A stretch of 64,000 bases of DNA, from the NCBI RefSeq assembly GCF_000174435.1, contig NZ_ACJN02000002.1, forward strand, positions 496,001 to 560,000, in the 5' to 3' direction. The stretch's first letter is position 1; each line of letters begins with the position of its first letter. Under the pieces are notes generated by a model. It searched no databases and was not told the origin of the DNA. It was given only the letters and a program-made list of their open reading frames with translations. Source of the stretch: Desulfonatronospira thiodismutans ASO3-1. GTDB taxonomy: Bacteria; Desulfobacterota; Desulfovibrionia; Desulfovibrionales; Desulfonatronovibrionaceae. The translations under genes and the position numbers were made by a program. This document shows positions 1 through 64,000 of this stretch, in pieces.

Positions 1-471
1 TTCTACCCGCAACTGGTGATCCTGGATTCCATAATCGCCGTAATAATCGCCCTGAATATCACCAGGTCCGGTATAAGCCTCATAAAGAGATCCATGCACG
101 GGCTTATGGATGTCTCCCTGCCCAGGGAGGAAGTGGACCTGGTGGAAAAACACATCCGCAGGCACGCCGGGGAAAAGGCGGCGTATCACGGCCTGCGCTC
201 GCGAAAGTCCGGGTCCAGGCGTTTTATCGACTTTCATCTGCTTCTGCCGGGAGATAGAACCATCCGCGAAGGCCACGATATCTGCTGCAGGATTGAAGAG
301 GGTATCGAGCAGGAGTTGCCCAAATCCCAGGTAACTATACACGTGGAGCCGGAAGAAGACCGGGCTTCCTGGGACGGGGACCAGGTGGGAGGAAGAAAAA
401 GCAGTTCTGAGTCCAGGCATTGTGAGCCGGGGAACGAAAGCAAGGAGCAAAACCCGGGCGAAATCCGCTAA
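1..471 (+). CDS. Cation diffusion facilitator family transporter, C-terminal part
   Basis: The reading frame is open from base 1, so the gene begins before the window and only the last 156 codons are seen. The visible part holds the end of a membrane helix (SIIAVIIALNITRSGISLI), the helix that follows it (HGLMDVSLPREEV), and a cytoplasmic ferredoxin-like C-terminal domain (FIDFHLLLPGDRTI, then EGHDICCRIEEGI). This matches the end of CDF/FieF-type divalent cation-proton antiporters, which export Zn, Fe or similar metals. The tail after about residue 115 is polar and poorly conserved. The GTG at 16 is an internal codon, not the start. The gene converges on the amidase gene with only 10 bases between the stops. 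The metal specificity cannot be judged because the metal-binding helices lie outside the window. Confidence 0.85.
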   Translation, partial: FYPQLVILDSIIAVIIALNITRSGISLIKRSMHGLMDVSLPREEVDLVEKHIRRHAGEKAAYHGLRSRKSGSRRFIDFHLLLPGDRTIREGHDICCRIEEGIEQELPKSQVTIHVEPEEDRASWDGDQVGGRKSSSESRHCEPGNESKEQNPGEIR

Positions 472-481
472 ATACTGGCTG

Positions 482-2266
482 CTAATCCAGCCTGGCAAAC
501 TGTTCTATCTTATCCCGGTAGGAGGTGACCCCCTTGGTCAGTCCCCTGGCCATGTACTGCATAAAGTCGTCGTTCTGCAGAAGACGCATGTCCTTTTGGT
601 TGGTCATGTAGCCCATTTCCAGCAAAATGGCCGGCATCTGGGCCCCCATGAGCACATAAAAAGGGGCCTGGCGCACACCGTTGGTGTCCATATCGGAAAA
701 CATGCCTCTTGTGTTGTCCAGGGTGACCTCGTGGACCTTCTTGGCCAGATCCCGGGATTCGCTTATTTTGGAGCTTAGCATCAGGTCTGTCAAAATATAC
801 TGCAAATCTGAGATCTTCTGGGTTGAGACTGCATTTTCCCTGGCCGCCACACGCTTGGCGTCTTCATCCTGGGCAAAGTTCAGGTAATAGACTTCAAAGC
901 CTCTGACATTTTGATTTCTATGGGCATTGGCATGCACAGAAATAAAGAGGTCCGCCTTTTGGGAATTGGCCATGGCGGTTCGCTCCTCCAGGGGAACAAA
1001 GACATCCTCAGTCCGGGTGTAGAGAACATCGAAACCTTCCTGCTCCAGCTTGCGGCCCAGGACTTTGGACATCCTGAGGGCAATGTCCTTTTCCTTGAAA
1101 TTGCCTACCACAGCTCCCGGGTCCTTGCCGCCGTGACCAGGGTCTATCATGATGGTCTGAACCTTGAGCCCCAGCTGCTCAAGAAGGCTGCCGGAAGACA
1201 GCTCGGCCCGCTCGGGATCCAGGGAGATGTCCGGTTCGCCTTCCACCGTCTGCAGAACCTGGCGTTCATCGGGAGAGTAAACGTCCACAACAATGCGAAA
1301 GGGATTTTCCAGGGCAAAGACCCTGAAATCGTCCAGTTCGTCGATATCCAGGACCACCCTTGACTTATCAGTGGTATGCTGAGCTGACCTGATACGGCTT
1401 AAGATACCGTCGGCCACGTTTTCTTCCTGGGTTACTTCTTCTGCCTGACGAGTTTTCTCTAAGTCGATAAACAATCTGTGCGGAGTTCCCAGTTCCTCAT
1501 CGGGCTTCAAAAGCTTGTGATAATAATCCACCTGCGAATCCAGATCCAGTACTATGCGGGTGTATTCATCAGAACTCCAGTGACGTATGTCCACCAGCCG
1601 GGCTGTTCTGGAATCAGTTTTCGACTGCTCCTGCCCTGGTTCTTCTTCTATGCGGGAATCTGCAAGGGGCCTTTCCTCCAGGGAAACCTGTGGGCTCTTC
1701 TGAGGTTCAGAGACCTTTTCCAGGTCCAGAGAGGCGCGCTTACCGTTTATCATTTCCAGGTTTTTGCGGTCCAGTTCCTTGAGAACTTCCTGGGCGGCAT
1801 CTTTTTTGGAGCTGGAAGAATGGTTGTAAACCACGCGCAGATACTCCAGGTAAGCCTGGGCTGAATCCCGGTGATGGTTGAGGTGGATCTCGGCCTTGCG
1901 GTACTGGGAGCGACCGGCAAAATCGGTGTCGGGGTGCTCTCTGACTGCACGGGTATAGAATTCTTCAGCCTTTTCAAAATCGGAAGGCAGAAAGGATTTT
2001 TTGCCCAGTTCCTGGTAGGTGCGGCCAAGATAATAAAGGGCCCGGGCTTTGTCATTTCCGTCCTGGCTCTCATCGAGTTCCTGCTGGAACCTGCCGGCCA
2101 GGTCAAGCCAGTGTGAACGGAACTGGTTTCGATTGTCATCGGCTATAAGATTTTCCAGGTCCTGCACTGCACTCTGCATTCCGGCGGGCAGCAGGCCCGG
2201 AGTGCAAAGAGCCAGCAGTAACGCTGCCAGCAGGCAGAAAAAAGTTTTTTTTATGCTCATGGTCAT
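482..2266 (-). CDS. N-acetylmuramoyl-L-alanine amidase with AMIN domain
   Basis: This 594-residue periplasmic enzyme should cleave the amide bond between MurNAc and the stem peptide during cell separation. A signal peptide (about residues 1-28) is followed by a TPR-like helical region (about 35-190), a low-complexity linker, an AMIN domain (about 225-335) that in AmiC targets the septum, and a C-terminal Amidase_3 domain (about 370-585). Zinc and catalytic motifs are visible: DPGHGG, the Glu of KEKD, SVHAN, and LLEMGYMTN near the end. The TPR segment makes the protein longer than E. coli AmiC (about 417 residues). The start ATG overlaps the stop of glmS by 4 bases (ATGA), so translation is probably coupled. 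It is the last gene of an rdgB-glmS-amidase operon. Confidence 0.9.
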   Translation of the reverse strand: MTMSIKKTFFCLLAALLLALCTPGLLPAGMQSAVQDLENLIADDNRNQFRSHWLDLAGRFQQELDESQDGNDKARALYYLGRTYQELGKKSFLPSDFEKAEEFYTRAVREHPDTDFAGRSQYRKAEIHLNHHRDSAQAYLEYLRVVYNHSSSSKKDAAQEVLKELDRKNLEMINGKRASLDLEKVSEPQKSPQVSLEERPLADSRIEEEPGQEQSKTDSRTARLVDIRHWSSDEYTRIVLDLDSQVDYYHKLLKPDEELGTPHRLFIDLEKTRQAEEVTQEENVADGILSRIRSAQHTTDKSRVVLDIDELDDFRVFALENPFRIVVDVYSPDERQVLQTVEGEPDISLDPERAELSSGSLLEQLGLKVQTIMIDPGHGGKDPGAVVGNFKEKDIALRMSKVLGRKLEQEGFDVLYTRTEDVFVPLEERTAMANSQKADLFISVHANAHRNQNVRGFEVYYLNFAQDEDAKRVAARENAVSTQKISDLQYILTDLMLSSKISESRDLAKKVHEVTLDNTRGMFSDMDTNGVRQAPFYVLMGAQMPAILLEMGYMTNQKDMRLLQNDDFMQYMARGLTKGVTSYRDKIEQFARLD

Positions 2267-4086
2267 TCCACGGTTACACTTTTGGCCAGGTTGCGGGGCT
2301 GGTCCACGTCCTTGCCCAGATATACAGCCATTTCATAGGCGAAAAGCTGCAGGGCCGGCAAGGCCAGGAAACTGTTTAATGGATCTCCGAGCTGCGGTAT
2401 TTCCCACTTTTCATCTATATCTAATTCAACACCGGGATTGGTCAAGGCAATAATTTTTCCGTTGCGTGCCCGGACTTCCATTAGATTTGACCCGATTTTA
2501 TCCAGGAGATGGTTTTGCATGGCCAGGGCAAAAGTGGGCAGTTCCTGCTCGATAAGGGCGATGGGTCCGTGCTTGAGTTCGCCGGCTGGATACCCCTGGG
2601 CGTGGATGTAGGAGATCTCCTTGAGCTTGAGTGCTCCTTCCAGGGCCAGGGGATAATAGATGCCCCGTCCCAGAAAAAAGAAGCTCCGGGCCCTGGAATA
2701 TTCAGGGCAGAGCTGTCTGGCCCTCTTCTGCATGTCCGGCAGCTGCGAAGTCAGCGTCTGGGGCAGAGTTTCCAGGGTCAACAGGTTCTGGGACATTTCC
2801 CGGGCTGACAGGGTGCCCCTGTTCTGTCCCCAGTACAGGCCCAGGAGGTAGAGCATAACCAGCTGGCTGCACATGGCCTTGGTGGAGGCCACGCTTATTT
2901 CCGGCCCGGCCTGGGTGTAGAGAACACTGTCCGCCTCCCGGGCCACGCTGGAGCCGACCACATTGCAAAGTCCCAATACAGGAAGTCCTTTCTGGCGGAC
3001 CATACGCTGCCCGGCCAGGGTGTCTGCGGTTTCCCCGGACTGGCTTATGCTCAAGTAAAGTGTGCCCGGTTCTTCCACCAGCTCCTTGTATCTGAACTCG
3101 GATGCGATTTCTACATTTACTGGTATGCGCGCCAGGCTTTCCAGGACGTATTTGCCCCACAGTCCGGCATGATAGGATGTGCCGCAGGCCATTATGTGCA
3201 GCCTGGAAGGAGTGGGCAGAGCCTCCAGCTCTGTAAGGGTCACCCTGTTGTGTTTGCGGTCCATACGTCCGGCCAGGCAGTCGGTAATCACCTGGGGCTG
3301 CTCAAATATTTCCTTGAGCATGAAATGCCTGTAGCCGCCCTTCTGGGCGGCCTGAACATCCCAGTTGATGCGCTGGATCTTTTTGGAAACCGGGTTTAAG
3401 GTGCGGGCATGGTAAACAGACCATTGACCGGCATCCATCTCCACCAGTTCGTCGTCTTCCAGGAAGACCACGTCCCTGGTAAAGGGCAGAAATGCAGGGA
3501 TATCCGAGGCCACGAAATTTTCTCCGGTTCCAGCGCCCAGAATCAGGGGGCTGGCCTTCCTGGCCGCCCATATGCGGCCCTCGTGGTCCTTACTTAAAAG
3601 GGCAAAGGCATAGGAGCCGCGCACCTGGGACATGCTCCATGCCAGGGCATTGAGAATGGAATCGTGCTGCTCCAGGGCGTGGGAAATGAGGCAGACCAGT
3701 ACCTCGGTATCAGTCTGGGAGCGAAAGGTGCAGCCGCAGTCCTGGAGCATGGACTTGAGCTCCTGGTAATTTTCTATGATGCCGTTGTGCACCAGGGCCA
3801 GGTTGTAGTGCACATCCAGGTGCGGGTGGGCATTGGTCTCGTTGGGCAGTCCGTGTGTGGCCCACCTTGTGTGTCCTATGCCCGAGGTGGCGTGCAGCAC
3901 CCGGCCGCCTTCGAGCTTCTGCTCCAGGGCGTTCAGTTTGCCTGCGGCGCGGAACAGGTGCAGTCTCCCGGAATGGCCGAAACAGAGTCCGGCCGAATCG
4001 TAGCCGCGGTACTCCAGGCTTTTCAACCCCTGGATGATAACGGGAACAGCAGGTCTGTGCCCGGTATAGGCGATAATTCCGCACAT
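2263..4086 (-). CDS. glmS: Glutamine--fructose-6-phosphate aminotransferase (isomerizing)
   Basis: GlmS makes glucosamine-6-phosphate from fructose-6-phosphate and glutamine, the first step toward UDP-GlcNAc for peptidoglycan and lipid A. The 607-residue length is typical. Cys2 (MCGIIAYTGH) is the N-terminal nucleophile of the glutaminase domain, with HTRWATHG and HNGIIEN downstream. Two SIS sugar-isomerase domains follow, marked by ACGTSYHAG, SISQSGETADT and GYPAGELKHGPIAL, and the protein ends in the conserved LAKSVTVE. It starts 4 bases after rdgB and overlaps the amidase gene by 4 bases. I see no glmS ribozyme: the gene follows rdgB too closely for a long leader. Confidence 0.97.
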   Translation of the reverse strand: MCGIIAYTGHRPAVPVIIQGLKSLEYRGYDSAGLCFGHSGRLHLFRAAGKLNALEQKLEGGRVLHATSGIGHTRWATHGLPNETNAHPHLDVHYNLALVHNGIIENYQELKSMLQDCGCTFRSQTDTEVLVCLISHALEQHDSILNALAWSMSQVRGSYAFALLSKDHEGRIWAARKASPLILGAGTGENFVASDIPAFLPFTRDVVFLEDDELVEMDAGQWSVYHARTLNPVSKKIQRINWDVQAAQKGGYRHFMLKEIFEQPQVITDCLAGRMDRKHNRVTLTELEALPTPSRLHIMACGTSYHAGLWGKYVLESLARIPVNVEIASEFRYKELVEEPGTLYLSISQSGETADTLAGQRMVRQKGLPVLGLCNVVGSSVAREADSVLYTQAGPEISVASTKAMCSQLVMLYLLGLYWGQNRGTLSAREMSQNLLTLETLPQTLTSQLPDMQKRARQLCPEYSRARSFFFLGRGIYYPLALEGALKLKEISYIHAQGYPAGELKHGPIALIEQELPTFALAMQNHLLDKIGSNLMEVRARNGKIIALTNPGVELDIDEKWEIPQLGDPLNSFLALPALQLFAYEMAVYLGKDVDQPRNLAKSVTVE

Positions 4087-4090
4087 GAGA

Positions 4091-4726
4091 TCAGGCTCCT
4101 TGCTTGTTTATCCTGGACATGAACTCTTCCCACTGCTGCATGAGATTCTGCAGGGCGCGTCCCCTGTGGCTGCGGCTGTTTTTCTGCCCTGACTCCATTT
4201 CTGCTGCACTCAATCCGGCCTGAGGATCAAAAAAAAGCGGGTCATAACCAAAACCGCCCTGTCCACGGGGTTCATCCAGGATAATCCCGGGCCATTCCCC
4301 GTGGACCACTAAGGTTTCTTCCCGGGGGGTGCACGCGCAGAGAACGCATACAAACCTGGCCTGCCTGGAGTCTCCCGAAAGGTGGTTCATTCTTTTGAGA
4401 AGCTTCTGGTTGTTTTCCAGGTCACTGGCTTTTTCCCCGGCATACCTGGCTGAATAAACTCCCGGTTCATTGTCTAAGGCCGGGACCACCAGGCCGGAAT
4501 CGTCAGCCACGGATAGATGCCCTGTATGCCCGGCCACTGCCCTTGCCTTTATCAATGCGTTTTCCTCGAAGGTAGAGCCTGTTTCCGGGATATCGGCGAG
4601 CCCGGGATAGCTGTCAAGTCCTTTGACCACCAGGTCGGGACGCACGGCGGCCAGGATTTCTTCGAGTTCAGCGACCTTGCCTGAGTTGCGGGTGGCAAGG
4701 ACCACAGTGAGTTTTTCTCTGGTCAT
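4091..4726 (-). CDS. rdgB: dITP/XTP pyrophosphatase (non-canonical purine NTPase)
   Basis: This is a Ham1/RdgB-family house-cleaning enzyme that hydrolyses dITP, XTP and related nucleotides to monophosphates. Family motifs occur in order: VVLATRNSGKVAELEEIL at the N-terminus, TFEENALIKA, ADDSGLVVPALDNEPGVYSA, GFGYDPLFF and SHRGRAL. The 211-residue length is slightly longer than E. coli RdgB (197) because of a short C-terminal tail. It is the first gene of a three-gene minus-strand operon. The start codon is preceded on the minus strand by an AGGAAAC-type ribosome site. Confidence 0.95.
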   Translation of the reverse strand: MTREKLTVVLATRNSGKVAELEEILAAVRPDLVVKGLDSYPGLADIPETGSTFEENALIKARAVAGHTGHLSVADDSGLVVPALDNEPGVYSARYAGEKASDLENNQKLLKRMNHLSGDSRQARFVCVLCACTPREETLVVHGEWPGIILDEPRGQGGFGYDPLFFDPQAGLSAAEMESGQKNSRSHRGRALQNLMQQWEEFMSRINKQGA

Positions 4727-4780
4727 AAAAGTTTCCTGTTATAAATTTGGTAATTGTTCACCTTAATGATATGACCTCCA

Positions 4781-4942
4781 GTGGTCCGGAAATTCGGCAA
4801 ACAGGACGTAAAAACTCGCTCCAAGGAAGCGTAAATCAAAACCTCTTCAAGTTTTTTCAACCAGTAAAGCTTCAATTATATTATGCTTTGAATTAAGTTG
4901 GGTGTTTAACGGTTTTGATTAACGCTTCCTACGTCGCTCAGA
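4781..4942. repeat. Dispersed inverted-repeat element, family A, copy 1
   Basis: The arms GGAAGCGTAAATCAAAACC (4825-4843) and GGTTTTGATTAACGCTTCC (4911-4929) are near-perfect inverted repeats around a 67-base AT-rich centre. The flank on one side (ACAGGACGTAAAAACTC, 4801-4817) is also found in the copy at 60231-60395, which is in the opposite orientation. The conserved ends, variable middle and intergenic location fit a small non-autonomous (MITE-like) element. No transposase gene is in the window. Confidence 0.8.
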
Positions 4943-5009
4943 TCCCGCACTTACTTTCTGGTAAATCTTGCCTTGAAAGTTGGTCAGACTTAAGAAAGTA
5001 AGTGCGGGA
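4943..5009. repeat. Long hairpin, REP-like
   Basis: A 17-base perfect stem (TCCCGCACTTACTTTCT at 4943-4959 against 4993-5009) encloses a 33-base loop. The stem shares the CCGCACTTA core with the hairpin at 33099-33178, so the two appear to be related repeats. There is no T-run, so a simple intrinsic terminator is unlikely. Confidence 0.75.
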
Positions 5010-5223
5010 CACAGTTTGCCGAACCCCCGGCCCCTGGCTTTTCGTCCGCAGATGCTGATTAGTTACTAATTTTGAACGTCTTGGCACGTATGTTCAGGCC
5101 TTTAGCAAGATTCCGGGACCGGCATGATTTATACTGTCTATTTTCTTTAATATAATTCTCAAGCAGATAGCAAGTCCAATAACTTGATTTGTTTGTAAAT
5201 TCGGTGGAAAATAATGGCAAAGT

Positions 5224-6063
5224 TTAAAGTTCCAGGGACTGGAAGCTGCATGTGTGCATATCCGCCAGAAACACCCTGTTTCTAAGACAGGGGGCCTGCC
5301 CGGTCAGGATATGTATGGCTTCCCTGGCCTGCAGGGTGGCTATCATACTCACAGTGTAAGATACGTTGCCCAGGGTGATCTCTGCTCCCTGGTCATTGTC
5401 TGCCTGCCAGAAGGCGGCTGGGCTTTTGTCCCCTGGAAATACTGTGCTGGCCAGCCCGGTATTGCCGGCCACGAATCCGGTTACCAGGGGACAGTGATGG
5501 CCCTGGGCTGCTTGAAGCAGTTCCTGCCTGAATTCCACTCCCCCCAGGCAGTCCAGGACCAGGTCGGTTTCAGGCAACAGCCCGGGCAGATCATCCGGCT
5601 GCAGGTATGTACCGAAAGTCTCCACCCGGGCAAAGGGGTTTATATCTCTTGCCCTCTGGAGGGCCGCCTCCACTTTGGGCCGGCCGGTGAGATGCGTGGT
5701 GCCCAGGAGCTGGCGGTTGAGGTTGCTCAGTTCGAATACGTCTCCGTCGGCAACAAAAAGCCGCCCTGCCCCGCTTCGAACCAAAAGTTCAATAACGTAT
5801 CCCCCCAGGCCGCCGGCACCCACTACAAGCACCTTAGAACGGGCCAGGTCCAGCTGCATGTCCAGGCTCATGGTTTTGAAATTACGGATATATCTCTCGG
5901 GGCAGACCTGGTTTTCCAGGGCCACGACCTGGGCTTGCCAGGGCTGAATATTGTATTTGCCGGCCAGGTCCAGAAGCGGTGCATCAAGGATGCAGGCAAA
6001 GGGATAATTATCCAGGGCATGGCTGTGCCCAGCCAGGTCCTGGACGAGGCCTTTTGTATGCAT
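5224..6063 (-). CDS. ThiF/MoeB/HesA-family adenylyltransferase (E1-like)
   Basis: Family members adenylate the C-terminal glycine of a small ubiquitin-like sulfur carrier (MoaD, ThiS). The 279-residue protein has about 70 extra N-terminal residues, then the nucleotide-binding loop VVGAGGLGGYV (about 80-90), the acidic/Arg segment DGDVFELSNLNRQLL, a K near TGRPKVEAAL and DCLGGVEFRQ. The paired CxxC zinc ligands of MoeB/ThiF are not visible, which sets it apart from the classical enzymes. It lies 3 bases downstream of a MoaD-like gene ending in GGG, its probable substrate. Such pairs often accompany tungsten or molybdenum aldehyde oxidoreductases, but none is in this window. The product (molybdopterin, thiazole or another thio-compound) is therefore undetermined. 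Confidence 0.85.
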   Translation of the reverse strand: MHTKGLVQDLAGHSHALDNYPFACILDAPLLDLAGKYNIQPWQAQVVALENQVCPERYIRNFKTMSLDMQLDLARSKVLVVGAGGLGGYVIELLVRSGAGRLFVADGDVFELSNLNRQLLGTTHLTGRPKVEAALQRARDINPFARVETFGTYLQPDDLPGLLPETDLVLDCLGGVEFRQELLQAAQGHHCPLVTGFVAGNTGLASTVFPGDKSPAAFWQADNDQGAEITLGNVSYTVSMIATLQAREAIHILTGQAPCLRNRVFLADMHTCSFQSLEL

Positions 6064-6066
6064 GGA

Positions 6067-6291
6067 TCAGCCTCCCCCGACAGCGGGAAATATACCCACC
6101 CGGTCCTGGTCATTCAGGGGGGCTGAGGGATCCGCACTCTTGCCGTTGACAAAGATGATTTTTACTTCATCCATGGGGATGCCCAGGTGCTTGATCAGGT
6201 CCCCTGGAGTGGAACCGGGATCCATGTTCACCAGGCCTTCACCGGGGGTGTATGGAGAAAGGGTTGCATAACATGTTACCTGAATCTGCAT
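6067..6291 (-). CDS. MoaD/ThiS-like small sulfur carrier
   Basis: I place the start at the ATG at 6291, giving a 74-residue protein, because AGAGGAAG lies just upstream on the minus strand and residues before it show no family resemblance. The fold is suggested by the beta-grasp pattern MQIQVTCYATLSPYTPGEG, then KIIFVNGKSADPSAPLNDQD and RVGIFPAVGGG. The protein ends in three glycines. In MoaD/ThiS the terminal Gly-Gly is adenylated and then converted to thiocarboxylate, and the partner would be the E1-like enzyme 3 bases downstream. The third terminal glycine is unusual and may need trimming or may be tolerated. Confidence 0.85.
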   Translation of the reverse strand: MQIQVTCYATLSPYTPGEGLVNMDPGSTPGDLIKHLGIPMDEVKIIFVNGKSADPSAPLNDQDRVGIFPAVGGG

Positions 6292-6330
6292 AACTTCCTC
6301 TGCTGTTTTTAAGGTGGCGTCAGGCAATGT

Positions 6331-6354
6331 ATACTTTACCTGCCGTATAAGTAT
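6331..6354. promoter_or_regulatory. Inverted repeat between divergent moaD-like and radical SAM genes
   Basis: ATACTT (6331-6336) and AAGTAT (6349-6354) form a dyad spaced by 12 bases in the divergent region. A MerR-type regulator gene sits in the rightward operon, and MerR proteins bind dyads, so this is a possible operator. The arms are only 6 bases and could occur by chance. Confidence 0.25.
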
Positions 6355-6537
6355 GGTTTGCCTTTTAGCAAAGAGCATAATAGAATGTAAAGAAAATCCA
6401 TGGCAATGCCGGAACCGGTACCCGCCTGGACCTGATTTTCAGGAAAAGAGCAGAGACAGAGTATGCTCATCAGCTGTAAATCGGCAAAGGTGTCGCTTTA
6501 GTTTCGCTTTGGTGCCCAATTTCAAGGGAGGAGACAA

Positions 6538-7611
6538 ATGGGTCTGATGCGGATCCTGGGGTCCTGGGGTTATCCTGCTCTGGACTGGATACAGGTGGGA
6601 ATAACCACCAGGTGCAATGCAGAGTGTATTTACTGCCCGAGTCCGGTATTCAGGAAAAAGGATCCCGGAAGACACATGTCCATGCAGACCTTTACCGGAC
6701 TGTCCAGGGCCTTTCCCAGGGCCGGCCTGGTGTATCTCCAGGGATGGGGAGAACCCATGATGCACCCGGAATTTATGTTCATGCTCAAAATGGTCAAGGA
6801 CAAGGGGACAAAGGCCGGGGTGACCAGCAATGCCAGCCTGCTGACAGACGAGCGCATCAGACGCCTGGTGGACCAGGGACTGGACGTCCTTGGACTGTCC
6901 GTGGCCGGAGTGGACGAGGCCAATGACCGCATCAGGCCGGGCAGCCCCATAAAGAAGGTACGTCAGGCCGTGGAAAATGTGCACCGCATCCGGACCCTTA
7001 TGGGCAGTTCCACTCCCGCCCTGCACCTGGCCTATATGCTGCTTGGTTCCAGACGCGGGGATATCCGGCGGATGCCTGGATTTTTCAATGCCCTGGCCCC
7101 GGACCAGGTGGTGGTGAGCACTTTGACCCTGGCCCTGGATCAGGAAATGGACAAAGAAATGTATCCGGCCAGGGACAAAGATGATTTCGAGGAATTCAAG
7201 GCCGAGCTTCTGGATATGAAATCACAGGTTGACGGGCAGGAAAAAGTGTTTTTCCATGTCTACAATCCGTACCTGCCTGACGGCCCCTGTTCGGAAAATA
7301 TCCATCGCGCCTGCTATGTTGACGTGGACGGCAGGGTGCTGCCCTGCGTATACACTGACGTGAGTGCAGAAGACAGGGTTTACAGGTATTTCCAGGGCCG
7401 GCCGCACCCGGTATACCCCATTGATTTCGGGCATGTCCCGGATGATTCCCTGAAAAGCATCTGGAAAAGCAGGCAGTACCGCAAGTTCAGGGGCAGGTTC
7501 AGCGCCGGGGAGTGCCCGGAGGAGTGCGCCACCTGCACCAAGCGTTTCATAGACGACCTGACCCATGAAGACCCCGAACCCATACGGGTGGATTACACAG
7601 GACCGGCATGA
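6538..7611 (+). CDS. Radical SAM protein with SPASM-like C-terminal cluster domain
   Basis: The [4Fe-4S]/SAM motif is TRCNAECIYCPS (Cys26, Cys30, Cys33), preceded by WIQVGITT. The motif GWGEPMMHPEF corresponds to the GGE region that holds SAM. The C-terminal third has an additional cysteine set (ACYVDVDGRVLPCVYTDV and ECPEECATC), typical of SPASM or twitch auxiliary clusters in peptide- or enzyme-modifying radical SAM proteins. The length is 357 residues. A clear ribosome site (GGGAGGAGAC) precedes the ATG. The stop overlaps the start of the MerR-like gene (ATGA), so the two are co-translated. The substrate is unknown: no small precursor peptide is evident beside it, and the divergent MoaD/ThiF pair is the only hint. 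Confidence 0.85.
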   Translation: MGLMRILGSWGYPALDWIQVGITTRCNAECIYCPSPVFRKKDPGRHMSMQTFTGLSRAFPRAGLVYLQGWGEPMMHPEFMFMLKMVKDKGTKAGVTSNASLLTDERIRRLVDQGLDVLGLSVAGVDEANDRIRPGSPIKKVRQAVENVHRIRTLMGSSTPALHLAYMLLGSRRGDIRRMPGFFNALAPDQVVVSTLTLALDQEMDKEMYPARDKDDFEEFKAELLDMKSQVDGQEKVFFHVYNPYLPDGPCSENIHRACYVDVDGRVLPCVYTDVSAEDRVYRYFQGRPHPVYPIDFGHVPDDSLKSIWKSRQYRKFRGRFSAGECPEECATCTKRFIDDLTHEDPEPIRVDYTGPA

Positions 7612-8309
7612 ACCAGGAGCTTTTGACCATCAAGGAAATAGCCAGGAGACTTGATCTGCCTGAAAGCAACATCCGCTATTACCGGGACAGGTTTGACCGG
7701 TTTCTGCCCAGTGTGGGCCATGGGCGAAAAAAAAGGTACAAGCCCGAGGCCGTGGAAGTTTTCAGGTGCATAGTGGAAGAGCTTGGCCAAAGCAGATCCA
7801 CCCAGGAGATCGAAGAGGTTCTTGCCGCCCGTTTTTCCCAGAATCCAAGCCAGGTGACCTGGCAGCAGGATAGCTTGAGTCCCGCGGCTTACGCACAGAG
7901 TGGAAGCGATGCTACTTATCTGCAGGAAGCACTTGTGACCCAGTCCCGCGCCCTGGACAAGCTTTCCCGGGCCATGCAGCTTGAACGGGGCCTTTTTGCG
8001 GACCTGCAGCAGATGCAGTCCAGGCAGGACAGGCTCAAAAGGGCCGTATACCTCTTGTGGAAAGGTTACCAGAAAAGTCTGTCCCGGGACCGAGACGGGC
8101 ACCAGCCCGGGGAGGTAGAAAAGCTCAGGGAGGAAGTGGAGTCTTTGGAGACACGGCAGACTGAGCTGGAAGAAAAGCTTGAATCAGAACTAAAGTCCAT
8201 GCGTGAGGAACTGCAGAAATGTCAGTTCTGGACCAAAAGGCTGCTTATGCAGTCTGCCCGGGAAAAGACTGAACCTGATAAAGGGGATGAATCTCAAACG
8301 GGCACTTAG
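7608..8309 (+). CDS. MerR-type HTH regulator with long coiled coil
   Basis: The N-terminus (LLTIKEIARRLDLPESNIRY, then YRDRFDRFLP and RKKRYKPEAVEVF) is a MerR-like winged helix with the typical Arg-Tyr-Tyr. The middle (about 75-130) has no clear family. Residues about 135-220 are strongly heptad-like and charged (EKLREEVESLETRQTELEEK), predicting a dimerising coiled coil. No metal-binding cysteine pair as in MerR or ZntR is seen. The gene overlaps the upstream radical SAM gene by 4 bases. Its stop codon TAG overlaps the TAA stop of lpxI, which converges from the other strand. Confidence 0.75.
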   Translation: MNQELLTIKEIARRLDLPESNIRYYRDRFDRFLPSVGHGRKKRYKPEAVEVFRCIVEELGQSRSTQEIEEVLAARFSQNPSQVTWQQDSLSPAAYAQSGSDATYLQEALVTQSRALDKLSRAMQLERGLFADLQQMQSRQDRLKRAVYLLWKGYQKSLSRDRDGHQPGEVEKLREEVESLETRQTELEEKLESELKSMREELQKCQFWTKRLLMQSAREKTEPDKGDESQTGT

Positions 8310-9145
8310 AGCTTCTGCACAGCTTCGGGGTTGTCCGGGTCAATGCCCACCAGGCAGATTTTGTGCTCATCCGCCAGGCTTACGGCTTCTGCGCGGTCAA
8401 AGAACAGGCTGGTTCCGGATTCGTAAGCCAGGCAGGTGGCACCGGCCTGAATCATGGTTCTTACCGTCTGGCTGCCCAGTGCCGGCAGATCAATGCGCTG
8501 GTCCTGGCCCGGCTTGAAGATCTTGACCACTGTAAGGCTGGACCCGGATAGCTCGCCTGCTCTCAAAATGGCCCTGTCGGTGCCTTCTATGGCTTCTACC
8601 GCCACCACCGCCCTTTCCTTGACCACGATGCACTGGCCTATGTCTAAGCTGCCTATCTGTTTTATGATGGGCCAGGCAAACAGGATATCTTTTTTTTCGG
8701 CAAATGAAGGGGCTCGTCTGGACTGAAGGCCCGCAGGAGATATGAGTTCCGGGACAAACTCTATGGCGGATATCACCTCCAGGCCTTCCCGGTGCAGTTC
8801 ATCGGCCACAGAGCTTAAAAGAGCATTGTCGTTGCGGCTGCGCAGGTTTACCAGCAGCTTGATGGCCCTGAAGTCGGGGCGTAGATCAAAGGCCCTGGGC
8901 TTATTTATTGGGCCTGCAAAAACCACATGGGAAACCCCGGCCTGGTGCAGAAACCTGATGAGTCTGCCCAGCTGGCCGAGTTTGAGCCATACAAGCTGGT
9001 CGGTATAGGCCTGGATTTCCGGGAGGGTTTCCTTTTCAAAAGCTGCTGCCGCCACGCGGTAGCCCTGTTTGCGGGCGTTTTGAGCCACCAGGAGGGGAAA
9101 GCTGCCTCCTCCGGCTATTATCCCCAGTTTTTTACTGCCGGCCAT
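8306..9145 (-). CDS. lpxI: UDP-2,3-diacylglucosamine diphosphatase LpxI
   Basis: LpxI (DUF1009) hydrolyses UDP-2,3-diacylglucosamine to lipid X plus UMP in lipid A synthesis. It replaces LpxH in many alpha- and deltaproteobacteria. The 279-residue protein starts KKLGIIAGGGSFPLLVA and has GPINKPRAFDLRPDFRAI, RSRNDNALLSSVADELHREG, FVPELISPAG and, near the end, RIDLPALGSQTV with TCLAYESGTSLFFDR. It is the last gene of the envelope operon and overlaps the end of lpxA by 14 bases, as expected for the lpxA-lpxI neighbours of other genomes. No lpxH-like gene is seen in the window. Confidence 0.93.
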   Translation of the reverse strand: MAGSKKLGIIAGGGSFPLLVAQNARKQGYRVAAAAFEKETLPEIQAYTDQLVWLKLGQLGRLIRFLHQAGVSHVVFAGPINKPRAFDLRPDFRAIKLLVNLRSRNDNALLSSVADELHREGLEVISAIEFVPELISPAGLQSRRAPSFAEKKDILFAWPIIKQIGSLDIGQCIVVKERAVVAVEAIEGTDRAILRAGELSGSSLTVVKIFKPGQDQRIDLPALGSQTVRTMIQAGATCLAYESGTSLFFDRAEAVSLADEHKICLVGIDPDNPEAVQKL

Positions 9146-9944
9146 TTCGCTCCGGGTTTCGCTCCAGGGACACCACTCCCCTGCTGCTGGACTTGAGAAA
9201 GGAGACCAGGTTGTCTGTCAGCCTTAAGCCGGAAAAATCCTGCCCCGCTTTTTCCAGGGCCTGAACATGGCTTAAGTCCGACTTCCAGATAAGATTGAAT
9301 GCCTTTTTCAGAGCCGAGATTTCCTCCCTGGGGAATCCGGCCCGGCGCAGTCCGATGAGATTGGGTCCCACCAGCCTGGCCCTTTCTCCTACAGCCAGCA
9401 TATACGGAGGGACATCCTGGGCTATGCCGCTTTTGCCCCCGATAAAGGCGTACTCGCCTATGCGCACGAACTGGTGCACAGCGCAGAGGCCGCCAATGAC
9501 CGCTTTTTGTCCCAGGTGTACGTGCCCGCCCAGGGTGGCCCCGTTGGCCATAATCACCCCGTCTTCCAGGATGCAGTCGTGGGCCACGTGGGTGTAAGCC
9601 ATGAGAAAACACCCGGAACCGATGCTGGTGACACCCCTGCCGTCAGGAGTACCCCTGTTCAGGGTCGTGTACTCCCGGATCTTGTTGTCGTCCCCCAGCC
9701 TGAGCCAGGTTTCCTCGCCCTGGTACTTGATATCCTGCGGGCCTTCACCGATGCAGGCGTAGGAGTAGACGTGGTTGTTTCGTCCCAGGCTGGTGAACTT
9801 CTTGATCTGGGCAAAAGCGTCCACCCTGGTTCCCTCGCCCAGGCTGGTACTCTCCTCGATGATGACATAAGGCCCGATGACCACTCCAGGCCCCAGCTCG
9901 GCTTCAGGGTGGACTATGGAGGTTGGATGGATTTGTGTTTTCAC
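9132..9944 (-). CDS. lpxA: Acyl-ACP--UDP-N-acetylglucosamine O-acyltransferase
   Basis: LpxA performs the first committed step of lipid A synthesis, 3-O-acylation of UDP-GlcNAc. I chose the GTG at 9944 (GTGA overlapping the fabZ stop), giving 270 residues, because homologous sequence begins at KTQIHPTSIVHPEAELG. The longer frame upstream is only the fabZ shadow. The left-handed beta helix is visible as hexapeptide repeats (about 4-190). The catalytic His lies in THVAHDCILED, followed by ANGATLGGHVHLG and AVHQFVRIGEYAFIGG. A helical C-terminal domain follows (REEISALKKAFNLIW). It sits between fabZ and lpxI in the operon. Confidence 0.95.
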   Translation of the reverse strand: MKTQIHPTSIVHPEAELGPGVVIGPYVIIEESTSLGEGTRVDAFAQIKKFTSLGRNNHVYSYACIGEGPQDIKYQGEETWLRLGDDNKIREYTTLNRGTPDGRGVTSIGSGCFLMAYTHVAHDCILEDGVIMANGATLGGHVHLGQKAVIGGLCAVHQFVRIGEYAFIGGKSGIAQDVPPYMLAVGERARLVGPNLIGLRRAGFPREEISALKKAFNLIWKSDLSHVQALEKAGQDFSGLRLTDNLVSFLKSSSRGVVSLERNPERNGRQ

Positions 9945-10408
9945 GCCTGGTCTTCCCTGTCTACGATGGTTGCTGAAAACATGCCTTCGGCCGCCACCCT
10001 GTCCTGGACCACGGCCTGGCCGTGCATACGCCACAGGTTCATGCGGTGCCGGTCGTAAGTTATATGCATATACAGGCTGTCCCCTGGAAAGACGGGCTTT
10101 CGAAAGCGCACCTTGTCCACACCGGTAAAAAGAAAAATCTTGCCCTGCATCTGGTCCGGAACGCTTCCAGCCACCAGAAGCCCTCCGGCCTGGGCCAGGG
10201 ACTCCAGAATGAGCACACCGGGCATAACCGGGTAATCCGGGAAATGCCCCTGGAAAAAAGGCTCGTTTATGGTGACGTTTTTCAGGGCCTTGAGGCTTTT
10301 AAAGGGCTCCAGCTGCACCACCCGGTCCACCAGCAGAAATGGATAGCGATGGGGCAGAAAGTTCAAGATGTCCTGAATGGACATTTCAGTTCCCGGGACC
10401 TGGTTCAC
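9941..10408 (-). CDS. fabZ: 3-hydroxyacyl-[ACP] dehydratase
   Basis: FabZ dehydrates beta-hydroxyacyl-ACP in fatty-acid elongation and competes with LpxA/LpxD for hydroxyacyl-ACP, which explains its place between lpxD and lpxA. Hot-dog fold motifs are clear: ILNFLPHRYPFLLVDRV at the N-terminus, GHFPDYPVMPGVLILESLAQ with the catalytic His and Glu, and RKPVFPGDSLYM. The length of 155 residues is typical. Its ATG overlaps the lpxD stop by 4 bases. Confidence 0.96.
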   Translation of the reverse strand: MNQVPGTEMSIQDILNFLPHRYPFLLVDRVVQLEPFKSLKALKNVTINEPFFQGHFPDYPVMPGVLILESLAQAGGLLVAGSVPDQMQGKIFLFTGVDKVRFRKPVFPGDSLYMHITYDRHRMNLWRMHGQAVVQDRVAAEGMFSATIVDREDQA

Positions 10409-11436
10409 TTGTCTTCTCCTTGGTTCGGTCTGTTACTGGACTGTATCTGCTTTTCAAGCTGCTTGATCCTTTTGTTCATCTGGGAGAGCCTGGGCAGAAG
10501 AACCGCGTTGCGCAGGAAAGTAGTGTGATCCATGGCCGGGATGCCGCCGGCATCGGTGTTGGCGGGCAAAGATTTTCCCACCCCGGACTTGGCCGCCACC
10601 CGGCAGTTGTCTTCGATTTCCAGATGTCCGGCAACACCCACCTGGCCCCCCAGGATGACATTGCTGCCCAGACGTACGCTTCCGGATATCCCCACCTGGG
10701 ATATGAGCACGCAGTTTTCCCCAGTCTGCACATTGTGGGCGATCTGGACCAGGTTGTCTATCTTGGTCCCCTTTCCTATCCTGGTTTCGCCCAGGGTGGC
10801 CCGGTCAATGGTGGTGCAGGAGCCTATCTCCACATCGTCCTCGATGACCACCCTGCCCACCTGGGGAATCTTAACACGCTCTTCACCGTCCTGGATAAAG
10901 CCGAAGCCGTCGCTGCCTATGACCGCACCCGGGTGAATAATGACCCGGTCATTTATGCGGCAGCCGGCCATAATGCTCACCTGGGGGTAAACCAGGCAGT
11001 CCCGGCCAAGAACCACATTCTCCCCGATATAGCAGTGGGGAAAGATGCGGCATCCAGGTCCTATGCGGGCATTGGCCCCGATAAAGACCATGGGGTGAAT
11101 AATAGCTGTAGGGTCAATGGTGGCCGTGGAGTGGATGCCTTCCTGCCCTGGAAAACTCTCCTGCATGCCCTGAGGTTCATGAAAAAGCTGCATGACCCGG
11201 GCAAAATCCAGGTAGGGGTTTGGGCTTTTTATGGCCCTGGACACCATCTCCGCCTTTTCCGGGGGAACAATTACCGCCCCGGCCGAGGTGGTTTCAAGCC
11301 GGGGCAGGTACCTGGAATCAGACAGAAAGGACAGCTCGTCCGGTCCGGCCTGCTCCAGGGTGTTTACCCCGGTTATGTCCAGGTCTTCACCTGTGTATTC
11401 AAGTTTGAGGCGGGCTGCGATTTCAGAGAGAAGCAT
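10405..11436 (-). CDS. lpxD: UDP-3-O-(3-hydroxyacyl)glucosamine N-acyltransferase
   Basis: LpxD adds the N-linked hydroxyacyl chain in the third step of lipid A synthesis. The 343-residue protein has the N-terminal uridine-binding domain (LLSEIAARLKLEYTG, then LSFLSDSRYLPRL), a long hexapeptide beta helix (about 100-300, for example ATIDPTAIIHPMVFIG), the active-site His region LVQIAHNVQTGENCVL and a C-terminal helix (RLSQMNKRIKQLEKQIQ). It lies 13 bases downstream of the Skp/OmpH gene and overlaps fabZ. Confidence 0.96.
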   Translation of the reverse strand: MLLSEIAARLKLEYTGEDLDITGVNTLEQAGPDELSFLSDSRYLPRLETTSAGAVIVPPEKAEMVSRAIKSPNPYLDFARVMQLFHEPQGMQESFPGQEGIHSTATIDPTAIIHPMVFIGANARIGPGCRIFPHCYIGENVVLGRDCLVYPQVSIMAGCRINDRVIIHPGAVIGSDGFGFIQDGEERVKIPQVGRVVIEDDVEIGSCTTIDRATLGETRIGKGTKIDNLVQIAHNVQTGENCVLISQVGISGSVRLGSNVILGGQVGVAGHLEIEDNCRVAAKSGVGKSLPANTDAGGIPAMDHTTFLRNAVLLPRLSQMNKRIKQLEKQIQSSNRPNQGEDK

Positions 11437-11449
11437 GGTACCCTGCCCC

Positions 11450-11968
11450 TTAATTCCGGGCTTCCCAGGCCTGGTTCACTTCATCCATGAGTTCGTCGGT
11501 GACGTTCATGGCATCCTTTGCGTAGATTATTCCGCTTCCTTGCGCATCCAGGATCATGTCGAACCCGTTTTTCTCGGCAAAATCATCTATGACCTCGAAA
11601 AGCAGGTCGATGATGGGATCCGAGAGTTCCTGTTCCTCCTGCTGCATCCTGGCCTGGTAGGACTGGTATTTCTGCTGGAACTGCTGCATCTTCTGGCGCA
11701 GTTCCGCCTCCATGTCCTGCTGGGCCTCCTGACTCAGGACCATACTCTGCTTCTGCAGTTCTTCCCGCAGTCTTTCCACCTCGGCCCTTTCTTCCTCCAG
11801 GTCATCACGCATCTCCTCGAACCGCAGGGTCAGCTGGCCCAGGGCCTGCTTGCCTGGTTCCGATGACTCCAGGATGCGCTGCACTTCCACTATGCCGATT
11901 TTGTTTTCCGCCAGGGCCATACTCGGAACCAGCAGGCAGATAATAAGTAAAAGAACTGTTTTTTTCAT
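11450..11968 (-). CDS. OmpH/Skp-family periplasmic chaperone
   Basis: Skp binds unfolded outer-membrane proteins and delivers them to the BAM complex. The 172-residue protein has a signal peptide (MKKTVLLLIICLLVPSMALA), then IGIVEVQRILESSEPGKQA, a long Glu/Gln-rich coiled coil (about 50-125) forming the tentacles, and a C-terminal strand region (FDMILDAQGSGIIYAKDAMN) of the trimer body. It lies directly downstream of bamA, its functional partner, and upstream of lpxD. Confidence 0.92.
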   Translation of the reverse strand: MKKTVLLLIICLLVPSMALAENKIGIVEVQRILESSEPGKQALGQLTLRFEEMRDDLEEERAEVERLREELQKQSMVLSQEAQQDMEAELRQKMQQFQQKYQSYQARMQQEEQELSDPIIDLLFEVIDDFAEKNGFDMILDAQGSGIIYAKDAMNVTDELMDEVNQAWEARN

Positions 11969-11995
11969 TTTATATCACTCCTTGGATCTTTTTGT

Positions 11996-14677
11996 TTAAA
12001 ATTCATGCCCCATGGAGAACTCGATCTGGCTGCGGCTGCTGTCCTCCAGATCGTCCAGGGCATAACCGTATTCAACCCGGATGGGGCCCATGGGAGAATA
12101 CCAGCGTACACCGGCCCCGATACTCTTGTACAAGTCGAAATCCACGCTTTCCCCTTTATCCCAGACATTGCCGGCATCGAAAAAGACCAGGCCCATGAGG
12201 CCGATCTCTTCGTTCAAGGGATGCAGCAGCTCAAAATTGGTGAAGAAGTGCTTGTCGCCGCCCTTGACTTCCCCGTCGTCGAACCTCGGGGCCAGCTTGC
12301 GCGCCGCATAGCCGCGCACGCTGTTGATCCCGCCCAGGCGGAAGAGTTCAAAGTTGGGGATGTCTTCATCCGTGTTGCGCATGACGTAACCTGCCTGTCC
12401 TTTCCAGTGGAATATACTTCTGTTTAAAACTGGTCGATAGTAGTCTGAGCTGGCAATGTACTTGATGAAGTTATCATCACCCTGCAGAAGACCACCGGCA
12501 TATTCAACTGAGAGCAGGTTTCTGGTTCCCCTGGAGGGGTTTATGCGCCGGTTGCGGGTGTCGCGAATGGCCGCCACATAGGCACCGCTGGACCAGTTTT
12601 CTCCTTCCAGGTCCTTGATGTCCCGGTGGGCATCGTCGTCCACATTGGTGATCTCGTAGTTTTCAAGGCGGTAATTCCAGTGCAGTCTGGTGTATTCCCC
12701 GATGGTGTAGGCGAACTTGGCCCTGCCCCCCCGGGTGTCCCGGTCGTAAGTGAAATATTCTTCATCTATCCAGTACAGGTCGGCTCCCATGCCCAGGTTG
12801 CTGTCCCGGACCCGGGGGTTCCAGAAATCCAGGTCAAAGCGGGTGGTCCGGGCTCCGAAACTTCCGCTGAAGCTCAATTGGTACCCCTTGCCAAAGAGGT
12901 TTCTCTGCTGGATCATTCCGGTGAAAAACACCCGGTCATAAGATGAGTAGCCTGCCCCGGCGGAAAGCATGCCGGTGGGCTTTTCCTCCACCTGGGTTAC
13001 CAGGTCCAGCACGTTGTCGTCTTCAGTGGGTACAGGCTGAATATCCACCTGCTCAAAATAGTCCAGGCGCTGCAGTCTTTCCGTGGATCTTCGAAGGTCG
13101 CTGCCCCGGAAAAGATCTCCGTCGGTGAGGCGCATTTCCCTGCGGATGACGTTATCCCTGGTCCTGGTATTGCCCTCGATGAGTACCCGACCGATGTAGA
13201 TCTTCTCGCCCTTGCTCAGGTTGTAGATGACATCGACCTTTTTTTCATCCTCGTCCACCTGCATGTTCACATCGGCTTCGGCAAAGGCATAGCCGTAGTC
13301 GGTGTAAAAATCGGCCAGGTTCTGGGTATCTTTTTGCATGGAAGAGCGGCTGAAGTACTCGCCTTCTTCTCCCAGGTCGTCCAGGATGGTCAGCTTTTTC
13401 AGTTCATCTTCGCTTACCAGGAGGTCCCCCTGGAATGATACCTCACCCATTTTGTAGCGGTGGCCTTCCTCCACGTGGAAGGTCAGGTAGATGCCGTCCT
13501 CTTCGTAGTCCACGTCCGGCTGTCCCACCCGGGCATCAATATATCCCTTGTCCGCGTAGAAGGCTTCCAGGGCGGCCACATCCCGGTCCAGAAGCTCTTC
13601 TCTTAAAACTCCTCTGCCGGTAAGCCAGGAAAAGATGCCGCGTCTTTTAAGCTCCATTTCCCCGCGCAGGGTGCGCTCGCTTATTTCCTCCGCCCCACGG
13701 ATCTCGATGCCGCGGATGAACAGGCGGTTGCCCTCGTCAATATTGATGTTCAGGTTGGCTTCACGCTCGTCGATTTCACTAATGCTGTAATCAACTGTGG
13801 CGTTGTAATATCCCTTGCCCCGGTACAACTCCCGGATCCTGCCCAGGTCTTCACTGATGATCTGGGGGTTTACCACCGATCCTGTTCTGGTGGTGAGCAC
13901 TTCCCGGACATCGCTTTCGCTGATATCATCGGCTCCGGATATGTTGATATTTTGAATCAGGGGCTTTTCCTCCACCACGATGGTGACTTCCTTACCCTGG
14001 GGTGTGTCCTCGACATGGAACTGCACGTCGTCGAAATATCCCAGGTCGAAGATATTGCGCAGTTCCCGGTTTAGTTTTTCCGGGTCATACATGTCACCTT
14101 CCTGGACCTGGAGGCGAAGCAGGACCACGTCCGGATCCAGGATATCAACGCCTTCAATGTCGATGGAGGCGATGCGCTCCTCGCGGAGCATTTCCTGATA
14201 AACCTTTTCCGCCAGTTCCTCCACTGCCGGCAGGATGTTTATCACGCCTTCCTTGACTATGTAGAAAGGCACGGTTTCCCTTTCACCATAGCCGTCCACA
14301 AGTCTTGCATCCAGGCTTATGTATTCGTCCACTGCATTGAAGGTGCCATAGAGGGCAAAGCGGCCGTCTCCCAGAAGGGCCAGTCTCCGGGCCTTCTCTA
14401 CGTCCAGATAGCTTACTTCTTCCCGTGTGATAAGGGTCTGCCCCAGTTCCGGCTCAACAACATCCAGGCCCTTGTCCCGCAGGGAACTGGTAAGCATGGA
14501 AGGCAGACCGGTCTGTAAATATTCAAGCTCTTCAGGGGCGTTTATTTCAAAGGGCAGAACCAGTATCTGCTTTTGTCCGGCATGTGAGGTGCCGGCAGCC
14601 AGCATCAGAAGAAAAAAGGGCAGAAAGACAAGTACCCGTTGCAACAGTGAGTTATTGATTAAGGACATACATGCCAC
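11996..14677 (-). CDS. bamA: Outer membrane protein assembly factor BamA with extra N-terminal domain
   Basis: BamA inserts beta-barrel proteins into the outer membrane. The 893-residue protein has a signal peptide (to about residue 33), an additional domain of about 130 residues (begins GQKQILVLPFEINAPEELEY) not present in E. coli BamA (about 810 residues), POTRA repeats (about 165-520, for example PLIQNINISGADDISESDV and GRVLIEGNTRTRDNVIRRE) and a C-terminal 16-strand barrel with GGINSVRGYAARKLAPR and a terminal Phe (SMGHEF). The extra domain resembles TolB/FlgO-like periplasmic folds by eye only. The start overlaps the end of lolD by 26 bases; the ATG at 14668 is an alternative start. Confidence 0.95.
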   Translation of the reverse strand: MACMSLINNSLLQRVLVFLPFFLLMLAAGTSHAGQKQILVLPFEINAPEELEYLQTGLPSMLTSSLRDKGLDVVEPELGQTLITREEVSYLDVEKARRLALLGDGRFALYGTFNAVDEYISLDARLVDGYGERETVPFYIVKEGVINILPAVEELAEKVYQEMLREERIASIDIEGVDILDPDVVLLRLQVQEGDMYDPEKLNRELRNIFDLGYFDDVQFHVEDTPQGKEVTIVVEEKPLIQNINISGADDISESDVREVLTTRTGSVVNPQIISEDLGRIRELYRGKGYYNATVDYSISEIDEREANLNINIDEGNRLFIRGIEIRGAEEISERTLRGEMELKRRGIFSWLTGRGVLREELLDRDVAALEAFYADKGYIDARVGQPDVDYEEDGIYLTFHVEEGHRYKMGEVSFQGDLLVSEDELKKLTILDDLGEEGEYFSRSSMQKDTQNLADFYTDYGYAFAEADVNMQVDEDEKKVDVIYNLSKGEKIYIGRVLIEGNTRTRDNVIRREMRLTDGDLFRGSDLRRSTERLQRLDYFEQVDIQPVPTEDDNVLDLVTQVEEKPTGMLSAGAGYSSYDRVFFTGMIQQRNLFGKGYQLSFSGSFGARTTRFDLDFWNPRVRDSNLGMGADLYWIDEEYFTYDRDTRGGRAKFAYTIGEYTRLHWNYRLENYEITNVDDDAHRDIKDLEGENWSSGAYVAAIRDTRNRRINPSRGTRNLLSVEYAGGLLQGDDNFIKYIASSDYYRPVLNRSIFHWKGQAGYVMRNTDEDIPNFELFRLGGINSVRGYAARKLAPRFDDGEVKGGDKHFFTNFELLHPLNEEIGLMGLVFFDAGNVWDKGESVDFDLYKSIGAGVRWYSPMGPIRVEYGYALDDLEDSSRSQIEFSMGHEF

Positions 14678-15338
14678 CTGATTTTAGTTCGTAATTTATA
14701 TTCATGCGCGAAGCCAAGTCCAGATTGTGGGTCACCACCACTAAGGTCATGCCCAGTTCACGGTTTAAATGCAGAAGCAGATCCCCCACTTCCCGTCCTT
14801 TGGCCTCGTCCAGGTTGCCTGTGGGTTCATCCGCCAGGAGCACTCCAGGCCGGGGCAGAATAGCCCTGGCGATTGCCGCACGCTGGCTTTCTCCACCGGA
14901 CAGTGTGGTAACGCTCTGGCCGGCCTTGTGCTTCAGCCCTACCTGGTCTAAGGCCTCAAGGGCGGCCTCATGGGCCTTTTTTCTGTTGATGCCGTTTATT
15001 ACGGCAGGCATGGCCACGTTTTCCAGGGTGTTGAACTCGGGGAGCAAATGGTGAAACTGGAAAATGAACCCCATCTCTGTTCTTCGCAGTGCGGCCTTTT
15101 GTACAGGAGTAAGAGTGGACAGATCCTGTCCGTTGAAAAAGACCTTTCCTTCAGTGGGGTCGTCCAGGGTGCCCAGAATGTGCAGCAGAGTACTCTTGCC
15201 GCATCCCGAGGCTCCCTGGACCGCCACGGTCTCTTTTTTCTCGATGCACAGATCCACCCTGTCCAGGACAGTGATGGTTTCCGGGCCGGAAGTGAAAGAC
15301 TTGCTCAGATTTTCCAGTTTGTAAAGGGGTTCATTCAT
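14652..15338 (-). CDS. lolD: Lipoprotein-releasing ABC transporter ATPase LolD
   Basis: LolD powers release of outer-membrane lipoproteins from the inner membrane to LolA. The 228-residue ATPase has Walker A GASGCGKSTLLH, Q-loop FIFQFHHLLPEF, signature LSGGESQRAAIARAIL, Walker B GVLLADEPTGNLDE and the switch His in VVVTHNLDLA. It overlaps the lolC/E permease gene by 8 bases and the start of bamA by 26 bases, so the genes are in one transcript. Confidence 0.95.
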   Translation of the reverse strand: MNEPLYKLENLSKSFTSGPETITVLDRVDLCIEKKETVAVQGASGCGKSTLLHILGTLDDPTEGKVFFNGQDLSTLTPVQKAALRRTEMGFIFQFHHLLPEFNTLENVAMPAVINGINRKKAHEAALEALDQVGLKHKAGQSVTTLSGGESQRAAIARAILPRPGVLLADEPTGNLDEAKGREVGDLLLHLNRELGMTLVVVTHNLDLASRMNINYELKSGGMYVLNQ

Positions 15339-16560
15339 GCCTAAGAGCCTCGGAGGGGTTGAGCCCCGATGCTTTGCGGGCCGGATATATGGTGGCCAGA
15401 AAGCAAAGGACCATGGCGGCTACAGCTATTATTATCAGGTCTGAAGTGTGTAAGAGCACCGGCAGGTACTCCATGAAATAGACATCCGCCGGCAAACGGA
15501 TAAACTTGTAGTTCTCAAGAATATAGCAGCCTCCCAGGCCCACTGCAAAGCCCAGAGCGGTGCCAAGCCCCCCTATCATCAGTCCCAGCAGGACGAATAT
15601 ATTGCGGATCATCCGCCTGGTGGTGCCCATGGACATGAGTATGGCTATATCCCGGGTCTTTTCCATGACCAGCATAACCAGGGCGGTGATGATGCTGAAG
15701 GACCCCACCAGGACAATCATGGCCAGGATAACGCCCATGGCGATTTTTTCCAGTTCCAGTGCGGCAAAGAGATTTTCATTCATCTCCTTCCAGTTGCGCA
15801 CGTAGTAGGGGTACCCCCCCAGTTTTTCAGACACCCTCTCGGACAGCTCCCGGGCGCGGTCAGCGTCGTGGACCCGCAGCTCCATGCCGGAAACCACGTC
15901 GCGGGTAAATCCCATGAGTTCCTGGGCGTCATTGATTGTGGTGTAGGCAAAAGAGGTGTCGTACTCATACATGCCTGTCCTGAAGACGCCCCGGACATCA
16001 AATGTGGTTATGCTGGGCGTGAAACCGGCTGAAGTGCCTTCCCCGGAAGGGGCCATGACATTCACTGTGTCCCCTGTGCCTGCACGGAGATTGGCGGCAA
16101 GTTCCTGTCCGATAATCAGGCCGGGGAAGTCCTTTTCTATCTCCAGGTCCAGAACGCCACCCTGGACCATTTCCTGGTCCAGCCCCAGAACTTGTTTTGC
16201 GCCCTGGGGGTCTATACCTCTCAGCACCACCCCCTTAACCCCCGAGGGGGTGCTGAGCATGACTTCGGAATAAATGAAAGGGGTTGCGCCCCTGACCCCG
16301 GCTATTTCTTCCAGGTCTCCGGCCATATCCTGGTAATCGGCTATGGTGCCGGTGTGGCTGCCCACTACAATATGAGCGTTCAGACCCAGGATCTTGTCCC
16401 GCAGGTTCTCGCTGAAACCGTTCATGACCCCCAGGACAATAATGAGAGCTGCAACACCCAGGGCCACACCCAAAACGGACAAGAGAGAAATGACCGATAT
16501 AAAGGCCTGCTCCCTCTTGGCCCGGAGATAGCGCAAAGCCACTAAAAATTCAAAACGCAT
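15331..16560 (-). CDS. Lipoprotein-releasing ABC transporter permease LolC/LolE family
   Basis: The 409-residue membrane protein has one N-terminal helix (about 20-45, VLGVALGVAALIIVLGVMNG), a large periplasmic MacB_PCD domain (about 50-240) and three C-terminal helices (about 270-400), the architecture of LolC/E. The N-terminal sequence FLVALRYLRAKR is typical. A single gene is present rather than a lolC plus lolE pair, so it probably forms a homodimer with LolD (LolF-like arrangement). It begins at the base where lysS ends. Confidence 0.93.
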   Translation of the reverse strand: MRFEFLVALRYLRAKREQAFISVISLLSVLGVALGVAALIIVLGVMNGFSENLRDKILGLNAHIVVGSHTGTIADYQDMAGDLEEIAGVRGATPFIYSEVMLSTPSGVKGVVLRGIDPQGAKQVLGLDQEMVQGGVLDLEIEKDFPGLIIGQELAANLRAGTGDTVNVMAPSGEGTSAGFTPSITTFDVRGVFRTGMYEYDTSFAYTTINDAQELMGFTRDVVSGMELRVHDADRARELSERVSEKLGGYPYYVRNWKEMNENLFAALELEKIAMGVILAMIVLVGSFSIITALVMLVMEKTRDIAILMSMGTTRRMIRNIFVLLGLMIGGLGTALGFAVGLGGCYILENYKFIRLPADVYFMEYLPVLLHTSDLIIIAVAAMVLCFLATIYPARKASGLNPSEALRHE

Positions 16561-18086
16561 CAGGACGTACCAGCCTCTGGGCGTAGAAGCGGAAAGAGAA
16601 TAACTTCCCGGATTGAAGCAGAATTTGTGAAGAGCATGACCAGGCGGTCAATCCCTATGCCTTCCCCGCCTGCCGGGGGCATGCCGTATTCCAGGGCCCG
16701 GATGTAGTCCTCGTCCATGTAATGGGCCTCCACGTCACCGGCCTCCTTATCCTGCACCTGCTCCTGGAACCGGCCTTTCTGATCCTGGGGATCATTTAGC
16801 TCAGAAAAGGCGTTGGCTATTTCCCGGCCGGCGATAAAAAGCTCGAAACGATCCGTAATGGCGGGGTCCTTATCGTTTCTCCTGGAAAGAGGAGAAATCT
16901 CTGTGGGATAATGATATATAAAATGAGGCTGCTGCAACCTGGGTTCCACCAGAAGGTCAAAAAGCTTGGCCTGCACCTTGGCCTGTTTTTCTCCCGGGAC
17001 CACATTTTCACCGAGGCGTTTCACCAGGGCTTTTGCCTTTTCCGGATCCTGGTAATCCTCCGGAGCCAGCCCCCCGATCTCTTCCAGGGACTTGAAAAAA
17101 GGTATTCTGGTCCAGGGAGGAGTAAAATCAATGGTGTTGCCCTGGTAGGTAATCTGTGTGCCGCCGGTCATGTGCCTGCACAGCCCGCTTATCATTTCTT
17201 CGGTAAAATCCATGAGGTCCCAGTAATCCACGTATGCCCGGTAAAATTCAAGCATGGTGAATTCCGGGTTGTGCTGGGTGGAGATGCCTTCATTTCTGAA
17301 ATTGCGGTTTATCTCGTAAACTTTTTCAAAGCCACCCACGAGCAGTCTTTTAAGATAAAGTTCAGGTGCAACCCGGAGGTAGAGCTTCATGTCCAAAGCA
17401 TTGTGGTGGGTGTTGAATGGCCTTGCTGTAGCTCCCCCGGGAATGGCCTGCATCATGGGGGTTTCCACCTCGATGAAGTCCCTGGCATCGAGAAAATCCC
17501 TGATATACCTTATGATGCGGTTTCTGGCCAGAAAAATCTGTTTGGAGGAAGGGTTGACAATAAGATCCACATACCTCTGGCGATAGCGGGTCTCGACGTC
17601 CTTAAGACCGTGGTACTTCTCGGGCAGGGGGCGTACAGCCTTGGTTAAAAGCTGGATTTCTTCCGCCTTGATGGTCAATTCGCCGGTCCTGGTGCGGAAC
17701 AGTGCACCGTGGACTCCGATTATATCGCCAACATCAAGCTTCTTGAAGACCTTGAATTCATTTTCGCCCAGCATGTCCCTCTGGACAAAGATCTGTATCC
17801 GGTCGCTGTGGTCCAGGATGTGAGCAAAAATGACCTTGCCGAAGGAGCGCAGGGCCATGATCCTGCCTGCTACCCTGTAACAGCGTGTATCAGCTTCAAG
17901 CTCTGCGGCATCAAGGCTTCCCGCCTCCTGAAGGATGCGGCTTATGTCCGTGTCCTTGCGAAAGCTGTTGGAAAAGAGTTCTACCTGCTGTTCCTGCAGG
18001 TCCTTTATTTTCTGCCTGCGGTTTTTCAGAAGCTGGCTTTCGCTTTGATCAGGTGTGTTTTCAGGTGTCTGACTGTTTTTTTTCAT
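16560..18086 (-). CDS. lysS: Lysyl-tRNA synthetase, class II
   Basis: This enzyme charges tRNA-Lys. An N-terminal OB-fold anticodon-binding domain (about 55-150) precedes the class II catalytic domain with motif 1 FIEVETPMMQAIPGGATARP, motif 2 FRNEGISTQHNPEFTMLEFY and motif 3 GEGIGIDRLVMLFTNS. I prefer the ATG at 18086 (508 residues), which matches the usual length. The frame stays open to a TTG at 18131, and neither start has a strong adjacent ribosome site, so the start is uncertain. It is the first gene of the long envelope operon. Confidence 0.95.
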   Translation of the reverse strand: MKKNSQTPENTPDQSESQLLKNRRQKIKDLQEQQVELFSNSFRKDTDISRILQEAGSLDAAELEADTRCYRVAGRIMALRSFGKVIFAHILDHSDRIQIFVQRDMLGENEFKVFKKLDVGDIIGVHGALFRTRTGELTIKAEEIQLLTKAVRPLPEKYHGLKDVETRYRQRYVDLIVNPSSKQIFLARNRIIRYIRDFLDARDFIEVETPMMQAIPGGATARPFNTHHNALDMKLYLRVAPELYLKRLLVGGFEKVYEINRNFRNEGISTQHNPEFTMLEFYRAYVDYWDLMDFTEEMISGLCRHMTGGTQITYQGNTIDFTPPWTRIPFFKSLEEIGGLAPEDYQDPEKAKALVKRLGENVVPGEKQAKVQAKLFDLLVEPRLQQPHFIYHYPTEISPLSRRNDKDPAITDRFELFIAGREIANAFSELNDPQDQKGRFQEQVQDKEAGDVEAHYMDEDYIRALEYGMPPAGGEGIGIDRLVMLFTNSASIREVILFPLLRPEAGTS

Positions 18087-18131
18087 GTGCTTGTATTTGG
18101 TTGCGGCTGGTCCTTCCAGGGGCCTGCTCAA

Positions 18132-18552
18132 AAGATTTTGGACCGGAGCTCAAGTCCAGGAGCAGAGCTCCAATCCAGATGTAAACTTTATAATTTATTT
18201 TAAAATAATGGTTCCGTCAAGAAACACGCACTCTCCGCGAGCTGAAAAATGTCTGCTGCGGGCATTTTTTTAAAGGCGCTAAAGCAGCATGCAACTAAAT
18301 GTATTGTTGTTGCTGTCGGGGGGCTGACTGCTTGATTACTCCGTTCGGATATGCCCCTGGCCATGCATTGTTCTCCCGCCCCCTTTTTGTTGCGGCATTC
18401 ACGGAAGTGCAGTGATGCATCAATATGGAATCACTCTGAAATACTGGGGGCAGGGTCGACAGAAAATGCTTGACAGACGATTGACATATGATAGTTGATT
18501 TAAGTGATCAGATGTAGACTAAAGTGGTGTTACCTTTAACCGCAGGTTTTTT
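18132..18552. other. Divergent intergenic region between lysS and proV
   Basis: About 420 bases without a gene separate the divergent lysS and proV genes and must carry promoters for both. Two TTGACA hexamers (18470-18475 and 18481-18486) face proV, but neither has a convincing -10 box at 16-18 bases, so I do not call a promoter. No riboswitch or hairpin of note was found. The region near 18180-18210 is AT-rich and would suit the lysS promoter. Confidence 0.4.
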
Positions 18553-19746
18553 ATGGAAAAAATTGTTATTAACAACGTGGTCAAGATTTTCGGAGATCAC
18601 CCGAAAAAAGCCCTGGAGCTTCTGCGCCAGGGTGAGCCCATTTCCCAGATCCTGGACAAGACCGGCAACGTGGTAGGGGTGGCTGATGTCTCCTTTACCG
18701 TGAACGAAGGGGAGATCGTTGTGGTCATGGGGCTCTCCGGCAGCGGCAAGTCCACCCTGGTGCGCTGCATCAACCGTCTTTTCGAGCCCACGGCCGGAGA
18801 GATATATGTAGACGGGCAGGATGTCTGCAAGCTGGACACCAAGGAGTTGCGGGATTTTCGCAGGCGCAAGTTCGGCATGGTTTTTCAGAACTTTGCTCTT
18901 TTCCCGCATCGGTCCGTGATCAATAACGTTGAGTTCGGCCTGGAAGTGCAGGGAGCAGACAAGGGAGAAATGAGGCAGAAGGCTGAAACTGCTCTGGAAA
19001 TGGTCGGGCTCAAGGGCTGGGGAGAGAAATATCCCAGTGAACTTTCCGGGGGTATGCAGCAAAGGGTCGGTCTGGCCAGGGCTCTGGCCCTGGACCCGGA
19101 TATCCTGCTCATGGACGAGGCCTTCAGTGCTCTGGACCCCCTTATCCGCAGGGATATGCAGGACGAACTCATCAACCTGCAGCAGAAAATGCAGAAGACT
19201 ATTGTCTTTATCAGCCACGACCTGGATGAGGCCCTCAAAATCGGGGATCGCCTGGTGATATTAAAGGACGGGGCAGTGGTCCAGATAGGCACCCCGGAAG
19301 AGATTCTGACCAGACCGGCCACGGAGTATGTACGTAAGTTCGTGGAAGAGGTGGATATCACCAAGGTTCTCACTGCTGAGTCGGTTATGAAAAAGTGCGA
19401 GGATGTGGCCTACCTGGGATCAGACGGCCCCAATGCAGCAATGCGCAAAATGAAAAAGAACGCCATTGCCTCGCTTTTTGTTTTGAATAAAGACCGCACT
19501 CTGGCCGGCATTGTTTTCGCCGGCGAGGTGCGCAGGCTGGTGGATGAGGGAGAAAGCGATCTGGAAAAAGCTATGCACAAAGATATAAAGATGGTCAGCC
19601 GGGATACCCCGGCCCAGGAACTTTTTCCCATTATGCAGGACATGTCCTACCCCGTGGCAGTTGTGGACGATGAAAACAAGCTTCTGGGGATCATAGTCAA
19701 GGGCCTGCTCTTTTCCGCCATTGCCGAACGGGGAGGTGACGTATGA
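18553..19746 (+). CDS. proV: Glycine betaine/proline ABC importer ATPase with CBS domains
   Basis: ProV/OpuA-type ATPase of the osmoprotectant importer. Walker A is GLSGSGKST (60-68), the Q-loop is MVFQNFALFPHRSV, the signature is LSGGMQQRVGLARAL, and Walker B is ILLMDEAFSALDPL. The N-terminal EKIVINNVVKIFGDHP with the ALELLRQG helix is specific to ProV/OpuAA. The C-terminus (about 280-395) carries two CBS domains, which in OpuA sense ionic strength. The length is 397 residues. The stop overlaps the proW start by 4 bases. Confidence 0.95.
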   Translation: MEKIVINNVVKIFGDHPKKALELLRQGEPISQILDKTGNVVGVADVSFTVNEGEIVVVMGLSGSGKSTLVRCINRLFEPTAGEIYVDGQDVCKLDTKELRDFRRRKFGMVFQNFALFPHRSVINNVEFGLEVQGADKGEMRQKAETALEMVGLKGWGEKYPSELSGGMQQRVGLARALALDPDILLMDEAFSALDPLIRRDMQDELINLQQKMQKTIVFISHDLDEALKIGDRLVILKDGAVVQIGTPEEILTRPATEYVRKFVEEVDITKVLTAESVMKKCEDVAYLGSDGPNAAMRKMKKNAIASLFVLNKDRTLAGIVFAGEVRRLVDEGESDLEKAMHKDIKMVSRDTPAQELFPIMQDMSYPVAVVDDENKLLGIIVKGLLFSAIAERGGDV

Positions 19747-20579
19747 GTTTTGAATTGCCGAGGATTCCTCTGGGCGATGGCATAGAAGCTGCCCTTGACT
19801 TCCTGGTTGATCATCTGGCCCTGGCCACGAGGGCTTTTTCTGCAGTGGCTGACCAGGGTCTGCGTTTCATCGAAACATCGCTTCTGGGCGTACATCCTGT
19901 GATAGTAATTGTCATTGTTACAGCTCTCGTTTTTTTCATGACCAGAAAGCGTGGGGTGACCGTCTTTACATTCCTGGGTCTTGGACTTATATGGAACATG
20001 GGTTTATGGACAGCCACCGCCAGTACTTTGAGCCTGGTGGTGGTGGCTACCCTGATCGCCATTGCCATAGGCATCCCCTTGGGGATCATTGCCGGACTAA
20101 GTGACTGGGTTTATCGAATTGTCCGGCCCATACTTGATTTTATGCAGACGCTGCCGGCTTTTGTTTACCTTATCCCGGCCATCCCTTTTTTCGGGCTGGG
20201 CAAAGTGGCCGCTATTTTTGCCACTGTGGTCTTTTCCATGCCGCCGGCCATCAGGTTCACCAACCTTGGCATCAGGCAGGTACCCAAGGAGCTCACCGAG
20301 TGTGCAGATGCCTTTGGTGCCGACCGCTGGCAGAAGCTGTTCAAGATCCAGCTGCCCCTGGCCAAGACAACTATTATGGGGGGAGTCAACCAGACTGTGA
20401 TGCTGGCTCTGTCAATGGTGGTTATCGCGGCCATGATCGGGGCCGGCGGGCTCGGTGGCGAAGTATGGCGGGCCATTCAACGCCTGCAGCCTGGTGCCGG
20501 ATTTGAGGCGGGTATCGGAATTGTAATTCTGGCAATTATATTAGACAGGTTGTTGCAAAGCCTGGCTTCTAAAGATTAA
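19743..20579 (+). CDS. proW: Glycine betaine/proline ABC importer permease
   Basis: This 278-residue integral membrane protein is of the ProW/OpuAB type. Hydrophobic segments lie at about 50-65, 70-125, 140-175 and 205-270. The EAA loop that contacts ProV is visible around ELTECADAFGADRWQKLFKIQ with LPLAKTTIMGGVNQ. The start overlaps proV (ATGA). A gap of 120 bases follows before proX and includes a weak stem (20615-20622 with 20662-20670). Such structures sometimes set the different expression level of the binding protein, but this one is short. Confidence 0.95.
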   Translation: MSFELPRIPLGDGIEAALDFLVDHLALATRAFSAVADQGLRFIETSLLGVHPVIVIVIVTALVFFMTRKRGVTVFTFLGLGLIWNMGLWTATASTLSLVVVATLIAIAIGIPLGIIAGLSDWVYRIVRPILDFMQTLPAFVYLIPAIPFFGLGKVAAIFATVVFSMPPAIRFTNLGIRQVPKELTECADAFGADRWQKLFKIQLPLAKTTIMGGVNQTVMLALSMVVIAAMIGAGGLGGEVWRAIQRLQPGAGFEAGIGIVILAIILDRLLQSLASKD

Positions 20580-20699
20580 TCTTCATGATACTTTGGAGGT
20601 CCGGTCAAATAAAATGAGGGCTGTGAAATTGAATGGCCGGGTTTAAGCATACTGGTCCCATAGCCCTTCAACCCTTAAAAGAATGTAAGGAGGTTTACA

Positions 20700-21551
20700 A
20701 TGATTAAAAAAGGTTTGGCAGTATTGTCTGTGCTGGCGTTGCTTATGGGTTTTGCTTCCAGTAATGCCGGGGCCCAGGACAGGCTGACCCTGGCTTACGT
20801 GGAATGGGACTGCGCAGTGGCCAGCACTGATGTAGCTAAAGCGGTTCTCCAGGAGGAACTCGGGTACAATGTCGAGAGCATGTCCGTCAGCGCAGCCGCC
20901 ATGTGGCAGGGCGTAGCCTCGGGAGATGTGGATGCCCATGTGGCTGCATGGCTGCCTGTTACCCACGGCGATTATATGGATGCCACAGAGGGACAGCTTG
21001 AAGACCTTGGGAAGCTTACAGATGGTGCAAAGATCGGTCTTGTTGTACCTGAGTACGTAGACATTGACAGCATTGAAGATCTTAATGACTATGCTGATGA
21101 ATTTAATGGCAGGATTACAGGGATTGACCCCGGAGCGGGCATCATGTCCAGGACTGAAGAGGCCCTGGATGAATACGGACTTACTGAATTCGAACTGCAG
21201 GAAGGAAGCGACGCTACCATGAGTGCCGCCCTGAGAGACGCCACCCGCCGCGATGAGTGGATTGTTGTGACCGGATGGTCTCCTCACTGGAAATTTGGAC
21301 GCTGGGATCTCAAGTATCTTGAAGACCCCAAAGAGGTATACGGTGAAGCCGAGCATATCAGCAAAATGGCCCGCCAAGGCCTTGCCGACGATGCTCCCGA
21401 AGCATACGAGTTCCTCAAGAACTTTTCCTGGACCCAGGAAGAGATGGCTGTGCTCATGGAATGGAACGAAGACGGCGGTGATTCCTATGAAAACGCCGTA
21501 CGCTTCATTGAGGAGCATCCTGATCTTGTAGACCAGTGGCTGGGAAGATAA
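20700..21551 (+). CDS. proX: Glycine betaine/proline-binding periplasmic protein
   Basis: ProX captures the osmoprotectant for ProVW. The 283-residue protein has a signal peptide (about 1-25, ending ASSNAGA), then LTLAYVEWDCAVAST, MSVSAAAMWQGVASGDVDA and VAAWLPVTHG. The Trp-rich segment VTGWSPHWKFGRWDLKYL is the type of aromatic region that boxes the trimethylammonium group. The mature protein is markedly acidic, which would suit a saline habitat. A strong ribosome site (AAGGAGG) precedes the ATG. A long terminator follows at 21587. Confidence 0.95.
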   Translation: MIKKGLAVLSVLALLMGFASSNAGAQDRLTLAYVEWDCAVASTDVAKAVLQEELGYNVESMSVSAAAMWQGVASGDVDAHVAAWLPVTHGDYMDATEGQLEDLGKLTDGAKIGLVVPEYVDIDSIEDLNDYADEFNGRITGIDPGAGIMSRTEEALDEYGLTEFELQEGSDATMSAALRDATRRDEWIVVTGWSPHWKFGRWDLKYLEDPKEVYGEAEHISKMARQGLADDAPEAYEFLKNFSWTQEEMAVLMEWNEDGGDSYENAVRFIEEHPDLVDQWLGR

Positions 21552-21586
21552 AAAAACCTTGACGTGTCATTTCATTTGAGTTAATC

Positions 21587-21633
21587 ATATGTCTTTGCAG
21601 GGCGAAATAAAGCCCTGCAAAGACATATTTTTT
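21587..21633 (+). terminator. Rho-independent terminator after proX
   Basis: A perfect 17-base stem (21587-21603 with 21612-21628) with an 8-base loop is followed by a T-run to 21633. It ends the proVWX transcript and insulates the tRNA locus. Confidence 0.9.
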
Positions 21634-21656
21634 CCAAGACAAATTTTTCTCAATGT

Positions 21657-21734
21657 TCCCCGGCAGCTCAATTACGCCTCCGGCGTAACAGAGCGGGTGG
21701 CTGTAATCACGCTGGGGCGTGATTGGCGGTTCAA
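21657..21734 (+). pseudogene. tRNA-Asn pseudogene with palindromes in D and anticodon arms, copy 1
   Basis: The segment matches the intact tRNA-Asn at 21855 from its first base (TCCCCGG) through the T-arm (GGCGGTTCAA), then breaks off. The D-loop CGG is replaced by the palindrome TTACGCCTCCGGCGTAA (21672-21688). The anticodon 3' side is replaced by a palindrome centred on TCACGCTGGGGCGTGA (within 21705-21724). The GTT anticodon and the 3' acceptor strand are lost, so it cannot be a working tRNA. It is followed by 20 bases also found just upstream of the true tRNA, forming a 99-base tandem unit. Confidence 0.9.
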
Positions 21735-21755
21735 AAATAAGATTACTCTCTATGT

Positions 21756-21833
21756 TCCCCGGTAGCTCAATTACGCCTCTGGCGTAACAGAGCGGGTGGC
21801 TGTAATCACGCTGGGGCGTGATTGGCGGTTCAA
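21756..21833 (+). pseudogene. tRNA-Asn pseudogene with palindromes, copy 2
   Basis: This has the same structure as copy 1: tRNA-Asn 5' half with TTACGCCTCTGGCGTAA in the D-loop (21771-21787) and TCACGCTGGGGCGTGA in the anticodon arm (within 21804-21823), truncated after TTCAA in the T-arm. Both palindromes keep perfect or near-perfect arms although the centre of the first has changed relative to copy 1. Confidence 0.9.
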
Positions 21834-21854
21834 AAATAAGATTACTCTCTATGT

Positions 21855-21930
21855 TCCCCGGTAGCTCAATCGGCAGAGCGGGTGGCTGTTAACCACTAGG
21901 TTGGCGGTTCAAGTCCGTCCCGGGGAGCCA
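21855..21930 (+). tRNA. tRNA-Asn (anticodon GTT)
   Basis: This is a complete cloverleaf of 76 bases with encoded CCA. The acceptor TCCCCGG pairs with CCGGGGA, the D-stem is GCTC/GAGC, the anticodon stem GGTGG/CCACT encloses loop CTGTTAA with GTT at the centre, and the T-arm is GGCGG-TTCAAGT-CCGTC. It is the only intact tRNA in the window and the parent of the four damaged copies around it. A terminator hairpin follows 6 bases after CCA. Confidence 0.97.
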
Positions 21931-21936
21931 ATTTTC

Positions 21937-21970
21937 AAGGCCTCTGGAGCAATTCAGAGGCCTTTATTTT
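21937..21970 (+). terminator. Terminator after tRNA-Asn
   Basis: A 10-base perfect stem AAGGCCTCTG/CAGAGGCCTT (21937-21946 with 21955-21964), an 8-base loop and a T-rich tail. The same sequence, slightly changed, follows the damaged 3' copy at 22090. Confidence 0.85.
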
Positions 21971-22003
21971 GGATTTTAGCAAATGTTTTGCTGTTTTTCG
22001 TTA

Positions 22004-22083
22004 GGTGGCTGTTAATCACGCCTGTGGCGTGATTGGCGGCCTGTCACGCCGGAGGCGTGATTCAAGTCCGTCCCGGGGAGCCA
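22004..22083 (+). pseudogene. tRNA-Asn 3' fragment with two palindromes, copy 3
   Basis: The segment begins in the anticodon stem (GGTGGCTGTTAA) and runs to the encoded CCA of tRNA-Asn. It is interrupted by TCACGCCTGTGGCGTGA (22016-22032) where the 3' anticodon stem should be, and by TCACGCCGGAGGCGTGA (22044-22060) inserted between the T-stem GGCGG and TTCAAGT. The 5' half of the tRNA is absent. It forms the left border of the GIY-YIG gene unit. Confidence 0.9.
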
Positions 22084-22089
22084 ATTTTC

Positions 22090-22122
22090 AAGGCCTCTGG
22101 AGCAATTCAGGGGCCTTTTTTT
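22090..22122 (+). terminator. Terminator copy after tRNA fragment
   Basis: The stem AAGGCCTCTG/CAGGGGCCTT (one G-T pair) with a run of seven T is a duplicate of the tRNA-Asn terminator. It lies 7 bases upstream of the GIY-YIG start, so that gene must be expressed by read-through or from a very short leader. Confidence 0.8.
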
Positions 22123-22128
22123 ATTCCC

Positions 22129-22407
22129 ATGCCATATTTTGTCTACATCCTTCAAAGCAGCAGTACCGGCCGTTACTACTGTGGCCAGACTGACGACCTG
22201 ACCAAACGCCTGGCCCAGCATAATGATCCATCCCAGATGCTTACGCTGACGACAAAAAGGCACCGTGGTCCATGGGATCTGATATGGAGCCAGGAGCTCG
22301 AAACCCGCCAGGAAGCACTACGCTTGGAGCGCAGGATAAAGAAGCGTGGCATAGGACGGTACTTGGCAGATACTGGTAAGAGCCAGTTTCAGCACAGGGC
22401 TGATTAA
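22129..22407 (+). CDS. Small GIY-YIG domain nuclease
   Basis: The 92-residue protein begins at ATG 22129 (MPYFVYILQS), where homology of the family starts. The frame is open further upstream, but that part is translated tRNA fragment and terminator. Conserved elements are FVYIL, RYYCGQTDDLTKRLAQHN (the GIY-YIG core and its Arg) and RLERRIKKRG with the Glu region before it. Stand-alone proteins of this YhbQ-like type are common but their role is poorly known; the domain is the catalytic module of homing endonucleases and UvrC. The gene lies between two tRNA-Asn 3' fragments, and its TAA stop (22405-22407) adjoins the first palindrome of the right-hand copy. No ribosome site is evident, as the terminator T-run lies directly in front. 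Confidence 0.88.
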   Translation: MPYFVYILQSSSTGRYYCGQTDDLTKRLAQHNDPSQMLTLTTKRHRGPWDLIWSQELETRQEALRLERRIKKRGIGRYLADTGKSQFQHRAD

Positions 22408-22475
22408 TCACGCCTGTGGCGTGACTGGCGGCCTGTCACGCTGGAGGCGTGATTCAAGTCCGTCCCGGGGAGCCA
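22399..22475 (+). pseudogene. tRNA-Asn 3' fragment with two palindromes, copy 4
   Basis: This is nearly the same as the fragment at 22004: a short anticodon-loop remnant, TCACGCCTGTGGCGTGA (22408-22424), GGCGG, TCACGCTGGAGGCGTGA (22436-22452), then the 3' end of tRNA-Asn including CCA. The two fragments are direct repeats bracketing the GIY-YIG gene, about 390 bases apart. The downstream flank after ATTTTCA differs from that of the other copies. Confidence 0.9.
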
Positions 22476-22481
22476 ATTTTC

Positions 22482-22518
22482 AAAGGGGCTGAACTTCGAT
22501 ATAAGTTCAGCCCCTTTT
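22482..22518 (+). terminator. Terminator after GIY-YIG/tRNA fragment unit
   Basis: A 15-base perfect stem (22482-22496 with 22503-22517) and 6-base loop with T-run. The stem sequence is unrelated to the tRNA-Asn terminator. Confidence 0.9.
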
Positions 22519-22520
22519 TT

Positions 22521-22793
22521 ATTGTCTGGCGGTCCAGTTATTGAGATACGGTTATATTACCTGAAGCCGGCAGGAAAGTGCCTGAGCCATGAGGCACAGG
22601 TTCAAATGTGTCTTTTACTGTCCATTTTTTGTAGAACCACCAGGTTTTGCAGGTATTTTGAAAGCTTGTGCAGCAGCCTATAAGCATATATAAACAAGTG
22701 CAGTCTTTTCAGGTAAAGCAAAGGAAGTGATGAGCTGACCTGATGCTTTTGACGGGCGAACACTCAAAACAGAGATTCAAAATGGGATAAATT
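22521..22793. other. Intergenic region before the flavoprotein gene
   Basis: These roughly 270 bases contain no recognisable gene, repeat or clear promoter. A weak stem-loop, GTGCCT/AGGCAC, lies near 22577-22598. Confidence 0.4.
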
Positions 22794-24212
22794 ATGGCAG
22801 AAAAGGACTCAGTTAAAGAATATGATGTGATAATCGTGGGATGTGGTCCGGCTGGACTCTTTGCTGCTTATTATCTGGGCGAGCATACGGACCTCAATGT
22901 CTTGGTCCTTGAAAAGGGCAAGTCTTCCCGGAAAAGGCTCTGTCCAATAAATGGGGAAAAGGAGTGCATGCGCTGCAGGCCCTGCAATATAATGTCCGGT
23001 GTTGGTGGAGCAGGCCTTTTTTCCGACGGCAAGCTCAATTACATCCACAAGCTGGGCAAGACGGATCTGACCCAGTTTATGCCTGTTTCAAAAGCCAGTG
23101 AGCTCATCCGCGACACTGAAGAGATTTACAACCGTTTCAACATGGATGGAAAAGTTTACCCCACGGACTGGGAAAAAGCCAGAAAAATCCGCAAAGATGC
23201 TCTGAAAAACGGCATTGACCTTTTGCTCATCCGGCAAAAGCACCTGGGAAGCGACAAGCTGCCCGGACATATTTCCGCTATGGCTGAATACGTCCGGGGC
23301 AAGGGTGTAAACATCCATACCTCTGAAGAGGTCAAAGATATTCTGGTGGAGCAGGGGCGGGTGCAGGGAGTGGCAACCAGCCGCAGAGAGTACAGGGCCC
23401 CAAGCGTGATCCTGGCTCCGGGCAGGGTAGGAGCGGAGTGGATGGGGGATCTGGCCCGGCGGCACGGTCTGAATATATCTCAAAGAGGTATCGAGGTGGG
23501 AGTGCGGGTGGAAGTAAGCCGGGATATCATGAGCGATCTATGCGACGTGATTTATGATCCGACCTTTTTTATCCGCACCAATACCTACGATGACCAGGTC
23601 CGCACCTTTTGTACCAACCAGGGCGGCTTCGTGGCCCTGGAAAACTACCAGGACTTTGTCTGTGTCAACGGCCACGCCTATATGGACAAAAAGTCGGACA
23701 ACACCAACTTTGCTTTTCTTTCCAAGGTTGTCCTGGAAGATCCTGTAACCAGCAACCAGGCGTACGGTGAATCCATAGGCCGGCTGGCCACAATCATCGG
23801 CGGGCACAGGCCTATACTGCAGCGCTTTGGTGACCTCAGGCGCGGAAGACGCTCCACATGGAACCGTGTGCGCAACAGCTTTGTTGAGCCCACCATGAAG
23901 AATGTAACCTGCGGAGATATCGCCATGGCCCTGCCGGAGCGAATCCTGCGAAACATTGTCGAGGGGCTGGAAAAGTTGAATAAGGTGATACCAGGTGTGG
24001 CCAGCGAGGGGACCCTGCTTTACGCACCCGAGATCAAGTTTTTCGCCACCCAGGTTCAGTCCAGCAATGTCCTGGAGACTGCGGTCAAAGGGCTTTTCGT
24101 GGCCGGAGACGGCCCCGGAGTCGCTGGCAATATAGTTTCCGCCTCAGCTACAGGACTGATCCCGGCCAAGGAAATCGCCTGGAGGCATGCAACCGGGGCA
24201 GGTGATAGCTGA
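22794..24212 (+). CDS. FAD-dependent dehydrogenase, COG2509-like
   Basis: The 472-residue flavoprotein has the N-terminal dinucleotide fold VIIVGCGPAGLFAAYYL, a Cys-rich segment LCPINGEKECMRCRPC, GVGGAGLFSDGKLNY and a C-terminal FAD motif GLFVAGDGPGVAGNIVSA. This pattern matches the uncharacterised COG2509 family. Their substrate is unknown. The protein is probably cytosolic because no signal peptide is seen. It stands alone, transcribed toward the lipoprotein gene on the other strand. Confidence 0.85.
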   Translation: MAEKDSVKEYDVIIVGCGPAGLFAAYYLGEHTDLNVLVLEKGKSSRKRLCPINGEKECMRCRPCNIMSGVGGAGLFSDGKLNYIHKLGKTDLTQFMPVSKASELIRDTEEIYNRFNMDGKVYPTDWEKARKIRKDALKNGIDLLLIRQKHLGSDKLPGHISAMAEYVRGKGVNIHTSEEVKDILVEQGRVQGVATSRREYRAPSVILAPGRVGAEWMGDLARRHGLNISQRGIEVGVRVEVSRDIMSDLCDVIYDPTFFIRTNTYDDQVRTFCTNQGGFVALENYQDFVCVNGHAYMDKKSDNTNFAFLSKVVLEDPVTSNQAYGESIGRLATIIGGHRPILQRFGDLRRGRRSTWNRVRNSFVEPTMKNVTCGDIAMALPERILRNIVEGLEKLNKVIPGVASEGTLLYAPEIKFFATQVQSSNVLETAVKGLFVAGDGPGVAGNIVSASATGLIPAKEIAWRHATGAGDS

Positions 24213-24252
24213 TCTCCGGCCGGGGTTGTCCGAAAGGATCGCTATGGGCTGA

Positions 24253-24726
24253 TCAGTCCATCTGCACGATTTCCCAGGTTCCATCGGGCTGCCTGCAGGC
24301 GGTACCATACAATGTTTTTTCTTCGCCGCCTATGTCGGCTTCAGTGGTGAATTCCCGGCAGTACTGTCCCTCGTCGCCTTTATAGGTTTCCTTGGGGGTT
24401 ACTTCGTGGGATATGTCGGTATTGGGGTTTTCCCACTGGGATGTTTCTCCGTCAGGCTTGGTTTCCAGGGTCTGACCCATTTTCTGCTGGTCCATTTCGT
24501 CCATGCGGTCCAGGTAGCTCCCTACATATCCGCCCAGGGCCGCGCCTGCAAGGGTACCGCCGATGATTGCAGCAGTCTGCCCGGTGCCGCTGCCTATCTG
24601 TGAGCCGATTACGCCGCCTCCTATGCCTCCCAGGCCGGCTCCGCCCACAGTGTGCTTCTGTCCTCCGCAGCCGGCGATCAAGGCCAGAGCTGCCAGAACG
24701 ACTGCCAAGTAAATTATGGTGCGCAT
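24253..24726 (-). CDS. Glycine-zipper outer-membrane-type lipoprotein
   Basis: The 157-residue precursor has a lipoprotein signal (LALIAGC, Cys at about 20). A Gly-rich double hairpin (GGIGGGVIGSQIGSGTG, then GGTLAGAALGGYVGSYLD, about 30-70) of the glycine-zipper/17-kDa surface antigen type follows, with DRMDEMDQQKMGQTLE. The C-terminal part has two cysteines (QYCREF, TACRQPDGTWEIV), probably a disulfide-bonded small domain. Related proteins (SlyB, rickettsial 17 kDa) sit in the outer membrane and affect envelope stability; the exact role here is unknown. Confidence 0.8.
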   Translation of the reverse strand: MRTIIYLAVVLAALALIAGCGGQKHTVGGAGLGGIGGGVIGSQIGSGTGQTAAIIGGTLAGAALGGYVGSYLDRMDEMDQQKMGQTLETKPDGETSQWENPNTDISHEVTPKETYKGDEGQYCREFTTEADIGGEEKTLYGTACRQPDGTWEIVQMD

Positions 24727-25062
24727 AGCTTTCCTCCAGAATATTTTTTTGAATTAAATGCATGCATTATCCACGCCACAAAAAAATAATACGTCTGAAG
24801 GCCATGTAAACAGGCACCATCCAGGAAGCCGGGTCATGGGTATGCGGGCAAAAGCGCTACATGTGCCAATGTGGCCTGTTGTTCTGGAGATTGCTAATAA
24901 TTCCCGGGGTGATTAGCTTTTTTGCTGAAAAGATAAAAATCATGCCGGACAGAATGATGTGGATCAGGCGCTGCAGGTCAGGACTGGCAGGGACAGATAA
25001 TGCCTGCCTGACAATGGGTGCATTGACATTGCCGCCTGCCTGGGCAAAGATAAACAGCAGTT
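24727..25062. other. Intergenic region and possible azlC leader
   Basis: About 340 bases with no gene lie between the divergent lipoprotein and azlC genes. A short stem GCTAAT/ATTAGC (24893-24898 with 24912-24917) is followed by six T, and the azlC-proximal end has a strong terminator-like hairpin (next entry). Two such structures before azlC could mean conditional termination, but I could not match the leader to a known riboswitch or T-box. Confidence 0.4.
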
Positions 25063-25099
25063 ACTCTATCGCCTCCCTGGGGCGATAGAGTTTTCTTTT
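25063..25099 (+). terminator. Terminator-like hairpin 20 bases before azlC (attenuator candidate)
   Basis: An 11-base perfect stem ACTCTATCGCC/GGCGATAGAGT (25063-25073 with 25081-25091) is followed by TTTTCTTTT. No gene on this strand ends just upstream, so it most likely controls azlC rather than ending another transcript. Confidence 0.7.
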
Positions 25100-25119
25100 G
25101 CAATCCTTCAGGACAGCTG

Positions 25120-25845
25120 ATGCACGACTCTGACCAGACAACATATAAAGAACCGGTTGTACTCACCCGCAGGGGCATGGCCCGGGGGTTCATGAAGTGT
25201 ATTCCACTGGGGTTGGGGGTTTTTGCCTACGGCCTGGTCTTTGGAGTGCTGGCGGTGCAGGCGGGCATGTCTCCACTGCAGGCCCAGATCATGAGCCTGA
25301 CTGTTTTTGCCGGGGCCTCCCAGCTCATGGCCCTGGAGCTCTGGTCTGCCCACCTGCCTGTCCTGGCCATTACAGCCACGACCCTGGCCGTCAATCTCAG
25401 GCACCTGCTCATGGGGGCGGCCATGCGGGACTGGCTGGTGCGTCTGCCCCCGTCCAGATCTTATCTTAGCGTTTTTTTCATGACAGATGAATCCTGGGCC
25501 CTGTCGGTCAGGGAAATGGCCGAAGGCAAAAAAGACGCCGGCTTTCTCCTGGGGGCGGGACTTTGCATCTATATGTTCTGGAACGCTTCCACCGGGGTCG
25601 GGGCCACCATGTCCTCCCTTGTGGACAGATATTTTGCAGATCCGGCAGTACTGGGCCTGGATTTTGCCTTTACCGCGGTATTCATCGCCCTGCTCATCTT
25701 CTTCTGGAGGGGCAGATCCCAGATTCCGGTATGGCTGGTGGCCGGAGCAGTCGCCTGGATTGCCTTCATGCTCTTCCCGGGAAAATGGTATATTATTCTG
25801 GGAGGTCTGGCCGGAGGGATTGTGGGAGCATTGAGGGATGCTTGA
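25120..25845 (+). CDS. azlC: AzlC-family branched-chain amino acid exporter, large subunit
   Basis: AzlC with AzlD exports branched-chain amino acids and analogues such as 4-azaleucine. The 241-residue membrane protein has the family start RGFMKCIPLGLGVFAYGLVF, then TVFAGASQLMALELW, NLRHLLMGA and ESWALSV, with several hydrophobic helices. Its end overlaps azlD by 8 bases. Expression may be limited by the hairpin just upstream. Confidence 0.92.
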   Translation: MHDSDQTTYKEPVVLTRRGMARGFMKCIPLGLGVFAYGLVFGVLAVQAGMSPLQAQIMSLTVFAGASQLMALELWSAHLPVLAITATTLAVNLRHLLMGAAMRDWLVRLPPSRSYLSVFFMTDESWALSVREMAEGKKDAGFLLGAGLCIYMFWNASTGVGATMSSLVDRYFADPAVLGLDFAFTAVFIALLIFFWRGRSQIPVWLVAGAVAWIAFMLFPGKWYIILGGLAGGIVGALRDA

Positions 25846-26149
25846 AAACTTTGATCTGCTTTTTGCCGTCACCATTTTGCTCATGACCCTGGTCACCTAT
25901 TTTACCCGGGCCGGCGGGCTTTTCGTAGTCAGCAGGATTACACCGACCCCGCGGGTCAGGGCCTTTTTAAATCATGTCCCGGCCTCCATCCTGGTGGCCA
26001 TAATCGTCCCCAGCCTGGCGGACAAGGGTCCGGCCGAGTTTATTTCCGCAGCTGTCACCGTGGCTGCCGCAGCCTGCACCCGCAATCTCCTGCTCTCTCT
26101 TCTGGCCGGGCTTTTATGCGTATCCGCGCTTAGAGCCTTTGTATTCTAA
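25838..26149 (+). CDS. azlD: AzlD-family exporter, small subunit
   Basis: This 103-residue membrane protein has three or four hydrophobic helices and the family motif LVTYFTRAGGLFVVSR, then VRAFLNHVPASILVAIIVP. It overlaps azlC and forms the two-component exporter with it. Confidence 0.9.
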   Translation: MLENFDLLFAVTILLMTLVTYFTRAGGLFVVSRITPTPRVRAFLNHVPASILVAIIVPSLADKGPAEFISAAVTVAAAACTRNLLLSLLAGLLCVSALRAFVF

Positions 26150-26288
26150 GGGCGTTTCTCACTTAACTTTTGATCTGCTGCAGATTTGATTTGACTTCCG
26201 GAGGTTATTATAGAAATTTGTCCCCGCCACAGGCTTTCTGGCCAGGGAATAAGGCTGAACTCAATAAAATCAAAAGGGAGAGTTAGAC

Positions 26289-26603
26289 ATGAACGAGCGC
26301 TACCTGATTCAAAAGATCGCCACCTGTGACAAGTGCCATGGACACGGTAAAGTTGAAAATCCCCTCTGGACGGAACTTATTGAAGAAGTAGGGGAGGACT
26401 ACCTCAAGAACCTGAGCAAGCAGGACTACAACCAGCTTTTGATTGAAAAGGGCCTTCTGAGTTTCGGACGCTACGAGCCCCGGGAGATGAAGTGCAAAAA
26501 CTGCAAGGGATCAGGCGAGTTTTTCAATAATGTCAACCTGGAAGATGTGCCTGTGGTGCAGGATCTCATGAAGCGCCTGGAAAACCTGGAAAATAAATCC
26601 TGA
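26289..26603 (+). CDS. Small protein with two DnaJ-type CxxCxGxG zinc motifs
   Basis: The 104-residue protein carries CDKCHGHGKV (about 13-22) and CKNCKGSGEF (about 69-78), the repeats that bind one zinc ion in the cysteine-rich domain of DnaJ. No J-domain or substrate-binding domain is present, and the segment between is helical. Its stop codon overlaps the start of the MITE-like element (26604). A good ribosome site (GGGAGAG) precedes the ATG. It may be a metal-binding or chaperone accessory protein; the function is unknown. Confidence 0.75.
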   Translation: MNERYLIQKIATCDKCHGHGKVENPLWTELIEEVGEDYLKNLSKQDYNQLLIEKGLLSFGRYEPREMKCKNCKGSGEFFNNVNLEDVPVVQDLMKRLENLENKS

Positions 26604-26783
26604 GTAACCATTCAGGGAGCCGGCCAGGGGACAGTCCCCGCGACACCTTTCCTGCACGAATAAAATATGACAAAGCACAAAGTTGTGTGAGCCTGCTTAG
26701 ATAGTACTTAGCGGGGACAGTCCCCAGTCACGCCAAAGGCGTGAGTACAATGAACTACAACTGAGTACCCCCTGAATGCTTAC
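26604..26783. mobile_element. MITE-like element, family B, copy 1
   Basis: Outer imperfect inverted repeats (GTAACCATTCAGGG at 26604 and CCCCTGAATGCTTAC ending at 26783) enclose two copies of the palindrome GGGGACAGTCCCC (26627-26639 and 26713-26725) and one TCACGCCAAAGGCGTGA (26728-26744). The same arrangement, inverted, is found at 61948-62137. GGGGACAGTCCCC-type repeats are known from REP elements mobilised by RAYT transposases (established for other genomes); no transposase is seen here. The element abuts the end of the RND gene. Confidence 0.8.
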
Positions 26784-26792
26784 AATCCTGAG

Positions 26793-29700
26793 CTATTTTT
26801 CCCGGTAAAGCAGGTAAAAGGTCACCGGGACCAGGACCAGGGTGAACACCGTGGAGGATATGAGCCCGAAGATAAGGGCCCAGGCCAGCCCGGAAAAGAC
26901 CGGGTCCAGGGTGATGGGCCAGACCCCTATGGCCGTGGTCAGGGCCGTGAGCACGATGGGTCTCAGCCTTACGGCACCGCTTTGCAGGATGGCCTCTTTG
27001 AGGTCCTCCCCCCGATTCAGGGCGGAGCGGATAAAGTCTATCAGGACCAGGGAGTTGCGGATAACTATCCCCCCCAGGGCGATCATACCGATCATGGCCG
27101 TGGCTGTAAAAAAGACCGGGTCGGCAAATCCGTCCACCTCCTTGCCGGTGATGAGGTTGAGCAGAAAGAAGCCGGGCATGATCCCGGTCAAGGTCAGGGG
27201 GATGGCGGACATGATCAAAAGGGGCAGGCTCAGGGACCCGGTCTGCAATATCAGCAGGACATAAATGGCCAGCAGGGCGAATCCGAAGGCCAGGCCCAGG
27301 TCCCGGAACACGTCTATGGTGATCTTCCATTCGCCTTCGCCCCTCCATTGTACGCTGAACCCCTGGGGCAGCGGGTCTTCACTGAGCCTGGATTTCATGT
27401 CCAAAACCGCCTCCCCCGGAGGCTGCCCGGCCATCTCAGCGGTTACATAAACCACACGGCGCAGGTTTTTGTGCAGGATGGGCTGCTCCACCGGTTTTTT
27501 TTCAAACCTGCCTAATTCCTTCAGGGCAACTGCGCTGCCGTTTCCGGCAATGACGTGCAGCTGCTGCAGGTTGTTGATGCCGGAGCGTTTTTCTAAGGGA
27601 AGCTTCATGCGGATGTGCACGGTCTCGCGTTCATAGGGGCTGTGCAGGGCAGCAGGCTTTGACCCGCCGATGTAAAGCCCCAGGGCTCCAAGCACGTCCC
27701 GGGCATCAAGGCCGTGCAGGGAGGCCTTTTCCCGGTCCAGAACGAAATCCAGTCTCTTATGCCTGGCCTGTGCGCTTATGTCCACGTCCCGGACAAATTC
27801 TTCCTGGATCATGATGTTTTGGACATGCCGGGCCGCATCTATGGTCTCGGCATAGGTCCGGTCCGGGTCCGGATAGACTTCCGCCGCTATGGTGGCCATG
27901 ACCGGTGGTCCCGGCGGGACTTCCACCAGTTCCATGGCGGCCCCGTGTTTGCGGGCCAGGTCCTCCAGGTCCCGGCGCAGGGAGAGAACCAGGGTGTGAC
28001 TTGACTTGTCGCGCTTCTGCCTGGGCTTGAGATTGATGCGGATATCCGCCTGGTGAGGGTCCTGTCGGGCATAATATCCCCTGACCATGGCATTGAAGTC
28101 CATGGGTGAGGCCTTGCCGGTGTAGGTGGTATAGGTAGTGATTTCCGGCACCCGGGAGAGATAGTCCTCAAAGTCGCGGACCACGGCATCGGTATGTTCC
28201 AGCGTGGTCCCCTCGGGCATATTTATAACCACCTGGAATTCATCCTTGTTGTCGAAGGGGAGCATCTTCAAAGGCACCATGCGCAGCAGGACCAGGGCCA
28301 GGGCCGCCAGGATCAGGACTGTGACCAGCAAAAAAAGCCCCCGGCGCATCCACCTGGATTGCAAAAAGGGTGTCATGAGGCCGCGGTAGCCTTTCATTAT
28401 CCAGTGCGGCACCCCCTGCTGACCAGTACCGCCTTTTTTAATCCCCGGGCGGCTCAGGAAACGGTGACAGAGCCAGGGCACTATGGTCACGGCGCACAGG
28501 GTGGAGAAAATCACAGTCATGGGGACATTGGCGGCCATGGGAGCCATGTAGGGACCCATCATGCCGGTAATGAAGAACAGGGGCAGAAAGCAGGCGATTA
28601 TGGCCAGGGTGGACATGACCACCGGCACCACCACCTCGCTGACCCCGGCCAGGACGGCATTTCCGGGGCTTTTGCCCCCCAGGCCCATGTGGCGCTTGAC
28701 ATTGTCCACGTTGGTGATGGGATCATCCACCACCAGCCCCAGGGACAGGATAAGGGCGAACAGGGTGACTCTGTTGATGGTGTATCCCAGAAGATAACTG
28801 CCGAAAAGGGCCAGGGAAAAGCTCACCGGGATGGCCAGGCCCACCACCAGGGCCGGTCTCCAGCCCAGGGTCAGGGTGAGCACCAGGACCACAGTGGCCA
28901 CGGCGAAGAAAAGGGACCTGAAGAGTTCGCTGACCTTTTCCTGGGCGGTGCGGCCGTAGTTGCGGGTGACTTCCACCTCTACGTCTTCCGGCAGGATAAG
29001 CCCTTCAAGTTTTTGCATCCGCTCCAGGATACTGTCAGCCACCTGCACGGCATTGGTGCCCTGCTTTTTGGCCAGGGCCAGGGTCACGGCAGGCATGGAA
29101 AAAGGTCCGACCAGGCCCTTTTCCTGCATGTAGCTCCCGGACATGCCCAGTCTGGTGTAGCTCTCAGGCTCGGCCGGTCCGTCGCGCACCCGGGCCACGT
29201 CCTCTAAGTAAACCGGGCGGTCCTCATGCATGCCCACCACCAGCCTCTGCACCTGCTGAGCGGTCCTTAGATGCGCATCCCCCAGGACCTGGAATTGCAG
29301 ATTATCCCGGGAAAAGTCCCCCAGGGTCCGGGCAAAGTCGGCCTCTTCCAGGGCCTTCTGGATGTGCACAGGCGAGATCCCCCGCCCGGACATGGCCTGG
29401 GGGTCCATCTCCACCTGCACCTGCCTTGGACGCCCGCCGAAAATCTGCGAACGGGAGACGTTTTCCACCTCAGAGAGTCTGGCCAGGAGTTCGCTGCCGA
29501 TGCGCCTTAGTTCATAGTCACTTCTCTCATTAGAAAACAGGGTCAGGTTCAAAATGGGAACATCATCAATGCTTACCGGCTTTACAATCCAATCCTGGAC
29601 CATGGACGGGACCTGGTCCTGGTGCATGATGATCTGGTTGTGCAGTCTGACCAGGGCGTCTTCCAGGTCCTGGCCCACGAAAAAACGTACCGTGACCACG

Positions 29701-29993
29701 GCCTGGTCCCTCCTGGAAGTGGAGTAGACGTATTCTACTCCCTGCACCTGCCATAAAAGCTCTTCCAGGCGGGTAGCCACCAGTTTTTCCACCTCTCCGG
29801 GGCCGGCACCCGGGACATCCACGATGACGTCGGCCATGGGAACCACTATCTGGGGCTCTTCTTCGCGCGGAGTGACGGTGATGGCCAAAGCGCCCAGGGC
29901 CAGGGCCAGGAAAAGAAGGATAGGAGCCGGATAGGAGGATAAAAACGGCCCTACAAAGGAGGCGATTCTGGAATTATCCGGAGGACTGGGCAT
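26793..29993 (-). CDS. RND-family efflux transporter, inner-membrane pump
   Basis: The 1066-residue protein has the AcrB/HAE1-type plan: one N-terminal helix, a large periplasmic loop, helices 2-6, a second loop and helices 7-12. The proton-relay Asp pair in helix 4 is seen in LGLVVDDPITNVDN. The N-terminal motif MADVIVDVPGAGPGEVEKLV resembles the PGASPEEVE region of AcrB but with an acidic, heavy-metal-pump-independent pattern. It follows its adaptor gene by 12 bases. No TolC gene is present, so the outer-membrane channel must be encoded elsewhere. The substrate is unknown. Confidence 0.93.
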   Translation of the reverse strand: MPSPPDNSRIASFVGPFLSSYPAPILLFLALALGALAITVTPREEEPQIVVPMADVIVDVPGAGPGEVEKLVATRLEELLWQVQGVEYVYSTSRRDQAVVTVRFFVGQDLEDALVRLHNQIIMHQDQVPSMVQDWIVKPVSIDDVPILNLTLFSNERSDYELRRIGSELLARLSEVENVSRSQIFGGRPRQVQVEMDPQAMSGRGISPVHIQKALEEADFARTLGDFSRDNLQFQVLGDAHLRTAQQVQRLVVGMHEDRPVYLEDVARVRDGPAEPESYTRLGMSGSYMQEKGLVGPFSMPAVTLALAKKQGTNAVQVADSILERMQKLEGLILPEDVEVEVTRNYGRTAQEKVSELFRSLFFAVATVVLVLTLTLGWRPALVVGLAIPVSFSLALFGSYLLGYTINRVTLFALILSLGLVVDDPITNVDNVKRHMGLGGKSPGNAVLAGVSEVVVPVVMSTLAIIACFLPLFFITGMMGPYMAPMAANVPMTVIFSTLCAVTIVPWLCHRFLSRPGIKKGGTGQQGVPHWIMKGYRGLMTPFLQSRWMRRGLFLLVTVLILAALALVLLRMVPLKMLPFDNKDEFQVVINMPEGTTLEHTDAVVRDFEDYLSRVPEITTYTTYTGKASPMDFNAMVRGYYARQDPHQADIRINLKPRQKRDKSSHTLVLSLRRDLEDLARKHGAAMELVEVPPGPPVMATIAAEVYPDPDRTYAETIDAARHVQNIMIQEEFVRDVDISAQARHKRLDFVLDREKASLHGLDARDVLGALGLYIGGSKPAALHSPYERETVHIRMKLPLEKRSGINNLQQLHVIAGNGSAVALKELGRFEKKPVEQPILHKNLRRVVYVTAEMAGQPPGEAVLDMKSRLSEDPLPQGFSVQWRGEGEWKITIDVFRDLGLAFGFALLAIYVLLILQTGSLSLPLLIMSAIPLTLTGIMPGFFLLNLITGKEVDGFADPVFFTATAMIGMIALGGIVIRNSLVLIDFIRSALNRGEDLKEAILQSGAVRLRPIVLTALTTAIGVWPITLDPVFSGLAWALIFGLISSTVFTLVLVPVTFYLLYREK

Positions 29994-30005
29994 AAATTTC
30001 CAGGG

Positions 30006-31133
30006 TTATGGACTCAGGTGCTGCAGCTTGACTTTTTCCCCGGCGGACAACCCGGAAAGCACTTCCACCCGTTGATTCACAGTGCGTCCCAGGCGCACGT
30101 GCCTGGTCTGCTTCTGCTGGTTTTCAACCACCTGCACGGTTGCCAGCTGGCCGATCATGCGTACGGCGCTTTCAGGCACCATCAACATCTCTTCAGTCTC
30201 CACAGGGATAAGCATGCGGGCAAACATGCCGGGGTAAAGGTCCGGGCCGGCCTCGATGCCCAGCTTGACCAGAAAGCTGCGTGAATCCGCATCGGCAGCC
30301 GGATCAATCTCGGCGGCCCGGCCGGAGATTTTTTTATCCAGGGCATCCACCCGGATATCGAATACGTCCCCCAGGCTGACCCGGGAAATCAGCCGTTCCG
30401 GCACATGGGCCTCCAGGCGCAGGAGGTGCCTGGTCTGAAGTTTTAGCAAAGGTTTGTCCGGGGCGGCCAGGTCGCCTGCATCGACCATTTTGCGCACCAC
30501 CTGGGCCCGGGCCGGGGCCCGGATGCTGGTGTAGTCCAGGACCACCTGGAGTTCACTTATTTTTTCCTGCAGGGCGTCCCTGGAATATGCGGCCTCCTGA
30601 AGAGCCATCAAAGCCTGCTCATGCCCGGCCCTGGCCTGGAAATACTTTGATGCGGCCTGGTCCAGCTCCTGCTGGGTGGCCACGTCCTGTCCGTGCAGGC
30701 GTTTCATGCGCTCAAACTGCGGCCCGGTCTCCTCCAGAAGGGCTCCGGCCTCGTCTATCTCCCGGCGGATGCGCTGGATGGAGGCTTGTGCACCCTCGAG
30801 ATCCAGGCGGGCCTGCTCCAGCCTGCTTTTGAATTCATCCTGTTCTAAGCGTATCAAGAGGTCCCCGGACTCTACCATATCCCCGGGAGCCACCAGGACT
30901 TCTTTGACCCTGGCCTGCACCTGGGCGCTTAGAACCGGTTCCTGCCAGGGGCGGATGGTCCCTGCTGCCTGGTAGTAGTTGGTCACCTGGAATTTTTTGG
31001 CCTCAAAGACGTCCGGCTCCTGGGCGGCGGGCGTATTCAGGTCCAGGCCAGGCCAGGACAAAAGAGTCAGGGCTGCCAGGAAGGCCAGGCTCACAAAAGA
31101 GTTCTTTTTCCGTAATCCTGGAACTGTTTTCAT
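30006..31133 (-). CDS. RND efflux periplasmic adaptor (membrane fusion protein)
   Basis: The 375-residue adaptor has an N-terminal signal/anchor (FVSLAFLAALTLLSWPG), a lipoyl-like half (VLSAQVQARVKEVLVAPGDM), a helical hairpin of about 100 residues, the second lipoyl half (DYTSIRAPARAQVVRKMVDAG) and a beta-barrel domain. It bridges the inner-membrane pump and an outer-membrane channel. It lies between the B12-type radical SAM gene (18 bases) and the pump gene. Confidence 0.92.
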   Translation of the reverse strand: MKTVPGLRKKNSFVSLAFLAALTLLSWPGLDLNTPAAQEPDVFEAKKFQVTNYYQAAGTIRPWQEPVLSAQVQARVKEVLVAPGDMVESGDLLIRLEQDEFKSRLEQARLDLEGAQASIQRIRREIDEAGALLEETGPQFERMKRLHGQDVATQQELDQAASKYFQARAGHEQALMALQEAAYSRDALQEKISELQVVLDYTSIRAPARAQVVRKMVDAGDLAAPDKPLLKLQTRHLLRLEAHVPERLISRVSLGDVFDIRVDALDKKISGRAAEIDPAADADSRSFLVKLGIEAGPDLYPGMFARMLIPVETEEMLMVPESAVRMIGQLATVQVVENQQKQTRHVRLGRTVNQRVEVLSGLSAGEKVKLQHLSP

Positions 31134-31151
31134 GCAGGTGTTCCTGTATGC

Positions 31152-32849
31152 CTATGTTCTGCCCGCCAGGGCCTGGACGCAGGCCTGCCGGAACTGCTGC
31201 ATCTGGGAGGAGTCCGGGAATCTGTCTGTATGTTCCAGGGCTTCCTGGAACAGGCCCAGGTTCATGCAGCTTATGCACTGGCAGGCTGCCAGGTTTTCAC
31301 TGCCGGGGAAATGTTTCAGGCCCTGGCCGAGGCACTGGTAGGCCTGCCTGTGTCTGCCCTGTTTCTGTCTGATTATGCTAAGTCCCAGATATGCCCTTTC
31401 ATTGGGGTACCAGGCAAGGGATTTTTCAAACAGAAGTTCGGCTGTCTTTTCTTTGTCCGGGATTTCCTGGATAGCTGAATAGTCACCATGGCTGAAGGTC
31501 ATGCCCAGCCTGGACAGAAAATCCGCATGCAGGGGATAAAGCCCGGGCTCGTCTTTTAGCTTTATCTCCCGGGCGGCCCGGGGCAGGGTCTGGTAGTAGC
31601 AGGTGCGAAGCATCCGCCCGAACTCCAGGACCATTTCCGGGGTCATGTAGGGATCGGTTTCAAAATATTTGATGTGCTCCACTTTTTCCAGCCAGAAATC
31701 ATCGGTCAGTGTGCTTTTTTGCTGAAGCTCCCGGTACAGGGCAGTGCCCGGAAACATCTCTAAGATATAAAAAACAGCGCTCAAGGGCTTTATACGCTCC
31801 ATTAAGTCCATGCTTTCCCGGATGGTTTCACGGGTCTCACCCGGGGAGCCGTAGATGAAGTAGGCCCGGGCCAGGATGCCGCAGGCCACAGTCTGCTCAA
31901 AGGCAGTCTGAATCTCCTGATTGCCTGTTTTTTTGTTCAGAGCTTTTCTGATTTTCGGAGAACCGCTTTCGATGCCGTAGCTTATCTGGATGCATCCGGC
32001 CCTGCGCATCCAGGTGAGCATTTCTTCATCCACGCAGTTCACCCGGGAAATGGCGAACCAGGAAATTTTAAGCCCCCGGTTTATTATCAGCCGGCAGATC
32101 TCAATGACCCGCTCCGGTTTCAGGGTGAAGGTGTCGTCGGAGAAAAAGAAAAAGGTTACGCCTTTTTTGTAAAGCTCCTGGAGCATGTCCACGAAGTATG
32201 CCGGGGAGTGAAACCTGACCTTGCGTCCCCAGAACTCCGGGGACCCGCAGAAGGAGCAGTTGGAGGGACAGCCCCGGGAGGAGACCAGGTGCTGGAAGGT
32301 GAAATACCTGGCTGGAGAGGGCAGCTGGTCCAGGTCCTGGATGGGTTCCGGAAAACCGGTGCACACGGTCTCTTCTCCCCGCCTGAAAGCCAGGCCCTTG
32401 AGGTCTTCCAGGTTGCTATGGTCCCTGCTTTCCAGCCTGGATACCAGCTGGAGCAGGGAAAATTCGCCTTCTCCCAGGAGGACGTAATCTATCTGGGGGT
32501 AATGCTTAAGCAGATGCTCCCATAGAAAAGTGGCCCCTATGCCTCCCAGAACGGTTACGGTTCCGGGAAGGATCTCCTTGACCAGGGCGGCTGTGTCTGT
32601 TGCTCCCAGGCGGTTGGCATTTACAATGGAAAATCCCACCAGGTCCGGATTTTTTTCCAGAAGCATGTCCCGGATATCCCGGTCAGTCTGCTCCAGCTGG
32701 TACCAGTTGAGGATTTCCACCTGGTGCCCCCGGGATTTCAAAAGCGCTCCGAGATAATAAAGCCCGATGGGGGTCACGCCGGCGTCTTCGCTAAAGAGCT
32801 CATGGGACCTGGGCTCCAGGCAGCGGGGATATATGAGCATAATTTTCAT
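31152..32849 (-). CDS. B12-binding-domain radical SAM protein
   Basis: The 565-residue protein has an N-terminal cobalamin-binding-like Rossmann domain (about 1-135, with GLYYLGALLKSRGHQVEILN and VTVLGGIGATFLWEHLL), the radical SAM motif SRGCPSNCSFCGS (Cys194, Cys198, Cys201) and the TIM barrel to about 430. A helical C-terminal extension resembling TPR repeats follows (about 450-560). The usual B12-ligand motif DxHxxG is not visible, so cobalamin may not be bound. It is the first gene of a three-gene set with the RND adaptor and pump, an unusual partner. The substrate is unknown. Confidence 0.85.
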   Translation of the reverse strand: MKIMLIYPRCLEPRSHELFSEDAGVTPIGLYYLGALLKSRGHQVEILNWYQLEQTDRDIRDMLLEKNPDLVGFSIVNANRLGATDTAALVKEILPGTVTVLGGIGATFLWEHLLKHYPQIDYVLLGEGEFSLLQLVSRLESRDHSNLEDLKGLAFRRGEETVCTGFPEPIQDLDQLPSPARYFTFQHLVSSRGCPSNCSFCGSPEFWGRKVRFHSPAYFVDMLQELYKKGVTFFFFSDDTFTLKPERVIEICRLIINRGLKISWFAISRVNCVDEEMLTWMRRAGCIQISYGIESGSPKIRKALNKKTGNQEIQTAFEQTVACGILARAYFIYGSPGETRETIRESMDLMERIKPLSAVFYILEMFPGTALYRELQQKSTLTDDFWLEKVEHIKYFETDPYMTPEMVLEFGRMLRTCYYQTLPRAAREIKLKDEPGLYPLHADFLSRLGMTFSHGDYSAIQEIPDKEKTAELLFEKSLAWYPNERAYLGLSIIRQKQGRHRQAYQCLGQGLKHFPGSENLAACQCISCMNLGLFQEALEHTDRFPDSSQMQQFRQACVQALAGRT

Positions 32850-32888
32850 AAAGGCAGTCCTGATCCCTTAATCCAAAATCCGAAATAC

Positions 32889-33213
32889 ATAACACTACAG
32901 CTAAACTTTGCGTGCAGAGCAAGTGATCAGCTTTCACGAAAAAAAATTATCCATGAAGGCAGGATAGAAGGTTGGCCATCCTGACGAGCTATGATTATGG
33001 TCATGCTCTAATGGTTACTCAACGTTCTTAGGTGAGCTGCCTTTATCCCAGTCAAATTTTGTTACTTGTAACCATTCAGGGGATGCCTCAATCGGCCCGG
33101 GGACAGTACCGCACTTATTTTTTCTGATGAACAATTTTCAGCTGTTGGCGTTGGAAAAATAAGTGCGGTACTGTCCCCGGAGTTCAATAAAATAAGTTTC
33201 GCTGTAGTGTTAT
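32889..33213. mobile_element. Element bounded by 20-base inverted repeats
   Basis: ATAACACTACAGCTAAACTT (32889-32908) and its complement (33194-33213, one mismatch) enclose 285 bases without a gene. A related right end (AAGTTTCGCTGAAGTGCTAT) occurs alone near 39020-39040. The structure suggests a non-autonomous insertion or a composite of smaller repeats. I could not identify target-site duplications with confidence. Confidence 0.55.
33099..33178. repeat. REP-like hairpin with 24-base arms
   Basis: Perfect 24-base inverted arms (33099-33122 with 33155-33178), beginning GGGGACAGTACCGCACTTA, enclose a 32-base loop. The outer half shares GGGGACAGT with the family B palindromes and the inner half shares CCGCACTTA with the hairpin at 4943-5009, linking the repeat families. 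Confidence 0.85.
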
Positions 33214-33329
33214 CCCTGTATTTTATCACGATATAGTACCAAGATATATGGGCTTGTCAACCAGCGTTGCCCAAGTTATACACTTGAAGATGTTACTGCA
33301 AATTGTCCAACAACCGCCGGAAGGATAAC

Positions 33330-34427
33330 ATGCCGGAGGAAGTAAAAAACCAGGCCCAGAGGGAGATGGAGCGCCTGGAAAAAAGAAAGCGGCTGGCCTA
33401 TATGGTGGCCCTGGCCTGTGGCGTGCTCATTTTTCTGCTGAGCTGGATTATCCGGGAGCCTGACGACCTTTTTATCCTGGTGCTGTACCCATTTTTCGCG
33501 CTGGTGCTGGCTTTGATGCTTTTTTTTGTCTGGCGGCGGAGCTTTCCCCTGCAGCAGCTGGAAGCGGTCATGTTCACAGCCGTGTCAGCAATGATTTTGG
33601 GCCGTCTGGCCTGGCACTTTCATTTGGGGGGCGAGCTGGACGATCACCTGCTGATGCTGGCTGGAGGGCACTACTGGTCCGTGGGCGTTCTCATCGTGGG
33701 CGGATTCGTTATGCTGGACCACAAGAAAGGAATTATTGCCGGCACACTGGTTATTCTTGCCTCCATAAGCATTGCCGCAACTGGTATAGCCGGGGAACTG
33801 CAGGATCAGGAAGTTTCCGGGCAGGCGCTCATATACTTGGCCAGGATACATCTTTTTCTGGGACTGCTGCTGGGGCTGGCGGCCGCAGCAACAACTTTGC
33901 GCGACAAGTACCGTGACGCTCTGATCTGGAACAACTCCCTGCAGGAACTGGCCTCTACCGACATGCTTACAGGCCTGGCCAACCGCAGGGCGGCGGAAGA
34001 TTTTCTGGAAAAGCAGGCCTACGCTAACAGGCGATATGGCAGGAAAGTCTCGGTAATTATGGCCGATGTGGACTTATTCAAGCAGGTCAATGACAAATAT
34101 GGACATAGCAGAGGGGACATGGTGCTTGTGGAACTGGGCCGGATACTTCGAAACTCTTTGCGGGAGACGGATCTGGTGGCCCGTTGGGGGGGAGAGGAGT
34201 TTCTCATAGTCGCCCCGGAGATTGATATGCAGGAAGCAAAGGAACTGGCTGAGCGCTGTCGCTGTGCGATTGCTTCAAGACAGGTGGCCGGCATTAATCT
34301 TACCATGTCTTTCGGGGTAACGGAACTAAGGGAGAAGGACAGTGTCGATACTGTCCTTTCCAGGGCCGACAACCTGCTTTACAAAGCAAAATCATCCGGG
34401 CGTAATCTGATTGTGGCCGAAGCTTAA
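33330..34427 (+). CDS. Membrane-bound diguanylate cyclase (GGDEF)
   Basis: The enzyme makes cyclic di-GMP from two GTP. I start at ATG 33330 (365 residues) because GGAAGGATAAC precedes it; the in-frame TTG at 33303 is less likely. The N-terminal half has about six hydrophobic segments (about 22-185) of no named sensor family. The GGDEF domain (about 200-365) has the active signature RWGGEEF (GGEEF, 287-291), DVDLFKQVNDKYGH for metal binding and the RETD inhibitory I-site five residues upstream, so it should be active and feedback-inhibited. It ends 4 bases before a converging gene. Confidence 0.93.
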   Translation: MPEEVKNQAQREMERLEKRKRLAYMVALACGVLIFLLSWIIREPDDLFILVLYPFFALVLALMLFFVWRRSFPLQQLEAVMFTAVSAMILGRLAWHFHLGGELDDHLLMLAGGHYWSVGVLIVGGFVMLDHKKGIIAGTLVILASISIAATGIAGELQDQEVSGQALIYLARIHLFLGLLLGLAAAATTLRDKYRDALIWNNSLQELASTDMLTGLANRRAAEDFLEKQAYANRRYGRKVSVIMADVDLFKQVNDKYGHSRGDMVLVELGRILRNSLRETDLVARWGGEEFLIVAPEIDMQEAKELAERCRCAIASRQVAGINLTMSFGVTELREKDSVDTVLSRADNLLYKAKSSGRNLIVAEA

Positions 34428-34431
34428 CCCC

Positions 34432-34788
34432 TCAGGACATATACACGAAGTCCCCGCTTTTTACCAAGTGTCCCCTGGGTTCCGGGAAGAAGTAGATCCA
34501 GGCCTGTACCTCCCGGCCTTCATCCAGTTGCACAGGCTTTTTTTCGCGTACATACCAGTGGGGATGGTTTTCCAGCCTGTCCAGCCTGTCCAGGCCGCGA
34601 CCGTCCACCAGGTAGACCTCTCCTCGGATGGGGCCTACCGCTTCGCTTTTGACTGTATAAGGGTAATCGTGAACGTAAAGGGCATAGTCTTCACTGGTTC
34701 TGGCCGGCCCAATATCCCTGGCGTCTTTAAGCAGGTGATGGTTGGAGCAGCCCTTCCTTAACGTGCCGTATACGAATACGTATTCCAT
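34432..34788 (-). CDS. Gamma-glutamylcyclotransferase-like (AIG2/GGCT) protein
   Basis: The 118-residue protein starts YVFVYGTLRKGCSNHHLL, the phosphate-loop-like signature of the GGCT fold, and has RGEVYLVDGRGLDRLDRLEN with the Glu that acts as general base, then WYVREKKPV. Enzymes of the family convert gamma-glutamyl amino acids or amines to 5-oxoproline; the bacterial short forms are poorly characterised. It lies 4 bases downstream of a hypothetical gene, so the two are probably co-expressed. Confidence 0.88.
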   Translation of the reverse strand: MEYVFVYGTLRKGCSNHHLLKDARDIGPARTSEDYALYVHDYPYTVKSEAVGPIRGEVYLVDGRGLDRLDRLENHPHWYVREKKPVQLDEGREVQAWIYFFPEPRGHLVKSGDFVYMS

Positions 34789-34792
34789 AAAC

Positions 34793-35161
34793 TCAGTTCT
34801 CTATGCTGATTTCCACTGTATTGCTCCGGGCTATCACTGTCTGTATTCCTTCCTTCTCCACATAGACATGCATAAAGCCCATGACCTCGTAGCGTCCGTT
34901 TTCCAGGTGGGTTGTGTCCCAGCGGACCGGAAAATTGCCGGCTTCGTCTCTGGATTCGCCTATCTTTATCCAGGAGTTGTGCCCCTTCTTGCGAAAGTAC
35001 CAGGGGTTGGCTATCTGGACCACTGAGCCCTGAATGCCCAGTTCCGATAACTCCTGGCGCAAGAGTTCCTTGTCCAGGTCTTCGCGTAGAAGAACCTTGC
35101 CTGAATAGCTCTCCAGGACATCTGTAGGTACAATGAAATTGGGTCCCCAGTTGTATGGCAT
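34793..35161 (-). CDS. Hypothetical protein, likely beta-rich
   Basis: I do not recognise this 122-residue protein. It starts MPYNWGPNFIVPTDVLESY, has no signal peptide or membrane segment, and the middle (SVVQIANPWYFRKKGHNSWI) and end (YEVMGFMHVYVEKEGIQTVI) alternate hydrophobic and polar residues as in a beta sandwich. It precedes the GGCT-like gene by 4 bases, suggesting joint function. A ribosome site (GGGAGGC) is visible before the ATG. Confidence 0.7.
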   Translation of the reverse strand: MPYNWGPNFIVPTDVLESYSGKVLLREDLDKELLRQELSELGIQGSVVQIANPWYFRKKGHNSWIKIGESRDEAGNFPVRWDTTHLENGRYEVMGFMHVYVEKEGIQTVIARSNTVEISIEN

Positions 35162-35372
35162 GTCTGCCTCCCTAAAGACTGTGTGATTTTTCTTTTTGCC
35201 ACCATTTCCTGCCAGGCTTTACAGCATGACCAGCGTGGTCTTCTGTTGTCTTTCGGCTGCAACGTGTCCTGTATCCCTGTGGGCCGGGGTGTTTGCCTGG
35301 TGAGGTGGGACGGGATGCTGCGGCCCACAGGGTGTACAGGGGTTTGGAGGTTGCAGAGGTATTTATGCAGAT

Positions 35373-36716
35373 TTACAATACCGGCAGATATTTATTCAAC
35401 TCGTACTCGGTGATCTGAATGCGGTAATTGTCCCATTCGATGATCTTGTTTTCAACAAACTTGTTGAAGATATGATCACCCAGGGCCTCGCGGATGACTG
35501 AACTCTTGGACAGCTCGTTTACAGCTTCGTGCAGGCTGCCGGGCAGGCTGTCGATGCCGTGTTTGGCCCTCTCCTGGACGTTCATTTCAAAGATGTCCTC
35601 TTCCACCGGCGCGGGCAGGGAGTAGCCTGCTTCCATGCCTTCCAGTCCGGCGGCCAGCATGGAGGCGAAAGCCAGGTACAGGTTGCAGGCCGGGTCCGGG
35701 GAGCGAAGCTCTACGCGGGTGGCCTCTTCCTTGCCCGGCTTGTACATGGGCACCCTTACCAGGGAGGAACGGTTGCGCCTGGCCCAGGCCACGTATACCG
35801 GGGCCTCATATCCGGGAACCAGCCTTTTGTAGGAGTTGACCCACTGGTTGCACACGGCTGTAAGTTCCTTGGCGTGGGTTAACAGGCCGGCAATATAGCT
35901 CTTGCCGTCGGAGCTCAGGTTGAACTCACCTTTGGGATCATAAAAGGCGTTTTTGCCGTTTTTGAAAAGCGACTGGTGCACATGCATGCCGCTTCCGTTT
36001 TCCCCGAACAGGGGCTTGGGCATGAAAGTGGCGTAGCAGCCGTGCTTGCGGGCGATCTCCTTGACGATAACCCGGTAGGTTATGGCCTGATCAGCCATCT
36101 TCAGGGCCTCCTGGTAGCGCAGGTCGATTTCGTGCTGACTGGGGGCCACCTCGTGATGGCTGTATTCCACCTGGATACCCATCTTGTTCAGGGCGAATAT
36201 GATATCCCTGCGGATGTCGTTGGCCCGGTCCAGGGGAGGTGCGTCGAAGTATCCGCCCACATCTATCCCCTTGGGAGCGGTGGAGTCCTCGAAAAGGAAA
36301 AACTCGAGCTCGGGACCGACAAAAAAGTCGTAACCCTTTTCTGCAGCTCTCTTGAGAACTCTTTTCAGGACATAGCGGCTGTCTCCCTCATAAGGAGTAA
36401 GGTCCGGGTTTTTGATGTCGCAGAACATCCGGGCCACGGGCTTTTCCGCGGGACGCCAGGAGACCATCTGAAAGGTGCAGGGATCCGGGATGGCTACCAT
36501 GTCGCTTTCGTGTATCCTGGAAAAGCCCTCGATAGATGATCCGTCAAAGCCCATGCCCTCGTCAAATGCTGCATCCAGCTCGCTGGGGGTGACCTGAAAA
36601 CTCTTGAGTGTCCCCAGAACATCCACAAACCAGAACTGGATAAAGCTTACATCATACTCCTTGACCGCCTTGATAACATCATCGGGATTTTTGCAATTAA
36701 AAACTGGTACATCCAT
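35373..36716 (-). CDS. glnA: Glutamine synthetase type I, alpha-like
   Basis: GlnA condenses ammonium and glutamate. The 447-residue protein has the N-terminal beta-grasp domain (FIQFWFVDVLGTLKSF), GFDGSSIEGFSRIHESDM, metal ligands in VGPELEFFLF and SHHEVAPSQHEIDLR, and NRSSLVRVP. The length and the end (HGIDSLPGSLHEAVNEL) match the GSI-alpha group, which lacks the 25-residue insertion and the adenylylation Tyr loop of enterobacterial GSI-beta. Control by GlnE is therefore unlikely, and feedback or P-II-linked control is more probable. A clear ribosome site (AAGGAGGC) precedes the start. Confidence 0.96.
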   Translation of the reverse strand: MDVPVFNCKNPDDVIKAVKEYDVSFIQFWFVDVLGTLKSFQVTPSELDAAFDEGMGFDGSSIEGFSRIHESDMVAIPDPCTFQMVSWRPAEKPVARMFCDIKNPDLTPYEGDSRYVLKRVLKRAAEKGYDFFVGPELEFFLFEDSTAPKGIDVGGYFDAPPLDRANDIRRDIIFALNKMGIQVEYSHHEVAPSQHEIDLRYQEALKMADQAITYRVIVKEIARKHGCYATFMPKPLFGENGSGMHVHQSLFKNGKNAFYDPKGEFNLSSDGKSYIAGLLTHAKELTAVCNQWVNSYKRLVPGYEAPVYVAWARRNRSSLVRVPMYKPGKEEATRVELRSPDPACNLYLAFASMLAAGLEGMEAGYSLPAPVEEDIFEMNVQERAKHGIDSLPGSLHEAVNELSKSSVIREALGDHIFNKFVENKIIEWDNYRIQITEYELNKYLPVL

Positions 36717-37115
36717 TTTGTGCCTCCTTAAATAGTGTTTTGCATTAAGCTTTCCCCGTGATATTACATTATTCGGGCCAAGTAATTTTTGTTCTTTTAT
36801 TTCGAAGTGTTATGTGTGGAAGGGGGCAGAGGTGCCCAGGCTGGGGGTACAGGTGTTTACAGTTTTGTAAGGTGCGGGGGTGTATTGCAGGGGCTGGTTT
36901 GCAATTTTGTCAAAAAAGAGGAGTTGAAGGTTTTTGCAAACAGGAGACAGAGTTTTTTCTCAAAAAGGGGGAGGGCTGGAAAAAGGTTTGAACATGAATG
37001 TGCTGCGTAGCACACCAGGGAGGCAGGCCATGCAAGAAATGCCCTGCCCGCGGCACAGTACTCTTGTGGGCAAACAAAAGCATTGCCCGGGAAAAGTGCT
37101 GCCGGCGAACCCGGC
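36717..37115. other. Intergenic region upstream of glnA
   Basis: About 400 bases lie between glnA and the P-II-like gene. The glnA promoter must lie here. I found no good sigma-54 site (minus-strand TGGCAC-N5-TTGC) and no clear sigma-70 pair. The part 36820-36900 is G-rich on the plus strand. No coding signal is evident. Confidence 0.4.
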
Positions 37116-37472
37116 TCAGTCCTCCTGCTTGTCCGGGGCCTGGTCCAGAGTGCACAGGTGACATATTCCGGATACTTTTTTGAGCTCCACAACAAAGGAT
37201 ATGCCTGCCCCGGGCTTGTCTAAGTGGCCGGCGTCCATGATAGCCTGATGCACTTTTTCTGAGATGTCCTGGGAAACTATGGTCAGAATGATTTCTTTTT
37301 CCGGCTGGATGGGTATGCCCAGCAATGTCTTGGTTTCCCGGATACCTGTACCGCGGCCGTAGATAATGGTGCCGCCTTCTGCCCCGGCTTTTTTGGAGGC
37401 CTTGATCAGGGGTTCGCTTGTATTTTTGTTTACAATAGTGACTATGAGATCAAAATTATCCATGCCGGTCAT
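37116..37472 (-). CDS. P-II-like protein linked to DUF1538 genes
   Basis: The 118-residue protein has the P-II ferredoxin-like pattern (DNFDLIVTIVNKNTSEPLIK, then GAEGGTIIYGRGTG, EKEIILTIVSQDISEKV) but lacks the GlnB uridylylation Tyr in a typical T-loop. A Cys pair (CHLC) lies near the end. It overlaps the upstream DUF1538 gene by 4 bases, so it probably acts on those membrane proteins as GlnK acts on AmtB (inference). The ATG four codons in (MDNFDL) is an alternative start. Confidence 0.85.
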   Translation of the reverse strand: MTGMDNFDLIVTIVNKNTSEPLIKASKKAGAEGGTIIYGRGTGIRETKTLLGIPIQPEKEIILTIVSQDISEKVHQAIMDAGHLDKPGAGISFVVELKKVSGICHLCTLDQAPDKQED

Positions 37473-38200
37473 TTCCTCCTGGTCTTTAGGTTTAGAAATA
37501 CTCCCACGGTCATTACTGATAAGATGGGGGCCAGAGCCACCAGGGCAATGAGGCCGAAACCATCGTGTATGGCGCTTCTGCCTTCCATGGCTTCGGCAAG
37601 ACCCAGAGCGATGGCCATTACAAAAGTCACCGTCATGGGACCGGTGGCCACGCCCCCGGCGTCAAAGGCAATGGATATAAAGGACTGCTCGCTCAGCTTC
37701 ATCATTAAAAGGGCCAGAATATAGCCGGGCAGCAGGATGTAGTAGATGGAAAACCCGAAAATGATTTTACCCATGCCCATGGCCACAAAGACACCCACTC
37801 CCAGGGAAAGGGTTATGAGCATAAACATCTGGCCCAGACTGCCGGCGGAGGCCCTTTCGACATTGTAGCACAGGATACGGACTGCTGGCTCGGCAATAGT
37901 GGCTACCAGGCCCAGGACAAATCCGATGGGGATCAGGATCCAGAGGTTTTCAAAGTTGTTCATTATCTCGCCCATCTCAGCGCCCACCGGCATAAAGCCG
38001 ACCTCCACACCCTGAAGAAAAAGGGTCAGTCCGGCAATGGCCAGCACAACACCTTTGAACAGGTTGATGACATACTGGCGGTCCAGTTGGAGATAGGCGA
38101 ACTGAAAAAATATAAAAAAAGCCAGAAGCGGGCCAACAGCCATGAGCACATTGACCAGGACATGACTTACGTCCAGAAATTCAAGGATAAGCGAGGTCAT
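37469..38200 (-). CDS. DUF1538 family membrane protein (second)
   Basis: This 243-residue protein has about seven hydrophobic segments and two internally similar halves with FDAGGVATGPMTVTFVMA, a motif shared with the preceding gene (FDAGGVTTGPVTVPFILA). The family has no established function; conserved Asp/Gly/Thr in membrane helices suggest a transporter. It overlaps its neighbours on both sides by 4 bases, so all three genes are translationally coupled. Confidence 0.88.
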   Translation of the reverse strand: MTSLILEFLDVSHVLVNVLMAVGPLLAFFIFFQFAYLQLDRQYVINLFKGVVLAIAGLTLFLQGVEVGFMPVGAEMGEIMNNFENLWILIPIGFVLGLVATIAEPAVRILCYNVERASAGSLGQMFMLITLSLGVGVFVAMGMGKIIFGFSIYYILLPGYILALLMMKLSEQSFISIAFDAGGVATGPMTVTFVMAIALGLAEAMEGRSAIHDGFGLIALVALAPILSVMTVGVFLNLKTRRK

Positions 38201-38892
38201 GAGTAAATTATCCCCAGAATCATAACGCTTAAAACAGGTCCAATGGAGGCCAGGCCGATTAGTCCGAAACCGTCATTAAAGGAGGATTTTCCTCCAAGAA
38301 CAGCCGTAACACCCAGGCCCAGAGCCAGGATAAAAGGCACTGTAACCGGTCCTGTGGTCACCCCTCCGGCATCGAAGGAAATGGGCACAAAATCAGTAGG
38401 GGTGAAGTAGGACAGAATCAGGATCAGAGTGTATCCACCGGCGAAGATATAGGCGATGGGTATGTTTAAAACAATACGCAGCATGGCCAGGGTGACGAAA
38501 ATGGCCACTCCCAGAGCCACGAAAAGCACCAGGATGTACCGGCTGACCATTCCTTCGGAGACCGTGTCCACATATCCGGCCAGGACCCATACATCGGGTT
38601 CGGCCATGGTTACGGCATAGCCCAGAATGAAGGCGAAAAAGAGAAGAAAGATAAGCGAGCCGTGCTTGGGCAGCTCTGCGCCGATGGCTTCGCCCATGGG
38701 CAGAAGACCTATCTTGACTCCCTGCAGAAAGAGCAGCAGGCCGGACATGACGAAAAGGACCCCGATGAGAAAACGGGCGAATTCTTCCCAGGGCATGGAG
38801 ATAAGCAGCACCTGCAGCAGGATTACCACTGCGGTTATGGGCAGCACCGCCTGAACTACCTCAATAAGTCCTTCCTTGAATTCACTGGTCAT
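38197..38892 (-). CDS. DUF1538 family membrane protein (first)
   Basis: This 231-residue paralogue of the next gene has the same topology: MPWEEFARFLIGVLFVMSGL near the start, LFLQGVKIGLLPMGEAIG, and FDAGGVTTGPVTVPFILA near the end. It heads the DUF1538-DUF1538-P-II operon. The two paralogues probably form a heteromeric channel or carrier controlled by the P-II-like protein; the transported compound is unknown. Confidence 0.88.
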   Translation of the reverse strand: MTSEFKEGLIEVVQAVLPITAVVILLQVLLISMPWEEFARFLIGVLFVMSGLLLFLQGVKIGLLPMGEAIGAELPKHGSLIFLLFFAFILGYAVTMAEPDVWVLAGYVDTVSEGMVSRYILVLFVALGVAIFVTLAMLRIVLNIPIAYIFAGGYTLILILSYFTPTDFVPISFDAGGVTTGPVTVPFILALGLGVTAVLGGKSSFNDGFGLIGLASIGPVLSVMILGIIYS

Positions 38893-39141
38893 GGGTTCTT
38901 TTTACATTAAAGAAGGGATATTTTCAACTGGAATATACAGGACAGGGAAGAAGGCATGGGGCATGGGGCATGGGGGTGCGGGGTGCCTGTCCCCAATTGA
39001 GATACGATATTCTATTTTGTAAGTTTCGCTGAAGTGCTATTCAGGGACGTTTTGCACCGGTATCTGGAGAAGAAGGGAAGAAGAGAGGGAGCGAGAGGGC
39101 GATTTGAAGAGACCGGGGGGTGAACAGTAGATGGTGAGGGT

Positions 39142-39217
39142 TTACAGGCCTTTTCCTTTATTGTCATTTAAGGAGGGGCCGGATCCATTTTTTTTGCAAC
39201 CTGGAAAAGGCCTGTAA
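39142..39217. repeat. 15-base inverted repeat downstream of glnB
   Basis: TTACAGGCCTTTTCC (39142-39156) pairs perfectly with 39203-39217 across a 46-base centre. The long loop and lack of a terminal T-run on the minus strand make a standard terminator unlikely. It could be an mRNA 3' end structure or a repeat remnant. Confidence 0.7.
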
Positions 39218-39235
39218 ATTTTCCGGGGCGGGCAG

Positions 39236-39276
39236 AAGGCCCGGGAAGTACCGAAATAAGCGAGTGCCCGGGCCTT
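39236..39276 (-). terminator. Stem-loop at the glnB 3' end
   Basis: A 10-base perfect stem AAGGCCCGGG/CCCGGGCCTT (39236-39245 with 39267-39276) lies about 20 bases after the glnB stop on the minus strand. It lacks a T-run, so termination may need Rho or the structure may only protect the message. Confidence 0.5.
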
Positions 39277-39295
39277 TGGGTTCTTGAGGGTTGAA

Positions 39296-39658
<363 letters not shown>

Positions 39659-39716
39659 TTAAGGGTTTATAATTGTGGGTAACTTCTATCTATTGTTTTT
39701 TTCAGGTCCTCTGGGT

Positions 39717-39749
39717 AGCGGCACCCGCCAGCTCGCCCGGGGTGCCGCT
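39717..39749 (-). promoter_or_regulatory. Stem-loop between amtB and glnB
   Basis: A 10-base perfect stem AGCGGCACCC/GGGTGCCGCT (39717-39726 with 39740-39749) with a 13-base loop lies just after the amtB stop. There is no T-run on the minus strand. It may reduce read-through or stabilise one part of the amtB-glnB message. Confidence 0.5.
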
Positions 39750-39777
39750 TATCAGCACTGCTTGTGCCCTGCCAGTA

Positions 39778-41034
39778 CTATTTGGTCCCCTTGGAGCCAA
39801 CGAATTCCGGGTAGGCAGTCATTCCGCAGTCAGCCATATCCAGGCCCTCGTACTCTTCTTCCTCACTTACTCTGATACCCATTATGGCCTTGATGGCATA
39901 CCAGACTATAAAGGCTGTGCCGAACATCCATGCGAAAATAACTCCGATTCCAGCCAGCTGCCCGCCAATGGTGGCGTCAGGGTTGGAGAGAAGCACTGCC
40001 AGAATGCCCCAGACACCTACTACACCGTGCACGGATATAGCACCCACAGGGTCGTCTATCTTGAGGAACTTGTCCAAAGCCACGATTGAGCCAACAACTA
40101 TTGCCCCACCCACAGCACCGATAAAGGAAGCCAGGATCATGGGAGGCAGGCTGGGCTCGGCAGTGATGGCCACCAGTCCGGCCAGGGCACCGTTTAGGGC
40201 CATGGTCAGATCAGCCTTGCCGAACCAGAGTTTGGATACAATGAGGGCCACCACTAAGCCTGAGGCTGCGGCGATATTGGTATTGGCGAAAACCATGGCC
40301 ACGGCGTTGGCTGACTCAACATCCGATACCTTGAGCTCGGAACCGCCGTTGAAGCCGAACCAGCCCATCCAGAGAATAAAGGTTCCCAGGGTTGCCAGGG
40401 GCATGTTGGCACCGGGTATGGCGTTTACCTTTCCGCCGGGGCCGTATTTGCCCTTTCTGGCACCGAGAAGAATAACACCGGCCAGGGCTGCAGCGGCACC
40501 GGCCATGTGCACAATGCCTGAGCCGGCGTAGTCAGCGTAACCCAGTTCATCCAGAAATCCGCCACCCCAGGTCCAGTAGCCGTGAACCGGGTACAGTACG
40601 CCTGTGAGTATGACTGCAAAGAGCAGAAAAGCCCACAGCTTCATACGTTCTGCAACAGCACCGGATATGATGGACATGGCCGTGGCCACAAAGACCACCT
40701 GAAAGAAAAAGTCGGATATATCCGAGTAGTAGGGAGCATCGTCTCCACCGCCCACCACCTGGGCCACGGTGTTGTCACCGCCTATAAGAAAGCTGATGCC
40801 CGGAATCACCGAACTGCCATCGCCGTACATAATATTGTAGCCCACCAGCATGTACATGATGCAGGCAATGGAGTACAGGGCGACATTCTTGGTCAGTATC
40901 TCAACGGTGTTCTTGGATCTGACCAGGCCGGATTCAAGCATGGTAAATCCGGCAGCCATCCACATGACCAACAGCCCTGACAGCAAAAAGTAAAACGTAT
41001 CCAGAGCATAACTGAGTTCCAATAAACCTTCCAC
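39778..41034 (-). CDS. amtB: Ammonium transporter
   Basis: Amt/MEP-family channel for ammonium uptake. The 418-residue protein has eleven hydrophobic helices and no cleaved signal. Family residues are seen in AAGFTMLESGLVRSKN, the pore His pair in GSGIVHMAGAAAALAG and ISVHGVVGVWGILAV, and the cytosolic GlnK-binding end. It is transcribed with glnB and has a sigma-54-type promoter candidate about 225 bases upstream. Confidence 0.96.
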   Translation of the reverse strand: MEGLLELSYALDTFYFLLSGLLVMWMAAGFTMLESGLVRSKNTVEILTKNVALYSIACIMYMLVGYNIMYGDGSSVIPGISFLIGGDNTVAQVVGGGDDAPYYSDISDFFFQVVFVATAMSIISGAVAERMKLWAFLLFAVILTGVLYPVHGYWTWGGGFLDELGYADYAGSGIVHMAGAAAALAGVILLGARKGKYGPGGKVNAIPGANMPLATLGTFILWMGWFGFNGGSELKVSDVESANAVAMVFANTNIAAASGLVVALIVSKLWFGKADLTMALNGALAGLVAITAEPSLPPMILASFIGAVGGAIVVGSIVALDKFLKIDDPVGAISVHGVVGVWGILAVLLSNPDATIGGQLAGIGVIFAWMFGTAFIVWYAIKAIMGIRVSEEEEYEGLDMADCGMTAYPEFVGSKGTK

Positions 41035-41782
41035 TTGCTAATCCTCCTTTGATTGCTGGGCAGTCAATACATGAAAACAAATTTGTAAAATAGATCGAGT
41101 TCTGCCCGAAACTCAATCTGGGCAAGCCTTCCTGTCACTTAGTGATGCCTGAGTCAGTACATCTTTTTGCCTGTCCGGCTCGGGGTGTGCATAGACCTCC
41201 TCCCTTGGTTGATAATTTTGTGTATAAAAATAAAAGAAAGAACTGCTGATGTTGATTAAAAGCAATATGAGTGCCGTTTTGGATAAGTATTTGTATATTC
41301 AGGACTTTATTGATTGAAGGAGAAAAAGGTGACAAGATTGCTGTACAAAAATGTAAACATGGCAAGGCATGGGTGTTTGTCGGTTGACCTTGATGTATAA
41401 AAAATGCAGTTAAAGTAAGGCAAAATAGTTGGCAGAAAGGGTGGAACAGAGATGCTTTGATGGGGGCAGGTTCATTAAAATCAGTATTTACAGGGCTTTA
41501 AATGGGTAAGGGTGCAGCTCGCGGGCAGGCAGGTGAGGTGCTGGCACTGTGATATCTATAATACTTTTTTGTAAAAAAAGGATTGTGTGCGGCGTGATCC
41601 CGGCAGGATTTTTATTAAAGGCTGGTTGCAGGCGGCAGGCTTTTGGCATAATTATGACTGCCTGGTTGGATGGGAAGGTTTTTATGGTTTGAAAACCACA
41701 ATGCAGTTATGCATATGTTACAAGACGTTTGGATTGCCAGGGTGAAGCAGGTGAATGGTGCACGTAATAAGTGAAAGGTTGT
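41035..41782. other. Long intergenic region between amtB and the GNAT gene
   Basis: These roughly 750 bases contain the amtB leader and sigma-54 site (41261-41276). The remainder is AT-rich with scattered GGTGCA half-sites (for example near 41755) but no complete NtrC dyad that I can defend. A minus-strand frame at 41615-41869 has no family features and was not accepted as a gene. Confidence 0.45.
41261..41276 (-). promoter_or_regulatory. Sigma-54 promoter candidate for amtB
   Basis: On the minus strand the sequence CGGCACTCATATTGCT matches the -24/-12 consensus TGGCAC-N5-TTGC with one mismatch, with GG and GC separated by the required 10 bases. The predicted start near 41249 gives a leader of about 215 bases. 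Sigma-54 control of amtB-glnB under nitrogen limitation is well known in other proteobacteria. Confidence 0.6.
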
Positions 41783-42295
41783 ATGATGGTTGAGAATTTT
41801 GAAAAGGTACAGAGCCAGGCACAGATAAAAAGGACTTCCTTGTTGGCCCGAAAAATATGGCAGGAGCATTACACGCCCATCATAGGCATAGAGCAGGTGG
41901 AGTACATGCTAAAAAATTTTCAGAGTCCAGAGGCCATAAGTGACCAATTGCAAAACGGGGCAGTGTACTACCTTGTGGTAAGCGCTGGTGAGGACTCCGG
42001 ATACCTGGCCCTGGAGCCCGATCCTGAAATGGCATCGGCCAAGCTGAGCAAAATATATGTGCTAAAGGATAAAAGGCGTTGCGGGCTGGGCAGAAAGACT
42101 CTGGAATTTGCCGAGATGCTTTGCCGGGATATGGGGGTCAAGGATTTATGGCTTACCGTGAACAGGCACAACCACGCAGCAATCGCCTTCTACCGGCAGG
42201 AAGGGTTTACCGCCGCCGAGACCGTGGTGCAGGACATAGGCGGCGGCTTTGTTATGGATGATTACAAAATGGTCAAAAGTCTCAGTCGAGGATGA
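41783..42295 (+). CDS. GNAT-family N-acetyltransferase
   Basis: Starting at ATG 41783 gives 170 residues; a GTG at 41771 is in frame but less likely. The acetyl-CoA binding region is KIYVLKDKRRCGLGRKTLEF (the R/Q-x-x-G-x-G/A loop as RRCGLG), followed by DLWLTVNRHNHAAIAFYRQE with the usual Asn and Tyr, and GFTAAETVVQDIGGGFVMDD. The end MDDYKMVK is common in this subgroup. The substrate (protein N-terminus, polyamine or antibiotic) cannot be told. Confidence 0.88.
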   Translation: MMVENFEKVQSQAQIKRTSLLARKIWQEHYTPIIGIEQVEYMLKNFQSPEAISDQLQNGAVYYLVVSAGEDSGYLALEPDPEMASAKLSKIYVLKDKRRCGLGRKTLEFAEMLCRDMGVKDLWLTVNRHNHAAIAFYRQEGFTAAETVVQDIGGGFVMDDYKMVKSLSRG

Positions 42296-42388
42296 TGTAA
42301 AGCAAACTTCTCTGAATAACTGCATTGCAATTGAATAGTAGGAGCCTGCTGTCAGTTCCTCAATGGCTTTTAAGCGGGATCAGGGAGG

Positions 42389-42817
42389 TTAGTCAAAATG
42401 ATCCACCCAGGAGGCTGGGGTAATAACGGAACTCCCTGGCCGTGGGTTGTCAATGAGTGGCTTGTCGCCGGTAATAAGAATGGCTTGAGCTTCGTTGGCC
42501 AGGAGAGCCCAAATATGAGAATCCTTGGCATCCGGGGCCGAGTGCTTCGTATCCGCAAGCGGTTCACGCCAGATTGCGTTGGCGGTGATTTCAGTCAGTA
42601 TTGTTTCAATATCAGGGCTGCTTAAGCCATGCAGTCGCGCTATTGCAGGGCGCATAAGTACCTGTTCATACTCCCGTAGAAGTTCAGGGGACAGCAGATA
42701 AACTATTCGTCCCTCCAGCATGGCATCCACGAGCCTGGCGGTAGGTGCGTCAGGTCTGGAAGTAATGACCCCGGCAACCAGGACGTTGGTATCAACGACA
42801 AAGATCCTTCTGATCAT
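42389..42817 (-). CDS. PIN-domain toxin (COG1569-type)
   Basis: The 142-residue protein has the PIN nuclease acid set: VVDTNVLVAGVI at the start, ELLREYEQVL, DAKDSHIWALLANEA and ITGDKPLID. PIN toxins cleave RNA such as tRNA or rRNA. The gene starts at the base where the ribbon-helix-helix gene ends, the usual antitoxin-toxin order. Confidence 0.88.
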   Translation of the reverse strand: MIRRIFVVDTNVLVAGVITSRPDAPTARLVDAMLEGRIVYLLSPELLREYEQVLMRPAIARLHGLSSPDIETILTEITANAIWREPLADTKHSAPDAKDSHIWALLANEAQAILITGDKPLIDNPRPGSSVITPASWVDHFD

Positions 42818-43050
42818 TAATTTCTAAAGGCACGGGTTTCTGCCGTACTCAGGGCCATTGCCTCTTCTTCACTGCAGTTCGCCTGTGAGCGTGCGTGAGC
42901 CACCAGTTGCCGGGCATCATCCATGGACTTTATACCGCGCATATGCAGGCTTTCTTCAATTATCTTGTTTATGCTGCGTCCCTGCCTGGCCGATGTTTCC
43001 TTTAGGGCGCGGTGCAACTCGTCATCAAGGGTAATGGTTAAACGGCTCAT
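42817..43050 (-). CDS. Ribbon-helix-helix antitoxin
   Basis: The 77-residue protein has SRLTITLDDELHRALKETSA followed by RQGRSINKIIEESL, a CopG/Arc-type DNA-binding fold. The tail (about 40-77) should bind and neutralise the PIN toxin encoded directly downstream, and the complex usually represses its own promoter. A ribosome site (GGAGGT) precedes the start on the minus strand. Confidence 0.85.
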   Translation of the reverse strand: MSRLTITLDDELHRALKETSARQGRSINKIIEESLHMRGIKSMDDARQLVAHARSQANCSEEEAMALSTAETRAFRN

Positions 43051-43170
43051 TTTTACCTCCAGGTGAGCATGTTTTCTTCCATATAATCACCAGAGCACCA
43101 AGGTGTCAATGATGTAACTGATTGTAAAAAACATGAGCACAGCAATATATTTTTAAACTCTGAATCCACT

Positions 43171-43206
43171 AAAAAAGTTCCGGGATCGCACCGAATCCCG
43201 GAACCT
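43171..43206 (-). terminator. Terminator of the YeeE-nitroreductase operon
   Basis: A 10-base perfect stem GTTCCGGGAT/ATCCCGGAAC (43177-43186 with 43195-43204) is followed on the minus strand by TTTTTT. It lies about 50 bases after the nitroreductase stop. Confidence 0.9.
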
Positions 43207-43254
43207 GTAATATTTGACAATAACAAAGCATTATCAATTAAGCCTTGTTCATGA

Positions 43255-43863
43255 TCAGTCCAGGATGATTTCCTCCATGGCTTTTCTGGGTCTGGGCTCT
43301 GGGGATTCAGCCGGCCGGCCCACCGCCAGCAAGGCCATCACTGCGGCCTGCTGCGGCAGGTTGAAGCGCTGGCGCAGGGCCTCTTCATCGTACATGCCGA
43401 TCCAACATGTGCCCAGGTCCATCTCAGTGGCCCGGAGCATGATATGGGTCAGGGCGATGGAGCAGTTCATGCCCACTGCCCCGCGCAGCACCTCGGTGGG
43501 GGCGTTTTGAGCCTTTTCCACGTAGTCTTCCACTCCGGCCTGCATTTCCGGGGGCAGAACCGCGCTGTCGCGCAGAAAACGCACCGCTGCCCTGGCATCC
43601 TCCAGAAACCGGGTGATGTCTGCGCAGCAGATGAGCACCGCACCTGCTCCGGCCACCCATTTCTGGCCCCGGGTTGGGGAACCCGACAGCCACTGGATGT
43701 CTTCCCTGCCGTCTACGATTTTGAATCTCCAGGGCTGGGCGTTCATGGCTGAAGGGGCCAGCCTGGCCGCCTCCAGAAGCTTCATGATTTCATCCCTGGA
43801 GACGGGATCGTCTGCAAACTTTCTGATGCTGCGTCTTTTTTCAATGGCCTCGTGTACCTGCAT
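43255..43863 (-). CDS. Nitroreductase-family FMN oxidoreductase
   Basis: The 202-residue protein starts EAIEKRRSIRKFADDPVSRD, the FMN-binding Arg-rich signature, then LLEAARLAPSAMNAQPWRFK, and ends with LPQQAAVMALLAVGRPAESP. Family members reduce nitro-compounds, flavins or quinones with NAD(P)H. The gene follows two YeeE/YedE-type membrane genes by 32 bases and shares their terminator, so a link to sulfur or selenium chemistry is possible but not shown. Confidence 0.9.
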   Translation of the reverse strand: MQVHEAIEKRRSIRKFADDPVSRDEIMKLLEAARLAPSAMNAQPWRFKIVDGREDIQWLSGSPTRGQKWVAGAGAVLICCADITRFLEDARAAVRFLRDSAVLPPEMQAGVEDYVEKAQNAPTEVLRGAVGMNCSIALTHIMLRATEMDLGTCWIGMYDEEALRQRFNLPQQAAVMALLAVGRPAESPEPRPRKAMEEIILD

Positions 43864-43895
43864 AGGCTTGTCCTCCTGTTTTCAGGTCTGCAAAA

Positions 43896-44423
43896 TTACA
43901 GACCCTTTCTTTCAAACCAGACAAAGAGAAGAAGTCCGATAATGATAAAGGCAAGGATAACCGGCCAGTGACTGATGTTCAACACCTGGGGCAGGGTGAT
44001 TTTGCCGTAGTCCCCCCAGGCATAGACCGTGTTTTTAAGCACTGGATAGGCTTGGGCGAATACGGCTGCTCCGGCTATCATGCCCAGGATTCCCCACAAA
44101 GCGTCCAGACGGCCTTCGCCAAGAGCCCCGAGAGAGGTCCCTGGACAGTATCCAAGCATGCCCCAGCCCAGTCCGAAAAGGATGGCCCCGATTATGTTGG
44201 CTCCCATGATGGTGGTCTTAATGGACAGATCCACCTGTCCCAGGTCATAGAGAAGATATATTCCCACCATGCTTACCAGGACGGTACTGAACATGAATTT
44301 GATAATGGTCATGTCCAAAAGACGCAGGGCGCCCAGCTGCTTGTCGTAGCGCACCACCCGGGCTTTCTGCAGCAGAAAGCCAAACAGAATGCCGGTAATT
44401 AAGCCGATTATTATAAGTTTCAT
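43896..44423 (-). CDS. YeeE/YedE-family sulfur transport protein, second subunit
   Basis: The 175-residue protein has about five hydrophobic helices and the motif GWGMLGYCPGTSLGALGEG, typical of the half-size YeeE/YedE partner (DUF6691-like). In the larger single-chain YeeE/TsuA, thiosulfate is passed along conserved Cys residues; Cys in GYCPGT is the corresponding residue here. The start ATG overlaps the stop of the upstream UGA-containing partner (ATGA). The pair probably forms one transporter. Confidence 0.88.
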   Translation of the reverse strand: MKLIIIGLITGILFGFLLQKARVVRYDKQLGALRLLDMTIIKFMFSTVLVSMVGIYLLYDLGQVDLSIKTTIMGANIIGAILFGLGWGMLGYCPGTSLGALGEGRLDALWGILGMIAGAAVFAQAYPVLKNTVYAWGDYGKITLPQVLNISHWPVILAFIIIGLLLFVWFERKGL

Positions 44424-44935
44424 GATTTAGCACCTCCATAGATAATCCTGGCCATGATGATTCCGGCACCCAGGAAAAATATCAGGGAGATGAGGCCGCT
44501 GACGGAAAGTTGAAGCGTACCGCTCAACCCGTGTCCGCTGGGTCAGCCATCGGCCATTCTGGCTCCGAACATGGCCACGGCACCTCCGGCAAAAGCCATG
44601 AGGCCGCGCTTGACCGGGGTGAACCCGAAGTTCTGCTGCCACATGTCCGGGACCCACTGCACCTTGAAGGAGCCGGAGGTTCTGGCGGCGATAAAAGAAC
44701 CCACCAGAATTCCGGTGACAAACATCCACTGCCAGTCAACCTGGGGAGCCACCTGGACATAATATTCCAGCTGCTCCAGCCTCTCCGGTGCGATGAGGCC
44801 TTCAATCATGCCTGCTGCTCTGACAAAACTTGTGGATGCTCCGAAATACTGACCGGCTATCCATACGGACAGGATCACCACCAGTCCGCTCAGAGCGCCG
44901 GCCAGATATGGGCTCCATGCTGTACTCTTGGGCAT
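44420..44935 (-). CDS. YeeE/YedE-family sulfur transport protein with in-frame UGA (probable selenoprotein)
   Basis: The frame from ATG 44935 (strong AGGAAGGAGG ribosome site) reads 130 codons to a TGA at 44545-44543, then continues in the same frame for 40 codons to a TGA at 44422-44420. The residues around the first TGA are ARMADG-U-PSGHGLSG. In YeeE/YedE proteins this motif is GC-x-SGHG, so the UGA stands at the conserved Cys. The extension (LISLIFFLGAGIIMARIIYG) is the expected last membrane helix, and the true stop overlaps the next gene (ATGA). A SECIS-like hairpin follows the UGA. Total length with Sec131 is 171 residues. Automated calling would truncate it at 130. A stop mutation is the alternative, but the intact downstream frame and hairpin argue against it. 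Confidence 0.85.
44507..44545 (-). promoter_or_regulatory. SECIS-like element after the in-frame UGA
   Basis: Numbering from the base after UGA, nucleotides 15-34 fold into a hairpin: GUUGA pairs with UCAAC, one U bulges, GCG pairs with CGC, and the tip is GUA with GGU at 22-24. G-U pairs can extend it by two. The stem distance, bulged U and GGU tip resemble the E. coli fdhF SECIS, whose GGU lies at 19-21, although here the bulged U is on the 3' side. SelB would bind it to deliver Sec-tRNA. Confidence 0.65.
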
Positions 44936-44975
44936 ATTACCTCCTTCCTTGAATAAAGTTTGATAATTGAAAAGG

Positions 44976-46001
44976 TCATGTTCCTGGCCGAATCTTTTTC
45001 AGCAGGGTCTGATAGGCTTCATTCAACCTGATGAATTCCTCATGATCCCCTCCCTTGTCCGGGTGCATTTTCAGGGCCCGGCGGCGGTAGATCCTGGTGA
45101 GTTCCCTCATAGACATTTTTTTCAGTTTCTGCACGGACATGCCCAGGATGGTACCCACCTCCTCCATGCCCGGCTCCTTCTTGGCCGGTCGGGGCTGCTC
45201 AAACCCGGCCCGGTTGCGGGCCATGAAGTCCCGGATATGTTCCTGCAGGATATTGCCCGTAGAAAAGGGATAATCGAAATACATGATCACATAGCGCCTG
45301 AGATACTTATGCAGGCCCTTTTTCCTTGCATGGCCCTTCCAGAAGGAAACGTCCCGGTCCAGCCGGCAGACTTCCTGTAAAAACAAGCGGTCCAGTCTGT
45401 GCTGGTCCAGGCCCTGGGGCATCTTCCCGGCTATGATTTCATCAAAGAAGCGGCGCAGATAGAAAAATGAATATACATACAGGGAGTATTCAGAGGGATT
45501 GAGGCTGCCTTCCATGTTTATGAACAGATGCTCCAGTTCATCCCTGGATTTGAAGGCCAGTGGCCGGTAGAACTTTGTGGGTATACGGGTGAGTTTTGAC
45601 TGGTCCAGTTCCCCCAGGCGCAGGTAGTTGTAGCGGCGCTTGTCAATAATGTGCAGCCGGTTGCGGATGAATTCGTCTTCCTGGTGGGTAAGCTCCGGAA
45701 TCCTGGCATTTCTTGCGTCCCTGGACTTGAAGCCCTGCAGGGATCTTTTTATGTCCGGACTCACAAAAGGCCAGAATACATCCTCCAGGTCCCCGTAATC
45801 CCAGGCAGTGCCGGAGGCGTTTAGCTGCTCCTCCACCTGCTCGTGTATATAAAAGCTCCTGCCCCCGGGGTACTCAAGAAAAACAGACGGGTCGTGGCCA
45901 AGGTCCATTAGATCCCTGGATACATACACCCCCTGACTGAGCACAGACTGGCGGATAACGTAATATCTTTTTTTGTTCTGCTCTTTCCAGGCCAGATACA
46001 C
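44976..46001 (-). CDS. Protein with C-terminal J-domain
   Basis: The 341-residue protein has a J-domain at its very end (about 275-335): MSMRELTRIYRRRALKMHPD and KGGDHEEFIRLNEAYQTLLK, with the HPD that stimulates DnaK. The rest (about 1-270) is mostly helical and charged (RNRLHIIDKRRYNYLRLGEL) with no family I recognise and no membrane segment. The domain order is the reverse of DnaJ, so the long N-terminal part probably brings a specific client to Hsp70. It is 40 bases upstream of the selenoprotein-like YeeE gene and may be co-transcribed. Confidence 0.85.
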   Translation of the reverse strand: MYLAWKEQNKKRYYVIRQSVLSQGVYVSRDLMDLGHDPSVFLEYPGGRSFYIHEQVEEQLNASGTAWDYGDLEDVFWPFVSPDIKRSLQGFKSRDARNARIPELTHQEDEFIRNRLHIIDKRRYNYLRLGELDQSKLTRIPTKFYRPLAFKSRDELEHLFINMEGSLNPSEYSLYVYSFFYLRRFFDEIIAGKMPQGLDQHRLDRLFLQEVCRLDRDVSFWKGHARKKGLHKYLRRYVIMYFDYPFSTGNILQEHIRDFMARNRAGFEQPRPAKKEPGMEEVGTILGMSVQKLKKMSMRELTRIYRRRALKMHPDKGGDHEEFIRLNEAYQTLLKKIRPGT

Positions 46002-46119
46002 GAAATATTCCTTCTGGTTGCGGCCCGCCCCGTGGGTTCGCCCCTTGAGGCGGGCTGCAATACGTATTTTTACATCAAGCGGTCAGGGGTTGCCTGAAAA
46101 AAGCGCAGGCGCTTTGACA

Positions 46120-47574
46120 TCAGCTTCCTTTCACCCCTTTGGCGATGCGCTCGCCGATATCCTTGTCAATATTGCGCCAGTACTCCAGAGCCCGCTCCAG
46201 AATGGGGCCGCTGACGCCTTTTTTGAGATGTCCCACAACATTGGACACCAGCCTTTCACGCTGGGCCTCATCCATGACCTCGCGCACCAGGGTACCGGGC
46301 TGGCCGAAATCGTCGTCATCCTTGCGCAGGGTATAGGCGGTGCGCATAAATTCTCCAGAGGCCTCCCAGACGGCTTCTTCGGGATAACGCTTTGGGTCGG
46401 CGCTGGGTCCGCCCTTGGAGTTGGGGGCGTATACAGGATCGGAGACGTTTTCAATGCGCATGGCCCCGCCTTTGCTGTAGCTGTGTACCGGTGCCTTGGG
46501 CCGGTTGACCGGGATCTGTTTGTAATTGACCCCGAGTCTGGCCCTGTGAGCATCGGCATAGGAAAAAAGCCGGGCCTGAAGCATGCGATCCGGGCTGGGG
46601 CCGATGCCGGGCACAAAGCTGTTGGGCTCAAAGGCGGCCTGCTCAATCTCGGCATGAAAGTCGGCCGGATTGCGGTTCAAAGTCAGCCGTCCCACCTCGT
46701 GCAGGGGGTAGTCGCTGTGAGGCCAGACCTTGGTCAGATCAAAGGGGTTGTAACGGTAGGTTTTGGCGTCTTCAAAGGGCATGATCTGCACCTTGAGGGT
46801 CCAGCTGGGATTTTCACCGCGCTTAATGGCCTCGGCCAGGTCCCGGCGGTGGTAGTCGGCGTCCTGGCCGGCGATTCTATCTGCTTCTTCATCTGTTAGA
46901 AACTCAATGCCCTGGTCCGTCTTGAAGTGGTATTTGACCCAGAACTTCTCGCCTTTGGCGTTGACCCACATATAGGTGTGACTGGTGTAGCCGTTCATAT
47001 GCCGGTAGGTTCTGGGCACCCCGCGATCGCTCATGAGAATGGTTACCTGGTGAGCGGATTCCGGAGACAGGGTCCAGAAGTCCCACTGCATGTCGTGACA
47101 GCGCAGGCCGGTGTCAGCCCGGCGTTTCTGGGAGTGGATGAAGTGCTGGAATTTCATGGGGTCGCGAATAAAAAACACCGGAGTGTTGTTGCCCACCATG
47201 TCGTAGTTGCCTTCCGGGGTGTAGAATTTGACAGCAAAACCGCGCACGTCCCGCCAGGTATCCGGGCTGCCGGACTCTCCGGCAACGGTGGAAAAGCGGG
47301 CCAGGACCTCTGTCTTGGCCCCTGGCTGGAATAATGACGCCTTGGTATAGGCGCTCACGTCACTGGTGACCTCAAAGTGCCCGAAGGCCCCGGAACCCTT
47401 GGCATGGGGCTGGCGATCCGGGATCATTTCCCGGTTGAAATTGGCCATCTGCTCCAGCAGATAATGGTCCTGAAGCAGGATGGGGCCGTCCGGGCCTACA
47501 GTCAATGAAAACTCATCGCTGGATACCGGCATTCCGGCGTCATTGGTTGTGGGTTTTCCCTGATTGTCTGCCAT
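46120..47574 (-). CDS. Monofunctional heme catalase
   Basis: Clade 3-type small-subunit catalase of 484 residues. Signatures are the catalytic His in [51 protein letters not shown] and the proximal heme Tyr in [14 protein letters not shown]. It removes hydrogen peroxide in the cytosol. Its presence fits an anaerobe that meets oxygen. A promoter candidate with an adjacent dyad lies about 350 bases upstream. The ATG is preceded by AGGAGAAAC. Confidence 0.95.
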
Positions 47575-47922
47575 GATGTTTCTCCTTTTTCGTTTTTATG
47601 GTTTATAATCCAGCATAAATAACTATGTTTGTATATAATTCAATCATTTCGACATGTTGCTTTAACTTGAAATTTTCATTTTTCTACGTACATCACGGTC
47701 TTATCTGCTCACCAACGCTTTTCTTTCATACATCTTAAGGCCGGGGGTTCGTTCAAATATCCACTTTCTTATTCAGATTCTCTAAGGTTTGGTTTTGTCC
47801 AGCACTAAATGGCTCGCCACAGAGAGGGCAGCCTGAACTCAGGATTTTGTCATTTGTACACGTACTGAGCGCGTGTAAAAATGATTTTTTCAGATGCATG
47901 TCAAATGCCAGACTCTTGTATA

Positions 47923-47951
47923 TGCATATTTTTTTCAGAGCTTTTTGTCAA
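47923..47951 (-). promoter_or_regulatory. Sigma-70-type promoter candidate for catalase
   Basis: On the minus strand TTGACA (47951-47946) is followed after 17 bases by TATGCA (47928-47923). The -35 hexamer is perfect. The transcript would begin near 47915 and carry a leader of about 340 bases before the catalase gene. Confidence 0.45.
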
Positions 47952-47968
47952 TAGATAATCATTACTAT
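47951..47968. promoter_or_regulatory. Operator-like dyad at the catalase promoter
   Basis: ATAGATAATCATTACTAT is an imperfect palindrome abutting the -35 box. Its GATAAT/ATTA composition resembles Fur/PerR-family boxes, and PerR often controls catalase genes. The match to any one consensus is partial. Confidence 0.35.
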
Positions 47969-48008
47969 TTGCGTTTATTTATGAAAGCTTTAAAAACACG
48001 AGTAAACC

Positions 48009-48881
48009 TTATCTAACCAGTCCCCGCAGGAGGTTCAAGTTTGCCAGGTCCCATTTTCCGGCCTTGTCCTTGGGGGTTTCTATGACCATGGGTACATCAT
48101 AGAACCGGGGATCGTTAAGGACCAGCCTGAATGGCTCCAGCCCCATTTCACCTTTGCCGATATGCTCGTGGCGGTCGCCCCGGCTGCCCAGCCCATAACT
48201 GCTGTCATTCAGGTGAACAGCCTGGACCCGCTGCAGCCCGACAGTACTGTCCAGGGTCTGCATGGTGGCATTGTAGCTTTCCCGGGTGCGCATATCATAA
48301 CCAGCCGCAAACACGTGGCAGGTGTCGAAGCAGACTCCCAGCCTGTCGGAGTTTTTGCTGGTGCTGATAATGAAATCAAGCTCCTGGAAGGTACTACCAA
48401 GGACTGTACCCTGCCCGGAGGTAGTTTCCAGGAGAACCTCAACATCTGCACTTTCCGGACATTGCTGCAGGGCCAGGTCCAGGGCCTCATCCAGGGCCCG
48501 GACATATGCCTGCAGTCCCTTATCCAGGCCCTGTCCCTTGTGCGCCCCGGGGTGTGTGACCAGCCCGGGAATGCCCAGCAGGGCGCAACGCTTAAGTTCG
48601 CCGGCAAAGGCCTGTACCGACTTTTTAAGGATTTCCCTGTCCGGAGAAGCCAGATTTATAAGGTAGCTGTCGTGGGAAAAAACAGGATAATCACCCCACT
48701 GCTGCAGGGCCTGCCTGAACTGTTCAGCCTCCTGCTCCTTGACTGGCGAGGTTTTCCACTGCCGCTGGTTGCGGGTGAATATCTGCAGGGCTGTACCAGA
48801 AAGCCCCTCTATACGTTCTACAGCCCGGTAAAGCCCTCCGGACACGGAGCAGTGTGCTCCCAGATAACGTGCTGCGTTCAT
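48009..48881 (-). CDS. nfo: Endonuclease IV (AP endonuclease)
   Basis: Zinc-dependent repair nuclease that cuts 5' to abasic sites. The 290-residue TIM-barrel protein starts YLGAHCSVSGGLYRAVERIE and has LVTHPGAHKGQG, VLLETTSGQGTVLG, GVCFDTCHVFAAGYD, VHLNDSSYGLGSRGDRHEHI and MVIETPKDK, which together supply the His/Glu/Asp ligands of the three zinc ions. The neighbouring catalase fits an oxidative-damage theme, though the two genes are 434 bases apart. Confidence 0.95.
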   Translation of the reverse strand: MNAARYLGAHCSVSGGLYRAVERIEGLSGTALQIFTRNQRQWKTSPVKEQEAEQFRQALQQWGDYPVFSHDSYLINLASPDREILKKSVQAFAGELKRCALLGIPGLVTHPGAHKGQGLDKGLQAYVRALDEALDLALQQCPESADVEVLLETTSGQGTVLGSTFQELDFIISTSKNSDRLGVCFDTCHVFAAGYDMRTRESYNATMQTLDSTVGLQRVQAVHLNDSSYGLGSRGDRHEHIGKGEMGLEPFRLVLNDPRFYDVPMVIETPKDKAGKWDLANLNLLRGLVR

Positions 48882-49118
48882 AATGTTTTGAGAATGAATT
48901 ATTTAAGTTTTAACTATAGAAGGTGGCATTATAAAGTTGACCTTACTGATGCATAAAATATAACATATCTTGTAAAGGGCACAAGGAAAAAGTGGGGCTG
49001 GCCGTGTGGGTCTGGCCGTATCTTTATACTGGTTTCCTGGATGCATTCCCCTGATTTAATTTGCAGGAGCAAGGGATAAAGTCAGGGCAGGTATCAAGCA
49101 GCAACAACGGAGGAACGT

Positions 49119-49781
49119 ATGCCTAACGACAACTCTGAAGCAATTTGCGGTCTTTGTCAAAAGGGCTTGACTGCCCGTGGTATTGGACGTCACTTGAGTT
49201 CTTGTCTTAAAAAAAATCTGTACCGGATAGCAGATGATAAAAAAGAAGGACCTGGTATACTGCATCTGAAAGTCCATGAGGGTTACAGCGGTTCTATATA
49301 CTGGCTGCATCTGGCGGTGAACCGTGATATCAAGCTGAGCACTCTGGACTCATTTCTCAGAAAGATCTGGCTGGAATGTTGCGGACATATGAGTGCATTC
49401 TTTGCCGGTTCCCCCTTTGGAACAGAGGAACTGAGCATGAACAGCCGGATAGATCGGCACCTGGACCCGAAGCACAGGCTGTCCTATATCTATGATTTCG
49501 GCTCCTCGACAACCCTGGCCATCGACTGTGTTGGAGAATATCCCGGCAAACTCAGGAAAAATGACAAAATCACTATTCTGTCTCGAAATGAAGATCCCCA
49601 GATCCTCTGCGATGTGTGCCAGAGTGAGACAGCTGAGTCTATCTGTCATGAATGCGGGATGAAGGATGGTGGGGCCTATTTATGCTCCCGCTGTCTTGAA
49701 AAGCACAAGTGTGGAAAAGAAATGCTGCTTCCGGTAATGAACTCCCCCAGGTGCGGCGTGTGCGGTTATGATGGTTCATAG
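49119..49781 (+). CDS. pRiA4b ORF-3-like protein with zinc-finger segments
   Basis: The central part (GYSGSIYWLHLAVNRDIKLS, then LDSFLRKIWLECCGHMSAFF) matches the pRiA4b ORF-3-like fold (PF07929) found in plasmids and IS-element passenger genes. An N-terminal zinc finger (AICGLCQKGLTARGIGRHLS with a later Cys) and a C-terminal Cys-rich region (LCDVCQSETAESICHECG, LCSRCLEKHKCG, CGVCG) are added. The role of the family is unknown. The length is 220 residues. The ATG follows AACGGAGGAACGT, a fair ribosome site. Confidence 0.82.
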   Translation: MPNDNSEAICGLCQKGLTARGIGRHLSSCLKKNLYRIADDKKEGPGILHLKVHEGYSGSIYWLHLAVNRDIKLSTLDSFLRKIWLECCGHMSAFFAGSPFGTEELSMNSRIDRHLDPKHRLSYIYDFGSSTTLAIDCVGEYPGKLRKNDKITILSRNEDPQILCDVCQSETAESICHECGMKDGGAYLCSRCLEKHKCGKEMLLPVMNSPRCGVCGYDGS

Positions 49782-49831
49782 CAGAAGCTTCTCTTGATTT
49801 TTAACCCTGTCGCCGGATTCAGGATTACTTT

Positions 49832-51142
49832 ATGAGCAAAAAATTCATCCTCGTCCTGCTGGACGGTCTGGGGGACAAAAGCTTTGCCGAGCTGGACCGC
49901 CAGACCCCCTTGCAGGCTGCGCACACTCCTTTCCTGGATCACCTGGCTGCAAGAGGCTGCAACGGACTTTATCATGCAGGTTTTCCGGGCCAGGCCCTGC
50001 CCAGCGAAAACGCCCATTTCGCCATGTTTGGGTATGACCCTGCCGATTTTCCCGGACGGGGGGCTCTGGAGGCCCTGGGAGCCGGTATAAGCCTGGACAG
50101 GGACCAGGTGGCCGTGCTGGCGCATTTTGTCTGCGTCCGGGAAGAAGAGGGCAAGCTAAGGCTTATCAGGGACAAAGTGGAGGCCAGCCAGGAAGATGCC
50201 GGCCAGGCCTTTGACCGGGTAGCCCGGTATTCAGCACATGGAGTGCACATCCGTCTGGTCCCGGCCAAGGGGCTTTTCGGGGTCCTTGTCCTGACTGGAG
50301 CGGTATCTCCGTTCATCACCGATTCCAACCCCATCCTGGACGGCAGGTTTCTTTCAGCTGTCATGCCCTTTGAGAAAAAAGCCGGTGATGAAAAGTGCAT
50401 AAATACTGCCGCAGCCCTGACCAGCTACCTGTCCTGGAGTTATGGCAGGCTGAAGGATGCCCCGTTCAACCTGGCCCGGGAAAATGCCGGCAAATTCCCC
50501 CTGAACGCCCTGGTCACCCAGAGAGCCGGCCGGCTGAGGGACAGGGAACCCTTTCATGTCAGAAACGGCATCAAGGGCGTAAGCATTTCCTCGGGAGTGG
50601 TCTACCAGGGCCTGGGGTGCTACCTGGGGATGGACGTTATCCCTGGAGCAGAGAAGGATGATCCGGGGCAGGAGATTCAGGCCAGGGTAAATGCGGCCAG
50701 GCGGCATGTGGATCAATATGACTTTATCCATGTCCACACCAAGGCCCCGGATGAAGCCGCGCACAAAAAGGACCCTCTTCTTAAAAAAAAGGTCATTGAA
50801 AGCCTGGATCAAGGACTGAGCGCCTCTTTGCCTGGACTTCTGGAAAATGACGAAGTGATCCTGGCTGTGACCGCGGATCATTCCACCCCCTCGGGAGGCC
50901 CCCTGGTGCATTCGGGGGAGCCGGTACCCCTGGTCATTACCGGCCCAGGGGTGAGAGTGGACAATGTGCATAAGTTTGACGAGATCTCTGCTGCCTGCGG
51001 GGGACTTGGCCCTGTACGGGGAAAGGAGTTCATGTACTTAGTGCTCAACTATCTTGAGCGCTCCAGACTGGCCGGGCTCATGGACGCCCCGGTGGACCGG
51101 CCCTACTGGCCGGGTGCAGGCAGGCCCTTTATCCTGGAGTGA
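49832..51142 (+). CDS. apgM: Cofactor-independent phosphoglycerate mutase, archaeal-type (ApgM)
   Basis: The alkaline-phosphatase-superfamily enzyme interconverts 3- and 2-phosphoglycerate. The 436-residue protein starts KFILVLLDGLGDKSFAELD with metal-binding Asp, then PLQAAHTPFLDHLAARG, PSENAHFAMFGYDP with the Ser nucleophile, HVHTKAPDEAAHKKD and VTADHSTPSGG with late metal ligands. This form is distinct from GpmI and is common in archaea and deltaproteobacteria. The gene stands alone. Confidence 0.92.
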   Translation: MSKKFILVLLDGLGDKSFAELDRQTPLQAAHTPFLDHLAARGCNGLYHAGFPGQALPSENAHFAMFGYDPADFPGRGALEALGAGISLDRDQVAVLAHFVCVREEEGKLRLIRDKVEASQEDAGQAFDRVARYSAHGVHIRLVPAKGLFGVLVLTGAVSPFITDSNPILDGRFLSAVMPFEKKAGDEKCINTAAALTSYLSWSYGRLKDAPFNLARENAGKFPLNALVTQRAGRLRDREPFHVRNGIKGVSISSGVVYQGLGCYLGMDVIPGAEKDDPGQEIQARVNAARRHVDQYDFIHVHTKAPDEAAHKKDPLLKKKVIESLDQGLSASLPGLLENDEVILAVTADHSTPSGGPLVHSGEPVPLVITGPGVRVDNVHKFDEISAACGGLGPVRGKEFMYLVLNYLERSRLAGLMDAPVDRPYWPGAGRPFILE

Positions 51143-51205
51143 AGAAGATAAAGTAACCTGAGTTGATCCTGAGTCTGTACCCTCCTCAAGCCCTACACTG
51201 TATTG

Positions 51206-51281
51206 CCCATTTCAAGCCAGGCATGTTTTGAGAAATTAAGAGCTTATTTTACCCATTTCAAGCATGGCCTGAAATGGGTAA
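51206..51281. repeat. Direct repeat flanking vapBC, left copy
   Basis: A 76-base repeat starting CCCATTTCAAGCCAGGCATG, whose copy lies at 52042-52118. Near its end it contains the dyad ACCCATTTCA...TGAAATGGGT (51251-51280), a hairpin with a 10-base stem. It lies in front of the toxin-antitoxin operon. Confidence 0.85.
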
Positions 51282-51351
51282 GTGTTGACTTTTTATTCAT
51301 CGGGCGTATATAAAAAACAATATTTTCAATACAGCAACAGGAGATAAGTGT

Positions 51352-51603
51352 ATGGCCCTCAGTATCCGCAACCCCGAAGCCGAGAGGCTGGCCCGGGAGG
51401 TGGCGGCCCGCAGCGGTGAAAACATTACCCAGGCAATTATCCATTCCCTGGAGGAACGGCTGCAGCGTCTTGGCCACCAACAGCAGGCAGCTGCCAGGCT
51501 GGAGGAATTACAGGCAATAGCCGGTCGCTGCCAGGCCCTGCCCGATCTTGATCAGCGCTCGGAGGAGGAAATCCTGGGCTATGATGAACACGGGGCCTGT
51601 TAA
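51352..51603 (+). CDS. VapB-type antitoxin (Rv0623/PSK family)
   Basis: The 83-residue protein starts ALSIRNPEAERLAREVAARS and continues GENITQAIIHSLEERL, the AbrB/RHH-like start of Rv0623-type VapB antitoxins, with an acidic tail (DQRSEEEILGYDEHG) that would block the toxin. The stop TAA overlaps the toxin start by one base (TAATG). A ribosome site (CAGGAGATA) precedes the ATG. Confidence 0.88.
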   Translation: MALSIRNPEAERLAREVAARSGENITQAIIHSLEERLQRLGHQQQAAARLEELQAIAGRCQALPDLDQRSEEEILGYDEHGAC

Positions 51604-51995
51604 TGGTAAGCGACACTTCGGCCATCATCGCAATACTTACCGGAGAGCCCGAGGCAGATGTCCTGACCAGAGTCATTGCTGAATCCCCGGATGTCATGAT
51701 GAGTTCATTTTCAGTTCTTGAAACGGGTATCGTCCTGGAGGCCAGGAAGGGAGAAGCCGGTGGACGGGAGCTTGATCTTTTTCTGCAACGGGCGCGGGTC
51801 AGGGTGATGCCCCTGGACTCGGAGCAGGTTCGGATTGCCCGGGAGGCCTGGCGCAGATTCGGTAAGGGCCGCCATCCGGCTGGACTGAATATCGGCGACT
51901 GCTGTGCTTATGCCCTGGCCAAAAGCACAGGGGCACCTCTTTTGTTCAAGGGACATGACTTCAGCAAAACCGACATCCTCGTGGCTGCCTACTGA
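51603..51995 (+). CDS. VapC-type PIN ribonuclease toxin
   Basis: The 130-residue PIN protein has VSDTSAIIAILTGEPEADVL, SSFSVLETGIVLEARKG, LNIGDCCAYALAKSTGAPLL and FKGHDFSKTDI, which supply the conserved Asp, Glu, Asp, Asp set. It should cleave RNA when VapB is lost. The operon is enclosed by 76-base direct repeats. Confidence 0.9.
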   Translation: MVSDTSAIIAILTGEPEADVLTRVIAESPDVMMSSFSVLETGIVLEARKGEAGGRELDLFLQRARVRVMPLDSEQVRIAREAWRRFGKGRHPAGLNIGDCCAYALAKSTGAPLLFKGHDFSKTDILVAAY

Positions 51996-52041
51996 ATCCC
52001 GCTTTCGAACGCTTCTCGTCCACTGTTTCGTTTACAGTTTA

Positions 52042-52118
52042 CCCATTTCAAGCCAGGCATGTTTTGAGAAATTAAGAGCGTATTTTACCCATTTCATACC
52101 AGGCATGAAATGGGTAAA
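52042..52118. repeat. Direct repeat flanking vapBC, right copy
   Basis: Same as 51206-51281 except near the end, where ATACCAGGCATGAAATGGGT replaces AAGCATGGCCTGAAATGGGT. Both versions keep the ACCCATTTCA/TGAAATGGGT stem, which implies compensating conservation of the hairpin arms. Confidence 0.85.
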
Positions 52119-52304
52119 ATACGGTTGAACGGCTTCTGTCATGGGCAAAACCCTGGCCGGGGGCAGCGTGCGGGACAGCGGGCTGTTTACATATTTATAT
52201 TCTTGATACAGAATGCTTTTTGTGATTGCAATTTTCTATTGGACTTGCTGCTGCTGCCCTTGTTACTTTTTCGGCTTTTATAAACCAAACCTGATGGAAC
52301 CATT
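52119..52304. other. Leader of the radical SAM-ABC operon
   Basis: Nothing definite is recognised. I looked for TPP and cobalamin riboswitch signatures and found none. The region is AT-rich from 52190 on and probably contains the promoter. Confidence 0.35.
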
Positions 52305-53378
52305 ATGACCTGCTTTATACAGCCAGCAACCTCTGAAGTTTTACGAAAGGCGGAAAATTTTGAAGAATTAAGCCCTGAGGAGATCGTGTATCTGCTTCGG
52401 CTGCAGCTGGACTCCCCGGATGTGTATGCCCTGATGCACGCCGCCGCCATGATGTCCCGGCGTACCTTCGGCCTCAAAGGTGAGAGGCATATGCATATCG
52501 GGCTCAATGTGGAGCCCTGCCGATTTGACTGCCTTTTTTGCTCTTTGACCGGCAAGGCCGGGATATTCACCGAATCAGTGGAGTTCAGTACTGAGCAACT
52601 CCTGGACTGGGCCAGGCTGGGCCAGGCTCAGGGAGCAGATGCCCTGAACCTCATGACCACGGGTTTTTATCCCTTTGAAAAACTTCTGGAGCTGGGACGA
52701 CTGCTTAAAAGCGAAGGAGTAAACGTCCCCCTGGTGGCCAACACCAGGGATATCACCCATCAGGAGGGCAAGGCCCTGCTGGAAGCCGGCTTTTCAGGAT
52801 GCTACCATGCCATTCGCCTGGGCGAGGGCAGGGATACGCCTTTTTCTCCGGACAGGCGCAGGCAGACCATACAGGTGATAAAAGACGTAGGCCTGCGCTG
52901 GATGAACTGTATTGAACCTGTGGGCCCGGAACACAGCCCCCGGGAGATGGCCGATCTGATACTTCTGGCCCGCAGAATGGGGGCCACCTACTCCGGGGTC
53001 ATGCGCAGGATCAATTTCCCGGGGTCACCCATGCAGAAGCACGGCATGATCAATGAGCGCGAACTGGCCCGCATGGTGGCTGCAACCAGGCTGGCCATGG
53101 GTGATGTGCCGCGTGCCCACTGCACGCATGAGCCACATACGGCCTCACTCATGGCCGGGGCCAACCTGTTTTTTCCAGAAGTGGGCTCAAGCCCAAGAGA
53201 CCTGGAGGACGATTCCGGCAAGGGCCGGGGCAGAAGCCTGCAAGATTGCGCCCTGATCTACCAGGAAATGGGCCTTGATCCCTGGCTGGAGTCCAATTGT
53301 TTCCAACCTGATGCTTTGCCGTTATCAGAGCGGGCAAATGTCTGCGGCAACCTTACGGGCATAACGGCCCAAAATTAA
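52305..53378 (+). CDS. BioB/HydE/PylB-like radical SAM protein
   Basis: The 357-residue protein has the radical SAM motif EPCRFDCLFCS (Cys72, Cys76, Cys79). An N-terminal helix bundle (ELSPEEIVYLLRLQLDSPDV) resembles the start of BioB and HydE, and the TIM barrel includes ALNLMTTGFYPFEKLLELGR and GCYHAIRLGEGRDTPF. The C-terminal region (MAGANLFFPEVGSSPRDLED) aligns with the BATS domain. It is 26 bases before a NitT/TauT-type ABC binding protein gene, so it may synthesise or use a compound linked to that importer. It is not an obvious biotin synthase because no bio genes are near. Confidence 0.85.
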   Translation: MTCFIQPATSEVLRKAENFEELSPEEIVYLLRLQLDSPDVYALMHAAAMMSRRTFGLKGERHMHIGLNVEPCRFDCLFCSLTGKAGIFTESVEFSTEQLLDWARLGQAQGADALNLMTTGFYPFEKLLELGRLLKSEGVNVPLVANTRDITHQEGKALLEAGFSGCYHAIRLGEGRDTPFSPDRRRQTIQVIKDVGLRWMNCIEPVGPEHSPREMADLILLARRMGATYSGVMRRINFPGSPMQKHGMINERELARMVAATRLAMGDVPRAHCTHEPHTASLMAGANLFFPEVGSSPRDLEDDSGKGRGRSLQDCALIYQEMGLDPWLESNCFQPDALPLSERANVCGNLTGITAQN

Positions 53379-53404
53379 AGCCGGGGCCAGGCTTAGGCAA
53401 GCGC

Positions 53405-54358
53405 ATGAATAAATACCTTTTTTCTGCTTTTGTGTTTCTTCTTTTGAGTCTTTTTACCGGGGTTCAGGGCCTGCATGCTGAAACATGGCGCATAGGCACC
53501 TGGAAAACCGCTCAGACCATCCAGCCTTTTTTCTACGAGGACTTTTCCGGATCAGCCCGGGTACAGGTCTTTCCCTTTACCAATCCGGCTGATCAGCGCT
53601 CAGCCCTGCTGGCAGGCAGCCTGGACATGACCGGAACTACCCTGGTCCACGCCATAGCTGCTGCTTCCAGGGGCGAGCCCGTTGTTCTGGTGGCGGCCCT
53701 TTGCAACAAGAGTTCAGCCTTAGTGGTGCACAAAAACAGCCAGGTCCAGGATGTAGCAGACCTGAAGGAAATGAGCATCGGCTACGTTCCAGGGACAATG
53801 CACGAAGTCTTGCTGCGTGAGACCCTGGAGCAGCACGGAGTTGATCCTGAAAGGGACGTAAACCTGAGACGGGTGGATTTTTTTGACATGGGCACGGCCC
53901 TGGCCAGGGGAGACATTGACGCTTTTCTCTCGGGCGAGCCCTTTCCCTCTCTGGCAGTACACCAGGGCTACGGACGGATCCTTACTTACCCCTATTTTGA
54001 CGACTCTATAGGGCACATAAATGCCGGTCTTCTGGTCACCAGCAAGACAGTTAAAGAGCGCCCGGAATTGGTCCAGAGCATGGTCAACGCCCATATGCAG
54101 GCTACAGAACATCTCACCAGGCACAAGGATCAGTGGCTGCAGGCGGCAGGGGACTTCGGCACTCCCATAGAGGTGTTGCAGACGGCTGCGGACAATATGG
54201 AACTGGCCTGGGACATGGACGAGACCTTTGTGCGCAGGGTGCAGAAGCTGGGAGCCAGAATGCAGGAGCTGGGAATGATCGATGAGCAGCCGGATTATGA
54301 AAAGCTCCTGAACACCACATTTGTTGAAAATGCCAGACGCCAAAATGGCCATGAATGA
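53405..54358 (+). CDS. ABC transporter substrate-binding protein, NMT1/TauA-like
   Basis: The 317-residue precursor has a signal peptide (about 1-25, ending LHA) and the NitT/TauT/NMT1 fold: TWRIGTWKTAQTIQPFFYED, ALLAGSLDMTGTTLVHAIAA, VLVAALCNKSSALVVHKNSQ and GYVPGTMHEVLLRETLEQHG. Ligands of the class include nitrate, taurine, alkanesulfonates and the thiamine precursor HMP; none can be assigned. It is followed by the permease and ATPase genes. Confidence 0.88.
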   Translation: MNKYLFSAFVFLLLSLFTGVQGLHAETWRIGTWKTAQTIQPFFYEDFSGSARVQVFPFTNPADQRSALLAGSLDMTGTTLVHAIAAASRGEPVVLVAALCNKSSALVVHKNSQVQDVADLKEMSIGYVPGTMHEVLLRETLEQHGVDPERDVNLRRVDFFDMGTALARGDIDAFLSGEPFPSLAVHQGYGRILTYPYFDDSIGHINAGLLVTSKTVKERPELVQSMVNAHMQATEHLTRHKDQWLQAAGDFGTPIEVLQTAADNMELAWDMDETFVRRVQKLGARMQELGMIDEQPDYEKLLNTTFVENARRQNGHE

Positions 54359-54484
54359 TTTAAGAGCACCAGGACCAGAAAAAGGTTTAATTCATCATAC
54401 TGCCGGGCCTGACTGTCTGCTGTTTCTGTTCTCTGTCTTGCGCCGTCTGTCTTCTGGCTTTATGGCCAGCCCAGGACAGGGCAT

Positions 54485-55255
54485 ATGACCCTGCGCCTGC
54501 TTTCCCTGCTTTTGCCGGCTGTGGTTCTTTCAGCATGGAGCATTTTGACCTATTCCGGGATGCTGGCCCCTTATATGCTGCCCCCTCCGGACCAGGTGGC
54601 CAGAACCATGTGGATATACGTCACCGGGCTTGAGCCGGGCATGTATGCCGGGCAGTTCTCCCAGGACCTGCTGGCCAGCCTGAGCCGTGTGGGATCTGGT
54701 TTTTTTCTGGCTGTTCTTCTGGGGCTTCCCCTGGGGGTTATGTCTGGTCGAAGCAGGCTGGTGCGAGTACTGCTCAAGGATTTTGTGGATGCCATCCGGG
54801 CCGTGCCCGGCATCTGCTGGCTTCCCCTGGCCCTGGTCTGGTTCGGCATCGGGTTTAAGACCACTGTTTTCCTTATCTTCCTGGCGGCCTTTTTTCCCAT
54901 CTACATAAATTCAATGGCCGGGGTGGCTACTGTGCCTTCAACCTACATCCGGGCGGGCATGATGCTGGGTCTGGGCCGGCTGGGCCTGCTGCGCCACGTG
55001 GTCCTGCCAGCAAGCATGGGGCACATTATGTCCGGTCTTCGTCTGGGCCTGGGCATATCTTTTGCCTACTTAGTGCTGGGGGAGATGACCGGCGTGCCCA
55101 ATGGCCTGGGAGCCCTGATCATGGATGCCAGGATGATGGGCAGGGTGGACCTGATTATTTCCGGGATAGTGCTCATCGCCGTAACCGGGCTGATATGCGA
55201 CCGGCTCCTGGTGCTTGCCATGCAGGTAGTATCCAGATCAGCCAGAAGACAGTAA
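54485..55255 (+). CDS. ABC transporter permease, SsuC/TauC-like
   Basis: This 256-residue permease has about six hydrophobic helices. The EAA-type loop is IRAGMMLGLGRLGLLRHVVL, followed by PASMGHIMSGLRLGLG, and the N-terminal part holds DAIRAVPGICWLPLALVWFG, typical of NitT/TauT permeases. It lies 126 bases after the binding-protein gene. Confidence 0.9.
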   Translation: MTLRLLSLLLPAVVLSAWSILTYSGMLAPYMLPPPDQVARTMWIYVTGLEPGMYAGQFSQDLLASLSRVGSGFFLAVLLGLPLGVMSGRSRLVRVLLKDFVDAIRAVPGICWLPLALVWFGIGFKTTVFLIFLAAFFPIYINSMAGVATVPSTYIRAGMMLGLGRLGLLRHVVLPASMGHIMSGLRLGLGISFAYLVLGEMTGVPNGLGALIMDARMMGRVDLIISGIVLIAVTGLICDRLLVLAMQVVSRSARRQ

Positions 55256-55260
55256 GAGAC

Positions 55261-55297
55261 AGAGGTCAGAGGTCAGAGGCCAGAGGTCAGGGATCAG
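55261..55297. repeat. Seven-base tandem repeat
   Basis: Five consecutive units of AGAGGTC-type (AGAGGTC, AGAGGTC, AGAGGCC, AGAGGTC, AGGGATC) begin just after the permease stop. Copy number may vary by slippage and would change the spacing to the ATPase gene. Confidence 0.85.
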
Positions 55298-55377
55298 TAA
55301 AAACAAAGAGTTATGTAGGTTGTTGAGTCCTGCCTGAATTATTAATTATCCGACTTTTTGCAGGTGCATCTGGTAAT

Positions 55378-56139
55378 ATGAAAAAAGAGACAGCCTGCCT
55401 GCAGGTCCAGGGCTTAGAAAAACACTTTGGTGTTGGGGATCAGAGGCAGCAGGTGCTGCAGGATATCTCCTTAGAAGTGCATCAGGGGGAAATCCTGGCC
55501 CTGCTGGGGGCCAGCGGTTGCGGAAAGACAACGCTGTTAAATATCCTGGCCGGATTTGTGTCCCCGGATGCCGGCTCGGTGTATGTCCAGGGCAGACTCA
55601 GTACAGTGCCCGGTCCGCACAAGGCGGTGGTGTTCCAGGAGGATGCTCTGTTTCCCTGGCTCAGTGTAATGGAAAACGTGGAGTTCGGCCTGAAGTTTCA
55701 GGGCAGGACAAGAAAGGAGCAAAGGGATACGGCCCTTAAAATGCTTGGCCTGGTAGGACTGGAAGACAAACAGGCCATGCTGCCTGCGCAGTTGTCGGGT
55801 GGGATGCGTCAGCGCGTGGCTCTGGCCAGGGTGCTGGCCCTTTCGCCGATGCTTATGCTCATGGATGAGCCCTTTGCCGCCTTAGACGCCCTCACCAGGG
55901 AGGAAATGCACGGACTTCTTCTGTCCCTGCATGCTGAATTTTCTCAGACCATAATTTTTGTCACTCACGACGTAATCGAGGCTGTGACCCTGGCTGACCG
56001 GGTCCTGGTTATGGGGGGCAGAAAGGTCTTAAGTACAGTGGATATTAGCGCGCTTAGACCCAGAAAGCCCGACACTGATCAGTTCATGGAAGACCTGCGC
56101 ATTCTGCGGGCCGCCTTGAAGCAGGCTTATACAGGATAA
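55378..56139 (+). CDS. ABC transporter ATPase, SsuB/TauB-like
   Basis: The 253-residue ATPase has Walker A GASGCGKTTLLN, Q-loop VVFQEDALFPWLSV, signature LSGGMRQRVALARVL, Walker B LMLMDEPFAALDAL and VTHDVIEAVTLADR. The FPWL after the Q-loop is common to SsuB/TauB proteins. It completes the importer with the two preceding genes and ends at a strong terminator. Confidence 0.93.
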   Translation: MKKETACLQVQGLEKHFGVGDQRQQVLQDISLEVHQGEILALLGASGCGKTTLLNILAGFVSPDAGSVYVQGRLSTVPGPHKAVVFQEDALFPWLSVMENVEFGLKFQGRTRKEQRDTALKMLGLVGLEDKQAMLPAQLSGGMRQRVALARVLALSPMLMLMDEPFAALDALTREEMHGLLLSLHAEFSQTIIFVTHDVIEAVTLADRVLVMGGRKVLSTVDISALRPRKPDTDQFMEDLRILRAALKQAYTG

Positions 56140-56160
56140 AAGGTCTTTTTATCCTTTTTT
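56133..56160 (+). terminator. Terminator after the ABC importer operon
   Basis: Stem AGGATAAAA/TTTTATCCT (56133-56141 with 56147-56155), 5-base loop, then a T-run to 56160. It overlaps the end of the ATPase coding sequence. Confidence 0.85.
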
Positions 56161-56273
56161 GCCCAGCCGCCTTTTGAGCAGGATGCGGTTTAGCGGGGGA
56201 GGTCCACAGTTTCTATATCTCACTCCCGGCCTGAAGCAGGCATAAAGGAAGGGAGTTTACTCCTTGCACGTAC

Positions 56274-57326
56274 TCATCGCTTGACCATCTGCTGCCGGGG
56301 GTCGACAATATCGCGCAACACGTCCCCCAGCATGTTGAAGGTGATCACGGTTATGAATATGGCTGCCCCGGGGGTCAGAAGCCACCACAGGTTCAGGGTG
56401 AAGACCTTCAGTTCCTGGGCCTGCTGCAGCATGAGCCCCCAGGAGGTGCCCGGCTCCTGTATGCCCAGCCCCAGGAAACTAAGGGCCGCTTCGGCCAGGA
56501 TATAGGCCGGGATGCTAAGCGTTGCCGCCACCAGGAGATAGCTGGCCAGGTTGGGTAGAAAATGCCGGAAAAGTATGCGCAGGCTGCTCTGCCCCATGAC
56601 CTCCGCGGCCAGGACAAAGGGGCGCTGCCGCAGGGACAAAGCCATCCCCCTGATGATACGCGCCGCCCCGGCCCAGCCGATAAGAGACAGTATGATGACA
56701 ATGACCAGATACATCTGTTCCGGCTCAAAGTGCTCCGCCAGAGCACCGCGCAGGGCTATGAGCAGATACAGCGAGGGTACGGCGATGATGAATTCCACCA
56801 GGCGCATGGCCAGAAAATCGGTTCTGCCTCCGAAATAACCGGCAATACCCCCCACCAGAAAACCCAGGGTCATGGTGATGCAGATCCCGATAAACCCGAT
56901 ACTGAGCGACACCTGGGCTCCGTAGAGAAGCCTGGAAAAGACATCCCTGCCCGTGCCGTCGCTGCCCAGAAGATATATCCGGTGCGGCTCTTCCACCTGA
57001 AAAAGGCGCATCTGGGCCGGTATAAGCCCCCAGAAACGGTATTCATCCCCTGCGGCGAAAAACTTTATTGGGGCTGTTTCCCCCTCTACCGGCTCGTACC
57101 TGGCAGCTGCAGGATCCACCTGCTCGTAGACCTGCACATGCGGTCTCCAGTCCTCAAGAACGATCCTGGTGGGAGGGTGATAGGCACTGGTCAGATCCTG
57201 GTCCGTGGGCAGGTATGGGGCCAGAAACTGGGAAAAAACGGTGCCCAGGTACAAAGCCGCCAGTATGGCCAGGCAGGCCACTCCCATGGGGCGTCTGGTA
57301 ATCTCTTTAAACAGGTGCTTGAGCAT
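56274..57326 (-). CDS. Peptide/opine-type ABC permease, OppC/YejE-like
   Basis: The 350-residue permease has an N-terminal helix (GVACLAILAALYLGTVFSQF), a long periplasmic segment (about 35-120, with YRFWGLIPAQMRLFQVEE) as in YejE, then HRIYLLGSDGTGRDVFSRLL, the standard OppC entry, and five further helices. The EAA-type loop is AAEVMGQSSLRILFRHFLPN. It is the third gene of a binding protein-permease-permease operon; no ATPase gene is beside it, so OppD/F-like subunits must come from elsewhere. Confidence 0.9.
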   Translation of the reverse strand: MLKHLFKEITRRPMGVACLAILAALYLGTVFSQFLAPYLPTDQDLTSAYHPPTRIVLEDWRPHVQVYEQVDPAAARYEPVEGETAPIKFFAAGDEYRFWGLIPAQMRLFQVEEPHRIYLLGSDGTGRDVFSRLLYGAQVSLSIGFIGICITMTLGFLVGGIAGYFGGRTDFLAMRLVEFIIAVPSLYLLIALRGALAEHFEPEQMYLVIVIILSLIGWAGAARIIRGMALSLRQRPFVLAAEVMGQSSLRILFRHFLPNLASYLLVAATLSIPAYILAEAALSFLGLGIQEPGTSWGLMLQQAQELKVFTLNLWWLLTPGAAIFITVITFNMLGDVLRDIVDPRQQMVKR

Positions 57327-57330
57327 AGCC

Positions 57331-58305
57331 TTAGTTCTTTTCCAGCCTTATCCTGGGGTCTGACCAGGCCAGGAGCAGGTCGGCTATAAGATTTCCCAGC
57401 ATGAGCATGACGCAGCCCATCATCACCGCGGCCACCACCACGAATTCGTCCTGGCGCATGAGGGCCTCGAAGATGAGCTGGCCAAGTCCTGGATAGTTCA
57501 TGACGTTTTCCACCAGAATGGACCCGGACAGAAGGGTGGCCAGGATAAAACCGGATGCGCTCACCAGTGGGTTGATGGCGTTTCGCAGAACATGCACAAA
57601 CATGACCCGGCCTTCTCCCAGGCCCTTGGCCCTGGCCGTGGTCACAAAGTCGGAGCGGATGTAGTCCAGGAAGTTGGCCCGCATTATGCGCATGTAGCTG
57701 GCCACACTGCCCATGCCCAGGACTATTGTAGGCAGCACCAGGTGATGGGCGTAGTCGGCCATACGTCCCCAGAAAGACATGAACTCATGCTCCACAGAGC
57801 TCAGTCCCCCGGTGGGGAACCAGCCCGTCTGGGCCGCAAACATCACCGCCAGCAGGGCCAGGAAAAACTCCGGTATGGACAGAGCCGCGTAGGCAAACAT
57901 GGAGCTTACCCGGTCGAATATGGAGTCCTTGTATATTGCCGCCAGCACCCCCATGGGAATGGCCACGCAAAGGGCGAACATGATGGACAGGGCGGACAGG
58001 ACCAGGGTGGCCGGTATGCGCTGCCACAGAAGCTCAGTCACCGGCACCCGGTAAATCCAGGACTCGCCCAGGTTGCCCTGGACCACGTTGCCAAGCCAGA
58101 TGAAATACCTGGTATGCCAGGGCTCGCCCAGGGCGAACTCCTCTTCCATGCGCTCGATGTATTCAGCAGGAATATCCTCCTGAGTCCTGGCCACGTCCAG
58201 AAAATCCCCGGGGGCGATGGCCATGAGGACGAAGACCAGTACGGATATGCCCAGCAGAAGAGGGATCATGGTCACAAAGCGCCTGATGATAAAAAAGAGC
58301 ATCAC
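57331..58305 (-). CDS. Peptide-type ABC permease, OppB/YejB-like
   Basis: The 324-residue permease starts FIIRRFVTMIPLLLGISVLV, typical of OppB/DppB, has GEPWHTRYFIWLGNVVQGNL and the EAA loop VTTARAKGLGEGRVMFVHVL with RNAINPLVSASGFILA, and about six helices. It overlaps the binding-protein gene by 4 bases and is followed 4 bases later by the OppC-like gene. Confidence 0.92.
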   Translation of the reverse strand: MMLFFIIRRFVTMIPLLLGISVLVFVLMAIAPGDFLDVARTQEDIPAEYIERMEEEFALGEPWHTRYFIWLGNVVQGNLGESWIYRVPVTELLWQRIPATLVLSALSIMFALCVAIPMGVLAAIYKDSIFDRVSSMFAYAALSIPEFFLALLAVMFAAQTGWFPTGGLSSVEHEFMSFWGRMADYAHHLVLPTIVLGMGSVASYMRIMRANFLDYIRSDFVTTARAKGLGEGRVMFVHVLRNAINPLVSASGFILATLLSGSILVENVMNYPGLGQLIFEALMRQDEFVVVAAVMMGCVMLMLGNLIADLLLAWSDPRIRLEKN

Positions 58306-60095
58306 TTCTCCGGGTCCAGATAAAGTTCGTCAATGTTCCAGATTGCCGAGCCCATTGACGGAATGCGCACGTTTTGCCACCTGTCTTTGAGCCCGACGTA
58401 GGCATGGGGCGTCACCAGGTACAGAAGGGGCAGTTCTTCTGAAAATACCTCCTGCATCCGGTGCACGTAGTCCACCCGCTCATCCAGGTCAAAGGTCTCC
58501 TCCGAGGCATACACAAGCTCATCTATTCTGGCTTCCCAGTCTGTCTGAGGCTCTTCCTGTTCCGGGTTCCACAGGTGCAGGCGTCCGGAGCTTAGATATA
58601 TAGCCCGTCCACCGGAAGGATCAGCCCCTCCGGTAAAACCCATCATGGCCCCTTCGTACTCGAAATGACGGCTCACCCGGGCCACCAGGGTCCCGAAATC
58701 CAGGTACCTGATGCGCACACTGATGCCCAGGTCGCGCATATTTTCCCTGAATGTGGAGAGAATCTGAGGAGTTATGTCGTCACCCTCCGAGGCATAGACC
58801 TGGAATGAAACCTGGTTGCCCTGGCTGTCCACTAAATTTCCGTCCTCATCCGGTTCAAACCCCTCTTCCTGCAGAAGTTCCAGGGCCCGGTCCGGATCAT
58901 AATGATACTTAGGCACATCCGGGTTGTGCCAGCGCTCGTTGGCCGGGCTGATTATGGAGTGCAAAAGCTCGGCCCGGCCGAAATAGACGCTCTGGATAAG
59001 TCCTTCCCGGTTGAAGCCGTGCAGGATGGCCTGCCTGAACTTCCTGCTGGTGAACCACTCAAGCTTGTGCGGTTCCACGTAAGGTTTGCCTGCCTCGCTC
59101 TCACCGGGCTTCTGATTGAACCACAAAAACCTGATGCCCGTAGCCGGTCCCCGGTGATGCACAGTGTAGTCGTGCAGGGAAGCGTTTTTGCGCACTCCCA
59201 CAACGTCCCCCGGAGTTATGGATGCTACATCAATCTGCCCCGAGGCAAAAAGAACCGTTTCAGTATTTCGGTCCTGGACATACCTGGTAATAAGGTAATC
59301 CACGTAGGGAAGCCTCTGCCCCTGGCTGTCCACCCGCCAGTAATGCGGGTTGGGCTCATAAATAATTCTCTGCCCCGGCCGGAAGGAACGTACCCGGAAA
59401 GGCCCAGTGCCCACCAGTTCCCGGGGCTCATGCATGGCTGTGCGCACGCTCCACTGCTGCAAAAGCTCTCCTCTCTCAAAAGCATCAAAATGTACGTGCC
59501 GGGGGAGGATGCCGATAAAGCCGATTACATATAAAAAAGGCGAATAAGGCCTGGCTGTTTTGAAGCGCACTGTGTACCTGTCCAGCTTTTCAAACTCTAT
59601 AGGTTCCCCGGCGATGGTATACTGTCCCTGGTAACGGTTGGGGTAGCGCTCGTCAAAAAGTGCCTTGAAGGTAAAGATGACATCATCAGCGGTGAAGGGT
59701 TCCCCATCGCTCCAGCGCACCCCTCGCCTCAATTCCATGGTTATGGTGCGCTTGTCTTCGGAGATCTCCCAGGAACGGGCCAGTTCCGGGACGACTTTTT
59801 CCTTGATGGGATGGTAGGTGGTAAGCCCGTTTAAAAAACGGCCGATAGCCTCACTGGAATAGGCGTCCTCCGCCACCAGTGGGTTGAAGGTCCTGGGCTG
59901 CTGCGACTCTGCAGTCACCAGCACTCCGCCGTAATTTCCTGGCTCTGCCCGGCTTACCTCAGCGTCCCGGGGCAGGTCATGCTCTTCCCGGTCCAGAGGC
60001 GGTATATCACCCTTACAGGAAGCCAAGGTAAAAATAAGGAAAAAAGCGGTGAATAAGGGGGTAAGGTATGGGTATGAAACAACTTTTAAAAACAA
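58302..60095 (-). CDS. Extracellular solute-binding lipoprotein, family 5 (peptide type)
   Basis: The 597-residue precursor has a signal ending in a lipobox (FTLASC), so it is membrane-anchored. SBP_bac_5 features: TAESQQPRTFNPLVAEDAYS, WEISEDKRTITMELRRGVRW, SDGEPFTADDVIFTFKALFD, ELVGTGPFRV and SRKFRQAILHGFNREGLIQS. Ligands of the family are oligopeptides, opines or similar. It is the first gene of the three-gene importer operon. Confidence 0.92.
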   Translation of the reverse strand: MFLKVVSYPYLTPLFTAFFLIFTLASCKGDIPPLDREEHDLPRDAEVSRAEPGNYGGVLVTAESQQPRTFNPLVAEDAYSSEAIGRFLNGLTTYHPIKEKVVPELARSWEISEDKRTITMELRRGVRWSDGEPFTADDVIFTFKALFDERYPNRYQGQYTIAGEPIEFEKLDRYTVRFKTARPYSPFLYVIGFIGILPRHVHFDAFERGELLQQWSVRTAMHEPRELVGTGPFRVRSFRPGQRIIYEPNPHYWRVDSQGQRLPYVDYLITRYVQDRNTETVLFASGQIDVASITPGDVVGVRKNASLHDYTVHHRGPATGIRFLWFNQKPGESEAGKPYVEPHKLEWFTSRKFRQAILHGFNREGLIQSVYFGRAELLHSIISPANERWHNPDVPKYHYDPDRALELLQEEGFEPDEDGNLVDSQGNQVSFQVYASEGDDITPQILSTFRENMRDLGISVRIRYLDFGTLVARVSRHFEYEGAMMGFTGGADPSGGRAIYLSSGRLHLWNPEQEEPQTDWEARIDELVYASEETFDLDERVDYVHRMQEVFSEELPLLYLVTPHAYVGLKDRWQNVRIPSMGSAIWNIDELYLDPEK

Positions 60096-60417
60096 GATTT
60101 CCTCAAAAAAGATGTAACTGCAAAAATCAAAACAAGGACGGGGTAAATATTCACCATCTGGTATAATTGGTCAATCTTAGCGCACCGCTGATATCCAGGG
60201 TCCGGGGGCTTTGCATACAGGGCGTAAACTGTCTGAACGACGTAGGAAGCGTTAATCAAAACCGTAAAACACCGAACTTGATTTAAAGCATGTTATATAA
60301 GTTATTCTGGGATAAAAATTCGTGTATAGGTTTTGATTTACGCTTCCTTGGAGTGAGTTTTTACGTCCTGTTTGCAAAGTTTCCGGACCCTGGTGAATCT
60401 TACAGGAAGGCAAGCCC
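60096..60417. other. Intergenic region with a family A repeat
   Basis: About 320 bases between gpsA and the binding-protein gene. Half is the family A element (60231-60395). The remainder, close to the binding-protein start, is AT-rich and presumably holds its promoter. Confidence 0.5.
60231..60395. repeat. Dispersed inverted-repeat element, family A, copy 2
   Basis: Arms GGAAGCGTTAATCAAAACC (60245-60263) and GGTTTTGATTTACGCTTCC (60329-60347) surround a 65-base AT-rich centre. It is in the opposite orientation to copy 1 at 4781-4942, and conservation extends beyond the arms (GAGTTTTTACGTCCTGT, 60355-60371). Confidence 0.8.
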
Positions 60418-61413
60418 CTACTCCATTTTAAGATCCCGGGTCATGAGATCCTGTACTCCAGTCCTGGGGTCCTTGCCCTGGAACAGCACCTGGTACACCT
60501 GTTCGGTAATGGGCATGTCCACCCTCATTTTCCTGGCCAGGTGCCAGACCGACTCCGTGGTCTTGACCCCTTCCGCAACCATCCTGGAGCCCTCCACAAT
60601 TTCATCCAGAGTCATGCCCCGGCCAAGCTTCAGTCCAACCTGACGGTTGCGGCTTAGATCCCCGGTACAAGTAAGCACCAGGTCCCCCATGCCTGACAGG
60701 CCCATAAAGGTCCTTTCCCTGCCGCCAAGGGCCACGCCCAGGCGGGCCATCTCCACAAGACCCCGGGTTATCAGGGCTGCCCTGGCGTCATGGCCGAACT
60801 CCAGCCCGTCGGAGATCCCTGCGGCTATGGCCATGATATTCTTAAGGGCCCCGCCCAGTTCCACTCCCTTATAGTCAGGATTGTCGTAAACCCGGAAAAA
60901 ATCCGTGCTCAGGACATCCCGTACCCTGCGTCCCAGTTCCTGGTCCCGGCAGCCAAGGCTCACGGCCGTGGGCAGTTTCCGGCTTACTTCGCCGGCAAAT
61001 GACGGTCCGGATATAATGGCATACCGCGGCTTTTTTTCCTGCAGGCTTTCCTGCACCACTGCGGACATGGGCTTTAAGGTGGCCAGTTCCACCCCTTTGC
61101 TGGCACAGATTATTACCGGATTTTCAGGGAAAAGGTCTTTTACGCCCTCCAGGGCCTTCCGCATGAACTGGGTGGGTATGGCCACCAGGAAATAATCCGC
61201 ACCCTGCATGACTTCAAACTGATCCTGGCTGACATTGAGCCTGGAATCAAGCTTGATTCCAGGCAGAAAAAGGGAATTTTCCCCGGTTTTTCTGATCTCG
61301 TCCACCAGTTCTTTTTCCCGGATCCAAAGACGCACGTCCAGACCCTTTTCGCTCAGCATACCGGCCAGGGTGGTCCCCCAGCTCCCTCCGCCCAGCACAG
61401 CAATCCTGGTCAT
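60418..61413 (-). CDS. gpsA: Glycerol-3-phosphate dehydrogenase [NAD(P)+]
   Basis: GpsA reduces dihydroxyacetone phosphate to sn-glycerol-3-phosphate for phospholipids. The 331-residue protein has the N-terminal fold RIAVLGGGSWGTTLAGMLSE, CASKGVELATLKPMS, ISGPSFAGEVSRKLPTAVSL, KNIMAIAAGISDGLEFGHDA with the catalytic Lys, and GLSGMGDLVLTCTGDLSRNR. The C-terminal end (KDPRTGVQDLMTRDLKME) is typical. Confidence 0.96.
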   Translation of the reverse strand: MTRIAVLGGGSWGTTLAGMLSEKGLDVRLWIREKELVDEIRKTGENSLFLPGIKLDSRLNVSQDQFEVMQGADYFLVAIPTQFMRKALEGVKDLFPENPVIICASKGVELATLKPMSAVVQESLQEKKPRYAIISGPSFAGEVSRKLPTAVSLGCRDQELGRRVRDVLSTDFFRVYDNPDYKGVELGGALKNIMAIAAGISDGLEFGHDARAALITRGLVEMARLGVALGGRERTFMGLSGMGDLVLTCTGDLSRNRQVGLKLGRGMTLDEIVEGSRMVAEGVKTTESVWHLARKMRVDMPITEQVYQVLFQGKDPRTGVQDLMTRDLKME

Positions 61414-61476
61414 TTATTCTCCATGGTTAGACGATTTTTGCGGTGCACAATAAAACAAAAACGCACAAGCCCGACT

Positions 61477-61911
61477 TTACTGCCAATCATCCTGTACAAA
61501 CCTGAATATTTCGGTCACGCTTCTGGTACGTACCCTCTCAAAAGATTCACTTGTAATGCTGTTACTGCAGTCTCCACTGCCTTTATACCTCACTTCAGTG
61601 TATTTCATGACACCGATAAAGGGGGAAAGCTCTGACTGTGTCCGGCGTACCTGCACTGTCAAGGAATCCTTTTTGGCCTTGCTGTATTTGCCAACTACTC
61701 CGTTTTCCGTATGCTTCAGGCGCGGAGATTCTTTTGTACCGGCATAATTGCGATTGAGCATGTCCACCCGGCTTTTGGCGAATTTGTTGAAATGGCTGTG
61801 CAGGTAATGATCAGAATTCAGAGTGGCAGCAGGTTCGGCTTTTACTATGTGGGGATACTCCAGCATCATGCCCGGTACGGCCATAAGCAGGCATAAAAGT
61901 AATCTTCTCAT
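61477..61911 (-). CDS. Hypothetical exported protein
   Basis: I do not recognise this 144-residue protein. It has a signal-peptide-like start (MRRLLLCLLMAVPGMMLEYP, with a possible cleavage after KAEPA). The middle has a charged helix (HFNKFAKSRVDMLNRNY), and the C-terminal half alternates in beta-strand fashion (DSLTVQVRRTQSELSPFIGV, MKYTEVRY). Two hydrophilic ends and a single Cys (GDCSNS) suggest a small periplasmic protein. It is 63 bases upstream of the gpsA start on the same strand. Confidence 0.65.
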   Translation of the reverse strand: MRRLLLCLLMAVPGMMLEYPHIVKAEPAATLNSDHYLHSHFNKFAKSRVDMLNRNYAGTKESPRLKHTENGVVGKYSKAKKDSLTVQVRRTQSELSPFIGVMKYTEVRYKGSGDCSNSITSESFERVRTRSVTEIFRFVQDDWQ

Positions 61912-61947
61912 GACATGACATCCTGTTTTTTACAGCATATATCAGTA

Positions 61948-62137
61948 GTAACCATTCAGGGGGTTCTCGGTGGTGATTACTGGCACGAGGCCTGGGGACT
62001 GTCCCCCGCTAAGTATCGGCTGTGTTTGTACACAAAACTTCGCGTCTGTAATTTTTGTAATTGTGCGTAAAAGGTGTCGCGGGGACTGTCCCCTGGTCAC
62101 GCCAGAGGCGTGATTCAGGCATCCCCTGAATGGTTAC
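61948..62137. mobile_element. MITE-like element, family B, copy 2
   Basis: Outer inverted repeats GTAACCATTCAGGGG (61948) and CCCCTGAATGGTTAC (ending 62137) enclose two GGGGACTGTCCCC palindromes (61994-62006 and 62081-62093) and TCACGCCAGAGGCGTGA (62097-62113). Read on the opposite strand, the interior follows the same order as 26604-26783, including GGGGACAGTCCCCGCGACAC and CTTAGCGGG. No gene lies inside. Confidence 0.85.
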
Positions 62138-62162
62138 TATCAGTAACGCCGCTGCTTATAAG

Positions 62163-62198
62163 AAAAAGGCCCGGTCAACCATGGGCTGCCGGGCCGTT
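62163..62198 (-). terminator. Terminator after the OmpA/VWA gene
   Basis: Minus-strand stem GGCCCGG/CCGGGCC (62189-62195 with 62168-62174) is followed by TTTTTCT. It lies immediately after the stop of the OmpA-like gene. Confidence 0.85.
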
Positions 62199-62203
62199 AC
62201 TGC

Positions 62204-63283
62204 TTATTCCAGACGCATTTCAACACGCCGGTTGAGCTGGCGTCCTTCCCTGGTATCGTTGTCAAACTCAGGCCTGGTCAAGCCATGGGCCTCGGTATCG
62301 ATGGCATCTTCGTCAACGCCCTGTTCCACAAGATAATCCGCCACAGAGTCAGCCCGTCTCTGGGACAGTTCCATGTTGTAATCTTCCGGGCCGATGTTGC
62401 AGGTATGGCCTTCGACCACCACGTGGGGGTCGGTGCGGTCCTGGATCTGCCTGGCGGCTTCATTCAGGATCTCGGCGTATTCATCCTTGATGGCTGCGCT
62501 GTCAAAGTCAAACTGGATGTTGGAGAAAACAATAACCTCTTCCTCGGGCTCAACTTCAGGAGCAGGTTCAGGCTCCGGTTCAGGAGCGGGAGTGACGGTT
62601 TCCTCACGTTCAGTGTAGAAAACTTCGCGTATAAAGTCGGCGCGCACAAACTCCTTCTGCAGTTCGTCAGCATCGATTTTTACTGAACAGGGGTTGATTC
62701 CGGCCCAATCCTGCACATTACTTCTTTCAGCATCACTCTGGGCAAGGCTGATGAAATGAAAGCAGATCCTGTCCCCGTATTCCTGGTACATCTCTTCCAT
62801 TACCCGGCCGGGTCTGGGTCCTATATTGGACTCCCCGTCAGTAACAGCTATCACGGCAATATCACCCTGCAGCTCTGCCAGCTCATCCGAAACCTGGATG
62901 AGATCACGGCCCATGGGAGTACGGCGTCCGAAAATTTCGAATTCCACGGGAATGGACTCAAAGGCTTCGGCTACTGCGGACTCATTGTAGGAGGAAGGGC
63001 TTAGAAATTCGTTGTACGGACCATAGGTATACACCCCGAAATTGACATCCAGCTCAGGTATTTCCTGGTTCAGCTGCAAAAGAGTGTCCCTGGCCACCAC
63101 GCTTTTATCTTTTCCCAGCTCCTCGTAGTCAAACATCATGGATCCGGAATTGTCCACATAAAAAATAAAGTTGTCAGCCCTGGGCTCGAGAATGGTCCTG
63201 GTCTCTGCCATGGCATGCTGAGCTCCCATAAGAACTGCAGCAACAAACATAATCAGGAAAGATCCCCTCACCGATTTAAACAT
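62204..63283 (-). CDS. OmpA-family protein with von Willebrand A-like domain
   Basis: The 359-residue protein has a signal peptide (to about residue 26). A VWA-like domain follows (about 35-215), with the metal-site motif DNSGSMMFDYEELG and IAVTDGESNIG. A Pro/Glu-rich linker (PEPEPEPAPEVEPEEE) leads to a C-terminal OmpA domain (about 250-359) with FDFDSAAIKDEYAEIL, VVEGHTCNIG and LSQRRADSVADYL, which binds peptidoglycan. The usual Asp of GHTD is Cys here, a change seen in other Desulfovibrio-type proteins. It probably displays the VWA domain in the periplasm. Confidence 0.9.
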   Translation of the reverse strand: MFKSVRGSFLIMFVAAVLMGAQHAMAETRTILEPRADNFIFYVDNSGSMMFDYEELGKDKSVVARDTLLQLNQEIPELDVNFGVYTYGPYNEFLSPSSYNESAVAEAFESIPVEFEIFGRRTPMGRDLIQVSDELAELQGDIAVIAVTDGESNIGPRPGRVMEEMYQEYGDRICFHFISLAQSDAERSNVQDWAGINPCSVKIDADELQKEFVRADFIREVFYTEREETVTPAPEPEPEPAPEVEPEEEVIVFSNIQFDFDSAAIKDEYAEILNEAARQIQDRTDPHVVVEGHTCNIGPEDYNMELSQRRADSVADYLVEQGVDEDAIDTEAHGLTRPEFDNDTREGRQLNRRVEMRLE

Positions 63284-63477
63284 AGTCCAAGCCTCCTTGA
63301 AGTTAGACGGTTAAACATCAGCAAAATTTATCAGTAAAGCGCCTTGCATATGCCGGGGCTGCGGCCCGGAGGCTTACAGCCCACAGGGAGTCCGCCCCCG
63401 TCATTTCATGAAAGCGCCAGTCTGAAATAGTAAGCATAATATTTTGAAATGCAAGCTACAAAAAGCAAAAAAGCAGT
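63284..63477. other. Gap between kinase-like gene and OmpA/VWA gene
   Basis: About 190 bases. No terminator for the kinase-like gene is obvious; a hairpin-like GGCTGCGGCCC/GGCTTACAGCCC region lies near 63357-63382. Confidence 0.35.
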
Positions 63478-64000
63478 TCAATTCCAACTGGACTTTTTGA
63501 AAGGAATCTTAAGTTCAAACCAGGTTTCATCCTGTTTGTTCCTGAGCTCCACCTCCCAGCCCATACAGTTGCATATGTACTCCACCACAGGCAGTCCCAT
63601 GCCCAGGTGATCCGGCTTGCTGCTGGAGCCCTCTTTCCAGGGTTCCGGCTCACGCAGTTCTGACTGCGAAACTATCCGGAAAAAAGCCCCTTTATCACCA
63701 GAAGATTCTGCATGCAGGGCCAGAGAACGCTCCTGATCCGGATAAAGCAGTGTATAATCCTCTACTGCATTTCTTATTCCCTGTTCCAGGCAAAGAGTCA
63801 AGCAGAAAGGTGGAAGCTCCAGATTGATATCCCGGCTCTGCACCTGTACAGTACAGTTTACCCTGTGCTTGAAGTACGGGTTGTTACGCCAGAAATTCAT
63901 CAGCCAGTCCACGTACTGGCCCATGTTGACCTGCGCCTGGTCCTTTCTGGTATAGTAAACATGCTCAGCGTTTGTATGCACATTCTCAGCCAGGCCCGTG
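63478..64000 (-). CDS. Sensor histidine kinase-like ATPase domain, N-terminus beyond the window
   Basis: The frame is open to the right-hand edge, so only the last about 173 codons are seen. The visible part has an N-box-like CLEQGIRNAVEDYTL, then a GHKL-type G-box ending SKPDHLGMGLPVVEYICNCM, with GWEVELRNKQDETWFELKIP as the last strands. This is the ATP-binding domain of a histidine kinase or related GHKL protein. The phospho-acceptor region and sensor lie outside. The GTG at 63981 is internal. Confidence 0.75.
   Translation of the reverse strand, partial: TGLAENVHTNAEHVYYTRKDQAQVNMGQYVDWLMNFWRNNPYFKHRVNCTVQVQSRDINLELPPFCLTLCLEQGIRNAVEDYTLLYPDQERSLALHAESSGDKGAFFRIVSQSELREPEPWKEGSSSKPDHLGMGLPVVEYICNCMGWEVELRNKQDETWFELKIPFKKSSWN

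Follow-up and report, generated by a model that had tools for sequence, protein, structure and literature searches.

A probable selenoprotein half of a split YeeE/YedE-type transporter in Desulfonatronospira thiodismutans

On the reverse strand of the window, by which we mean the whole 64,000-nucleotide stretch of the Desulfonatronospira thiodismutans ASO3-1 genome that was analyzed, a YeeE/YedE-type reading frame is interrupted by a single TGA, raising the question of whether this codon ends a protein or encodes selenocysteine (Sec) within one. Sequence comparisons indicate that the gene very probably does encode a selenoprotein. The explanation that we favor, and consider probable, is that its product is the selenoprotein half of a split, heterodimeric transporter that imports thiosulfate or zero-valent sulfur, in which Sec stands in for one essential Cys. 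The features of the locus are collected in Table 1.

Table 1 Features of the locus (positions within the window)
Feature	Position	Strand	Remarks
Putative Sec-containing YeeE/YedE half-transporter, PmpA-type	44420..44935	-	171 aa + TGA stop; PF04143 76 bits; aligns with TsuA C-terminal half
In-frame UGA, predicted selenocysteine codon 131, GUPSGHG	44543..44545	-	Corresponds to TsuA Cys293
40 codons 3' of UGA, predicted final membrane helix	44423..44542	-	Purifying selection
AGGAGG ribosome-binding site, 5' of ATG at 44935	44940..44945	-	Read from sequence
Bacterial SECIS-like hairpin, one-base bulge	44508..44529	-	+17 to +38 from U of UGA
Hairpin apical end GGUAC	44517..44521	-	GGU conserved in Sec forms only
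Partner half-transporter, PmpB-type, PF04143/DUF6691, 175 aa	43896..44423	-	Matches TsuA N-terminal half; ATGA overlap

The frame 44935-44420 comprises an ATG start, 130 codons, the TGA at 44545-44543, 40 further codons and a terminal TGA. When the first TGA is read through, 171 residues result, with U at position 131 in the context ARMADG-U-PSGHG, and the terminal TGA shares the tetranucleotide ATGA with the start codon of the next gene. Both the in-frame TGA and the overlap of the true stop with the downstream gene had been reported in a preliminary description of this DNA, and they are borne out here, as is every other detail of the observation that was checked. The Pfam model PF04143 (YeeE/YedE) matches residues 5-158, across the UGA, with 76.3 bits against a cut-off of 27. 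The gene is present in a single copy in the host genome (4.1 Mb, 98% complete).

The homologues sampled carry either Cys or Sec at residue 131 without exception, and the column is likewise invariant in an alignment of 35 proteins. Of 44 homologous loci in the genome collection, 27 have TGA at codon 131 and the remaining 17 have TGC or TGT; TGA was also found at 18 further loci among relatives within the class of the host. These two sets are not additive, as some loci are other copies (e.g., L065 and L017; L065 is the copy in G033, the nearest relative of the host genome and a member of the same genus), and both are search-biased samples whose Sec/Cys proportions do not represent population frequencies. 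The plasmid collection yielded only two weak matches, with less than 60% identity. The 40 open codons past the TGA, which the preliminary description had taken to encode the final membrane helix, are conserved and evolve under purifying selection, with dN/dS of about 0.05-0.16 over the 37 codons compared against eight Sec relatives. The UGA signal is real and has been kept across many sulfur-cycling bacteria. One divergent Sec form (L052 5989-6498) reads GUPLGHG, and the hairpin downstream of it is shifted in register, with no GGU loop; its SECIS may be a variant one, or the case may be weak.

Directly 3' of the UGA lies a SECIS-like hairpin with GU in its apical loop, a feature that the preliminary description had not mentioned. 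Taken by itself, the host hairpin is only modestly more stable than shuffled sequences (z -1.87), so the case for a SECIS element rests on comparison among relatives. Among the rows placed on a phylogenetic tree, a GGU or GGGU loop occurs in 39 of 40 Sec forms versus 2 of 46 Cys forms, and a stable hairpin in 38 of 40 versus 2 of 46; mean hairpin energies are -10.0 kcal/mol for Sec forms and -6.1 kcal/mol for Cys forms. In the codon for the loop Gly, the third base can vary without consequence for the protein, yet 32 of 34 distinct Sec sequences have T at this position, as opposed to 1 of 31 Cys sequences (Fisher p 5e-15, uncorrected for descent). Across 21 distinct hairpins, 89.3% of the pair cells are paired, compared with 29-49% once the 3' arm is shifted along the sequence, and nine cells show double-sided compensation where shuffling predicts 2.3. 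A variant shared by L039, L040 and L043 has a clean stem in place of the bulged one and a GGUCUG loop. An Rfam scan of the hairpin returned no match. The original proposal, that Sec probably occupies the conserved Cys position of a YeeE/YedE-type protein, is upheld: two outcomes that would have refuted it, a genome lacking the Sec genes and homologues with neither Cys nor TGA at this site, were not observed.

A maximum-likelihood tree was constructed from 87 gene pairs, with site 131 masked. The Sec/Cys label changes at least 10 times on this tree (bootstrap 9-11), and at least five of these changes are forced by well-supported branches. A comparison of independent Sec/Cys pairs gave the expected direction by 4-5 to 0, although with five phylogenetically independent pairs, drawn from well-supported branches only, a sign test cannot reach 0.05. 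Repeated Sec-to-Cys loss is the simpler reading of these switches, given that the hairpins of the Sec forms seem to be homologous and that the earliest branches of the clade are Sec, but their direction is not proven. Within one genus, L084, a close relative of L080, is a Sec form, L087 and L093 are Cys forms without the hairpin, and L080 is a Cys form with it. The L080 hairpin (gene at 1495-1995, as is its L084 counterpart) is stable, with an energy of -11.3 kcal/mol, and has a GGGU loop; it is a candidate for a relict SECIS left behind when Sec recently gave way to Cys.

The host genome contains the machinery for Sec decoding. A search for its components identified tRNA-Sec (81 bits, cut-off 47), selB (377 bits, cut-off 242), selA (606 bits, cut-off 268) and selD (397 bits, cut-off 125), all above their cut-offs. 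The SelD protein (L063 1471-2529) itself reads GAGUASK and is thus a selenoprotein that requires UGA read-through, so Sec decoding is to be expected elsewhere in this genome. As a marker separating Sec from Cys genomes, selB proved uninformative because it occurs in 76 of 80 genomes.

The preliminary description had treated the gene as a YeeE/YedE-type transporter comparable to TsuA/YeeE. The family assignment stands; the gene, however, appears to encode one half of a two-gene transporter and not a complete TsuA/YeeE. By profile comparison, the Sec subunit aligns with residues 237-331 of TsuA/YeeE (E 8e-15), with U131 on Cys293, and the partner (44423-43896), which scores 53.3 bits against PF04143, above the cut-off, matches TsuA residues 2-113 and places its Cys93 on Cys91. 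A gene for the C-terminal half of YeeE next to one for the N-terminal half, with a single conserved Cys or Sec in either product, is the arrangement of PmpAB and YedE1E2, and judged by these alignments the two genes are the halves of a YeeE. At every Sec locus where the contig permitted checking, a PmpB-type partner adjoins the Sec gene and retains its Cys; in none of the loci checked is the partner Cys replaced by Sec. Beyond this partner, clustering of the gene neighborhoods found no recurrent gene beside the pair, whether of sulfur metabolism or otherwise: the other clusters are antisense ORFs, and adjoining domains are scattered. In two mycobacterial loci (L058 5275-5742 and L060 5329-5694), the PmpB-type partner is positioned upstream of the PmpA-type gene, and Val replaces the Cys equivalent to Cys91.

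An AlphaFold model of the Sec subunit alone has about five long helices and is of low confidence (mean pLDDT 67.6, with the Sec loop below 50); a Foldseek search of the PDB with this model returned no match. Two long YedE-type proteins without an in-frame stop are also encoded in the genome. In L114 (390-2670), one of these genes is located roughly 600 bases downstream of an ORF that appears rhodanese-like by eye; the second is at L115 1474-2673.

Split transporters of this type have been studied in other bacteria. PmpA and PmpB are two halves of YeeE for which a heterodimer has been proposed, and Cys91 and Cys293 of TsuA are both indispensable (PMC11582611). In Cupriavidus, import of zero-valent sulfur by the split transporter YedE1E2 requires both subunits, and Cys-to-Ser substitution in either YedE1 or YedE2 abolishes it (PMC10812762). 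Applied to the locus described here, SelB and tRNA-Sec would decode UGA 131 as selenocysteine under the direction of the hairpin, which starts about 14 nt past the UGA. The resulting C-terminal-half subunit would pair with the translationally coupled partner encoded directly downstream, and the heterodimer would form a pseudo-two-fold membrane channel. If the analogy with TsuA and YedE1E2 holds, U131, as selenol or selenolate, and the Cys93 thiol of the partner may line a pore through which reduced sulfur, either thiosulfate or sulfane/zero-valent sulfur, would be passed into the cytoplasm. Sec could replace the essential Cys with a residue of greater nucleophilicity and acidity that is easier to regenerate. 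Desulfonatronospira and its relatives are described as haloalkaliphiles that reduce sulfate and can disproportionate thiosulfate or sulfite (PMC6704655), a metabolism that makes a sulfur role plausible; since the sole conserved neighbor is the partner, the substrate is assigned purely by analogy.

Several other explanations were weighed against a sulfur-importing selenoprotein. The UGA might be a real stop, leaving a functional 130-residue protein, a decaying pseudogene or a sequencing error. Standard decoding does yield a 130-residue ORF, but such a truncation would cost the GxSGHG motif and the last helix, and it leaves the recurrence of TGA at codon 131, the purifying selection beyond it and the restriction of the hairpin to TGA forms unaccounted for; we regard a real stop as very unlikely. 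The same TGA in many relatives makes a sequencing error improbable, and this recurrence, the downstream selection and the Sec-linked hairpin led us to reject both the pseudogene and the error. Recoding of another kind, through near-cognate read-through by tRNA-Trp or tRNA-Cys or through genome-wide reassignment of UGA, is extremely unlikely. Nothing was found in its favor, and it is opposed by the site-specific hairpin and the full Sec machinery. Genome-wide reassignment was rejected outright because TGA also serves as the ordinary stop of the Sec gene.

Two further possibilities accept the selenoprotein and differ in what it would do. The transporter might carry selenium, as selenide derived from selenite or as polyselenide, to supply SelD. 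The partner does match a seleno-YedE model weakly (37.8 bits), but the scores fall far below the cut-offs (37.8 of 200 and 28.3 of 350 bits), pairs with Cys instead of Sec are common within the class, and only the partner recurs beside the Sec gene. This substrate is improbable, and the remark in the preliminary description that Sec might point to selenium handling found no backing. Alternatively, the Sec form could be a selenium-dependent importer, in which the selenol selects or moves selenium species or sulfur uptake depends on the selenium supply. We give this little credence; if true, the decoding of UGA at codon 131 would tie the import of sulfur to selenium status in bacteria that reduce sulfate or live by disproportionation.

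Although the sulfur-importer selenoprotein favored here has described relatives, it differs from each of them. PmpA/PmpB and YedE1E2 likewise consist of two adjacent YeeE-half genes with one conserved Cys each, and the Sec position corresponds to the PmpA Cys; their described members, however, have Cys in both halves and are about 130-150 aa long, compared with 171 and 175 aa here. TsuA/YeeE of Spirochaeta thermophila (PDB 6LEO, 8J4C, 8K1R) is homologous but consists of a single full-length polypeptide in which three Cys residues are key, whereas the pair has two chains, two matched positions and one predicted Sec. The full-length TsuA models NF052577 and NF041049 scored 45.8 of 400 and 36.2 of 645 bits. 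Seleno-YedE/YedE-FdhT (TIGR04112, NF033796) belongs to the same superfamily as the pair and is named for its role in selenium metabolism, not for Sec content; besides the best score given above, for the partner, a score of 21.7 of 350 bits was obtained.

The YeeE/YedE selenoprotein family is already known as a prediction and is not a new selenoprotein class. A "YeeE/YedE family protein" (pfam04143) appears as a predicted selenoprotein in a table of the review PMC9312934, and a table in a later review, PMC13188914, gives a YeeE/YedE thiosulfate transporter selenoprotein with the motif GUxSG and the exemplar WP_012471001.1. Compared by this table entry alone, the listed protein resembles the one described here in its PF04143 domain, its GUxSG motif (GUPSG here) and its Sec at the conserved Cys. 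The family name was not found in the main texts of the two original papers cited there, and a literature search found no paper combining Desulfonatronospira with selenocysteine. As far as we found, the family is predicted but uncharacterized, and the gene is a well-supported new member of it. What this analysis adds is the placement in a split operon, the evidence of covariation in the SECIS-like hairpin, and about ten Sec/Cys switches, one of them with a possible relict SECIS.

If Sec is inserted as predicted, it would occupy one of the two positions that are indispensable for the passage of reduced sulfur across the membrane in relatives. Natural Sec/Cys pairs, some within one genus, offer a way to test the value of selenium at position 131. 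The locus is also a caution for automated annotation, in which a UGA taken as a stop produces a 130-residue truncation and loses the key motif. Elsewhere in the window, downstream of a nitroreductase gene, the reverse strand carries at 42389-43050 two small overlapping genes, of 142 aa and 77 aa, that resemble by eye a PIN-domain toxin-antitoxin pair.
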